A model generated the notes under the pieces. The model searched no databases, was not told the origin of the DNA, and worked only from the letters and a program-made list of their open reading frames with translations. Below are positions 1-64,000 of a stretch of 64,000 nt of DNA, piece by piece. The DNA is from Siphonodentalium dalli (taxonomy: Eukaryota; Mollusca; Scaphopoda; Gadilida; Siphonodentaliidae), in assembly GCA_032622095.1 (NCBI GenBank), contig CP136069.1, positions 6,062,976 through 6,126,975 on the forward strand. The letters are read 5' to 3'. Every line of letters starts with the position of its first letter. Position 1 is the stretch's first letter. The position numbers and the translations under genes were made by a program.

Positions 1-3000
1 AATTAATAAATTGGACGTGAAACTAACAGTGGCTTCCATGAGGCATTCAATTAATAAATTGGACGTGAAACTAACAGTGGCTTCCATGAGGCATTCAATT
101 AATAAATTGGACGTGAAACTAACAGTGGCTTCCATAAGGCATTCAATTAATACATTGGACGTGAAACTAACAGTGGCTTCCATGAGGCATTCAATTAATA
201 AATTGGACGTGAAACTAACAGTGGCTTCCATAAGGCATTCAATTAATAAATTGGACGTGAAACTAACAGTGGCTTACATGAGGCATTCAATTAATACATT
301 GGACGTGAAACTAACAGTGGCTTACATGAGGCATTCAATTAATAAATTGGACGTGAAACTAACAGTGGCTTCCATGAGGCATTCAATTAATAAATTGGAC
401 GTGAAACTAACAGTGGCTTCCATAAGGCATTCAATTAATACATTGGACGTGAAACTAACAGTGGCTTCCATGAGGCATTCAATTAATACATTGGACGTGA
501 AACTAACAGTGGCTTACATGAGGCATTCAATTAATACATTGGACGTGAAACTAACAGTGGCTTCCATGAGGCATTCAATTAATACATTGGACGTGAAACT
601 AACAGTGGCTTCCATGAGGCATTCAATTAATAAATTGGACGTGAAACTAACAGTGGCTTCCATTAGGCATTCAATTAATACATTGGACGTGAAACTAACA
701 GTGGCTTCCATGAGGCATTCAATTAATTCATTGGACGTGAAACTAACAGTGGCTTCCATGAGGCATTCAATTAATACATTGGACGTGAAACTAACAGTGG
801 CTTCCATAAGGCATTCAATTAATAAATTGGACGTGAAACTAACAGTGGCTTCCATAAGGCATTCAATTAATAAATTGGACGTGAAACTAACAGTGGCTTC
901 CATAAGGCATTCAATTAATAAATTGGACGTGAAACTAACAGTGGCTTCCATGAGGCATTCAATTAATAAATTGGACGTGAAACTAACAGTGGCTTCCATG
1001 AGGCATTCAATTAATAAATTGGACGTGAAACTAACAGTGGCTTCCATGAGGCATTCAATTAATACATTGGACGTGAAACTAACAGTGGCTTCCATGAGGC
1101 ATTCAATTAATACATTGGACGTGAAACTAACAGTGGCTTCCATAAGGCATTCAATTAATAAATTGGACGTGAAACTAACAGTGGCTTCCATAAGGCATTC
1201 AATTAATAAATTGGACGTGAAACTAACAGCGGCTTCCATGAGGCATTCAATTAATACATTGGACGTGAAACTAACAGTGGCTTCCATAAGGCATTCAATT
1301 AATAAATTGGACGTGAAACTAACAGCGGCTTCCATGAGGCATTCAATTAATAAATTGGACGTGAAACTAACAGTGGCTTCCATGAGGCATTCAATTAATA
1401 AATTGGACGTGAAACTAACAGTGGCTTCCATTAGGCATTCAATTAATAAATTGGACGTGAAACTAACAGTGGCTTCCATTAGGCATTCAATTAATACATT
1501 GGACGTGAAACTAACAGTGGCTTCCATGAGGCATTCAATTAATAAATTGGACGTGAAACTAACAGTGGCTTCCATGAGGCATTCAATTAATACATTGGAC
1601 GTGAAACTAACAGTGGCTTACATGAGGCATTCAATTAATAAATTGGACGTGAAACTAACAGTGGCTTCCATGAGGCATTCAATTAATAAATTGGACGTGA
1701 AACTAACAGTGGCTTACATGAGGCATTCAATTAATAAATTGGACGTGAAACTAACAGTGGCTTCCATGAGGCATTCAATTAATACATTGGACGTGAAACT
1801 AACAGTGGCTTCCATAAGGCATTCAATTAATACATTGGACGTGAAACTAACAGTGGCTTCCATAAGGCATTCAATTAATAAATTGGACGTGAAACTAACA
1901 GTGGCTTCCATAAGGCATTCAATTAATAAATTGGACGTGAAACTAACAGTGGCTTCCATGAGGCATTCAATTAATACATTGGACGTGAAACTAACAGTGG
2001 CTTCCATAAGGCATTCAATTAATAAATTGGACGTGAAACTAACAGTGGCTTCCATAAGGCATTCAATTAATAAATTGGACGTGAAACTAACAGTGGCTTA
2101 CATAAGGCATTCAATTAATACATTGGACGTGAAACTAACAGTGGCTTACATGAGGCATTCAATTAATAAATTGGACGTGAAACTAACAGTGGCTTCCATG
2201 AGGCATTCAATTAATACATTGGACGTGAAACTAACAGTGGCTTCCATAAGGCATTCAATTAATAAATTGGACGTGAAACTAACAGTGGCTTCCATGAGGC
2301 ATTCAATTAATAAATTGGACGTGAAACTAACAGTGGCTTCCATGAGGCATTCAATTAATAAATTGGACGTGAAACTAACAGTGGCTTCCATGAGGCATTC
2401 AATTAATAAATTGGACGTGAAACTAACAGTGGCTTCCATAAGGCATTCAATTAATAAATTGGACGTGAAACTAACAGTGGCTTACATGAGGCATTCAATT
2501 AATAAATTGGACGTGAAACTAACAGTGGCTTCCATGAGGCATTCAATTAATAAATTGGACGTGAAACTAACAGTGGCTTACATAAGGCATTCAATTAATA
2601 AATTGGACGTGAAACTAACAGTGGCTTCCATGAGGCATTCAATTAATACATTGGACGTGAAACTAACAGTGGCTTACATAAGGCATTCAATTAATAAATT
2701 GGACGTGAAACTAACAGTGGCTTCCATGAGGCATTCAATTAATACATTGGACGTGAAACTAACAGTGGCTTCCATAAGGCATTCAATTAATAAATTGGAC
2801 GTGAAACTAACAGTGGCTTCCATAAGGCATTCAATTAATAAATTGGACGTGAAACTAACAGTGGCTTCCATGAGGCATTCAATTAATTCATTGGACGTGA
2901 AACTAACAGTGGCTTCCATGAGGCATTCAATTAATAAATTGGACGTGAAACTAACAGTGGCTTACATAAGGCATTCAATTAATTCATTGGACGTGAAACT

Positions 3001-5677
3001 AACAGTGGCTTCCATGAGGCATTCAATTAATACATTGGACGTGAAACTAACAGTGGCTTCCATGAGGCATTCAATTAATAAATTGGACGTGAAACTAACA
3101 GTGGCTTCCATAAGGCATTCAATTAATAAATTGGACGTGAAACTAACAGTGGCTTCCATGAGGCATTCAATTAATATATGGGACGTGAAACTAACAGTGG
3201 CTTCCATGAGGCATTCAATTAATACATTGGACGTGAAACTAACAGTGGCTTCCATGAGGCATTCAATTAATAAATTGGACGTGAAACTAACAGTGGCTTC
3301 CATGAGGCATTCAATTAATAAATTGGACGTGAAACTAACAGTGGCTTCCATGAGGCATTCAATTAATACATTGGACGTGAAACTAACAGTGGCTTCCATG
3401 AGGCATTCAATTAATAAATTGGACGTGAAACTAACAGTGGCTTCCATGAGGCATTCAATTAATACATTGGACGTGAAACTAACAGTGGCTTCCATAAGGC
3501 ATTCAATTAATACATTGGACGTGAAACTAACAGTGGCTTCCATGAGGCATTCAATTAATAAATTGGACGTGAAACTAACAGTGGCTTCCATGAGGCATTC
3601 AATTAATACATTGGACGTGAAACTAACAGTGGCTTACATAAGGCATTCAATTAATACATTGGACGTGAAACTAACAGTGGCTTCCATAAGGCATTCAATT
3701 AATACATTGGACGTGAAACTAACAGTGGCTTCCATGAGGCATTCAATTAATAAATTGGACGTGAAACTAACAGTGGCTTCCATAAGGCATTCAATTAATA
3801 AATTGGACGTGAAACTAACAGTGGCTTCCATGAGGCATTCAATTAATACATTGGACGTGAAACTAACAGTGGCTTCCATGATGCATTCAATTAATAAATT
3901 GGACGTGAAACTAACAGTGGCTTCCATGAGGCATTCAATTAATACATTGGACGTGAAACTAACAGTGGCTTACATGAGGCATTCAATTAATAAATTGGAC
4001 GTGAAACTAACAGTGGCTTCCATAAGGCATTCAATTAATACATTGGACGTGAAACTAACAGTGGCTTCCATGATGCATTCAATTAATAAATTGGACGTGA
4101 AACTAACAGTGGCTTCCATGAGGCATTCAATTAATACATTGGACGTGAAACTAACAGTGGCTTCCATGAGGCATTCAATTAATTCATTGGACGTGAAACT
4201 AACAGTGGCTTCCATGAGGCATTCAATTAATACATTGGACGTGAAACTAACAGTGGCTTACATGAGGCATTCAATTAATAAATTGGACGTGAAACTAACA
4301 GTGGCTTCCATAAGGCATTCAATTAATACATTGGACGTGAAACTAACAGTGGCTTCCATAAGGCATTCAATTAATTCATTGGACGTGAAACTAACAGTGG
4401 CTTCCATGAGGCATTCAATTAATACATTGGACGTGAAACTAACAGTGGCTTCCATGAGGCATTCAATTAATAAATTGGACGTGAAACTAACAGTGGCTTC
4501 CATGAGGCATTCAATTAATAAATTGGACGTGAAACTAACAGTGGCTTCCATGAGGCATTCAATTAATAAATTGGACGTGAAACTAACAGTGGCTTCCATG
4601 AGGCATTCAATTAATAAATTGGACGTGAAACTAACAGTGGCTTACATGAGGCATTCAATTAATAAATTGGACGTGAAACTAACAGTGGCTTCCATGAGGC
4701 ATTCAATTAATAAATTGGACGTGAAACTAACAGTGGCTTCCATGAGGCATTCAATTAATAAATTGGACGTGAAACTAACAGTGGCTTCCATGAGGCATTC
4801 AATTAATAAATTGGACGTGAAACTAACAGTGGCTTCCATGAGGCATTCAATTAATACATTGGACGTGAAACTAACAGTGGCTTCCATGAGGCATTCAATT
4901 AATAAATTGGACGTGAAACTAACAGTGGCTTCCATGAGGCATTCAATTAATAAATTGGACGTGAAACTAACAGTGGCTTACATGAGGCATTCAATTAATA
5001 AATTGGACGTGAAACTAACAGTGGCTTCCATAAGGCATTCAATTAATACATTGGACGTGAAACTAACAGTGGCTTCCATGAGGCATTCAATTAATACATT
5101 GGACGTGAAACTAACAGTGGCTTACATGAGGCATTCAATTAATAAATTGGACGTGAAACTAACAGTGGCTTCCATGAGGCATTCAATTAATACATTGGAC
5201 GTGAAACTAACAGTGGCTTCCATGAGGCATTCAATTAATAAATTGGACGTGAAACTAACAGTGGCTTCCATGAGGCATTCAATTAATAAATTGGACGTGA
5301 AACTAACAGTGGCTTCCATAAGGCATTCAATTAATACATTGGACGTGAAACTAACAGTGGCTTCCATGAGGCATTCAATTAATACATTGGACGTGAAACT
5401 AACAGTGGCTTACATGAGGCATTCAATTAATAAATTGGACGTGAAACTAACAGTGGCTTCCATAAGGCATTCAATTAATACATTGGACGTGAAACTAACA
5501 GTGGCTTCCATGAGGCATTCAATTAATAAATTGGACGTGAAACTAACAGTGGCTTCCATGAGGCATTCAATTAATAAATTGGACGTGAAACTAACAGTGG
5601 CTTCCATGAGGCATTCAATTAATAAATTGGACGTGAAACTAACAGTGGCTTCCATGAGGCATTCAATTAATACATTG

Positions 5678-6350
5678 CACGTGAAACTAACAGTGGCTTC
5701 CATAAGGCATTCAATTAATACATTGGACGTGAAACTAACAGTGGCTTACATAAGGCATTCAATTAATAAATTGGACGTGAAACTAACAGTGGCTTCCATA
5801 AGGCATTCAATTAATAAATTGGACGTGAAACTAACAGTGGCTTCCATGAGGCATTCAATTAATACATTGCACGTGAAACTAACAGTGGCTTCCATAAGGC
5901 ATTCAATTAATAAATTGGACGTGAAACTAACAGTGGCTTCCATAAGGCATTCAATTAATAAATTGGACGTGAAACTAACAGTGGCTTCCATGAGGCATTC
6001 AATTAATAAATTGGACGTGAAACTAACAGTGGCTTCCATGAGGCATTCAATTAATACATTGCACGTGAAACTAACAGTGGCTTCCATAAGGCATTCAATT
6101 AATACATTGGACGTGAAACTAACAGTGGCTTACATAAGGCATTCAATTAATAAATTGGACGTGAAACTAACAGTGGCTTCCATGAGGCATTCAATTAATA
6201 CATTGCACGTGAAACTAACAGTGGCTTCCATAAGGCATTCAATTAATACATTGGACGTGAAACTAACAGTGGCTTACATAAGGCATTCAATTAATAAATT
6301 GGACGTGAAACTAACAGTGGCTTCCATGAGGCATTCAATTAATACATTGC
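5678..6350 (+). repeat. Higher-order block marked by TTGCAC variant
   Basis: Inside the 48-bp array the rare GAC to CAC change occurs at 5678, 5870, 6062, 6206 and 6350, at spacings of 192, 192, 144 and 144 bp. Neighbouring units repeat the same ATG/ATA and AAA/ACA combinations. This is local amplification of 4-unit and then 3-unit blocks. The same variant reappears only at 23438 and 23486, in adjacent units. Confidence 0.85.
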
Positions 6351-9300
6351 ACGTGAAACTAACAGTGGCTTCCATAAGGCATTCAATTAATACATTGGAC
6401 GTGAAACTAACAGTGGCTTCCATAAGGCATTCAATTAATAAATTGGACGTGAAACTAACAGTGGCTTCCATGAGGCATTCAATTAATAAATTGGACGTGA
6501 AACTAACAGTGGCTTACATAAGGCATTCAATTAATAAATTGGACGTGAAACTAACAGTGGCTTCCATGAGGCATTCAATTAATAAATTGGACGTGAAACT
6601 AACAGTGGCTTCCATAAGGCATTCAATTAATACATTGGACGTGAAACTAACAGTGGCTTCCATAAGGCATTCAATTAATACATTGGACGTGAAACTAACA
6701 GTGGCTTACATAAGGCATTCAATTAATACATTGGACGTGAAACTAACAGTGGCTTACATAAGGCATTCAATTAATACATTGGACGTGAAACTAACAGTGG
6801 CTTCCATGAGGCATTCAATTAATACATTGGACGTGAAACTAACAGTGGCTTCCATGAGGCATTCAATTAATAAATTGGACGTGAAACTAACAGTGGCTTC
6901 CATGAGGCATTCAATTAATAAATTGGACGTGAAACTAACAGTGGCTTCCATAAGGCATTCAATTAATACATTGGACGTGAAACTAACAGTGGCTTCCATG
7001 AGGCATTCAATTAATAAATTGGACGTGAAACTAACAGTGGCTTACATAAGGCATTCAATTAATACATTGGACGTGAAACTAACAGTGGCTTCCATAAGGC
7101 ATTCAATTAATAAATTGGACGTGAAACTAACAGTGGCTTCCATAAGGCATTCAATTAATAAATTGGACGTGAAACTAACAGTGGCTTCCATGAGGCATTC
7201 AATTAATAAATTGGACGTGAAACTAACAGTGGCTTCCATGAGGCATTCAATTAATAAATTGGACGTGAAACTAACAGTGGCTTCCATGAGGCATTCAATT
7301 AATAAATTGGACGTGAAACTAACAGTGGCTTCCATGAGGCATTCAATTAATAAATTGGACGTGAAACTAACAGTGGCTTCCATGAGGCATTCAATTAATA
7401 CATTGGACGTGAAACTAACAGTGGCTTCCATGAGGCATTCAATTAATTCATTGGACGTGAAACTAACAGTGGCTTCCATGAGGCATTCAATTAATAAATT
7501 GGACGTGAAACTAACAGTGGCTTCCATGAGGCATTCAATTAATACATTGGACGTGAAACTAACAGTGGCTTACATAAGGCATTCAATTAATACATTGGAC
7601 GTGAAACTAACAGTGGCTTCCATGAGGCATTCAATTAATAAATTGGACGTGAAACTAACAGTGGCTTCCATAAGGCATTCAATTAATAAATTGGACGTGA
7701 AACTAACAGTGGCTTCCATGAGGCATTCAATTAATAAATTGGACGTGAAACTAACAGTGGCTTCCATGAGGCATTCAATTAATAAATTGGACGTGAAACT
7801 AACAGTGGCTTCCATGAGGCATTCAATTAATAAATTGGACGTGAAACTAACAGTGGCTTCCATGAGGCATTCAATTAATAAATTGGACGTGAAACTAACA
7901 GTGGCTTCCATGAGGCATTCAATTAATAAATTGGACGTGAAACTAACAGTGGCTTCCATAAGGCATTCAATTAATAAATTGGACGTGAAACTAACAGTGG
8001 CTTCCATGAGGCATTCAATTAATAAATTGGACGTGAAACTAACAGTGGCTTCCATGAGGCATTCAATTAATAAATTGGACGTGAAACTAACAGTGGCTTC
8101 CATAAGGCATTCAATTAATAAATTGGACGTGAAACTAACAGTGGCTTCCATGAGGCATTCAATTAATAAATTGGACGTGAAACTAACAGTGGCTTCCATG
8201 AGGCATTCAATTAATAAATTGGACGTGAAACTAACAGTGGCTTCCATGAGGCATTCAATTAATAAATTGGACGTGAAACTAACAGTGGCTTCCATAAGGC
8301 ATTCAATTAATAAATTGGACGTGAAACTAACAGTGGCTTCCATGAGGCATTCAATTAATAAATTGGACGTGAAACTAACAGTGGCTTCCATGAGGCATTC
8401 AATTAATAAATTGGACGTGAAACTAACAGTGGCTTCCATAAGGCATTCAATTAATAAATTGGACGTGAAACTAACAGTGGCTTCCATGAGGCATTCAATT
8501 AATACATTGGACGTGAAACTAACAGTGGCTTCCATGAGGCATTCAATTAATAAATTGGACGTGAAACTAACAGTGGCTTCCATAAGGCATTCAATTAATA
8601 CATTGGACGTGAAACTAACAGTGGCTTCCATGAGGCATTCAATTAATAAATTGGACGTGAAACTAACAGTGGCTTCCATGAGGCATTCAATTAATAAATT
8701 GGACGTGAAACTAACAGTGGCTTCCATGAGGCATTCAATTAATAAATTGGACGTGAAACTAACAGTGGCTTCCATGTGGCATTCAATTAATACATTGGAC
8801 GTGAAACTAACAGTGGCTTCCATAAGGCATTCAATTAATAAATTGGACGTGAAACTAACAGTGGCTTCCATGAGGCATTCAATTAATACATTGGACGTGA
8901 AACTAACAGTGGCTTACATAAGGCATTCAATTAATACATTGGACGTGAAACTAACAGTGGCTTCCATGAGGCATTCAATTAATAAATTGGACGTGAAACT
9001 AACAGTGGCTTCCATGAGGCATTCAATTAATACATTGGACGTGAAACTAACAGTGGCTTCCATGAGGCATTCAATTAATAAATTGGACGTGAAACTAACA
9101 GTGGCTTCCATAAGGCATTCAATTAATACATTGGACGTGAAACTAACAGTGGCTTCCATGAGGCATTCAATTAATAAATTGGACGTGAAACTAACAGTGG
9201 CTTCCATGAGGCATTCAATTAATAAATTGGACGTGAAACTAACAGTGGCTTCCATAAGGCATTCAATTAATACATTGGACGTGAAACTAACAGTGGCTTC

Positions 9301-11472
9301 CATAAGGCATTCAATTAATAAATTGGACGTGAAACTAACAGTGGCTTCCATAAGGCATTCAATTAATACATTGGACGTGAAACTAACAGTGGCTTCCATA
9401 AGGCATTCAATTAATAAATTGGACGTGAAACTAACAGTGGCTTCCATGAGGCATTCAATTAATAAATTGGACGTGAAACTAACAGTGGCTTCCATGAGGC
9501 ATTCAATTAATTCATTGGACGTGAAACTAACAGTGGCTTCCATAAGGCATTCAATTAATACATTGGACGTGAAACTAACAGTGGCTTCCATGAGGCATTC
9601 AATTAATAAATTGGACGTGAAACTAACAGTGGCTTACATGAGGCATTCAATTAATAAATTGGACGTGAAACTAACAGTGGCTTCCATAAGGCATTCAATT
9701 AATACATTGGACGTGAAACTAACAGTGGCTTCCATGAGGCATTCAATTAATAAATTGGACGTGAAACTAACAGTGGCTTACATGAGGCATTCAATTAATA
9801 AATTGGACGTGAAACTAACAGTGGCTTCCATGAGGCATTCAATTAATTCATTGGACGTGAAACTAACAGTGGCTTACATAAGGCATTCAATTAATAAATT
9901 GGACGTGAAACTAACAGTGGCTTCCATGAGGCATTCAATTAATACATTGGACGTGAAACTAACAGTGGCTTCCATGAGGCATTCAATTAATAAATTGGAC
10001 GTGAAACTAACAGTGGCTTACATGAGGCATTCAATTAATACATTGGACGTGAAACTAACAGTGGCTTACATGAGGCATTCAATTAATACATTGGACGTGA
10101 AACTAACAGTGGCTTACATAAGGCATTCAATTAATACATTGGACGTGAAACTAACAGTGGCTTCCATGAGGCATTCAATTAATAAATTGGACGTGAAACT
10201 AACAGTGGCTTCCATGAGGCATTCAATTAATAAATTGGACGTGAAACTAACAGTGGCTTCCATAAGGCATTCAATTAATACATTGGACGTGAAACTAACA
10301 GTGGCTTCCATGAGGCATTCAATTAATAAATTGGACGTGAAACTAACAGTGGCTTCCATAAGGCATTCAATTAATACATTGGACGTGAAACTAACAGTGG
10401 CTTCCATGAGGCATTCAATTAATTCATTGGACGTGAAACTAACAGTGGCTTCCATGAGGCATTCAATTAATAAATTGGACGTGAAACTAACAGTGGCTTC
10501 CATGAGGCATTCAATTAATAAATTGGACGTGAAACTAACAGTGGCTTCCATGAGGCATTCAATTAATAAATTGGACGTGAAACTAACAGTGGCTTCCATG
10601 AGGCATTCAATTAATAAATTGGACGTGAAACTAACAGTGGCTTACATGAGGCATTCAATTAATAAATTGGACGTGAAACTAACAGTGGCTTACATAAGGC
10701 ATTCAATTAATAAATTGGACGTGAAACTAACAGTGGCTTACATAAGGCATTCAATTAATAAATTGGACGTGAAACTAACAGTGGCTTACATGAGGCATTC
10801 AATTAATAAATTGGACGTGAAACTAACAGTGGCTTACATAAGGCATTCAATTAATAAATTGGACGTGAAACTAACAGTGGCTTACATAAGGCATTCAATT
10901 AATACATTGGACGTGAAACTAACAGTGGCTTCCATGAGGCATTCAATTAATAAATTGGACGTGAAACTAACAATGGCTTACATGAGGCATTCAATTAATA
11001 AATTGGACGTGAAACTAACAGTGGCTTACATGAGGCATTCAATTAATAAATTGGACGTGAAACTAACAGTGGCTTACATAAGGCATTCAATTAATACATT
11101 GGACGTGAAACTAACAGTGGCTTCCATAAGGCATTCAATTAATAAATTGGACGTGAAACTAACAGTGGCTTCCATGAGGCATTCAATTAATACATTGGAC
11201 GTGAAACTAACAGTGGCTTCCATGAGGCATTCAATTAATAAATTGGACGTGAAACTAACAGTGGCTTCCATGAGGCATTCAATTAATACATTGGACGTGA
11301 AACTAACAGTGGCTTACATGAGGCATTCAATTAATACATTGGACGTGAAACTAACAGTGGCTTCCATGAGGCATTCAATTAATACATTGGACGTGAAACT
11401 AACAGTGGCTTCCATGAGGCATTCAATTAATACATTGGACGTGAAACTAACAGTGGCTTACATGAGGCATTC

Positions 11473-12336
11473 AATTAATAAATTGGACGTGAAACTAACA
11501 GTGGCTTCCATGAGGCATTCAATTAATACATTGGACGTGAAACTAACAGTGGCTTCCATGAGGCATTCAATTAATACATTGGACGTGAAACTAACAGTGG
11601 CTTACATGAGGCATTCAATTAATACATTGGACGTGAAACTAACAGTGGCTTACATGAGGCATTCAATTAATACATTGGACGTGAAACTAACAGTGGCTTA
11701 CATGAGGCATTCAATTAATACATTGGACGTGAAACTAACAGTGGCTTCCATGAGGCATTCAATTAATAAATTGGACGTGAAACTAACAGTGGCTTCCATG
11801 AGGCATTCAATTAATACATTGGACGTGAAACTAACAGTGGCTTCCATGAGGCATTCAATTAATACATTGGACGTGAAACTAACAGTGGCTTACATGAGGC
11901 ATTCAATTAATACATTGGACGTGAAACTAACAGTGGCTTACATGAGGCATTCAATTAATACATTGGACGTGAAACTAACAGTGGCTTACATGAGGCATTC
12001 AATTAATACATTGGACGTGAAACTAACAGTGGCTTCCATGAGGCATTCAATTAATAAATTGGACGTGAAACTAACAGTGGCTTCCATGAGGCATTCAATT
12101 AATACATTGGACGTGAAACTAACAGTGGCTTCCATGAGGCATTCAATTAATACATTGGACGTGAAACTAACAGTGGCTTACATGAGGCATTCAATTAATA
12201 CATTGGACGTGAAACTAACAGTGGCTTACATGAGGCATTCAATTAATACATTGGACGTGAAACTAACAGTGGCTTACATGAGGCATTCAATTAATACATT
12301 GGACGTGAAACTAACAGTGGCTTCCATGAGGCATTC
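11473..12336 (+). repeat. Three copies of a 6-unit (288-bp) higher-order repeat
   Basis: Reading the variable codons per unit, the order S-K, S-T, S-T, Y-T, Y-T, Y-T occurs three times in succession with a 288-bp period. Boundaries are approximate. The block is rich in the TAC variant, unlike the array downstream of 43.5 kb. Confidence 0.8.
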
Positions 12337-15300
12337 AATTAATAAATTGGACGTGAAACTAACAGTGGCTTACATGAGGCATTCAATTAATACATTGGAC
12401 GTGAAACTAACAGTGGCTTCCATGAGGCATTCAATTAATACATTGGACGTGAAACTAACAGTGGCTTACATGAGGCATTCAATTAATACATTGGACGTGA
12501 AACTAACAGTGGCTTACATGAGGCATTCAATTAATAAATTGGACGTGAAACTAACAGTGGCTTCCATGAGGCATTCAATTAATACATTGGACGTGAAACT
12601 AACAGTGGCTTACATGAGGCATTCAATTAATAAATTGGACGTGAAACTAACAGTGGCTTACATGAGGCATTCAATTAATAAATTGGACGTGAAACTAACA
12701 GTGGCTTCCATGAGGCATTCAATTAATAAATTGGACGTGAAACTAACAGTGGCTTACATAAGGCATTCAATTAATTCATTGGACGTGAAACTAACAGTGG
12801 CTTCCATAAGGCATTCAATTAATACATTGGACGTGAAACTAACAGTGACTTCCATAAGGCATTCAATTAATAAATTGGACGTGAAACTAACAGTGGCTTC
12901 CATAAGGCATTCAATTAATACATTGGACGTGAAACTAACAGTGGCTTCCATAAGGCATTCAATTAATAAATTGGACGTGAAACTAACAGTGGCTTCCATG
13001 AGGCATTCAATTAATAAATTGGACGTGAAACTAACAGTGGCTTCCATGAGGCATTCAATTAATACATTGGACGTGAAACTAACAGTGGCTTCCATAAGGC
13101 ATTCAATTTATAAATTGGACGTGAAACTAACAGTGGCTTCCATGAGGCATTCAATTAATAAATTGGACGTGAAACTAACAGTGGCTTCCATGAGGCATTC
13201 AATTAATTCATTGGACGTGAAACTAACAGTGGCTTCCATGAGGCATTCAATTAATAAATTGGACGTGAAACTAACAGTGGCTTCCATGAGGCATTCAATT
13301 AATTCATTGGACGTGAAACTAACAGTGGCTTCCATGAGGCATTCAATTAATAAATTGGACGTGAAACTAACAGTGGCTTCCATGAGGCATTCAATTAATT
13401 CATTGGACGTGAAACTAACAGTGGCTTCCATAAGGCATTCAATTAATTCATTGGACGTGAAACTAACAGTGGCTTCCATGAGGCATTCAATTAATAAATT
13501 GGACGTGAAACTAACAGTGGCTTACATAAGGCATTCAATTAATAAATTGGACGTGAAACTAACAGTGGCTTCCATGAGGCATTCAATTAATAAATTGGAC
13601 GTGAAACTAACAGTGGCTTCCATGAGGCATTCAATTAATTCATTGGACGTGAAACTAACAGTGGCTTCCATGAGGCATTCAATTAATAAATTGGACGTGA
13701 AACTAACAGTGGCTTCCATAAGGCATTCAATTAATACATTGGACGTGAAACTAACAGTGGCTTCCATAAGGCATTCAATTAATAAATTGGACGTGAAACT
13801 AACAGTGGCTTACATAAGGCATTCAATTAATAAATTGGACGTGAAACTAACAGTGGCTTCCATGAGGCATTCAATTAATAAATTGGACGTGAAACTAACA
13901 GTGGCTTCCATAAGGCATTCAATTAATACATTGGACGTGAAACTAACAGTGGCTTCCATAAGGCATTCAATTAATAAATTGGACGTGAAACTAACAGTGG
14001 CTTCCATGAGGCATTCAATTAATAAATTGGACGTGAAACTAACAGTGGCTTACATGAGGCATTCAATTAATAAATTGGACGTGAAACTAACAGTGGCTTC
14101 CATGAGGCATTCAATTAATAAATTGGACGTGAAACTAACAGTGGCTTACATGAGGCATTCAATTAATAAATTGGACGTGAAACTAACAGTGGCTTCCATG
14201 AGGCATTCAATTAATAAATTGGACGTGAAACTAACAGTGGCTTACATGAGGCATTCAATTAATAAATTGGACGTGAAACTAACAGTGGCTTCCATGAGGC
14301 ATTCAATTAATAAATTGGACGTGAAACTAACAGTGGCTTCCATGAGGCATTCAATTAATACATTGGACGTGAAACTAACAGTGGCTTCCATAAGGCATTC
14401 AATTAATAAATTGGACGTGAAACTAACAGTGGCTTCCATGAGGCATTCAATTAATAAATTGGACGTGAAACTAACAGTGGCTTCCATGAGGCATTCAATT
14501 AATAAATTGGACGTGAAACTAACAGTGGCTTACATGAGGCATTCAATTAATACATTGGACGTGAAACTAACAGTGGCTTCCATAAGGCATTCAATTAATA
14601 AATTGGACGTGAAACTAACAGTGGCTTCCATGAGGCATTCAATTAATAAATTGGACGTGAAACTAACAGTGGCTTACATGAGGCATTCAATTAATACATT
14701 GGACGTGAAACTAACAGTGGCTTCCATAAGGCATTCAATTAATTCATTGGACGTGAAACTAACAGTGGCTTACATAAGGCATTCAATTAATAAATTGGAC
14801 GTGAAACTAACAGTGGCTTACATAAGGCATTCAATTAATAAATTGGACGTGAAACTAACAGTGGCTTCCATAAGGCATTCAATTAATAAATTGGACGTGA
14901 AACTAACAGTGGCTTACATGAGGCATTCAATTAATACATTGGACGTGAAACTAACAGTGGCTTCCATGAGGCATTCAATTAATAAATTGGACGTGAAACT
15001 AACAGTGGCTTCCATGAGGCATTCAATTAATATATGGGACGTGAAACTAACAGTGGCTTCCATGAGGCATTCAATTAATAAATTGGACGTGAAACTAACA
15101 GTGGCTTCCATGAGGCATTCAATTAATACATTGGACGTGAAACTAACAGTGGCTTCCATGAGGCATTCAATTAATAAATTGGACGTGAAACTAACAGTGG
15201 CTTCCATAAGGCATTCAATTAATATATGGGACGTGAAACTAACAGTGGCTTCCATGAGGCATTCAATTAATAAATTGGACGTGAAACTAACAGTGGCTTC

Positions 15301-16428
15301 CATGAGGCATTCAATTAATATATGGGACGTGAAACTAACAGTGGCTTCCATGAGGCATTCAATTAATAAATTGGACGTGAAACTAACAGTGGCTTCCATA
15401 AGGCATTCAATTAATAAATTGGACGTGAAACTAACAGTGGCTTCCATGAGGCATTCAATTAATAAATTGGACGTGAAACTAACAGTGGCTTCCATGAGGC
15501 ATTCAATTAATACATTGGACGTGAAACTAACAGTGGCTTCCATGAGGCATTCAATTAATACATTGGACGTGAAACTAACAGTGTCTTCCATGAGGCATTC
15601 AATTAATACATTGGACGTGAAACTAACAGTGGCTTCCATAAGGCATTCAATTAATACATTGGACGTGAAACTAACAGTGGCTTCCATGAGGCATTCAATT
15701 AATAAATTGGACGTGAAACTAACAGTGGCTTCCATGAGGCATTCAATTAATAAATTGGACGTGAAACTAACAGCGGCTTCCATGAGGCATTCAATTAATA
15801 AATTGGACGTGAAACTAACAGTGGCTTACATAAGGCATTCAATTAATATATTGGACGTGAAACTAACAGTGGCTTCCATAAGGCATTCAATTAATACATT
15901 GGACGTGAAACTAACAGTGGCTTCCATAAGGCATTCAATTAATACATTGGACGTGAAACTAACAGTGGCTTCCATGAGGCATTCAATTAATAAATTGGAC
16001 GTGAAACTAACAGTGGCTTCCATGAGGCATTCAATTAATACATTGGACGTGAAACTAACAGTGGCTTCCATAAGGCATTCAATTAATAAATTGGACGTGA
16101 AACTAACAGTGGCTTCCATAAGGCATTCAATTAATAAATTGGACGTGAAACTAACAGTGGCTTACATAAGGCATTCAATTAATAAATTGGACGTGAAACT
16201 AACAGTGGCTTCCATGAGGCATTCAATTAATAAATTGGACGTGAAACTAACAGTGGCTTCCATGAGGCATTCAATTAATAAATTGGACGTGAAACTAACA
16301 GTGGCTTCCATGAGGCATTCAATTAATACATTGGACGTGAAACTAACAGTGGCTTCCATGAGGCATTCAATTAATAAATTGGACGTGAAACTAACAGTGG
16401 CTTCCATGAGGCATTCAATTAATAAATG

Positions 16429-17821
16429 CGACGTGAAACTAACAGTGGCTTCCATGAGGCATTCAATTAATAAATTGGACGTGAAACTAACAGTGGCTTC
16501 CATGAGGCATTCAATTAATAAATTGGACGTGAAACTAACAGTGGCTTCCATGAGGCATTCAATTAATACATTGGACGTGAAACTAACAGTGGCTTCCATG
16601 AGGCATTCAATTAATAAATTGGACGTGAAACTAACAGTGGCTTACATGAGGCATTCAATTAATAAATTGGACGTGAAACTAACAGTGGCTTCCATGAGGC
16701 ATTCAATTAATAAATTGGACGTGAAACTAACAGTGGCTTCCATGAGGCATTCAATTAATAAATTGGACGTGAAACTAACAGTGGCTTCCATGAGGCATTC
16801 AATTAATAAATTGGACGTGAAACTAACAGTGGCTTCCATGAGGCATTCAATTAATACATTGGACGTGAAACTAACAGTGGCTTCCATGAGGCATTCAATT
16901 AATAAATGCGACGTGAAACTAACAGTGGCTTCCATGAGGCATTCAATTAATAAATTGGACGTGAAACTAACAGTGGCTTCCATGAGGCATTCAATTAATA
17001 AATTGGACGTGAAACTAACAGTGGCTTCCATGAGGCATTCAATTAATAAATTGGACGTGAAACTAACAGTGGCTTCCATGAGGCATTCAATTAATAAATT
17101 GGACGTGAAACTAACAGTGGCTTCCATGAGGCATTCAATTAATAAATTGGACGTGAAACTAACAGTGGCTTCCATGAGGCATTCAATTAATAAATTGGAC
17201 GTGAAACTAACAGTGGCTTCCATGAGGCATTCAATTAATAAATTGGACGTGAAACTAACAGTGGCTTCCATAAGGCATTCAATTAATACATTGGACGTGA
17301 AACTAACAGTGGCTTCCATGAGGCATTCAATTAATAAATGCGACGTGAAACTAACAGTGGCTTCCATGAGGCATTCAATTAATACATTGGACGTGAAACT
17401 AACAGTGGCTTCCATGAGGCATTCAATTAATAAATTGGACGTGAAACTAACAGTGGCTTCCATGAGGCATTCAATTAATAAATTGGACGTGAAACTAACA
17501 GTGGCTTCCATAAGGCATTCAATTAATAAATTGGACGTGAAACTAACAGTGGCTTCCATGAGGCATTCAATTAATAAATTGGACGTGAAACTAACAGTGG
17601 CTTCCATAAGGCATTCAATTAATAAATTGGACGTGAAACTAACAGTGGCTTCCATGAGGCATTCAATTAATAAATTGGACGTGAAACTAACAGTGGCTTC
17701 CATAAGGCATTCAATTAATACATTGGACGTGAAACTAACAGTGGCTTCCATGAGGCATTCAATTAATAAATTGGACGTGAAACTAACAGTGGCTTCCATG
17801 AGGCATTCAATTAATAAATGC
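16429..17821 (+). repeat. About 10-unit higher-order block marked by AAATGCGAC
   Basis: The rare TGCG variant of TTGG occurs at 16429, 16909, 17341 and 17821, spaced 480, 432 and 480 bp. Flanking units repeat similar variant strings, so a block of about ten units was copied, once with a one-unit loss. The variant also appears at 24301, 24349 and near 31309. Confidence 0.8.
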
Positions 17822-19277
17822 GACGTGAAACTAACAGTGGCTTCCATGAGGCATTCAATTAATACATTGGACGTGAAACTAACAGTGGCTTCCATGAGGC
17901 ATTCAATTAATAAATTGGACGTGAAACTAACAGTGGCTTCCATGAGGCATTCAATTAATAAATTGGACGTGAAACTAACAGTGGCTTCCATAAGGCATTC
18001 AATTAATAAATTGGACGTGAAACTAACAGTGGCTTACATGAGGCATTCAATTAATACATTGGACGTGAAACTAACAGTGGCTTCCATAAGGCATTCAATT
18101 AATACATTGGACGTGAAACTAACAGTGGCTTACATGAGGCATTCAATTAATAAATTGGACGTGAAACTAACAGTGGCTTCCATGAGGCATTCAATTAATA
18201 AATTGGACGTGAAACTAACAGTGGCTTCCATAAGGCATTCAATTAATAAATTGGACGTGAAACTAACAGTGGCTTCCATGAGGCATTCAATTAATAAATT
18301 GGACGCGAAACTAACAGTGGCTTCCATGAGGCATTCAATTAATACATTGGACGTGAAACTAACAGTGGCTTCCATGAGGCATTCAATTAATTCATTGGAC
18401 GTGAAACTAACAGTGGCTTCCATGAGGCATTCAATTAATAAATTGGACGTGAAACTAACAGTGGCTTCCATGAGGCATTCAATTAATAAATTGGACGTGA
18501 AACTAACAGTGGCTTCCACGAGGCATTCAATTAATAAATTGGACGTGAAACTAACAGTGGCTTCCATAAGGCATTCAATTAATAAATTGGACGTGAAACT
18601 AACAGTGGCTTACATGAGGCATTCAATTAATACATTGGACGTGAAACTAACAGTGGCTTCCATGAGGCATTCAATTAATTCATTGGACGTGAAACTAACA
18701 GTGGCTTCCATAAGGCATTCAATTAATACATTGGACGTGAAACTAACAGTGGCTTCCATAAGGCATTCAATTAATACATTGGACGTGAAACTAACAGTGG
18801 CTTCCATAAGGCATTCAATTAATTCATTGGACGTGAAACTAACAGTGGCTTCCATGAGGCATTCAATTAATTCATTGGACGTGAAACTAACAGTGGCTTC
18901 CATAAGGCATTCAATTAATACATTGGACGTGAAACTAACAGTGGCTTCCATAAGGCATTCAATTAATACATTGGACGTGAAACTAACAGTGGCTTCCATG
19001 AGGCATTCAATTAATAAATTGGACGTGAAACTAACAGTGGCTTACATGAGGCATTCAATTAATACATTGGACGTGAAACTAACAGCGGCTTCCATAAGGC
19101 ATTCAATTAATAAATTGGACGTGAAACTAACAGTGGCTTCCATAAGGCATTCAATTAATACATTGGACGTGAAACTAACAGTGGCTTCCATAAGGCATTC
19201 AATTAATACATTGGACGTGAAACTAACAGCGGCTTCCATAAGGCATTCAATTAATACATTGGACGTGAAACTAACAG

Positions 19278-20142
19278 CGGCTTCCATGAGGCATTCAATT
19301 AATAAATTGGACGTGAAACTAACAGTGGCTTCCATAAGGCATTCAATTAATAAATTGGACGTGAAACTAACAGTGGCTTCCATAAGGCATTCAATTAATA
19401 CATTGGACGTGAAACTAACAGTGGCTTCCATAAGGCATTCAATTAATACATTGGACGTGAAACTAACAGCGGCTTCCATAAGGCATTCAATTAATACATT
19501 GGACGTGAAACTAACAGCGGCTTCCATAAGGCATTCAATTAATACATTGGACGTGAAACTAACAGCGGCTTCCATGAGGCATTCAATTAATAAATTGGAC
19601 GTGAAACTAACAGTGGCTTACATGAGGCATTCAATTAATAAATTGGACGTGAAACTAACAGTGGCTTCCATGAGGCATTCAATTAATACATTGGACGTGA
19701 AACTAACAGTGGCTTCCATGAGGCATTCAATTAATAAATTGGACGTGAAACTAACAGTGGCTTCCATGAGGCATTCAATTAATACATTGGACGTGAAACT
19801 AACAGTGGCTTACCTAAGGCATTCAATTAATACATTGGACGTGAAACTAACAGCGGCTTCCATGAGGCATTCAATTAATAAATTGGACGTGAAACTAACA
19901 GTGGCTTCCATAAGGCATTCAATTAATAAATTGGACGTGAAACTAACAGTGGCTTCCATAAGGCATTCAATTAATACATTGGACGTGAAACTAACAGTGG
20001 CTTCCATAAGGCATTCAATTAATACATTGGACGTGAAACTAACAGCGGCTTCCATAAGGCATTCAATTAATACATTGGACGTGAAACTAACAGCGGCTTC
20101 CATAAGGCATTCAATTAATACATTGGACGTGAAACTAACAGC
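19278..20142 (+). repeat. Duplicated 12-unit (576-bp) block marked by ACAGCGGCT
   Basis: GTG to GCG changes at 19278, 19470, 19518 and 19566 recur at 19854, 20046, 20094 and 20142, each shifted by 576 bp. The accompanying ATA/ATG and ACA/AAA states match over the six units before the triplet. A segmental duplication of 12 units inside the array is the simplest reading. Confidence 0.85.
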
Positions 20143-23100
20143 GGCTTCCATGAGGCATTCAATTAATAAATTGGACGTGAAACTAACAGTGGCTTCCATG
20201 AGGCATTCAATTAATAAATTGGACGTGAAACTAACAGTGGCTTCCATGAGGCATTCAATTAATACATTGGACGTGAAACTAACAGTGGCTTCCATGAGGC
20301 ATTCAATTAATAAATTGGACGTGAAACTAACAGTGGCTTCCATGAGGCATTCAATTAATACATTGGACGTGAAACTAACAGTGGCTTACCTAAGGCATTC
20401 AATTAATACATTGGACGTGAAACTAACAGTGGCTTACCTAAGGCATTCAATTAATAAATTGGACGTGAAACTAACAGTGGCTTACCTAAGGCATTCAATT
20501 AATACATTGGACGTGAAACTAACAGTGGCTTCCATAAGGCATTCAATTAATAAATTGGACGTGAAACTAACAGTGGCTTCCATGAGGCATTCAATTAATA
20601 AATTGGACGTGAAACTAACAGTGGCTTCCATAAGGCATTCAATTAATAAATTGGACGTGAAACTAACAGTGGCTTCCATGAGGCATTCAATTAATACATT
20701 GGACGTGAAACTAACAGTGGCTTACCTAAGGCATTCAATTAATACATTGGACGTGAAACTAACAGTGGCTTCCATAAGGCATTCAATTAATAAATTGGAC
20801 GTGAAACTAACAGTGGCTTCCATAAGGCATTCAATTAATAAATTGGACGTGAAACTAACAGTGGCTTCCATAAGGCATTCAATTAATACATTGGACGTGA
20901 AACTAACAGTGGCTTCCATGAGGCATTCAATTAATAAATTGGACGTGAAACTAACAGTGGCTTCCATGAGGCATTCAATTAATACATTGGACGTGAAACT
21001 AACAGTGGCTTCCATAAGGCATTCAATTAATAAATTGGACGTGAAACTAACAGTGGCTTCCATGAGGCATTCAATTAATACATTGGACGTGAAACTAACA
21101 GTGGCTTACATAAGGCATTCAATTAATAAATTGGACGTGAAACTAACAGTGGCTTCCATGAGGCATTCAATTAATACATTGGACGTGAAACTAACAGTGG
21201 CTTCCATGAGGCATTCAATTAATACATTGGACGTGAAACTAACAGTGGCTTCCATGAGGCATTCAATTAATACATTGGACGTGAAACTAACAGTGGCTTC
21301 CATGAGGCATTCAATTAATACATTGGACGTGAAACTAACAGTGGCTTACCTAAGGCATTCAATTAATAAATTGGACGCGAAACTAACAGTGGCTTCCATG
21401 AGGCATTCAATTAATAAATTGGACGTGAAACTAACAGTGGCTTCCATGAGGCATTCAATTAATACATTGGACGTGAAACTAACAGTGGCTTCCATAAGGC
21501 ATTCAATTAATAAATTGGACGTGAAACTAACAGTGGCTTCCATGAGGCATTCAATTAATAAATTGGACGTGAAACTAACAGTGGCTTCCATGAGGCATTC
21601 AATTAATAAATTGGACGTGAAACTAACAGTGGCTTCCATGAGGCATTCAATTAATAAATTGGACGTGAAACTAACAGTGGCTTCCATGAGGCATTCAATT
21701 AATAAATTGGACGTGAAACTAACAGTGGCTTACATAAGGCATTCAATTAATACATTGGACGTGAAACTAACAGTGGCTTCCATGAGGCATTCAATTAATA
21801 CATTGGACGTGAAACTAACAGTGGCTTCCATGAGGCATTCAATTAATAAATTGGACGTGAAACTAACAGTGGCTTCCATGAGGCATTCAATTAATACATT
21901 GGACGTGAAACTAACAGTGGCTTACATAAGGCATTCAATTAATAAATTGGACGTGAAACTAACAGTGGCTTCCATGAGGCATTCAATTAATAAATTGGAC
22001 GTGAAACTAACAGTGGCTTCCATGAGGCATTCAATTAATAAATTGGACGTGAAACTAACAGTGGCTTCCATGAGGCATTCAATTAATAAATTGGACGTGA
22101 AACTAACAGTGGCTTCCATGAGGCATTCAATTAATAAATTGGACGTGAAACTAACAGTGGCTTACATGAGGCATTCAATTAATTCATTGGACGTGAAACT
22201 AACAGTGGCTTCCATGAGGCATTCAATTAATAAATTGGACGTGAAACTAACAGTGGCTTACATAAGGCATTCAATTAATACATTGGACGTGAAACTAACA
22301 GTGGCTTCCATAAGGCATTCAATTAATAAATTGGACGTGAAACTAACAGTGGCTTACATAAGGCATTCAATTAATAAATTGGACGTGAAACTAACAGTGG
22401 CTTACATAAGGCATTCAATTAATACATTGGACGTGAAACTAACAGTGGCTTCCATAAGGCATTCAATTAATAAATTGGACGTGAAACTAACAGTGGCTTA
22501 CATAAGGCATTCAATTAATAAATTGGACGTGAAACTAACAGTGGCTTACATAAGGCATTCAATTAATACATTGGACGTGAAACTAACAGTGGCTTACATA
22601 AGGCATTCAATTAATAAATTGGACGTGAAACTAACAGTGGCTTACATAAGGCATTCAATTAATAAATTGGACGTGAAACTAACAGTGGCTTACATAAGGC
22701 ATTCAATTAATAAATTGGACGTGAAACTAACAGTGGCTTACATAAGGCATTCAATTAATACATTGGACGTGAAACTAACAGTGGCTTACATAAGGCATTC
22801 AATTAATAAATTGGACGTGAAACTAACAGTGGCTTACATAAGGCATTCAATTAATAAATTGGACGTGAAACTAACAGTGGCTTCCATGAGGCATTCAATT
22901 AATAAATTGGACGTGAAACTAACAGTGGCTTACATAAGGCATTCAATTAATAAATTGGACGTGAAACTAACAGTGGCTTACATAAGGCATTCAATTAATA
23001 CATTGGACGTGAAACTAACAGTGGCTTCCATAAGGCATTCAATTAATAAATTGGACGTGAAACTAACAGTGGCTTACATAAGGCATTCAATTAATAAATT

Positions 23101-26100
23101 GGACGTGAAACTAACAGTGGCTTCCATAAGGCATTCAATTAATAAATTGGACGTGAAACTAACAGTGGCTTACATAAGGCATTCAATTAATAAATTGGAC
23201 GTGAAACTAACAGTGGCTTCCATGAGGCATTCAATTAATAAATTGGACGTGAAACTAACAGTGGCTTACATAAGGCATTCAATTAATAAATTGGACGTGA
23301 AACTAACAGTGGCTTACATAAGGCATTCAATTAATACATTGGACGTGAAACTAACAGTGGCTTCCATAAGGCATTCAATTAATAAATTGGACGTGAAACT
23401 AACAGTGGCTTCCATGAGGCATTCAATTAATACATTGCACGTGAAACTAACAGTGGCTTCCATGAGGCATTCAATTAATACATTGCACGTGAAACTAACA
23501 GTGGCTTACATGAGGCATTCAATTAATAAATTGGACGTGAAACTAACAGTGGCTTCCATGAGGCATTCAATTAATACATTGGACGTGAAACTAACAGTGG
23601 CTTCCATAAGGCATTCAATTAATAAATTGGACGTGAAACTAACAGTGGCTTCCATGAGGCATTCAATTAATAAATTGGACGTGAAACTAACAGTGGCTTC
23701 CATGAGGCATTCAATTAATAAATTGGACGTGAAACTAACAGTGGCTTCCATAAGGCATTCAATTAATAAATTGGACGTGAAACTAACAGTGGCTTCCATG
23801 AGGCATTCAATTAATAAATTGGACGTGAAACTAACAGTGGCTTCCATGAGGCATTCAATTAATACATTGGACGTGAAACTAACAGTGGCTTACATGAGGC
23901 ATTCAATTAATAAATTGGACGTGAAACTAACAGTGGCTTACATAAGGCATTCAATTAATAAATTGGACGTGAAACTAACAGTGGCTTCCATGAGGCATTC
24001 AATTAATACATTGGACGTGAAACTAACAGTGGCTTACATGAGGCATTCAATTAATAAATTGGACGTGAAACTAACAGTGGCTTACATAAGGCATTCAATT
24101 AATAAATTGGACGTGAAACTAACAGTGGCTTCCATAAGGCATTCAATTAATACATTGGACGTGAAACTAACAGTGGCTTCCATAAGGCATTCAATTAATT
24201 CATTGGACGTGAAACTAACAGTGGCTTCCATAAGGCATTCAATTAATAAATTGGACGTGAAACTAACAGTGGCTTCCATGAGGCATTCAATTAATAAATG
24301 CGACGTGAAACTAACAGTGGCTTCCATAAGGCATTCAATTAATAAATGCGACGTGAAACTAACAGTGGCTTCCATGAGGCATTCAATTAATAAATTGGAC
24401 GTGAAACTAACAATGGCTTCCATGAGGCATTCAATTAATTCATTGGACGTGAAACTAACAGTGGCTTCCATAAGGCATTCAATTAATAAATTGGACGTGA
24501 AACTAACAGTGGCTTCCATGAGGCATTCAATTAATAAATTGGACGTGAAACTAACAGTGGCTTCCATGAGGCATTCAATTAATAAATTGGACGTGAAACT
24601 AACAGTGGCTTACATAAGGCATTCAATTAATAAATTGGACGTGAAACTAACAGTGGCTTCCATAAGGCATTCAATTAATAAATTGGACGTGAAACTAACA
24701 GTGGCTTCCATAAGGCATTCAATTAATACATTGGACGTGAAACTAACAGTGGCTTCTATGAGGCATTCAATTAATACATTGGACGTGAAACTAACAATGG
24801 CTTCCATGAGGCATTCAATTAATAAATTGGACGTGAAACTAACAGTGGCTTCCATGAGGCATTCAATTAATAAATTGGACGTGAAACTAACAGTGACTTC
24901 CATGAGGCATTCAATTAATAAATTGGACGTGAAACTAACAGTGGCTTCCATAAGGCATTCAATTAATAAATTGGACGTGAAACTAACAGTGGCTTCCATG
25001 AGGCATTCAATTAATACATTGGACGTGAAACTAACAGTGGCTTCCATGAGGCATTCAATTAATAAATTGGACGTGAAACTAACAGTGGCTTACATAAGGC
25101 ATTCAATTAATACATTGGACGTGAAACTAACAGTGGCTTCCATGAGGCATTCAATTAATAAATTGGACGTGAAACTAACAGTGGCTTCCATGAGGCATTC
25201 AATTAATAAATTGGACGTGAAACTAACAGTGGCTTCCATGAGGCATTCAATTAATAAATTGGACGTGAAACTAACAGTGGCTTCCATGAGGCATTCAATT
25301 AATAAATTGGACGTGAAACTAACAGTGGCTTCCATGAGGCATTCAATTAATAAATTGGACGTGAAACTAACAGTGGCTTCCATGAGGCATTCAATTAATA
25401 AATTGGACGTGAAACTAACAGTGGCTTCCATGAGGCATTCAATTAATAAATTGGACGTGAAACTAACAGCGGCTTACATGAGGCATTCAATTAATACATT
25501 GGACGTGAAACTAACAATGGCTTACATAAGGCATTCAATTAATAAATTGGACGTGAAACTAACAGTGGCTTCCATGAGGCATTCAATTAATAAATTGGAC
25601 GTGAAACTAACAGTGGCTTCCATGAGGCATTCAATTAATAAATTGGACGTGAAACTAACAGCGGCTTACATGAGGCATTCAATTAATACATTGGACGTGA
25701 AACTAACAATGGCTTCCATAAGGCATTCAATTAATAAATTGGACGTGAAACTAACAGTGGCTTCCATGAGGCATTCAATTAATAAATTGGACGTGAAACT
25801 AACAGTGGCTTCCATGAGGCATTCAATTAATAAATTGGACGTGAAACTAACAGTGGCTTCCATAAGGCATTCAATTAATACATTGGACGTGAAACTAACA
25901 GTGGCTTCCATGAGGCATTCAATTAATAAATTGGACGTGAAACTAACAGTGGCTTCCATGAGGCATTCAATTAATAAATTGGACGTGAAACTAACAGTGG
26001 CTTCCATGAGGCATTCAATTAATAAATTGGACGTGAAACTAACAGTGGCGTCCATGAGGCATTCAATTAATAAATTGGACGTGAAACTAACAGTGGCTTC

Positions 26101-29100
26101 CATAAGGCATTCAATTAATACATTGGACGTGAAACTAACAGTGGCTTACATAAGGCATTCAATTAATACATTGGACGTGAAACTAACAGTGGCTTACATA
26201 AGGCATTCAATTAATACATTGGACGTGAAACTAACAGTGGCTTACATGAGGCATTCAATTAATAAATTGGACGTGAAACTAACAGTGGCTTACATGAGGC
26301 ATTCAATTAATACATTGGACGTGAAACTAACAGTGGCTTACATAAGGCATTCAATTAATACATTGGACGTGAAACTAACAGTGGCTTCCATAAGGCATTC
26401 AATTAATACATTGGACGTGAAACTAACAGTGGCTTACATGAGGCATTCAATTAATACATTGGACGTGAAACTAACAGTGGCTTACATAAGGCATTCAATT
26501 AATACATTGGACGTGAAACTAACAGTGGCTTCCATAAGGCATTCAATTAATACATTGGACGTGAAACTAACAGTGGCTTACATGAGGCATTCAATTAATA
26601 CATTGGACGTGAAACTAACAGTGGCTTCCATGAGGCATTCAATTAATACATTGGACGTGAAACTAACAGTGGCTTCCATGAGGCATTCAATTAATATATT
26701 GGACGTGAAACTAACAGTGGCTTCCATGAGGCATTCAATTAATACATTGGACGTGAAACTAACAGTGGCTTACATGAGGCATTCAATTAATACATTGGAC
26801 GTGAAACTAACAGTGGCTTCCATGAGGCATTCAATTAATAAATTGGACGTGAAACTAACAGTGGCTTCCATGAGGCATTCAATTAATACATTGGACGTGA
26901 AACTAACAGTGGCTTCCATGAGGCATTCAATTAATAAATTGGACGTGAAACTAACAGTGGCTTCCATGAGGCATTCAATTAATACATTGGACGTGAAACT
27001 AACAATGGCTTCCATGTGGCATTCAATTAATACATTGGACGTGAAACTAACAGTGGCTTCCATAAGGCATTCAATTAATATATTGGACGTGAAACTAACA
27101 GTGGCTTACATGAGGCATTCAATTAATACATTGGACGTGAAACTAACAGTGGCTTCCATGAGGCATTCAATTAATAAATTGGACGTGAAACTAACAGTGG
27201 CTTCCATGAGGCATTCAATTAATACATTGGACGTGAAACTAACAGTGGCTTACATAAGGCATTCAATTAATACATTGGACGTGAAACTAACAGTGGCTTC
27301 CATAAGGCATTCAATTAATACATTGGACGTGAAACTAACAGTGGCTTACATGAGGCATTCAATTAATACATTGGACGTGAAACTAACAGTGGCTTCCATA
27401 AGGCATTCAATTAATACATTGGACGTGAAACTAACAGTGGCTTACATAAGGCATTCAATTAATACATTGGACGTGAAACTAACAGTGGCTTCCATAAGGC
27501 ATTCAATTAATACATTGGACGTGAAACTAACAGTGGCTTACATAAGGCATTCAATTAATAAATTGGACGTGAAACTAACAGTGGCTTACATGAGGCATTC
27601 AATTAATAAATTGGACGTGAAACTAACAGTGGCTTACATAAGGCATTCAATTAATACATTGGACGTGAAACTAACAGTGGCTTCCATGAGGCATTCAATT
27701 AATACATTGGACGTGAAACTAACAGTGGCTTCCATAAGGCATTCAATTAATACATTGGACGTGAAACTAACAGTGGCTTACATAAGGCATTCAATTAATA
27801 AATTGGACGTGAAACTAACAGTGGCTTACATGAGGCATTCAATTAATAAATTGGACGTGAAACTAACAGTGGCTTACATAAGGCATTCAATTAATACATT
27901 GGACGTGAAACTAACAGTGGCTTCCATGAGGCATTCAATTAATACATTGGACGTGAAACTAACAGTGGCTTCCATGAGGCATTCAATTAATACATTGGAC
28001 GTGAAACTAACAGTGGCTTACATGAGGCATTCAATTAATACATTGGACGTGAAACTAACAGTGGCTTCCATGAGGCATTCAATTAATACATTGGACGTGA
28101 AACTAACAGTGGCTTCCATGAGGCATTCAATTAATAAATTGGACGTGAAACTAACAGTGGCTTACATGAGGCATTCAATTAATACATTGGACGTGAAACT
28201 AACAGTGGCTTCCATGAGGCATTCAATTAATAAATTGGACGTGAAACTAACAGTGGCTTCCATGAGGCATTCAATTAATACATTGGACGTGAAACTAACA
28301 GTGGCTTACATAAGGCATTCAATTAATTCATTGGACGTGAAACTAACAGTGGCTTCCATGAGGCATTCAATTAATACATTGGACGTGAAACTAACAGTGG
28401 CTTCCATGAGGCATTCAATTAATAAATTGGACGTGAAACTAACAGTGGCTTCCATGAGGCATTCAATTAATACATTGGACGTGAAACTAACAGTGGCTTC
28501 CATGAGGCATTCAATTAATAAATTGGACGTGAAACTAACAGTGGCTTCCATAAGGCATTCAATTAATACATTGGACGTGAAACTAACAGTGGCTTCCATG
28601 AGGCATTCAATTAATAAATTGGACGTGAAACTAACAGTGGCTTACATGAGGCATTCAATTAATACATTGGACGTGAAACTAACAGTGGCTTACATAAGGC
28701 ATTCAATTAATTCATTGGACGTGAAACTAACAGTGGCTTCCATGAGGCATTCAATTAATACATTGGACGTGAAACTAACAGTGGCTTCCATGAGGCATTC
28801 AATTAATAAATTGGACGTGAAACTAACAGTGGCTTCCATGAGGCATTCAATTAATACATTGGACGTGAAACTAACAGTGGCTTCCATGAGGCATTCAATT
28901 AATAAATTGGACGTGAAACTAACAGTGGCTTCCATAAGGCATTCAATTAATACATTGGACGTGAAACTAACAGTGGCTTCCATGAGGCATTCAATTAATA
29001 AATTGGACGTGAAACTAACAGTGGCTTACATGAGGCATTCAATTAATACATTGGACGTGAAACTAACAGTGGCTTACATAAGGCATTCAATTAATAAATT

Positions 29101-30463
29101 GGACGTGAAACTAACAGTGGCTTCCATGAGGCATTCAATTAATAAATTGGACGTGAAACTAACAGTGGCTTCCATGAGGCATTCAATTAATAAATTGGAC
29201 GTGAAACTAACAGTGGCTTCCATAAGGCATTCAATTAATAAATTGGACGTGAAACTAACAGTGGCTTCCATAAGGCATTCAATTAATAAATTGGACGTGA
29301 AACTAACAGTGGCTTCCATAAGGCATTCAATTAATAAATTGGACGTGAAACTAACAGTGGCTTCCATAAGGCATTCAATTAATAAATTGGACGTGAAACT
29401 AACAGTGGCTTCCATAAGGCATTCAATTAATTCATTGGACGTGAAACTAACAGTGGCTTACATGAGGCATTCAATTAATAAATTGGACGTGAAACTAACA
29501 GTGGCTTCCATAAGGCATTCAATTAATACATTGGACGTGAAACTAACAGTGGCTTACATGAGGCATTCAATTAATAAATTGGACGTGAAACTAACAGTGG
29601 CTTCCATAAGGCATTCAATTAATTCATTGGACGTGAAACTAACAGTGGCTTCCATAAGGCATTCAATTAATAAATTGGACGTGAAACTAACAGTGGCTTC
29701 CATAAGGCATTCAATTAATAAATTGGACGTGAAACTAACAGTGGCTTCCATAAGGCATTCAATTAATAAATTGGACGTGAAACTAACAGTGGCTTACCTA
29801 AGGCATTCAATTAATAAATTGGACGTGAAACTAACAGTGGCTTCCATGAGGCATTCAATTAATTCATTGGACGTGAAACTAACAGTGGCTTACATAAGGC
29901 ATTCAATTAATAAATTGGACGTGAAACTAACAGTGGCTTACCTAAGGCATTCAATTAATAAATTGGACGTGAAACTAACAGTGGCTTCCATAAGGCATTC
30001 AATTAATACATTGGACGTGAAACTAACAGTGGCTTCCATGAGGCATTCAATTAATAAATTGGACGTGAAACTAACAGTGGCTTCCATGAGGCATTCAATT
30101 AATAAATTGGACGTGAAACTAACAGTGGCTTCCATGAGGCATTCAATTAATACATTGGACGTGAAACTAACAGTGGCTTCCATGAGGCATTCAATTAATA
30201 CATTGGACGTGAAACTAACAGTGGCTTCCATGAGGCATTCAATTAATACATTGGACGTGAAACTAACAGTGGCTTCCATAAGGCATTCAATTAATAAATT
30301 GGACGTGAAACTAACAGTGGCTTCCATAAGGCATTCAATTAATTCATTGGACGTGAAACTAACAGTGGCTTACATAAGGCATTCAATTAATAAATTGGAC
30401 GTGAAACTAACAGTGGCTTCCATGAGGCATTCAATTAATAAATTGGACGTGAAACTAACAGTG

Positions 30464-31138
30464 GGTTCCATGAGGCATTCAATTAATTCATTGGACGTGA
30501 AACTAACAGTGGCTTACATAAGGCATTCAATTAATAAATTGGACGTGAAACTAACAGTGGGTTCCATGAGGCATTCAATTAATTCATTGGACGTGAAACT
30601 AACAGTGGCTTACATAAGGCATTCAATTAATAAATTGGACGTGAAACTAACAGTGGGTTCCATGAGGCATTCAATTAATACATTGGACGTGAAACTAACA
30701 GTGGCTTCCATGAGGCATTCAATTAATTCATTGGACGTGAAACTAACAGTGGCTTCCATGAGGCATTCAATTAATAAATTGGACGTGAAACTAACAGTGG
30801 CTTCCATGAGGCATTCAATTAATAAATTGGACGTGAAACTAACAGTGGGTTCCATGAGGCATTCAATTAATTCATTGGACGTGAAACTAACAGTGGCTTC
30901 CATGAGGCATTCAATTAATACATTGGACGTGAAACTAACAGTGGCTTCCATAAGGCATTCAATTAATAAATTGGACGTGAAACTAACAGTGGCTTCCATA
31001 AGGCATTCAATTAATTCATTGGACGTGAAACTAACAGTGGCTTACATAAGGCATTCAATTAATAAATTGGACGTGAAACTAACAGTGGCTTCCATGAGGC
31101 ATTCAATTAATAAATTGGACGTGAAACTAACAGTGGGT
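30464..31138 (+). repeat. 2-unit (96-bp) higher-order repeat marked by GTGGGTTCC
   Basis: The GCT to GGT change occurs at 30464, 30560, 30656, 30848 and 31136. The first three are 96 bp apart and alternate with a TAC/ATA unit, forming a dimer repeat. Later copies are at multiples of 96. Confidence 0.8.
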
Positions 31139-34100
31139 TCCATGAGGCATTCAATTAATTCATTGGACGTGAAACTAACAGTGGCTTCCATGAGGCATTC
31201 AATTAATACATTGGACGTGAAACTAACAGTGGCTTCCATGAGGCATTCAATTAATAAATTGGACGTGAAACTAACAGTGGCTTACATGAGGCATTCAATT
31301 AATAAATGCGACGTGAAACTAACAGTGGCTTCCATAAGGCATTCAATTAATACATTGGACGTGAAACTAACAATGGCTTCCATGAGGCATTCAATTAATA
31401 AATTGGACGTGAAACTAACAGTGGCTTCCATGAGGCATTCAATTAATAAATTGGACGTGAAACTAACAGTGGCTTCCATGAGGCATTCAATTAATAAATT
31501 GGACGTGAAACTAACAGTGGCTTCCATGAGGCATTCAATTAATAAATTGGACGTGAAACTAACAGTGGCTTCCATGAGGCATTCAATTAATAAATTGGAC
31601 GTGAAACTAACAGTGGCTTACATAAGGCATTCAATTAATAAATTGGACGTGAAACTAACAGTGGCTTCCATGAGGCATTCAATTAATACATTGGACGTGA
31701 AACTAACAGTGGCTTACATAAGGCATTCAATTAATACATTGGACGTGAAACTAACAGTGGCTTCCATGAGGCATTCAATTAATACATTGGACGTGAAACT
31801 AACAGTGGCTTCCATGAGGCATTCAATTAATAAATTGGACGTGAAACTAACAGTGGCTTCCATGAGGCATTCAATTAATACATTGGACGTGAAACTAACA
31901 GTGGCTTCCATGAGGCATTCAATTAATAAATTGGACGTGAAACTAACAGTGGCTTCCATAAGGCATTCAATTAATAAATTGGACGTGAAACTAACAGTGG
32001 CTTACATAAGGCATTCAATTAATAAATTGGACGTGAAACTAACAGTGGCTTACATAAGGCATTCAATTAATACATTGGACGCGAAACTAACAGTGGCTTA
32101 CATAAGGCATTCAATTAATAAATTGGACGTGAAACTAACAGTGGCTTACATGAGGCATTCAATTAATACATTGGACGTGAAACTAACAGTGGCTTCCATG
32201 AGGCATTCAATTAATAAATTGGACGTGAAACTAACAGTGGCTTCCATAAGGCATTCAATTAATACATTGGACGTGAAACTAACAGTGGCTTCCATAAGGC
32301 ATTCAATTAATACATTGGACGTGAAACTAACAGTGGCTTCCATGAGGCATTCAATTAATACATTGGACGTGAAACTAACAGTGGCTTACATAAGGCATTC
32401 AATTAATAAATTGGACGTGAAACTAACAGCGGCTTCCATGAGGCATTCAATTAATAAATTGGACGTGAAACTAACAGTGGCTTACATGAGGCATTCAATT
32501 AATAAATTGGACGTGAAACTAACAGTGGCTTCCATAAGGCATTCAATTAATAAATTGGACGTGAAACTAACAGTGGCTTCCATGAGGCATTCAATTAATT
32601 CATTGGACGTGAAACTAACAGTGGCTTCCATGAGGCATTCAATTAATAAATTGGACGTGAAACTAACAGTGGCTTCCATAAGGCATTCAATTAATAAATT
32701 GGACGTGAAACTAACAGTGGCTTCCATAAGGCATTCAATTAATAAATTGGACGTGAAACTAACAGTGGCTTCCATAAGGCATTCAATTAATAAATTGGAC
32801 GTGAAACTAACAGTGGCTTCCATGAGGCATTCAATTAATACATTGGACGTGAAACTAACAGTGGCTTCCATGAGGCATTCAATTAATACATTGAACGTGA
32901 AACTAACAGTGGCTTCCATAAGGCATTCAATTAATAAATTGGACGTGAAACTAACAGTGGCTTCCATGAGGCATTCAATTAATACATTGGACGTGAAACT
33001 AACAGTGGCTTCCATAAGGCATTCAATTAATTCATTGGACGTGAAACTAACAGTGGCTTCCATGAGGCATTCAATTAATTCATTGGACGTGAAACTAACA
33101 GTGGCTTCCATAAGGCATTCAATTAATAAATTGGACGTGAAACTAACAGTGGCTTCCATGAGGCATTCAATTAATACATTGAACGTGAAACTAACAGTGG
33201 CTTCCATAAGGCATTCAATTAATAAATTGGACGTGAAACTAACAGTGGCTTCCATGAGGCATTCAATTAATACATTGGACGTGAAACTAACAGTGGCTTA
33301 CATAAGGCATTCAATTAATTCATTGGACGTGAAACTAACAGTGGCTTCCATGAGGCATTCAATTAATTCATTGGACGTGAAACTAACAGTGGCTTCCATA
33401 AGGCATTCAATTAATAAATTGGACGTGAAACTAACAGTGGCTTCCATGAGGCATTCAATTAATACATTGGACGTGAAACTAACAGTGGCTTCCATGAGGC
33501 ATTCAATTAATACATTGGACGTGAAACTAACAGTGGCTTCCATGAGGCATTCAATTAATAAATTGGACGTGAAACTAACAGTGGCTTCCATGAGGCATTC
33601 AATTAATACATTGGACGTGAAACTAACAGTGGCTTCCATGAGGCATTCAATTAATACATTGGACGTGAAACTAACAGTGGCTTACATAAGGCATTCAATT
33701 AATACATTGGACGTGAAACTAACAGTGGCTTCCATGAGGCATTCAATTAATACATTGGACGTGAAACTAACAGTGGCTTCCATAAGGCATTCAATTAATA
33801 CATTGGACGTGAAACTAACAGTGGCTTCCATGAGGCATTCAATTAATAAATTGGACGTGAAACTAACAGTGGCTTACATAAGGCATTCAATTAATAAATT
33901 GGACGTGAAACTAACAGTGGCTTACATGAGGCATTCAATTAATAAATTGGACGTGAAACTAACAGTGGCTTCCATAAGGCATTCAATTAATTCATTGGAC
34001 GTGAAACTAACAATGGCTTCCATGAGGCATTCAATTAATACATTGGACGTGAAACTAACAGTGGCTTCCATGAGGCATTCAATTAATTCATTGGACGTGA

Positions 34101-34328
34101 AACTAACAGTGGCTTCCATGAGGCATTCAATTAATACATTGGACGTGAAACTAACAGTGGCTTCCATGAGGCATTCAATTAATAAATTGGACGTGAAACT
34201 AACAGTGGCTTCCATGAGGCATTCAATTAATAAATTGGACGTGAAACTAACAGTGGCTTCCATGAGGCATTCAATTAATACATTGGACGTGAAACTAACA
34301 GTGGCTTCCATGAGGCATTCAATTAATA

Positions 34329-34786
34329 AATGGGACGTGAAACTAACAGTGGCTTCCATGAGGCATTCAATTAATAAATTGGACGTGAAACTAACAGTGA
34401 CTTCCATGAGGCATTCAATTAATAAATTGGACGTGAAACTAACAGTGGCTTCCATGAGGCATTCAATTAATAAATTGGACGTGAAACTAACAGTGGCTTC
34501 CATGAGGCATTCAATTAATAAATGGGACGTGAAACTAACAGTGGCTTCCATGAGGCATTCAATTAATAAATTGGACGTGAAACTAACAGTGACTTCCATG
34601 AGGCATTCAATTAATAAATTGGACGTGAAACTAACAGTGGCTTCCATGAGGCATTCAATTAATACATTGGACGTGAAACTAACAGTGGCTTCCATGAGGC
34701 ATTCAATTAATAAATGGGACGTGAAACTAACAGTGGCTTCCATGAGGCATTCAATTAATAAATTGGACGTGAAACTAACAGTGACT
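34329..34786 (+). repeat. 4-unit (192-bp) higher-order repeat with paired TGGG and GTGACT variants
   Basis: Two independent rare variants travel together. AAATGGGAC occurs near 34331, 34523 and 34715, and GTGACT near 34400, 34592 and 34784, all spaced 192 bp. Linkage of two markers at a fixed interval shows block copying, not recurrent mutation. Confidence 0.85.
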
Positions 34787-37700
34787 TCCATGAGGCATTC
34801 AATTAATAAATTGGACGTGAAACTAACAGTGGCTTCCATGAGGCATTCAATTAATACATTGGACGTGAAACTAACAGTGGCTTCCATGAGGCATTCAATT
34901 AATACATTGGACGTGAAACTAACAGTGGCTTCCATGAGGCATTCAATTAATAAATTGGACGTGAAACTAACAGTGGCTTCCATGAGGCATTCAATTAATA
35001 AATTGGACGTGAAACTAACAGTGGCTTCCATGAGGCATTCAATTAATACATTGGACGTGAAACTAACAGTGGCTTCCATGAGGCATTCAATTAATAAATT
35101 GGACGTGAAACTAACAGTGGCTTCCATGAGGCATTCAATTAATAAATTGGACGTGAAACTAACAGTGGCTTCCATGAGGCATTCAATTAATAAATTGGAC
35201 GTGAAACTAACAGTGGCTTCCATGAGGCATTCAATTAATAAATTGGACGTGAAACTAACAGTGGCTTCCATGAGGCATTCAATTAATATATGGGACGTGA
35301 AACTAACAGTGGCTTCCATGAGGCATTCAATTAATACATTGGACGTGAAACTAACAGTGGCTTCCATGAGGCATTCAATTAATAAATTGGACGTGAAACT
35401 AACAGTGGCTTCCATGAGGCATTCAATTAATAAATTGGACGTGAAACTAACAGTGGCTTCCATGAGGCATTCAATTAATACATTGGACGTGAAACTAACA
35501 GTGGCTTCCATGAGGCATTCAATTAATAAATTGGACGTGAAACTAACAGTGGCTTACATGAGGCATTCAATTAATAAATTGGACGTGAAACTAACAGTGG
35601 CTTCCATGAGGCATTCAATTAATACATTGGACGTGAAACTAACAGTGGCTTCCATGAGGCATTCAATTAATAAATGGGACGTGAAACTAACAGTGGCTTC
35701 CATGAGGCATTCAATTAATACATTGGACGTGAAACTAACAGTGGCTTCCATGAGGCATTCAATTAATAAATTGGACGTGAAACTAACAGTGGCTTCCATG
35801 AGGCATTCAATTAATAAATTGGACGTGAAACTAACAGTGGCTTCCATGAGGCATTCAATTAATAAATTGGACGTGAAACTAACAGTGGCTTCCATAAGGC
35901 ATTCAATTAATAAATTGGACGTGAAACTAACAGTGGCTTACATAAGGCATTCAATTAATAAATTGGACGTGAAACTAACAGTGGCTTCCATGAGGCATTC
36001 AATTAATAAATTGGACGTGAAACTAACAGTGGCTTCCATGAGGCATTCAATTAATAAATTGGACGTGAAACTAACAGTGACTTCCATGAGGCATTCAATT
36101 AATAAATTGGACGTGAAACTAACAGTGGCTTCCATGAGGCATTCAATTAATACATTGGACGTGAAACTAACAGTGGCTTCCATGAGGCATTCAATTAATA
36201 AATTGGACGTGAAACTAACAGTGACTTCCATGAGGCATTCAATTAATAAATTGGACGTGAAACTAACAGTGGCTTCCATGAGGCATTCAATTAATAAATT
36301 GGACGTGAAACTAACAGTGGCTTCCATGAGGCATTCAATTAATACATTGGACGTGAAACTAACAGTGGCTTCCATGAGGCATTCAATTAATACATTGGAC
36401 GTGAAACTAACAGTGGCTTACATGAGGCATTCAATTAATACATTGGACGTGAAACTAACAGTGGCTTCCATGAGGCATTCAATTAATAAATTGGACGTGA
36501 AACTAACAGTGGCTTCCATGAGGCATTCAATTAATACATTGGACGTGAAACTAACAGTGGCTTCCATAAGGCATTCAATTAATAAATTGGACGTGAAACT
36601 AACAGTGGCTTCCATGAGGCATTCAATTAATAAATTGGACGTGAAACTAACAATGGCTTCCATGAGGCATTCAATTAATACATTGGACGTGAAACTAACA
36701 GCGGCTTCCATGAGGCATTCAATTAATACATTGGACGTGAAACTAACAGTGGCTTCCATGAGGCATTCAATTAATACATTGGACGTGAAACTAACAGTGG
36801 CTTCCATAAGGCATTCAATTAATACATTGGACGTGAAACTAACAGTGGCTTCCATGAGGCATTCAATTAATAAATTGGACGTGAAACTAACAGTGGCTTC
36901 CATAAGGCATTCAATTAATAAATTGGACGTGAAACTAACAGTGGCTTCCATGAGGCATTCAATTAATACATTGGACGTGAAACTAACAGTGGCTTCCATG
37001 AGGCATTCAATTAATAAATTGGACGTGAAACTAACAGTGGCTTCCATAAGGCATTCAATTAATACATTGGACGTGAAACTAACAGTGGCTTCCATGAGGC
37101 ATTCAATTAATACATTGGACGTGAAACTAACAGTGGCTTCCATAAGGCATTCAATTAATACATTGGACGTGAAACTAACAGTGGCTTCCATGAGGCATTC
37201 AATTAATACATTGGACGTGAAACTAACAGTGGCTTCCATAAGGCATTCAATTAATAAATTGGACGTGAAACTAACAGTGGCTTACATAAGGCATTCAATT
37301 AATAAATTGGACGTGAAACTAACAGTGGCTTACATAAGGCATTCAATTAATAAATTGGACGTGAAACTAACAGTGGCTTCCATGAGGCATTCAATTAATA
37401 CATTGGACGTGAAACTAACAGTGGCTTCCATGAGGCATTCAATTAATTCATTGGACGTGAAACTAACAGTGGCTTCCATGAGGCATTCAATTAATAAATT
37501 GGACGTGAAACTAACAGTGGCTTCCATGAGGCATTCAATTAATACATTGGACGTGAAACTAACAGTGGCTTCCATGAGGCATTCAATTAATAAATTGGAC
37601 GTGAAACTAACAGTGGCTTCCATAAGGCATTCAATTAATACATTGGACGTGAAACTAACAGTGGCTTCCATAAGGCATTCAATTAATAAATTGGACGTGA

Positions 37701-40700
37701 AACTAACAGTGGCTTCCATGAGGCATTCAATTAATAAATTGGACGTGAAACTAACAGTGGCTTCCATAAGGCATTCAATTAATAAAATGGACGTGAAACT
37801 AACAGTGGCTTCCATAAGGCATTCAATTAATAAATTGGACGTGAAACTAACAGTGGCTTACATAAGGCATTCAATTAATAAATTGGACGTGAAACTAACA
37901 GTGACTTCCATAAGGCATTCAATTAATAAATTGGACGTGAAACTAACAGTGGCTTCCATGAGGCATTCAATTAATAAATTGGACGTGAAACTAACAGTGG
38001 CTTCCATAAGGCATTCAATTAATAAAATGGACGTGAAACTAACAGTGGCTTCCATAAGGCATTCAATTAATAAATTGGACGTGAAACTAACAGTGGCTTA
38101 CATAAGGCATTCAATTAATAAATTGGACGTGAAACTAACAGTGGCTTCCATAAGGCATTCAATTAATAAAATGGACGTGAAACTAACAGTGGCTTCCATG
38201 AGGCATTCAATTAATAAATTGGACGTGAAACTAACAGTGGCTTCCATGAGGCATTCAATTAATAAATTGGACGTGAAACTAACAGTGGCTTCCATGAGGC
38301 ATTCAATTAATAAATTGGACGTGAAACTAACAGTGGCTTCCATGAGGCATTCAATTAATAAATTGGACGTGAAACTAACAGTGGCTTCCATGAGGCATTC
38401 AATTAATACATTGGACGTGAAACTAACAGTGGCTTCCATAAGGCATTCAATTAATAAAATGGACGTGAAACTAACAGTGGCTTCCATGAGGCATTCAATT
38501 AATAAATTGGACGTGAAACTAACAGTGGCTTCCATAAGGCATTCAATTAATAAAATGGACGTGAAACTAACAGTGGCTTCCATGAGGCATTCAATTAATA
38601 AATTGGACGTGAAACTAACAGTGGCTTCCATGAGGCATTCAATTAATAAATTGGACGTGAAACTAACAGTGGCTTCCATGAGGCATTCAATTAATAAATT
38701 GGACGTGAAACTAACAGTGGCTTCCATGAGGCATTCAATTAATAAATTGGACGTGAAACTAACAGTGGCTTCCATGAGGCATTCAATTAATACATTGGAC
38801 GTGAAACTAACAGTGGCTTCCATGAGGCATTCAATTAATACATTGGACGTGAAACTAACAGTGGCTTCCATGAGGCATTCAATTAATAAATTGGACGTGA
38901 AACTAACAGTGGCTTCCATGAGGCATTCAATTAATACATTGGACGTGAAACTAACAGTGGCTTCCATAAGGCATTCAATTAATACATTGGACGTGAAACT
39001 AACAGTGGCTTACATAAGGCATTCAATTAATAAATTGGACGTGAAACTAACAGTGGCTTACATAAGGCATTCAATTAATAAATTGGACGTGAAACTAACA
39101 GTGGCTTACATAAGGCATTCAATTAATACATTGGACGTGAAACTAACAGTGGCTTCCATGAGGCATTCAATTAATAAATTGGACGTGAAACTAACAGTGG
39201 CTTCCATGAGGCATTCAATTAATAAATTGGACGTGAAACTAACAGTGGCTTCCATGAGGCATTCAATTAATAAATTGGACGTGAAACTAACAGTGGCTTC
39301 CATGAGGCATTCAATTAATAAATTGGACGTGAAACTAACAGTGGCTTACATAAGGCATTCAATTAATAAATTGGACGTGAAACTAACAGTGGCTTACATA
39401 AGGCATTCAATTAATACATTGGACGTGAAACTAACAGTGGCTTCCATGAGGCATTCAATTAATAAATTGGACGTGAAACTAACAGTGGCTTACATAAGGC
39501 ATTCAATTAATAAATTGGACGTGAAACTAACAGTGGCTTACATAAGGCATTCAATTAATACATTGGACGTGAAACTAACAGTGGCTTCCATGAGGCATTC
39601 AATTAATAAATTGGACGTGAAACTAACAGTGGCTTCCATGAGGCATTCAATTAATAAATTGGACGTGAAACTAACAGTGGCTTCCATGAGGCATTCAATT
39701 AATAAATTGGACGTGAAACTAACAGTGGCTTCCATGAGGCATTCAATTAATAAATTGGACGTGAAACTAACAGTGGCTTCCATGAGGCATTCAATTAATA
39801 AATTGGACGTGAAACTAACAGTGGCTTACATGAGGCATTCAATTAATTCATTGGACGTGAAACTAACAGTGGCTTCCATGAGGCATTCAATTAATACATT
39901 GGACGTGAAACTAACAGTGGCTTCCATGAGGCATTCAATTAATAAATTGGACGTGAAACTAACAGTGGCTTCCATGAGGCATTCAATTAATAAATTGGAC
40001 GTGAAACTAACAGTGGCTTCCATGAGGCATTCAATTAATACATTGGACGTGAAACTAACAGTGGCTTCCATGAGGCATTCAATTAATAAATTGGACGTGA
40101 AACTAACAGTGGCTTCCATGAGGCATTCAATTAATACATTGGACGTGAAACTAACAGTGGCTTCCATGAGGCATTCAATTAATAAATTGGACGTGAAACT
40201 AACAGTGGCTTCCATAAGGCATTCAATTAATAAATTGGACGTGAAACTAACAGTGGCTTCCATGAGGCATTCAATTAATAAATTGGACGTGAAACTAACA
40301 GTGGCTTCCATGAGGCATTCAATTAATAAATTGGACGTGAAACTAACAGTGGCTTACATAAGGCATTCAATTAATAAATTGGACGTGAAACTAACAGTGG
40401 CTTCCATAAGGCATTCAATTAATACATTGGACGTGAAACTAACAGTGGCTTCCATGAGGCATTCAATTAATAAATTGGACGTGAAACTAACAGTGGCTTC
40501 CATGAGGCATTCAATTAATACATTGGACGTGAAACTAACAGTGGCTTCCATAAGGCATTCAATTAATAAATTGGACGTGAAACTAACAGTGGCTTCCATG
40601 AGGCATTCAATTAATAAATTGGACGTGAAACTAACAGTGGCTTCCATGAGGCATTCAATTAATAAATTGGACGTGAAACTAACAGTGGCTTACATGAGGC

Positions 40701-43700
40701 ATTCAATTAATAAATTGGACGTGAAACTAACAGTGGCTTCCATGAGGCATTCAATTAATAAATTGGACGTGAAACTAACAGTGGCTTACATAAGGCATTC
40801 AATTAATACATTGGACGTGAAACTAACAGTGGCTTCCATGAGGCATTCAATTAATAAATTGGACGTGAAACTAACAGTGGCTTCCATAAGGCATTCAATT
40901 AATTCATTGGACGTGAAACTAACAGTGGCTTCCATAAGGCATTCAATTAATAAATTGGACGTGAAACTAACAGTGGCTTCCATGAGGCATTCAATTAATA
41001 AATTGGACGTGAAACTAACAGTGGCTTCCATGAGGCATTCAATTAATAAATTGGACGTGAAACTAACAGTGGCTTCCATAAGGCATTCAATTAATAAATT
41101 GGACGTGAAACTAACAGTGGCTTCCATGAGGCATTCAATTAATAAATTGGACGTGAAACTAACAGTGGCTTCCATAAGGCATTCAATTAATACATTGGAC
41201 GTGAAACTAACAGTGGCTTCCATGAGGCATTCAATTAATAAATTGGACGTGAAACTAACAGTGGCTTCCATGAGGCATTCAATTAATACATTGGACGTGA
41301 AACTAACAGTGGCTTCCATGAGGCATTCAATTAATAAATTGGACGTGAAACTAACAGTGGCTTCCATGAGGCATTCAATTAATAAATTGGACGTGAAACT
41401 AACAGTGGCTTCCATGAGGCATTCAATTAATACATTGGACGTGAAACTAACAGTGGCTTCCATGAGGCATTCAATTAATACATTGGACGTGAAACTAACA
41501 GTGGCTTCCATGAGGCATTCAATTAATACATTGGACGTGAAACTAACAGTGGCTTCCATAAGGCATTCAATTAATACATTGGACGTGAAACTAACAGTGG
41601 CTTCCATGAGGCATTCAATTAATAAATTGGACGTGAAACTAACAGTGGCTTACATAAGGCATTCAATTAATAAATTGGACGTGAAACTAACAGTGGCTTC
41701 CATGAGGCATTCAATTAATAAATTGGACGTGAAACTAACAGTGGCTTCCATGAGGCATTCAATTAATACATTGGACGTGAAACTAACAGTGGCTTCCATG
41801 AGGCATTCAATTAATACATTGGACGTGAAACTAACAGTGGCTTCCATGAGGCATTCAATTAATAAATTGGACGTGAAACTAACAGTGGCTTCCATAAGGC
41901 ATTCAATTAATACATTGGACGTGAAACTAACAGTGGCTTCCATGAGGCATTCAATTAATAAATTGGACGTGAAACTAACAGTGGCTTCCATAAGGCATTC
42001 AATTAATACATTGGACGTGAAACTAACAGTGGCTTACATAAGGCATTCAATTAATACATTGGACGTGAAACTAACAGTGGCTTCCATGAGGCATTCAATT
42101 AATACATTGGACGTGAAACTAACAGTGGCTTCCATGAGGCATTCAATTAATACATTGGACGTGAAACTAACAGTGGCTTCCATGAGGCATTCAATTAATA
42201 AATTGGACGTGAAACTAACAGTGGCTTCCATGAGGCATTCAATTAATACATTGGACGTGAAACTAACAGTGGCTTCCATGAGGCATTCAATTAATAAATT
42301 GGACGTGAAACTAACAGTGGCTTCCATGAGGCATTCAATTAATACATTGGACGTGAAACTAACAGTGGCTTCCATGAGGCATTCAATTAATACATTGGAC
42401 GTGAAACTAACAGTGGCGTCCATGAGGCATTCAATTAATAAATTGGACGTGAAACTAACAGTGGCTTACATGAGGCATTCAATTAATATATGGGACGTGA
42501 AACTAACAGTGGCTTCCATGAGGCATTCAATTAATACATTGGACGTGAAACTAACAGTGGCTTCCATAAGGCATTCAATTAATAAATTGGACGTGAAACT
42601 AACAGTGGCTTCCATGAGGCATTCAATTAATAAATTGGACGTGAAACTAACAGCGGCTTACATGAGGCATTCAATTAATACATTGGACGTGAAACTAACA
42701 GTGGCTTCCATGAGGCATTCAATTAATACATTGGACGTGAAACTAACAGTGGCTTACATGAGGCATTCAATTAATAAATTGGACGTGAAACTAACAGTGG
42801 CTTCCATAAGGCATTCAATTAATAAATTGGACGTGAAACTAACAGTGGCTTCCATAAGGCATTCAATTAATAAATTGGACGTGAAACTAACAGTGGCTTC
42901 CATGAGGCATTCAATTAATACATTGGACGTGAAACTAACAGTGGCTTCCATGAGGCATTCAATTAATACATTGGACGTGAAACTAACAGTGGCTTCCATG
43001 AGGCATTCAATTAATACATTGGACGTGAAACTAACAGTGGCTTCCATGAGGCATTCAATTAATAAATTGGACGTGAAACTAACAATGGCTTCCATAAGGC
43101 ATTCAATTAATAAATTGGACGTGAAACTAACAATGGCTTCCATGAGGCATTCAATTAATAAATTGGACGTGAAACTAACAGCGGCTTACATGAGGCATTC
43201 AATTAATACATTGGACGTGAAACTAACAGTGGCTTCCATGAGGCATTCAATTAATACATTGGACGTGAAACTAACAGTGGCTTACATGAGGCATTCAATT
43301 AATAAATTGGACGTGAAACTAACAGTGGCTTCCATAAGGCATTCAATTAATACATTGGACGTGAAACTAACAGTGGCTTCCATGAGGCATTCAATTAATA
43401 AATTGGACGTGAAACTAACAGTGGCTTCCATGAGGCATTCAATTAATACATTGGACGTGAAACTAACAGTGGCTTACATGAGGCATTCAATTAATAAATT
43501 GGACGTGAAACTAACAGTGGCTTCCATGAGGCATTCAATTAATACATTGGACGTGAAACTAACAGTGGCTTCCATGAGGCATTCAATTAATACATTGGAC
43601 GTGAAACTAACAGTGGCTTCCATGAGGCATTCAATTAATAAATTGGACGTGAAACTAACAATGGCTTCCATAAGGCATTCAATTAATAAATTGGACGTGA

Positions 43701-44019
43701 AACTAACAGTGGCTTCCATGAGGCATTCAATTAATACATTGGACGTGAAACTAACAGTGGCTTCCATGAGGCATTCAATTAATAAATTGGACGTGAAACT
43801 AACAGTGGCTTCCATAAGGCATTCAATTAATAAATTGGACGTGAAACTAACAATGGCTTCCATAAGGCATTCAATTAATAAATTGGACGTGAAACTAACA
43901 GTGGCTTCCATGAGGCATTCAATTAATTCATTGGACGTGAAACTAACAGTGGCTTCCATGAGGCATTCAATTAATACATTGGACGTGAAACTAACAGTGG
44001 CTTCCATGAGGCATTCAAT

Positions 44020-44560
44020 TAATAAATTGGACGTGAAACTAACAGTGGCTTCCATGAGGCATTCAATTAATAAATTGGACGTGAAACTAACAGTGGCTTC
44101 CATGAGGCATTCAATTAATACATTGGACGTGAAACTAACAGTGGCTTCCATGAGGCATTCAATTAATAAATTGGACGTGAAACTAACAGTGGCTTCCATG
44201 AGGCATTCAATTAATAAATTGGACGTGAAACTAACAGTGGCTTCCATGAGGCATTCAATTAATACATTGGACGTGAAACTAACAGTGGCTTCCATGAGGC
44301 ATTCAATTAATAAATTGGACGTGAAACTAACAGTGGCTTCCATGAGGCATTCAATTAATAAATTGGACGTGAAACTAACAGTGGCTTCCATGAGGCATTC
44401 AATTAATACATTGGACGTGAAACTAACAGTGGCTTCCATGAGGCATTCAATTAATAAATTGGACGTGAAACTAACAGTGGCTTCCATGAGGCATTCAATT
44501 AATAAATTGGACGTGAAACTAACAGTGGCTTCCATGAGGCATTCAATTAATACATTGGAC
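44020..44560 (+). repeat. 3-unit (144-bp) higher-order repeat in a homogeneous subdomain
   Basis: The codon before TTG reads AAA, AAA, ACA four times in a row, with every unit otherwise TCC ATG. It lies inside 43474-46311, where no TAC variant occurs. The absence of TAC leaves the antisense frame open there for 945 codons, a useful marker of a recently homogenised subdomain. Confidence 0.75.
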
Positions 44561-47500
44561 GTGAAACTAACAGTGGCTTCCATGAGGCATTCAATTAATT
44601 CATTGGACGTGAAACTAACAGTGGCTTCCATGAGGCATTCAATTAATACATTGGACGTGAAACTAACAGTGGCTTCCATGAGGCATTCAATTAATAAATT
44701 GGACGTGAAACTAACAGTGGCTTCCATGAGGCATTCAATTAATAAATTGGACGTGAAACTAACAGTGGCTTCCATGAGGCATTCAATTAATAAATTGGAC
44801 GTGAAACTAACAGTGGCTTCCATGAGGCATTCAATTAATACATTGGACGTGAAACTAACAGTGGCTTCCATGAGGCATTCAATTAATTCATTGGACGTGA
44901 AACTAACAGTGGCTTCCATGAGGCATTCAATTAATACATTGGACGTGAAACTAACAGTGGCTTCCATGAGGCATTCAATTAATAAATTGGACGTGAAACT
45001 AACAGTGGCTTCCATGAGGCATTCAATTAATAAATTGGACGTGAAACTAACAGTGGCTTCCATGAGGCATTCAATTAATAAATTGGACGTGAAACTAACA
45101 GTGGCTTCCATGAGGCATTCAATTAATAAATTGGACGTGAAACTAACAGTGGCTTCCATGAGGCATTCAATTAATAAATTGGACGTGAAACTAACAGTGG
45201 CTTCCATGAGGCATTCAATTAATACATTGGACGTGAAACTAACAGTGGCTTCCATGAGGCATTCAATTAATACATTGGACGTGAAACTAACAGTGGATTC
45301 CATGAGGCATTCAATTAATAAATTGGACGTGAAACTAACAGTGGCTTCCATGAGGCATTCAATTAATAAATTGGACGTGAAACTAACAGTGGCTTCCATG
45401 AGGCATTCAATTAATAAATTGGACGTGAAACTAACAGTGGCTTCCATGAGGCATTCAATTAATACATTGGACGTGAAACTAACAGTGGCTTCCATGAGGC
45501 ATTCAATTAATACATTGGACGTGAAACTAACAGTGGCTTCCATGAGGCATTCAATTAATAAATTGGACGTGAAACTAACAGTGGCTTCCATGAGGCATTC
45601 AATTAATACATTGGACGTGAAACTAACAGTGGCTTCCATGAGGCATTCAATTAATTCATTGGACGTGAAACTAACAGTGGCTTCCATGAGGCATTCAATT
45701 AATACATTGGACGTGAAACTAACAGTGGCTTCCATGAGGCATTCAATTAATAAATTGGACGTGAAACTAACAGTGGCTTCCATGAGGCATTCAATTAATA
45801 AATTGGACGTGAAACTAACAGTGGCTTCCATGAGGCATTCAATTAATAAATTGGACGTGAAACTAACAGTGGCTTCCATGAGGCATTCAATTAATAAATT
45901 GGACGTGAAACTAACAGTGGCTTCCATGAGGCATTCAATTAATAAATTGGACGTGAAACTAACAGTGGCTTCCATGAGGCATTCAATTAATAAATTGGAC
46001 GTGAAACTAACAGTGGCTTCCATGAGGCATTCAATTAATACATTGGACGTGAAACTAACAGTGGCTTCCATGAGGCATTCAATTAATTCATTGGACGTGA
46101 AACTAACAGTGGCTTCCATGAGGCATTCAATTAATACATTGGACGTGAAACTAACAGTGGCTTCCATGAGGCATTCAATTAATAAATTGGACGTGAAACT
46201 AACAGTGGCTTCCATGAGGCATTCAATTAATAAATTGGACGTGAAACTAACAGTGGCTTCCATGAGGCATTCAATTAATAAATTGGACGTGAAACTAACA
46301 GTGGCTTCCATAAGGCATTCAATTAATAAATTGGACGTGAAACTAACAGTGGCTTACATAAGGCATTCAATTAATAAATTGGACGTGAAACTAACAGTGG
46401 CTTCCATGAGGCATTCAATTAATACATTGGACGTGAAACTAACAGTGGCTTCCATGAGGCATTCAATTAATATATGGGACGTGAAACTAACAGTGGCTTC
46501 CATGAGGCATTCAATTAATATATGGGACGTGAAACTAACAGTGGCCTCCATGAGGCATTCAATTAATACATTGGACGTGAAACTAACAGTGGCTTCCATG
46601 AGGCATTCAATTAATAAATTGGACGTGAAACTAACAGTGGCTTACATAAGGCATTCAATTAATAAATTAGACGTGAAACTAACAGTGGCTTCCATAAGGC
46701 ATTCAATTAATAAATTGGACGTGAAACTAACAGTGGCTTACATAAGGCATTCAATTAATAAATTGGACGTGAAACTAACAGTGGCTTCCATAAGGCATTC
46801 AATTAATACATTGGACGTGAAACTAACAGTGGCTTCCATGAGGCATTCAATTAATAAATTGGACGTGAAACTAACAATGGCTTCCATAAGGCATTCAATT
46901 AATAAATTGGACGTGAAACTAACAGTGGCTTCCATGAGGCATTCAATTAATACATTGGACGTGAAACTAACAGTGGCTTCCATGAGGCATTCAATTAATA
47001 CATTGGACGTGAAACTAACAGTGGCTTCCATGAGGCATTCAATTAATACATTGGACGTGAAACTAACAGTGGCTTCCATAAGGCATTCAATTAATAAATT
47101 GGACGTGAAACTAACAATGGCTTCCATGAGGCATTCAATTAATAAATTGGACGTGAAACTAACAGTGGCTTACATAAGGCATTCAATTAATAAATTGGAC
47201 GTGAAACTAACAATGGCTTCCATGAGGCATTCAATTAATACATTGGACGTGAAACTAACAATGGCTTCCATGAGGCATTCAATTAATACATTGGACGTGA
47301 AACTAACAGTGGCTTCCATGAGGCATTCAATTAATACATTGGACGTGAAACTAACAGTGGCTTCCATGAGGCATTCAATTAATAAATTGGACGTGAAACT
47401 AACAGTGGCTTCCATGAGGCATTCAATTAATACATTGGACGTGAAACTAACAGTGGCTTCCATGAGGCATTCAATTAATACATTGGACGTGAAACTAACA

Positions 47501-49093
47501 GTGGCTTCCATGAGGCATTCAATTAATACATTGGACGTGAAACTAACAGTGGCTTCCATGAGGCATTCAATTAATAAATTGGACGTGAAACTAACAGTGG
47601 CTTCCATGAGGCATTCAATTAATACATTGGACGTGAAACTAACAGTGGCTTCCATGAGGCATTCAATTAATAAATTGGACGTGAAACTAACAGTGGCTTC
47701 CATGAGGCATTCAATTAATACATTGGACGTGAAACTAACAGTGGCTTCCATGAGGCATTCAATTAATAAATTGGACGTGAAACTAACAGTGGCTTCCATG
47801 AGGCATTCAATTAATACATTGGACGTGAAACTAACAGTGGCTTCCATGAGGCATTCAATTAATACATTGGACGTGAAACTAACAGTGGCTTCCATGAGGC
47901 ATTCAATTAATAAATTGGACGTGAAACTAACAGTGGCTTCCATGAGGCATTCAATTAATACATTGGACGTGAAACTAACAGTGGCTTCCATGAGGCATTC
48001 AATTAATACATTGGACGTGAAACTAACAGTGGCTTCCATGAGGCATTCAATTAATACATTGGACGTGAAACTAACAATGGCTTCCATGAGGCATTCAATT
48101 AATACATTGGACGTGAAACTAACAGTGGCTTCCATGAGGCATTCAATTAATACATTGGACGTGAAACTAACAGTGGCTTCCATGAGGCATTCAATTAATA
48201 AATTGGACGTGAAACTAACAGTGGCTTCCATGAGGCATTCAATTAATACATTGGACGTGAAACTAACAGTGGCTTCCATGAGGCATTCAATTAATACATT
48301 GGACGTGAAACTAACAGTGGCTTCCATGAGGCATTCAATTAATACATTGGACGTGAAACTAACAGTGGCTTCCATGAGGCATTCAATTAATACATTGGAC
48401 GTGAAACTAACAGTGGCTTCCATGAGGCATTCAATTAATACATTGGACGTGAAACTAACAGTGGCTTCCATGAGGCATTCAATTAATACATTGGACGTGA
48501 AACTAACAGTGGCTTCCATGAGGCATTCAATTAATACATTGGACGTGAAACTAACAGTGGCTTCCATGAGGCATTCAATTAATAAATTGGACGTGAAACT
48601 AACAGTGGCTTCCATAAGGCATTCAATTAATACATTGGACGTGAAACTAACAGTGGCTTCCATGAGGCATTCAATTAATACATTGGACGTGAAACTAACA
48701 GTGGCTTCCATGAGGCATTCAATTAATACATTGGACGTGAAACTAACAGTGGCTTCCATAAGGCATTCAATTAATAAATTGGACGTGAAACTAACAGTGG
48801 CTTCCATGAGGCATTCAATTAATACATTGGACGTGAAACTAACAATGGCTTCCATAAGGCATTCAATTAATACATTGGACGTGAAACTAACAGTGGCTTC
48901 CATGAGGCATTCAATTAATACATTGGACGTGAAACTAACAATGGCTTCCATGAGGCATTCAATTAATACATTGGACGTGAAACTAACAGTGGCTTCCATG
49001 AGGCATTCAATTAATAAATTGGACGTGAAACTAACAGTGGCTTCCATGAGGCATTCAATTAATAAATTGGACGTGAAACTAACAGTGGCTTCC

Positions 49094-49316
49094 ATGAGGG
49101 GTGTATTCGGGTGTGGCTCCCATGAGGGGTGTATTCGGGTGTGGCTTCCATGAGGGGTGTATTCGGTGTGGCTTCCATGAGGGGTGTATTCGGGTGTGGC
49201 TTCCATGAGGGGTGTATTCGGGTGTGGCTTCCATGAGGGGTGTATTCGGGTGTGGCTTCCATGAGGGGTGTATTCGGGTGTGGCTTCCACGAGGGGTGTA
49301 TTCGGGTGTGGCTTCC
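49094..49316 (+). repeat. 28-bp G-rich minisatellite, 8 copies
   Basis: ATG (once ACG) of the unit falls at 49094, 49122, 49150, 49177, 49205, 49233, 49261 and 49289, so the period is 28 bp with one 27-bp copy that lost a G. Each unit carries GAGGGGTGTATTCGGGTG, absent from the 48-bp satellite, and the 15-mer GTGGCTTCCATGAGG (one copy reads CTCCC), which is the satellite's own core. The array looks like a secondary expansion from within a 48-bp unit. It breaks the long open frame because 28 is not a multiple of 3. Confidence 0.95.
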
Positions 49317-49338
49317 ATGAGGCATTCAATTAATAAAT
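49317..49338 (+). repeat. Terminal remnant of the 48-bp unit
   Basis: After the last 28-bp copy the sequence returns to the satellite for 22 bp, ending in AATAAATT. It then diverges at CGTCGACG, an 8-bp palindrome. The next bases include GTTTCACGT, the reverse complement of ACGTGAAAC from the satellite unit. So the boundary may hold a short inverted scrap of the same repeat. Confidence 0.8.
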
Positions 49339-49454
49339 TCGTCGACGTTTCACGTAATTATGCGTTGTTTGTCACTAGATCAATAAGACTCTTTGACGTA
49401 TTTAATGTCGAAAATTTATGACATACAAGCCTGCAAATAGCGTGTCTGTCATTT

Positions 49455-49547
49455 GCAGAATGAGGTCCCCAGAGGGTGAATTTAGTGATGCTATACCGCA
49501 AAGCGGGCTAGCATCACCAAATTCACCCTCTGTAGACCTCATTCTGC
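49455..49547. repeat. Hairpin 1 of the foldback element (45-bp arms)
   Basis: Arms 49455-49499 and 49503-49547 are reverse complements with about five mismatches around the loop AAA, flanked by CCGC and GCGG. The arm reads GCAGAATGAGGTC, then the AGAGGGTGAATTT block, then GATGCTA. Confidence 0.92.
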
Positions 49548-49747
49548 TTAGGCCTCATCTTCTGGGAAGTATCTATAGTATCAAATTAACATTGTTTTTA
49601 TTTACATTTCCCTTCTAGGAAGTTTCTATATCCCCTAATTTGCAGAAGATAAAATTCATAATTGAGGTGCCCAATGTGTGAATTCAGCAACTTCAACTGG
49701 GGAACTTCAATCTGATCCTAGGTGTGCCATAGCAGTTGAGGGCCTTA

Positions 49748-49841
49748 GCAGAATGAGGTCCACAGAGGGTGAATTTAGTGATGCTAGCCCGCTGTGCGGG
49801 ATAGCGTCACTAAATTCACCCTCTGGGGGACCTCTTTCTGC
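49748..49841. repeat. Hairpin 2 of the foldback element (45/46-bp arms)
   Basis: Arms 49748-49792 and 49796-49841 pair around the loop TGT, flanked by CCCGC and GCGGG. Both arms are homologous to hairpin 1, so four copies of one arm sequence occur in alternating orientation within 390 bp. Confidence 0.92.
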
Positions 49842-49965
49842 AAATGACAGGCAAGATATTTGCAGGCTTGATGACATATATTTTCAATCTATATAAATTT
49901 TAGTCACATGCATCAATTCTTCTTCATTCCTCGTCACCGATTCCGAATCACGCGTTCGCGCAACA

Positions 49966-50366
49966 TTAACCCTTTCAGTGCCAGGGGCCGATTTCATCGG
50001 CCATAATTTACGGTCTGTAAAATCGGCCCTAAAAATTGTTTTTTTTTTTTTTTTAGATAAAACCTTAGGGGCATGTTATAACTCAAAACTATCACCAAGT
50101 ATTCATAGTAATAATTTTGATGCCCATGAAAAACGTAAGATACCCTGGCAGTAAACCTACAAAATATGTCTGCTAAAGAATATCAGAAAAAATTATTAAA
50201 ATTGTAAAAAATTGTAAAAAATAATAACAAATGATGAAAAATTGTTAGGCCAATGCATTCTCTTATATATTCGAGGCGACCTATGGTCGACTCGCATATA
50301 TAAGACAATGCATTGGCACAGGGTATATGGGTTGATACAAATCGGACCTGGCACTGAAAGGGTTAA
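49966..50366. mobile_element. piggyBac-like MITE with TTAA target duplication
   Basis: TTAA at 49966-49969 and 50363-50366 flanks a 393-bp element whose ends are exact inverted copies of CCCTTTCAGTGCCAGG, extending imperfectly through CCGATTT. A CCC-type terminus with a TTAA duplication is the hallmark of piggyBac-family elements (established knowledge). No transposase frame is present, so it would need a transposase from elsewhere. It holds a perfect 7-bp stem GGCCGAT/ATCGGCC near 49986, a T-run near 50039, and the shared 69-bp palindrome at 50249. Confidence 0.85.
50249..50317. repeat. 69-bp palindromic module, copy 1
   Basis: 33-bp arms surround a 3-bp loop. The left arm starts GCCAATGCATTCTCTTATAT and ends GCGACC; the right arm starts GGTCGACTCGCATATATAAG and ends GCATTGGC. 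This copy has a few mismatches (TTCGAG, GACAATG). Asymmetric flanks TTAGGCC and GGCACAGGG are shared with the other copies. Confidence 0.92.
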
Positions 50367-51426
50367 TACATTTTGGGGACACCTGACACTATTCCCTGTT
50401 TTGCAACAACCGTTGCTTATGAACCGTTGCATATTATTACGCGCGCCGCATGTATATTGTCCTAGAGATTCGAGATAGCTAGGTTCGCTGGGCGTTTTAT
50501 TTATAGGTAATGGGAATTTTTGGGAGGATTAAAAGTCGAACTGCGAACCGGAGGCCGAGTCCGGTAAAAGGTGTAGTTGGGAGTTTCAATTTCGTTTATT
50601 GTCCTTTACATTATTATGTCAATGATGTTCATTTTTGGTTTGTGACAAGCTATGTCAATTACAAATAAAAGAAATGAAAAAGATAATTTGTAAGTCTTAT
50701 ATTTCAACTTTTATAGACATTTTCGTTCTGCAGCCCACTGGGGGTTGTGGTCGGAGACGGCCGAGTCGCCCGCCGGTTCGTTAATTAGGTGCTGGTTGTT
50801 ATTGTTATTTTAACGGAATTCTGAGTTGGTCATTCGCGAAACCAATATATTTTATATTCTATAGTTACAATCATGGGTATATAATATATGATCTTGAGGG
50901 CGTTACCATTTCTGACTATGGTTTTCTTGTTATTATATAGAATGTGATTATTGAATGGAATAAGGGTAGGATACCATGGTCTCTATGGTCCGCTGCGTGA
51001 CATCGCATCGACCAATAACCATCGAGTTGTCAAACCCAGCAATGCATATGTCATCCCGACATGTTCTACATATCTTATTACGAAATTGTCACTATTTCCA
51101 TATTTATTTCAAAGAGTGCAATCACACCACACGACTACACAGCTCCATACAGAGTTTGTGCAATAACATTTACAGTATAATGTCCTAAATAATCGACTCC
51201 TTAGCCACAGCAGAATTATGGGTAACTGTTCAAGATTAGTCAAGAGCTTTCAAATGAATGACAACAAGCCATATTTCCGACTAAATCCTGAAAAGTTACC
51301 CGAGGTGTGTACACGGGCCAACCATTAATGTCCTCACCCGATCGGACAGCCTACTGCACCAACACCTGGGCAAATGTTGTAATGGGGGAAGTCGGCATTT
51401 AGCATTCGGATCTGTATTCAGTGATC
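50367..51426. other. Unassigned intergenic DNA
   Basis: About 1.06 kb with no open frame above 80 codons, no recognised RNA gene and no clear repeat. A locally GC-richer patch lies near 50740-50780 (GGAGACGGCCGAGTCGCCC). I see no reason to call a gene. Confidence 0.6.
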
Positions 51427-51607
51427 TTAACCCTTTACCCAACAAAACGGCCAAAAACGTCCAAATAAAGCTGCAACAGCCTAAATTATCTTGGGTCTGT
51501 CTCAATAAAACCATACAAATATGGATATCATTGGAACCGGCTCATTGACCACATTGTGATGGTTACAGTTATGCCCTGTGCCAATGAATTCTCTTATATA
51601 TATCTCA
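51427..51607. mobile_element. Solitary left end of a piggyBac-like MITE, interrupted
   Basis: TTAA at 51427-51430 is followed by CCCTTTACCCAACAAAACGG, one base different from the termini of the next element. At 51573-51600 a decayed arm of the 69-bp palindrome appears (GCCCTGTGCCAATGAATTCT). No matching right end is visible before or after the next element, so this is probably an older relative that was truncated or entered by the 51612 element. Confidence 0.6.
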
Positions 51608-51637
51608 TTAACCCTTTACCCAACAGAACGGCCCTGT

Positions 51638-51706
51638 GCCAATGCATTCTCTTATATATGCGAGTCGACCATAGGTCGCCTCGCATATATAAGAGAATGC
51701 ATTGGC
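51638..51706. repeat. 69-bp palindromic module, copy 2 (inverted orientation)
   Basis: 33-bp arms with one mismatch surround a 3-bp loop, inside the left terminus. The flanks CCCTGTGCC and GGCCTAA show it is in the opposite orientation to copies 1, 3 and 4. Confidence 0.95.
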
Positions 51707-51785
51707 CTAAAACAAATCGTTTTTTAACACTTTTTACCATTTTTTCTTACATTCTTTAACAATTTTATAATATTTAATGTGTTAA

Positions 51786-51854
51786 GCCAATGCATTCTCT
51801 TATATATGCGAGGCGACCTATGGTCGACTCGCATATATAAGAGAATGCATTGGC
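51786..51854. repeat. 69-bp palindromic module, copy 3
   Basis: Perfect inverted counterpart of copy 2, inside the right terminus, with flanks TTAAGCC and GGCACAGGG. Confidence 0.95.
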
Positions 51855-51884
51855 ACAGGGCCGTTCTGTTGGGTAAAGGGTTAA

Positions 51885-52212
51885 TGAGACTTTTCGGCCT
51901 GACAAGTTTGGTATTTGACCGACTTCTGGTTTATTATGTCTACATACCATAGTATGGTAATCATAGTGCTAACGTCCGGATTGACCACTCGTCGTTAGTC
52001 CGTCCGTCCGTCCGTCGTCTGTCTGCCTGTCTGTCGTAGACACTTTACGCATGGTGCGATAACTCGAACATTTTCTATCTAATCGGAACCAAATTTTGTA
52101 TATGAATTTCTCAGCAAAAAAGACAGATCGAGTTTGAAAAAATATTCACTCTTAAACAAAAATTGTAGGTAAAATTTAATACATTATCATTGTAAACTTA
52201 AATTGGACTCTC
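51885..52212. other. Unassigned AT-rich DNA with a TCCG/TCTG microsatellite
   Basis: No gene is seen. A short tract of GTCC and GTCT/GCCT tetranucleotides runs from 51998 to 52036. A perfect TACCATA/TATGGTA stem lies at 51945-51959. The sequence after the microsatellite (GCGATAACTCGAACA) has the look of dispersed invertebrate repeats, but I cannot name it. Confidence 0.6.
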
Positions 52213-52453
52213 TTAACCCATGTCCAGGTCACCTTTTCACATTTAACCCAAGGCTGTGGTGTTGCAGCATTACAGATCCTGTACCAGTACATTTTCTCGT
52301 GCAAATGCGGGTGACCCATAAATTCCAATAATTTGTGTTATGTACATTTGTCTATATATAATAGTACATAACAGTATACTCTATAATTCAACATCAAAAC
52401 TCTCATTTATGATTCCGATCATAGTAATTTACTATCACCAAGGGATGGGTTAA
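52213..52453. mobile_element. Possible TTAA-flanked MITE
   Basis: TTAA at 52213-52216 and 52450-52453 flanks 233 bp that begin CCCATGTCC and end GGGATGGG. Only the outer five or six bases pair well (CCCAT/ATGGG), so the termini are weaker than in the neighbours. The placement and TTAA ends resemble the adjacent piggyBac-like elements, but chance cannot be excluded. Confidence 0.45.
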
Positions 52454-52454
52454 C

Positions 52455-52566
52455 ATCTGCCGATCATGCTCGGCCTCTCGTTTTTATCAGGATACCCTGA
52501 CCCGGTTGCGATCCCCGGTCCTCCAGCACGATAGACCAGTACGCTCGCTACCTCTCGGCTGCAGGA
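52455..52566 (-). mobile_element. Possible tRNA-derived SINE fragment
   Basis: This GC-rich island stands out from AT-rich flanks. On the minus strand it carries GGATCGCAACC (52504-52514), 8 of 11 matches to the tRNA B-box consensus, and TAGCGAGCGTACTGG (52536-52550) at about the A-box distance upstream. This spacing is typical of tRNA-derived SINE heads. The T-run at 52567-52579 lies on the wrong side to be this element's own tail, so boundaries and identity are tentative. Confidence 0.35.
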
Positions 52567-52590
52567 TTTTTTTTTTTTTAATAAGGCCAA

Positions 52591-53411
52591 TTTAAAGGTG
52601 CTCAATCCGATCAGACGGTCCCCATATTACCAAGTTACAACAACAACAAAGTTATCAGAATCGTTAATTACAATAAAATAATGCTAACCTCTGTCAACAA
52701 TGGAATAAAATTTCACAAAACGTGTTATTTATCAACATGTTGTTCAACGAAATGTGGCCGTATTATCACTTGAGTATCACGAAATTTTGCCGTATTACCA
52801 CTTAATTTTAGAGTTATTCAACCTCATCCGCAATGTTGTCCGAGACCGTCGATTTGAAAATCCTATTCCGGGGCACAATTAATTAAATATTTTAAGAAAT
52901 AACAAATTTCAAAAATCGATATCTGATCACTCTGAGCTTTAAAGGTACTCAATCCGACCAGAGGGTCCCCATATCACCAAGATACAACAACAACAACAAC
53001 AACAACAACATTTCTTTAAAATACCCTTTAGTTATAAGAATCGATTAATTGTAACAAAATAATGCTAAACACTGTCAACTATGGTATCAAATTTCCCCCA
53101 AAACGTGTTAATTATCAGCATTTTGTTCAACGAAATATGGCCGTATTATAACTTATTTTTAGAGCTATCCAACTTCATCCGCAATTTTGACCGAGACCGT
53201 CAATTTTACGACGTATTTCTGGGCCACAAACAATTGAAATAACAAACTTCAAAAATCGATATCTGATCATCACCCTGAACTTTGATGGGTGGGTTCCTCG
53301 ACTCGAATCAAATATTTTTTACACCAGAAGCCAAAGAAATAGTAATTTAGGGGTGTTTAATCGGATTATAATAGTAATTTAGGGGTGCTTAATCGGATTG
53401 AGTACCTTTAA
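52591..53411. mobile_element. Dimeric TTAA-ended MITE
   Basis: The left end TTAAAGGTGCTCAATCCGA is mirrored at 53393-53411 by TCGGATTGAGTACCTTTAA. The interior is a tandem dimer: copy A 52591-52937 and copy B 52938 to about 53283. They share TTCAACGAAAT, CCGAGACCGTC, AAAAATCGATATCTGATCA and other blocks, offset by 347 bp with substitutions and small indels. Copy B begins with its own copy of the terminal sequence. Both ends hold TTAA, so a TTAA target duplication is possible but not separable from the terminus. No transposase frame is present. Confidence 0.7.
52984..53010 (+). repeat. (CAA)n microsatellite
   Basis: About eight CAA triplets lie in copy B of the dimeric element; copy A has only three or four at the equivalent place. 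The expansion therefore followed duplication. Confidence 0.9.
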
Positions 53412-53472
53412 TGGGTGGGTTCCTCGACTCGAATCAAATATTTTATTTTACCCCCGAAGCCAAAGAAATAGT
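53284..53472 (+). repeat. Direct repeat of about 60 bp flanking the element end
   Basis: A block starting TGGGTGGGTTCCTCGACTCG and ending GCCAAAGAAATAGT occurs at about 53286-53343 and 53412-53472. Between them a 32-bp stretch (TAGTAATTTAGGGGTG, then TTAATCGGATT) is also doubled. The second block runs straight into the 35-bp array and supplies the first 12 bases of its unit. Confidence 0.85.
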
Positions 53473-54405
53473 GCGCGTTATTAATAATTATACAACAAAG
53501 AAATAGTGCGCGTTATTAATAATTATACAACAAAGAAATAGTGCGCGTTATTAATAATTATACAACAAAGAAATAGTGCGCGTTATTAATAATTATACAA
53601 CAAAGAAATAGTGCGCGTTATTAATAATTATACAACAAAGAAATAGTGCGCATTATTAATAATTATACAACAAAGAAATAGTGCGCATTATTAATAATTA
53701 TACAACAAAGAAATAGTGCGCGTTATTAATAATTATACAACAAAGAAATAGTGCGCGTTATTAATAATTATACAACAAATAAATAGTGCGCGTTATTAAT
53801 AATTATACAACAAATAAATAGTGCGCGTTATTAATAATTATACAACAAAGAAATAGTGCGCGTTATTAATAATTATACAACAAAGAAATAGTGCGCGTTA
53901 TTAATAATTATACAACAAAGAAATAGTGCGCGTTATTAATAATTATACAACAAAGAAATAGTGCGCATTATTAATAATTATACAACAAAGAAATAGTGCG
54001 CATTATTAATAATTATACAACAAAGAAATAGTGCGCGTTATTAATAATTATACAACAAAGAAATAGTGCGCGTTATTAATAATTATACAACAAAGAAATA
54101 GTGCGCGTTATTAATAATTATACAACAAAGAAATAGTGCGCGTTATTAATAATTATACAACAAAGAAATAGTGCGCGTTATTAATAATTATACAACAAAG
54201 AAATAGTGCGCGTTATTAATAATTATACAACAAATAAATAGTGCGCGTTATTAATAATTATACAACAAATAAATAGTGCGCGTTATTAATAATTATACAA
54301 CAAAGAAATAGTGCGCATTATTAATAATTATACAACAAAGAAATAGTGCGCGTTATTAATAATTATACAACAAATAAATAGTTCGCGTTATTTCGAATTA
54401 TGCAT
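53461..54405 (+). repeat. 35-bp tandem array, 26 copies plus one decayed copy
   Basis: The unit begins CAAAGAAATA and continues GTGCGCGTTATTAATAATTA. CAAAG/CAAAT starts at 53461, 53496 and every 35 bp to 54371, with no indel over 26 periods. Variants come in adjacent pairs: GCGCA in copies 6-7 and 15-16, and CAAAT in copies 10-11 and 23-24, with one more GCGCA in copy 25. This shows multi-unit duplications. The last copy is degraded (GTTCGCG, then TTTCGAATTATG). Each unit carries the palindrome-like core TTATTAATAA. Confidence 0.97.
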
Positions 54406-54461
54406 CTTTAACACTGGAAGTATACGCGGATAACAAAATAAGGGTAAACAAGGAATGTTTA

Positions 54462-54551
54462 TTACCTCCCCTGGTTAAGTGGTCCTGAATAGAGTTACCA
54501 CCCCTGGTTAAGTGGTCCTAAATAGAGTTACCTCCCCCGGTTAAGTGGTCC
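54462..54551 (+). repeat. 33-bp direct repeat, nearly three copies
   Basis: Starts at 54462, 54495 and 54528 carry TTACC, then CCCTGGTTAAGTGGTCCT, then AATAGAG. The third copy is cut off after GGTCC by the poly(T) of the next feature, so the retroposon appears to have inserted into the repeat. Confidence 0.9.
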
Positions 54552-55028
54552 TTTTTTTTTTAGAATAGAATATAATTTATTCCAATCTTCGACCCCTCAC
54601 GGGATATGAGATCGTATATAAAAAAAATTAACAATGGTCATCCCAACATAACAAGTAAACAGTATAAATTATATAGTGAACATATATACATTTATAAAAT
54701 GCATTTGGATAATGTTAAAACCTGAGACAAATGTAACAATTAATAATTTGAAGGTCGAGTTAAATTAAAGTGAAAGATTGAGAAAAGATCCCTCGGTTTC
54801 TCATTATCTATTACTAATTAATAGTCTGTAGATTTTACATACGAGTTAGTAAATGTAGAGTATAATTGTATATATATCCAGCAGTAGATTAACCAATTGA
54901 AATAATTAGACTTAGTTAAGTTTCTGAAAATAATTTCACTACGTACACGTATAAGGGGCCATTCCATCATGACCTGAGGATAAACATGCTAGTCTTGGGA
55001 TGCACATTATATCCAACTGACTTGACAA
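54551..55028 (-). mobile_element. 3' end of a minus-strand retroposon or processed copy
   Basis: On the minus strand the sequence runs GATTGGAATAAATT, then ATATTCTATTCT, and ends in a poly(A) of about 10 (poly(T) at 54552-54561). A polyadenylation hexamer AATAAA lies at 54576-54581, about 15-25 bases before the tail, as in a retrotransposed 3' end. The upstream body, 54600-55028 on this strand, is AT-rich with no coding similarity I recognise, and its 5' limit is not visible. Type (LINE tail, SINE or processed transcript) is undetermined. Confidence 0.55.
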
Positions 55029-55115
55029 TATATACATACACATACATACACATACATACACATACATACACATACATACACATACATATACATATATATT
55101 TATATATTTTTTTAG
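55029..55115 (+). repeat. CATACATACA decamer microsatellite with AT tail
   Basis: About six copies of a 10-bp CATACATACA period run to 55088, then grade into TATA-rich sequence. The 170 bp that follow, to 55285, are AT-rich with nothing recognised. Confidence 0.92.
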
Positions 55116-55285
55116 TTGTATAATGTTTTGGTAGTTATCTCAGTCTTCATTTGGAATCTATATATAATTCTAACCTAGAGACAAAACAATGAGAAACTAA
55201 AAGGACTGATACATAATTTGGAACAAAATTTATAGTGAGAGCAACTCATTGAAATACCAGTCAGCATTGGATAGCATTGTATAGT

Positions 55286-56981
55286 TCTGCTAATCTGATA
55301 TGATGCGGTTGGGTCCTGCTAATCTGATATTATGTGGTTGGGTCCTGCTAATGTGATATGATGTGGTTGGGTCCTGCTAATATGATATGATGTGGTTGGG
55401 TTCTGCTAATCGGCTATGATGTGGTTGGGTCCTGCTAATATGATATGATGTGGTTGGGTCCTGCTAATCTGCTATGATGTGGTTGGGTTATGCTAATCTG
55501 CTATGATGTGGTTGGTCCTGCTAATATGATATGATGTGGTTGGGTTCTGCTAATCGGCTATGATGTGGTTGGGTCCTGCTAATATGATATGATGTGGTTG
55601 GGTCCTGCTAATCTGCTATGATGTGGTTGGGTTATGCTAATCTGCTATGATGTGGTTGGGTCCTGCTAATCTGCTATGATGTGGTTGGTCCTGCTAATAT
55701 GATATGATGTGGTTGGGTCCTGCTAATCTGCTATGATGTGGTTGGGTTATGCTAATCTGCTATGATGTGGTTGGGTCATGCTAATCTGCTATGATGTGGT
55801 TGGTCCTGCTAATATGCTATGATGTGGTTGGGTTATGCTAATCTGCTATGATGTGGTTGGGTCCTGCTAATCTGCTATGATGTGGTTGGTCCTGCTAATA
55901 TGATATGATGTGGTTGGGTCCTGCTAATCTGCTATGATGTGGTTGGGTTATGCTAATCTGCTATGATGTGGTTGGGTCCTGCTAATCTGCTATGACGTGG
56001 TTGGTCCTGCTAATCTGCTATGATGTGGTTGGGTTATGCTAATCTGCTATGATGTGGTTGGGTCCTGCTAATCTGCTATGATGTGGTTGGTCCTGCTAAT
56101 ATGATATGATGTGGTTGGGTCCTGCTAATCTGCTATGATGTGGTTGGGTTATGCTAATCTGCTATGATGTGGTTGGGTCCTGCTAATCTGCTATGATGTG
56201 GTTGGTCCTGCTAATATGCTATGATGTGGTTGGGTTATGCTAATCTGCTATGATGTGGTTGGGTCCTGCTAATCTGCTATGATGTGGTTGGTCCTGCTAA
56301 TATGATATGATGTGGTTGGGTCCTGCTAATCTGCTATGATGTGGTTGGGTTATGCTAATCTGCTATGATGTGGTTGGGTCCTGCTAATCTGCTATGATGT
56401 GGTTGGTCCTGCTAATCTGCTATGATGTGGTTGGGTCCTGCTAATCTGCTATGATGTGGTTGGGTCCTGCTAATCTGCTATGATGTGGTTGGTCCTGCTA
56501 ATATGCTATGATGTGGTTGGATCCTGCTAATATGCTATGATGTGGTTGGGTCCTGCTTATCTGCTATGACGTGGTTGTGTCCTGCTAATCTGCTATGATG
56601 TTGTTGAGTTCTGCTAATCTGATATGATGCGGTTGGGTTCTGCTATGATGTGGTTGGGTCCTGCTAATCGGCTATGATGTGGTTGAGTTCTGCTAATCTG
56701 CTATGATGTGGTTGGGTCCTGCTAATCTGCTATGACGTGGTTGTGTCCTGCTAATCTGCTATGATGTGGTTGAGTTCTGCTAATCTGATATGATGCGGTT
56801 GGGTTCTGCTAATCTGATATGATGCGGTTGGGTTCTGCTAATCTGCTATGATGTGGTTGAGTTCTGCTAATCTGCTATGATGTGGTTGGGTCCTGCTAAT
56901 CTGCTATGATGTGGTTGGGTCCTGCTAATATGATATGATGTGGTTGGTCCTGCTAATCTGATATGATGTGGTTGGGTCCTG
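55286..56981 (+). repeat. 29-bp minisatellite, about 58 copies, with a 7-unit higher-order repeat
   Basis: The unit contains CTGCTAATCTGCTATGATG followed by TGGTTGGGTC; 28-bp versions read GGTTGGTCC. Between about 55887, 56088 and 56290 an ordered set of seven units (five of 29 bp and two of 28 bp, 201 bp) repeats with the same AATATGATATG, GTTATGC and GTCCTGC variants. The edges carry more divergent copies (AATCGGC, GATGCGG, GACGTGG), as expected when homogenisation is strongest in the middle. Confidence 0.95.
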
Positions 56982-57440
56982 GTGAATTGCTATATTGCTG
57001 TTAGGGCAAACTGATGCTGTTAACAAAAAGTACCGTTATATTTTTTAAATTAGTATTTTTCGCTGTGTTCCGATAATCTGAACATATCCAGGAAACGCCA
57101 TTATGCGTATGAAACATTCAAAAACATATTTATTGCGAAAAATATTTAATACTGGTTGTATTAGTTGTTGAAAATCGACTATAATCAAGGTGGTTATTCA
57201 CGTCGTTTCAAAAATACCAGCGCAGCCATTATTATATTTTTTCAAAAATATAAATGCTCTTGTATGTTTCATACACACACTGGTTTTTTTCTCAAAATCG
57301 CTCGGATTAGCCAACACAACGAACATGACAACTTTAGAAAAAATAACGTTACTTTTTCGTAACGGCATCAGTTTGCCCTACCCGCATCATAGCAATTTAG
57401 CAGGATCATCAGCATCATAGCATATTAGCAGGACCATTTA
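56982..57440. mobile_element. Long imperfect inverted repeat (foldback-like) next to the minisatellite
   Basis: AGGGCAAACTGATGCTGTTA at 57003-57022 is mirrored at 57360-57379 with one mismatch. GTATGAAACAT at 57107-57117 is mirrored at 57264-57274. The flanks also pair: AATTGCTAT beside the left arm and its reverse complement beside the right arm. At 57390-57435 the right arm reads, in reverse, about two degenerate minisatellite units (GGTCCTGCTAATATGCTATG). So the left arm carries some 58 units and the right arm about two. The structure resembles foldback transposons whose inverted arms contain tandem repeats. Two open frames across it (57165-57420) look accidental. Confidence 0.75.
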
Positions 57441-57449
57441 CCAGGGGTG

Positions 57450-57551
57450 ATTACAACAAGCGACAACCGCCTGTTATATATTATGTATTATATCTCAAAC
57501 ACTGTTTTTGAAGTTTAATGGGAAATAAACATATTGTATTGTATTGTATTG
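57450..57551 (+). mobile_element. Possible retroposon 3' tail ending in (TATTG)4
   Basis: AATAAA at 57524-57529 is followed within a few bases by four TATTG repeats at 57532-57551. Non-LTR retrotransposons often end in such short simple repeats (established knowledge). The body upstream is not recognised. The 225 bp after it, to 57777, hold nothing I can name. Confidence 0.4.
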
Positions 57552-57785
57552 ATTAGTAGAACATGTCTGCTAATTATTGTTTGACCGATAGCTGTGGAAA
57601 GTTCCCTCCAACCTTCACAACATTTCGATAAGGGGTCCTTCTTTAATATATTATCAAGTTGGTGATCCCTGCTGTTCAGATATGATGCTGGCTGACAACA
57701 CGATGCCATTCAGAAAAAAATACACGTCAATGTTTCGTGGTGTTCGGCCGATTCGAGTGATTTGAGAACAGTTATTTGAAAACAT

Positions 57786-58140
57786 ATATGTGACCCGCCA
57801 TATCAAATCCAATTTTAATAATTTGTTCTTGTATTCTTGAACAATTTTATAATTTCACCCATACAGAGCCCCAGACAAACATGAGCAGACGACACTCTTC
57901 TTGGTGCTTCTATATATGTGTGGGGCTCCCTGCAGGGTAATGGATGTTTTTTTTATTTTATGTCCTAAAAATTGTAAGAAACATTTATTTAAAAAAACAT
58001 GATAAAAAATTGTTAGGCCAATGCATTCTCTTATATATGCGAGGCGACCTATGGTCGACTCGCATATATAAGAGAATACATTGGCACAGGGTAAAAAAAA
58101 TCCCGACTTCCGACTGGATTTGATATGGCGGGTCACATAT
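57786..58140. mobile_element. MITE with intact 8-bp target duplication (hAT-like)
   Basis: ATATGTGACCCGCCATATCA opens the element, and its inverted copy closes it at 58140; the inverted termini extend through AATCCA, about 27 bp. The direct repeat GAAAACAT at 57778-57785 and 58141-58148 is an exact 8-bp target duplication (extendable to 10 if terminal AT is counted outside). Eight-base duplications are characteristic of hAT and some other families (established knowledge); the terminus itself does not identify one. A weak internal inverted repeat (AGCCCCA/TGGGGCT) and one copy of the 69-bp palindrome lie inside. No transposase frame. Confidence 0.85.
58017..58085. repeat. 69-bp palindromic module, copy 4
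   Basis: Same arms and loop as the copies at 50249, 51638 and 51786, with one change (GAATACATTGGC). The flanks AAAAATTGTTAGGCC and GGCACAGGGT match copy 1 closely even though the host element has different termini. Confidence 0.95.
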
Positions 58141-58148
58141 GAAAACAT

Positions 58149-58389
58149 ATAATATTTAAATATATTTTAATAATTTTTCTTAACAACCTCAGCATCATGA
58201 AAAGCATCACACTGACATCACCGTAAGAACCACAAACATAACAAGTGGAAAAATGTCAAAGCATTGAACTGAAATCATATTCAGAATGTTGACAAACCGC
58301 TGTAACAGTTTTGTTTAACAATGCTTTCATACATGCGGAGTTTGGATATTGGATAACTACCAATAATGAATATAAGAACAGATTTGATC
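58149..58389. other. Unassigned AT-rich spacer
   Basis: This 240-bp stretch lies between the MITE and the 26-bp array. No gene or repeat is recognised. Confidence 0.6.
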
Positions 58390-61300
58390 GATTTCTCCAT
58401 GTTCTTCTTAGCGGTGATTTCTCCATGTTCTTCTTTGTGGTGATTTCTCCATGTTCTTCTTTGTGGTGATTTCTCCATGTTCTTCTTTGCGGTGATTTCT
58501 CCATGTTCTTCTTAGCGGTGATTTCTCCATGTTCTTCTTAGCGGTGATTTCTCTATGTTCTTCTTAGCGGTGATTTCTCCATGTTCTTCTTTGCGGTGAT
58601 TTCTCCATGTTCTTCTTTGCGGTGATTTCTCCATGTTCTTCTCTGCGGTGATTTCTCCATGTTCTTCTTAGTGGTGATTTCTCCATGTTCTTCTTAGCGG
58701 TGATTTCCTCATGTTCTTCTTAGCGGTGATTTCTCCATGTTCTTATTAGCGGTGATTTCCCCATGTTCTTCTTAGCGGTGATTTCTCCATGTTCTTCTTA
58801 GCGGTGATTTCTCCATGTTCTTCTTAGCGGTGATTTCTCCATGTTCTTCTTAGCGGTGATTTCCCCATGTTCTTCTTAGCGGTGATTTCTCCATGTTCTT
58901 CTCTGTGGTGATTTCTCCATGTTCTTCTTAGCGGTGATTTCTCCATGTTCTTCTTTGCGGTGATTTCTCCATGTTCTTCTTAGCGGTGATTTCTCCATGT
59001 TCTTCTTAGCGGTGATTTCTCCATGTTCTTCTTTGCGGTGATTTCTCCATGTTCTTCTTAGTGGTGATTTCTCCATGTTCTTCTTAGCGGTGATTTCTCC
59101 ATGTTCTTCTTAGCGGTGATTTCTCCATGTTCTTCTTAGCGGTGATTTCTCCATGTTCTTCTTAGCGATGATTTCTCCATGTTCTTCTTAGCGGTGATTT
59201 CTCCATGTTCTTCTTAGCGGTGATTTCTCCATGTTCTTCTTTGCGGTGATTTCTCCATGTTCTTCTTAGCGGTGATTTCTCCATGTTCTTCTTAGCGGTG
59301 ATTTCTCCATGTTCTTCTTAGCGGTGATTTCTCCATGTTCTTCTTAGCGGTGATTTCTCCATGTTCTTCTTTGCGGTGATTTCTCCATGTTCTTCTTTGT
59401 GGTGATTTCTCCATGTTCTTCTTTGTGGTGATTTCTCCATGTTCTTCTTTGTGGTGATTTCTCCATGTTCTTCTTTGTGGTGATTTCTCCATGTTCTTCT
59501 TTGCGGTGATTTCTCCATGTTCTTCTTTGTGTTGATTTCTCCATGTTCTTCTTAGCGGTGATTTCTCCATGTTCTTCTTAGCGGTGATTTCTCCATGTTC
59601 TTCATAGCGGTGATTTCTCCATGTTCTTCTTAGCGGTGATTTCTCCATGTTCTTCTTTGCGGTGATTTCTCCATGTTCTTCTTAGCGGTGATTTCTCCAT
59701 GTTCTTCTTAGCGGTGATTTCTCCATGTTCTTCTTTGTGGTGATTTCTCCATGTTCTTCTTAGCGGTGATTTCTCCATGTTCTTCTTAGCGGTGATTTCT
59801 CCATGTTCTTCTTAGCGGTGATTTCTCCATGTTCTTCTTAGCGGTGATTTCTCCATGTTCTTCTCTGCGGTGATTTCTCCATGTTCTTCTTAGCGGTGAT
59901 TTCTCCATGTTCTTCTTAGTGGTGATTTCTCCATGTTCTTCTTAGCGGTGATTTCTCCATGTTCTTCTTAGCGGTGATTTCTCCATGTTCTTCTTAGCGG
60001 TGATTTCTCCATGTTCTTCTTAGCGGTGATTTCTCCATGTTCTTCATAGCGGTGATTTCTCCATGTTCTTCATAGCGGTGATTTCTCCATGTTCTTCTTA
60101 GCGGTGATTTCTCCATGTTCTTCTTTGCGGTGATTTCTCCATGTTCTTCTTAGCGGTGATTTCTCCATGTTCTTCTTAGCGGTGATTTCTCCATGTTCTT
60201 CTTAGCGGTGATTTCTCCATGTTCTTCTTTGTGGTGATTTCTCCATGTTCTTCTTAGCGGTGATTTCTCCATGTTCTTCTTTGTGGTGATTTCTCCATGT
60301 TCTTCTTAGCGGTGATTTCTCCATGTTCTTCTTAGCGGTGATTTCTCCATGTTCTTCTTAGCGGTGATTTCTCCATGTTCTTCTTAGCGGTGATTTCTCC
60401 ATGTTCTTCTTTGTGGTGATTTCTCCATGTTCTTCTTAGCGGTGATTTCTCCATTGTCTTCTTAGCGGTGATTTCTCCATGTTCTTCATAGCGGTGATTT
60501 CTCCATGTTCTTCTTAGCGGTGATTTCTCCATGTTCTTCTTTGCGGTGATTTCTCCATGTTCTTCTTAGCGGTGATTTCTCCATGTTCTTCTTAGCGGTG
60601 ATTTCTCCATGTTCTTCTTAGCGGTGATTTCTCCATGTTCTTCTTAGCGGTGATTTCTCCATGTTCTTCATAGCGGTGATTTCTCCATGTTCTTCTTAGC
60701 GGTGATTTCTCCATGTTCTTCTTAGCGGTGATTTCTCCATGATCTTCTTAGCGGTGATTTCTCCATGTTCTTCTTAGCGGTGATTTCTCCATGTTCTTCT
60801 TAGCGGTGATTTCTCCATGTTCTTCAAAGCGGTGATTTCTCCATGTTCTTCTTAGCGGTGATTTCTCCATGTTCTTCTTTGTGGTGATTTCTCCATGTTC
60901 TTCTTTGTGGTGATTTCTCCATGTTCTTCTTTGTGGTGATTTCTCCATGTTCTTCTTTGTGGTGATTTCTCCATGTTCTTCTTAGCGGTGATTTCTCCAT
61001 GTTCTTCTTTGCGGTGATTTCTCCATGTTCTTCTTAGCGGTGATTTCTCCATGTTCTTCTTAGCGGTGATTTCTCCATGTTCTTCATAGCGGTGATTTCT
61101 CCATGTTCTTCTTAGCGGTGATTTCTCCATGTTCTTCTTAGCGGTGATTTCTCCATGTTCTTCTTTGCGGTGATTTCTCCATGTTCTTCTTAGCGGTGAT
61201 TTCTCCATGTTCTTCTTAGCGGTGATTTCTCCATGTTCTTCTTAGCGGTGATTTCTCCATGTTCTTCTTAGCGGTGATTTCTCCATGTTCTTCTTTGTGG

Positions 61301-63988
61301 TGATTTCTCCATGTTCTTCTTAGCGGTGATTTCTCCATGTTCTTCTTAGCGGTGATTTCTCCATGTTCTTCATAGCGGTGATTTCTCCATGTTCTTCTTA
61401 GCGGTGATTTCTCCATGTTCTTCTTTGCGGTGATTTCTCCATGTTCTTCTTAGCGGTGATTTCTCCATGTTCTTCTTAGCGGTGATTTCTCCATGTTCTT
61501 CTTAGCGGTGATTTCTCCATGTTCTTCATAGCGGTGATTTCTCCATGTTCTTCATAGCGGTGATTTCTCCATGTTCTTCTTAGCGGTGATTTCTCCATGT
61601 TCTTCTTTGTGGTGATTTCTCCATGTTCTTCTTAGCGGTGATTTCTCCATGTTCTTCTTAGCGGTGATTTCTCCATGTTCTTCTTAGCGGTGATTTCTCC
61701 ATGTTCTTCATAGCGGTGATTTCTCCATGTTCTTCATAGCGGTGATTTCTCCATGTTCTTCATAGCGGTGATTTCTCCATGTTCTTCATAGCGGTGATTT
61801 CTCCATGTTCTTCATAGCGGTGATTTCTCCATGTTCTTCATAGCGGTGATTTCTCCATGTTCTTCTTAGCGGTGATTTCTCCATGTTCTTCTTAGCGGTG
61901 ATTTCTCCATGTTCTTTATAGCGGTGATTTCTCCATGTTCTTCATAGCGGTGATTTCTTCATGTTCTTCATAGCGGTGATTTCTCCATGTTCTTCATAGC
62001 GGTGATTTCTCCATGTTCTTCATAGCGGTGATTTCTCCATGTTCTTCTTAGCGGTGATTTCTCCATGTTCTTCATAGCGGTGATTTCTCCATGTTCTTCT
62101 TAGCGGTGATTTCTCCATGTTCTTCTTAGCGGTGATTTCTCCATGTTCTTCTTAGCGGTGATTTATCCATGTTCTTCTTTGCGGTGATTTCTCCATGTTC
62201 TTCTTAGCGGTGATTTCTCCATGTTCTTTTTAGCGGTGATTTCTCCATGTTCTTCTTAGCGGTGATTTCTCCATGTTCTTCTTTGCGGTGATTTCTCCAT
62301 GTTCTTCTTAGCGGTGATTTCTCCATGTTCTTCGTAGCGGTGATTTCTCCATGTTCTTCTTAGCGGTGATTTCTCCATGTTCTTCTTAGCGGTGATTTCT
62401 CCATGTTCTTCTTAGCGGTGATTTCTCCATGTTCTTCTTATCGGTGATTTCTCCATGTTCTTCTTAGCGGTGATTTCTCCATGTTCTTCATAGCGGTGAT
62501 TTCTCCATGTTCTTCTTAGCGGTGATTTCTCCATGTTCTTCATAGCGGTGATTTCTCCATGTTCTTCTTAGCGGTGATTTCTCCATGTTCTTCTTAGCGG
62601 TGATTTCTCCATGTTCTTCTTAGCGGTGATTTCTCCATGTTCTTCTTTGCGGTGATTTCTCCATGTTCTTCTTAGCGGTGATTTCTCCATGTTCTTCTTT
62701 GCGGTGATTTCTCCATGTTCTTCTTTGCGGTGATTTCTCCATGTTCTTCATAGCGGTGATTTCTCCATGTTCTTCTTTGCGGTGATTTCTCCATGTTCTT
62801 CTTAGCGGTGATTTCTCCATGTTCTTCTTTGCGGTGATTTCTCCATGTTCTTCTTAGCTGTGATTTCTCCATGTTCTTCTTAGCGGTGATTTCTCTATGT
62901 TCTTCATAGCGGTGATTTCTCCATGTTCTTCTTTGCGGTGATTTCTCCATGTTCTTCTTAGCGGTGATTTCTCCATGTTCTTCTTAGCGGTGATTTCTCT
63001 AAGTTCTTCATAGCGGTGATTTCTCCATGTTCTTCTTTGCGGTGATTTCTCCATGTTCTTCTTAGCGGTGATTTCTCCATGTTCTTCTTAGCGGTGATTT
63101 CTCCATGTTCTTCTTAGCGGTGATTTCTCCATGTTCTTCTTAGCGGTGATTTCTCCATGTTCTTCTTAGTGGTGATTTCTCCATGTTCTTCTTAGCGGTG
63201 ATTTCTCCATGTTCTTCTTAGCGGTGATTTCTCCATGTTCTTCTTAGCGGTGATTTCTCCATGTTCTTCTTAGCGGTGATTTCTCCATGTTCTTCTTAGC
63301 GGTGATTTCTCCATGTTCTTCTCTGCGGTGATTTCTCCATGTTCTTCTTTGCGGTGATTTCTCCATGTTCTTCTTAGCGGTGATTTCTCCATGTTCTTCT
63401 TAGCGGTGATTTCTCCATGTTCTTCTTAGCGGTGATTTCTCCATGTTCTTCTTTGCGGTGATTTCTCCATGTTCTTCTTAGCGGTGATTTCTCCATGTTC
63501 TTCTTAGCGGTGATTTCTCCATGTTCTTCTTAGCGGTGATTTCTCCATGTTCTTCTTAGCGGTGATTTCTCCATGTTCTTCTTAGCGGTGATTTCTCCAT
63601 GTTCTTCTTTGCGGTGATTTCTCCATGTTCTTCTTAGCGGTGATTTCTCCATGTTCTTCTTTGCGGTGATTTCTCCATGTTCTTCTTTGCGGTGATTTCT
63701 CCATGTTCTTCTTAGCGGTGATTTCTCCATGTTCTTCTTTGCGGTGATTTCTCCATGTTCTTCTTTGCGGTGATTTCTCCATGTTCTTCTTTGCGGTGAT
63801 TTCTCCATGTTCTTCTTAGCGGTGATTTCTCCATGTTCTTCTTTGCGGTGATTTCTCCATGTTCTTCTTTGCGGTGATTTCTCCATGTTCTTCTTAGCGG
63901 TGATTTCTCCATGTTCTTCTTAGCGGTGATTTCTCCATGTTCTTCTTTGCGGTGATTTCTCCATGTTCTTCTTTGCGGTGATTTCTTT
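58390..63988. repeat. 26-bp tandem array, about 215 copies
   Basis: The unit starts GTTCTTCTTAGCGGTGATTT and ends CTCCAT. GTTC occurs at 58401 and, exactly 214 periods later, at 63965, so there is no net indel in 5.6 kb. The main variable sites are CTTA/CTTT/CATA/CTCT and GCGG/GTGG. Variants cluster locally, for example CATA at about 61700-62060 and CTTTGTGG at about 59390-59480 and 60870-60960. The array starts abruptly after GATTTGATC and ends at TTTCTTTCACAG, 12 bases before the window edge. On the minus strand all three frames are largely open (78 bp makes 26 codons), starting MEKS. The only stop is the TAA in the CTTA variant, so those frames are not genes. Confidence 0.98.
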
Positions 63989-64000
63989 CACAGAATTTTA

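Follow-up and report, generated by a model that had tools for sequence, protein, structure and literature searches.

The locus raises the question of how one palindrome came to lie in MITEs with unlike ends. In the window, by which we mean the whole stretch of 64,000 nucleotides analysed here, three MITE types carry between them four palindromes of 69 bp that are nearly identical, as well as a single half-arm (Table 1), as an earlier note on this DNA had described. The differences between palindromes A to D amounted to 0 to 3 of the 69 positions in pairwise comparisons made in a common orientation, and a 20-nt arm pattern allowing up to 3 mismatches gave 9 matches in the window versus none in 100 shuffles. 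The flanks TTAGGCC and GGCACAGGG reported for the palindrome were likewise observed, with the exception of TTAAGCC at the copy that starts at 51786, and the supposed decayed arm at 51573 is real; it comes from the first hairpin of E2, of which it is the outer portion.

Table 1. Coordinates of MITEs and palindromes in the window
Feature	Positions	Strand	Description
Family I MITE E1	49970..50362	+	ends CCCTTTCAGTGCC..GGCACTGAAAGGG
Palindrome copy A	50249..50317	+	69 nt, arms 33 nt, loop 3 nt
Family II MITE remnant E2	51431..51602	+	long left end CCCTTTACCCAACAAAACGGCC..
Half-arm	51573..51601	+	first hairpin of E2; breaks off shortly before E3
Family II MITE E3	51612..51880	+	two right-type ends
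Palindrome copy B	51638..51706	-	first hairpin of E3; left is the outer side
AT-rich core spacer	51707..51785	.	contains TTCTTACATTCTTTAACAATTTTATAAT unit
Palindrome copy C	51786..51854	+	second hairpin of E3
Family III MITE D	57789..58137	+	TGTGACCCGCC..GGCGGGTCACA between TA dinucleotides
Palindrome copy D	58017..58085	+	

A Hairpin Core with Several Types of Outer Ends

Element E1 is bordered by TTAA on either side (49966-49969 and 50363-50366) and contains a single hairpin close to its right end. A TTAA was also identified at 51427-51430 next to E2, a second CCCTTTACCCAAC element with its left end at 51427, and at both sides of E3 (51608-51611 and 51881-51884), which has inverted arms of 112 nt. 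MITE D contains one hairpin, whereas full copies of family III contain two.

A search of the 2.23 Gb genome with a 33-nt arm pattern, allowing at most 1 mismatch, yielded 307,546 matches (153,823 + 153,723 arms) and none for the reversed control, which corresponds to about 150,000 hairpins. The palindrome makes up one half of a core with the layout CCCTGTGCC-hairpin-AT-rich spacer-inverted hairpin-GGCACAGGG, in which the spacer holds a minisatellite-like AT-rich array with units of about 33 bp (6.4 copies in locus L071). The core border was GGCACAGGGC in family II and mostly GGCACAGGGT in families I, III, V, and IV, and is therefore not absolutely fixed. We give an even chance to a portable MITE core of which the palindrome would be the subterminal hairpin.

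The core occurs with at least 4 types of outer ends, of which I (TTAA-CCCTTTCAGTGCC), II (TTAA-CCCTTTACCCAAC), and IV (TTAA-CCCTT(T/C)CATGA..GGAGC) are TTAA-flanked and piggyBac-like, while III (TGTGACCCGCC) is mostly TA-flanked. The ends of types I, II, and IV are short, inverted and start with CC[C/T]T on both sides, and their likeness to each other is limited to the common start, TTAACCCTT. Among elements with both ends visible, TTAA flanked the element at either end in 29 of 31 type I, 38 of 42 type II, and 4 of 6 type IV elements. By target duplication and short inverted ends, these 3 families match piggyBac-type MITEs.

The consensus hairpins of I, II, III, and the IV-ended elements with an AT-rich core were 99% to 100% identical, a comparison that is biased for I and II, the loci of which were fetched with hairpin-containing queries. 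In the 24 nt outside the hairpin, identities between types were about those of shuffled sequences, giving a sharp border at the hairpin. The inner 60 nt were less alike than the hairpin, with identities of 48% to 82% versus 48% to 62% after shuffling, and the signal of interior homology is weak because these flanks are AT-rich. Type IV ends were joined to 2 cores, a short one with the apical stem TCCC/GGGA and the AT-rich one with GACC/GGTC. The proposal of a common module in MITEs with unlike ends thus agrees with the shuffle-like outer 24 nt and with the TTAA and mostly TA flanks, and the sequences beyond the module do vary between end types.

The third element in the window had been described as having 8-bp duplications, which were seen in 1 of 21 family III copies, the window's own at 57789-58137. 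A family with 8-bp duplications was rejected for this element since 18 of the 21 copies have equal 2-bp flanks (15 TA/TA, 2 TT/TT, and 1 AT/AT; the remaining 3 are unequal). Random left-right pairing would give 12.6 equal pairs, an expectation that is high because TA is so common. The 21 copies include L116 and L119, which look like one duplicated locus, and 2 rows of L123 with a common right end. At L117 a family III element is inserted in a hairpin arm, for which a TA duplication is the best reading by eye. Family III is a candidate for a TA-target, Tc1/mariner-like MITE.

Chimeric Loci

Three loci, E3, L042, and L125, are clearly chimeric, with 2 kinds of join and breakpoints at or beside the hairpin. 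In E3 and L042, the left and right ends are both of the short family II type. In 38 of 40 scored places the match to E3 starts only at position 24 or 25; of these 38 places, 28 were read (L043-L070), and they carry the long end on one side. In L125 the order is family II interior, hairpin, a whole family III outer end, and the family II terminus. The 3 loci were found among 190 distinct hairpin sides (L001-L130), and E3 and L042 may derive from one original event; exchange is thus either rare now or old. No exchange was caught under way in any of the loci read.

The chimeric loci suggest that ends are exchanged at the hairpin, by a mechanism that we infer. There is about an even chance that the hairpin acts mainly as a joint for such exchange, the core being the shared part and the outer ends the swapped part. 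The process would start when an element lands in or near another one, or breaks at its own hairpin; two hairpins would then recombine or switch template, so that everything outside the hairpin is swapped. The core would in this way have been joined to at least 4 sets of outer ends, and each combination would then have multiplied, moved presumably by the transposase that reads its outer ends, a piggyBac-like one for the TTAA families. More tentatively, and rather doubtfully, the hairpin-spacer-hairpin core could be viewed as a selfish chassis independent of superfamily that multiplies by taking new outer ends. Such a non-coding core would be carried successively by piggyBac-like and by TA-type transposases, and its DNA hairpin would be the joint where crossover takes place and might also promote amplification via host repair or replication.

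Alternative Explanations for the Shared Hairpin

The earlier note had also considered that the palindrome hops by itself. If so, sister MITEs with empty sites might be expected, yet none of 33 family III ends, the family in which this was checked, lacked a trace of the hairpin. These ends were picked by the outer end only; 30 adjoin a hairpin or a shortened hairpin, L117 and L118, which are probably duplicates of a single insertion, have a crushed hairpin beside the end, and in L125, where the end lies near the edge of the fetched stretch, the hairpin was present on reading. Bare cores were searched for among V-type loci and TTAACCCTGTGCC loci, separately and combined. For 24 cores the fetched stretch included the two borders; of these, L093/L094, two copies of one old duplicated locus, have TTAA one base outside both borders, and a third TTAA match, in L147, is family IV end sequence. 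Autonomous hopping is therefore weakly supported at best. One version of it, which we regard as unlikely, is that the core, (A)CCCTGTGCC..GGCACAGGG(T), is a former TTAA-type, piggyBac-like MITE that was inserted into the MITEs that spread it. The core ends begin with CCCT, a hallmark of piggyBac-type ends according to the part of the coral study consulted (PMC2872659). Hints that a bare core inserted directly into TTAA come from L093/L094 and from L091/L092, the latter with TTAA at the right border and TTGA or TTGC at the left one. However, no TTAA pair was seen by eye at the core borders within families I to IV, and of 8 exact TTAACCCTGTGCC loci that were read, 6 have a visible right end, where TTAA is absent from the border apart from the family IV sequence in L147. 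Family III sequence was found on the left of L148 and L153, the right ends of which lie outside the stretch, and also of L150 and L152. Exact TTAACCCTGTGCC matches numbered at least 100 (C1, C2, and part of C3), which extrapolates to a few hundred genome-wide as compared to the approximately 150,000 hairpins. As a separate observation, direct repeats of at least 16 nt, or about 25 nt if mismatches are allowed, lie in the two flanks of L102.

Improbable to a similar degree is ordinary divergence from one ancestor, with fast-evolving outer ends and a hairpin held by constraint. It would accommodate the common start of the I, II, and IV ends, the occurrence of IV ends with both core types, and the lower number of substitutions in the hairpin than in the next 60 nt of the family III copies (17/1931 versus 32/1668, Fisher p 0.009). 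Against it stand the near-shuffled identity of the outer 24 nt with its sharp border, the 2 kinds of flanks, and the chimeras E3, L042, and L125. A single ancestral element with diverged termini, the outcome that the earlier note had named as refuting a mobile module, may account for some of the history, but the presence of both TTAA and mostly TA flanks is not readily reconciled with it. A putative role of the hairpin as DNA or RNA that helps any carrier to multiply, through binding of a transposase or host protein, stalled replication, or small RNA, is a questionable but compatible addition to end exchange. To examine the stem, 212 hairpins were collected by the arm scan, one of unclear orientation was dropped, and 79 were distinct, of which the 71 of exactly 69 nt entered the pair count and 8 of other lengths were left out. 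An oriented mismatch, G in column 28 and A in column 42, is present in most rows, and the apical stem shows paired changes between types (G-C to U-A in 9/71 rows, A-U to C-G in 10/71). Short palindromes in the ends of piggyBac and piggyBat are bound by the cysteine-rich domains of the transposase, as described in the part of the source available (PMC11707139). Folding z-scores ranged from -8 to -14, values that any palindrome would give. Of the 2272 cells, however, 28 held a double change, and 20 of these fell in 2 neighbouring pairs. Double changes affected 6 pairs, a number reached in 58 of 500 shuffles, and 18 of 32 pairs varied on one side only. Template switching alone may yield paired changes, to judge from the portion of the literature consulted (PMC8794818). 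Given the 2 kinds of flanks among the carriers, recognition of all of them by a single transposase is unlikely. No Rfam family was found at gathering scores in 49300-64000. Finally, PF13843 (piggyBac transposase) gave 128 matches, with 116 of 649 candidates scored, and no hairpin arm was found near 10 sampled piggyBac transposase genes (both flanks for 5, one flank for 5). An autonomous partner was not found.

Comparison with Known Systems

No match to the elements was obtained in prokaryote and viral contigs (exact 27-mer) or in phage records (blastn), and 12 sequence words from the elements had no match in published transposon texts. The CCCTTTCAGTGCC string does occur in two texts, one about liver regeneration and the other about a rose gene, as seen in the parts of these texts retrieved.

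The closest precedent, based on the parts of the source consulted here and below, is the CMITE group of Acropora corals (Wang et al. 2010, PMC2872659), made up of several MITE families that differ in their TIRs and have CCCTTT ends of the piggyBac-like kind as well as TTAA duplications. In the CMITEs, as in the elements studied here, the internal region is more conserved between families than the ends, although here this concerns the hairpins and a partly biased comparison (PMC2872659). CMITE elements measure about 100 bp, with 75 bp of interior, and number about 1,600 copies, and the consulted text contains neither "palindrom" nor "hairpin" (PMC2872659), whereas our elements have paired 69-bp hairpins, about 150,000 hairpins in total, and one carrier with other flanks. 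The internal sequences are apparently not homologous: in comparisons with the CMITE 60-mer, shuffled sequences scored as high in 159 of 300 cases for E1, 234 of 300 for family III, and 24 of 300, a borderline value, for E3. With piggyBac and piggyBat, the elements share palindromes inside the ends, but those are about 14 to 19 bp long and bound by transposase, while the palindrome here is 69 bp and is also found in a mostly TA-flanked family (PMC11707139, as far as seen).

Another candidate was a Helentron/HINE-type element with a palindrome and a minisatellite array. Helentrons and HINEs are not known to produce a target duplication. Membership was rejected on account of the TTAA or TA flanks and the inverted hairpin pair, and the inverted outer ends also speak against this origin, which is highly improbable. 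What favours it is that in oyster HINEs a 3' palindrome occurs along with an internal tandem array, comparable to the AT-rich array of about 33-bp units here, and that the Helentron/HINE and Pearl elements of bivalves combine a palindrome with internal tandem repeats (PMC7492417, in the part consulted). Those elements, however, have subterminal inverted repeats and one 3' palindrome rather than an inverted hairpin pair with TTAA duplications (PMC7492417).

Implications for MITE Evolution

The ends usually serve to define and date MITE families. In these elements the ends look replaceable and the core looks like the lineage, across 2 kinds of target flanks. The approximately 150,000 near-identical hairpins in one genome represent a natural experiment on the mutation and recombination of palindromes. 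If the exchange of ends at hairpins is general, it would offer a testable cause for the unexplained conservation of the CMITE interior, and non-autonomous elements could by this route escape the loss of their transposase.

Palindromes in the Window and in the Genome

The assembly is 2.23 Gb in nine contigs, and the window (C9:6062976-6126975) consists mainly of a 48-bp satellite (about 49 kb), followed by a MITE-rich stretch that contains the palindromes. Across the satellite repeats there is an open frame of 16,380 codons, a consequence of the 48-bp period being a multiple of three; it need not represent a gene. The earlier claim that the same palindrome is present in several of the MITEs was confirmed by four 69-nt copies, which differed from each other at 0 to 3 positions in a common orientation and had one imperfection in common, G against A at columns 28 and 42. 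A 20-nt arm pattern had 9 matches in the window versus none in 100 shuffles. Folding of the palindrome strand gave z-scores of -8.0 to -14.0, which is no evidence of RNA since any palindrome scores so.

Features of the window and outer ends of the MITE families
Feature	Window position	Description
48-bp satellite	1 to about 49,330
MITE with its own hairpin pair	49426-49870	ends CAAGCCTGCAAATA, 8-bp duplication ATGACATA
Palindrome	50249-50317	33-nt arms, 3-nt loop
Palindrome	51638-51706	33-nt arms, 3-nt loop
Palindrome	51786-51854	33-nt arms, 3-nt loop
Palindrome	58017-58085	33-nt arms, 3-nt loop
E3 (family II element)	51612-51880	short family II end at both sides
E3 flanks	51602-51611, 51881-51889	TCTCA-TTAA / TTAA-TGAGA
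Further stem in family III	57866-57928	GAGCCCC..GGGGCTC
Tandem array	53461-54400	35-bp units
Tandem array	55280-56990	units of about 29 bp
Tandem array	58390-63990	26-bp units
Family I outer end		TTAA-CCCTTTCAGTGCC
Family II outer end		TTAA-CCCTTTACCCAAC; long and short versions
Family III outer end		TGTGACCCGCCATATCAAATCCAGTCG; 25,751 end matches at ≤1 mismatch
Family IV outer end		TTAA-CCCTT(T/C)CATGA..GGAGC
Group V (fifth, rarer)		outside core: TGTGRTAAA or nothing recognisable

In the whole assembly, the 33-nt arm pattern had 153,823 forward and 153,723 reverse matches at ≤1 mismatch, versus 0 for the reversed control. Since each intact hairpin yields one match per strand, this corresponds to about 150,000 hairpins, or by our own arithmetic about 0.5% of the genome length. 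Part of them lie in segmental arrays, such as the one on contig C1 near 0.73-0.93 Mb, where arms among the matches listed recurred at regular several-kb distances over 200 kb (about 727,800-926,300).

A Hairpin Core Within Different Outer Ends

In the relatives, the palindrome was one of an inverted pair in a core of the order CCCTGTGCC-hairpin-GGCCTAACAAT..AT-rich..ATTGTTAGGCC-hairpin-GGCACAGGG, with a single hairpin instead in the family I copies seen and in the family III copy of the window. The spacer units were like TTCTTACATTCTTTAACAATTTTTATCATTTTT, and the spacer of one locus, L071, contained 6.4 copies of a 33-bp unit. The MITE at 49426-49870 also has an inverted pair of long hairpins (CAGAGGGTGAATTTAGTGATGCTAGCCCGC..), a plan as in the core with a different sequence. 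The interior stem of the window's family III copy recurred in other III copies, and a related sequence was found at locus L074, which has a different outer end.

Families I, II, and IV had TTAACCCTT at the extreme end in common, and TTAA was found on both sides in 29/31, 38/42, and 4/6, respectively, of the elements with both ends visible. The earlier note had ascribed 8-bp duplications to the third element, a family III copy, but an 8-bp match was found in only 1 of the 21 copies compared, the window's own. Identical 2-bp flanks were observed in 18 of them (15 TA, 2 TT, and 1 AT) versus 12.6 under random left/right pairing, in a set where L116 and L119 look like one duplicated locus and two L123 rows have a common right end. 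Among 32 outer sides from 20 stretches hand-chosen from the C1 hairpin listing (0.15-4.02 Mb without the 0.73-0.93 Mb array; duplicates not removed), 12 were of family III, 12 of II, 3 of I, and 2 of IV, and 3 were unclassified.

The consensus hairpins were 99% to 100% identical among families I and II (biased to intact hairpins, as loci were fetched by hairpin-containing queries), III (picked by outer end only), and the IV-ended elements with AT-rich core, and those of the short-core IV elements (7 and 3 copies) were 87% to 93% identical to the others. Identities between families were 48% to 82% for the inner 60 nt (shuffled 48% to 62%) and 27% to 52% for the outer 24 nt (shuffled 39% to 52%), apart from 83% for IVb versus the AT-core elements with IV ends and 100% between the two III ends. 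Among 33 family III ends, 30 adjoined a hairpin or a shortened one, and 2 a crushed hairpin (L117 and L118, probably copies of one insertion); the remaining end, L125, was too near the stretch edge for the script, and the hairpin was present on reading. In 28 III ends, excluding 2 with a missing arm (L116 and L127), substitutions affected 17/1931 hairpin sites versus 32/1668 sites in the neighbouring 60 nt (Fisher p 0.009).

The dyad of the hairpin is real: pairing cells amounted to 94.0% in 71 distinct hairpins, and double changes were seen in 28/2272 cells versus 5.8 in shuffles. Twenty of the 28 fell in two neighbouring apical-stem pairs and largely represent a single division of the hairpins into a GACC/GGTC and a TCCC/GGGA type. 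Double changes occurred in six pairs, as many as were reached in 58/500 shuffles, and 18/32 pairs had one-sided variation only; in these 71 hairpins, pairing was not shown to be under constant purifying selection. Paired changes of this kind can result from template switching, according to PMC8794818.

Mobility and Proposed Exchange of Ends

The hairpin had been proposed, as one possibility, to be an independently hopping unit, for which the data gave at best weak support: no hopping of single hairpins into or out of sister copies was seen at the 33 III ends, and insertion of a bare core at TTAA may have taken place in one or two old cases. The sequence TTAACCCTGTGCC.. had 27,161 matches at ≤1 mismatch, most of which we take to be III copies with TTTA there, and at least 100 exact matches. 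Of the 8 listed exact matches that were read, 4 (L148, L150, L152, and L153) were III sequence on the left side in which TTTA had become TTAA, L147 had family IV ends, L146 had a long family II end at one end and an unrecognised left flank, and the left flanks of L149 and L151 were unrecognised or III-like. Both borders were inside the fetched stretch for 24 cores, and in 3 of these TTAA was located no more than 3 nt from each border. At L147 it was family IV sequence; the other two, L093 (C2:166700900-166701650) and L094 (C9:2303200-2303950), represent a single old locus in inverted copies, where TTAA stands one base beyond each border; this locus is the best candidate for direct bare-core insertion. 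At L091 and L092, the right side was TTAA and the left side TTGA or TTGC. These 24 cores and 8 exact matches gave no indication of a large family of bare cores. The core at L102 (C3:7444800-7445750) was bordered on each side by a direct repeat, 16 nt long without mismatches or about 25 nt with them, which exceeds the length of a TTAA or TA duplication. The genome contained at least 128 matches to piggyBac-type sequences (PF13843), many with open frames; no hairpin arm was present next to the ten copies whose flanks were read, five with both sides and five with one.

The inner and outer flanks matched as expected for one family in 143 of 190 distinct hairpin sides (L001-L130), the other 47 being mostly without a classification or with a weak one, or else IV ends joined to an AT-rich core. 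Clear chimeras were identified at three loci among these and the window: E3, L042, and L125. L042 had the same short ends as E3. At 38 of 40 scored places, the match to E3 did not start until position 24 or 25, and each of the 28 among them that were read (L043-L070) had the long family II end on one side. As E3 and L042 are located at different sites, the altered element either moved later or originated twice. The E3 site adjoins the broken arm of E2, a family II remnant, and looks as if the target lay inside a 14-bp palindrome. L125 consisted of a family II interior, a hairpin, a complete III outer end, and then a family II terminus. Furthermore, L117 was a III element within a hairpin arm of another element, and IV ends were found on two different cores. 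Thus, ends and cores have been newly combined, and the hairpin marks the joint. Such combinations could have resulted from recombination between hairpins after a nested insertion, or alternatively from template switching at the hairpin.

We found no earlier report of such a hairpin core in the open-licence literature. The CMITEs of corals, as described in PMC2872659, comprise MITE families that differ in their TIRs, are flanked by TTAA duplications, and have a 75-bp interior in common, and going by that description the hairpin-core MITEs work like CMITEs. In a sequence versus shuffle test, the interiors were not clearly homologous to the CMITE sequence there. Compared with that account, long paired hairpins are added here, and the core reaches a mostly TA-flanked family.
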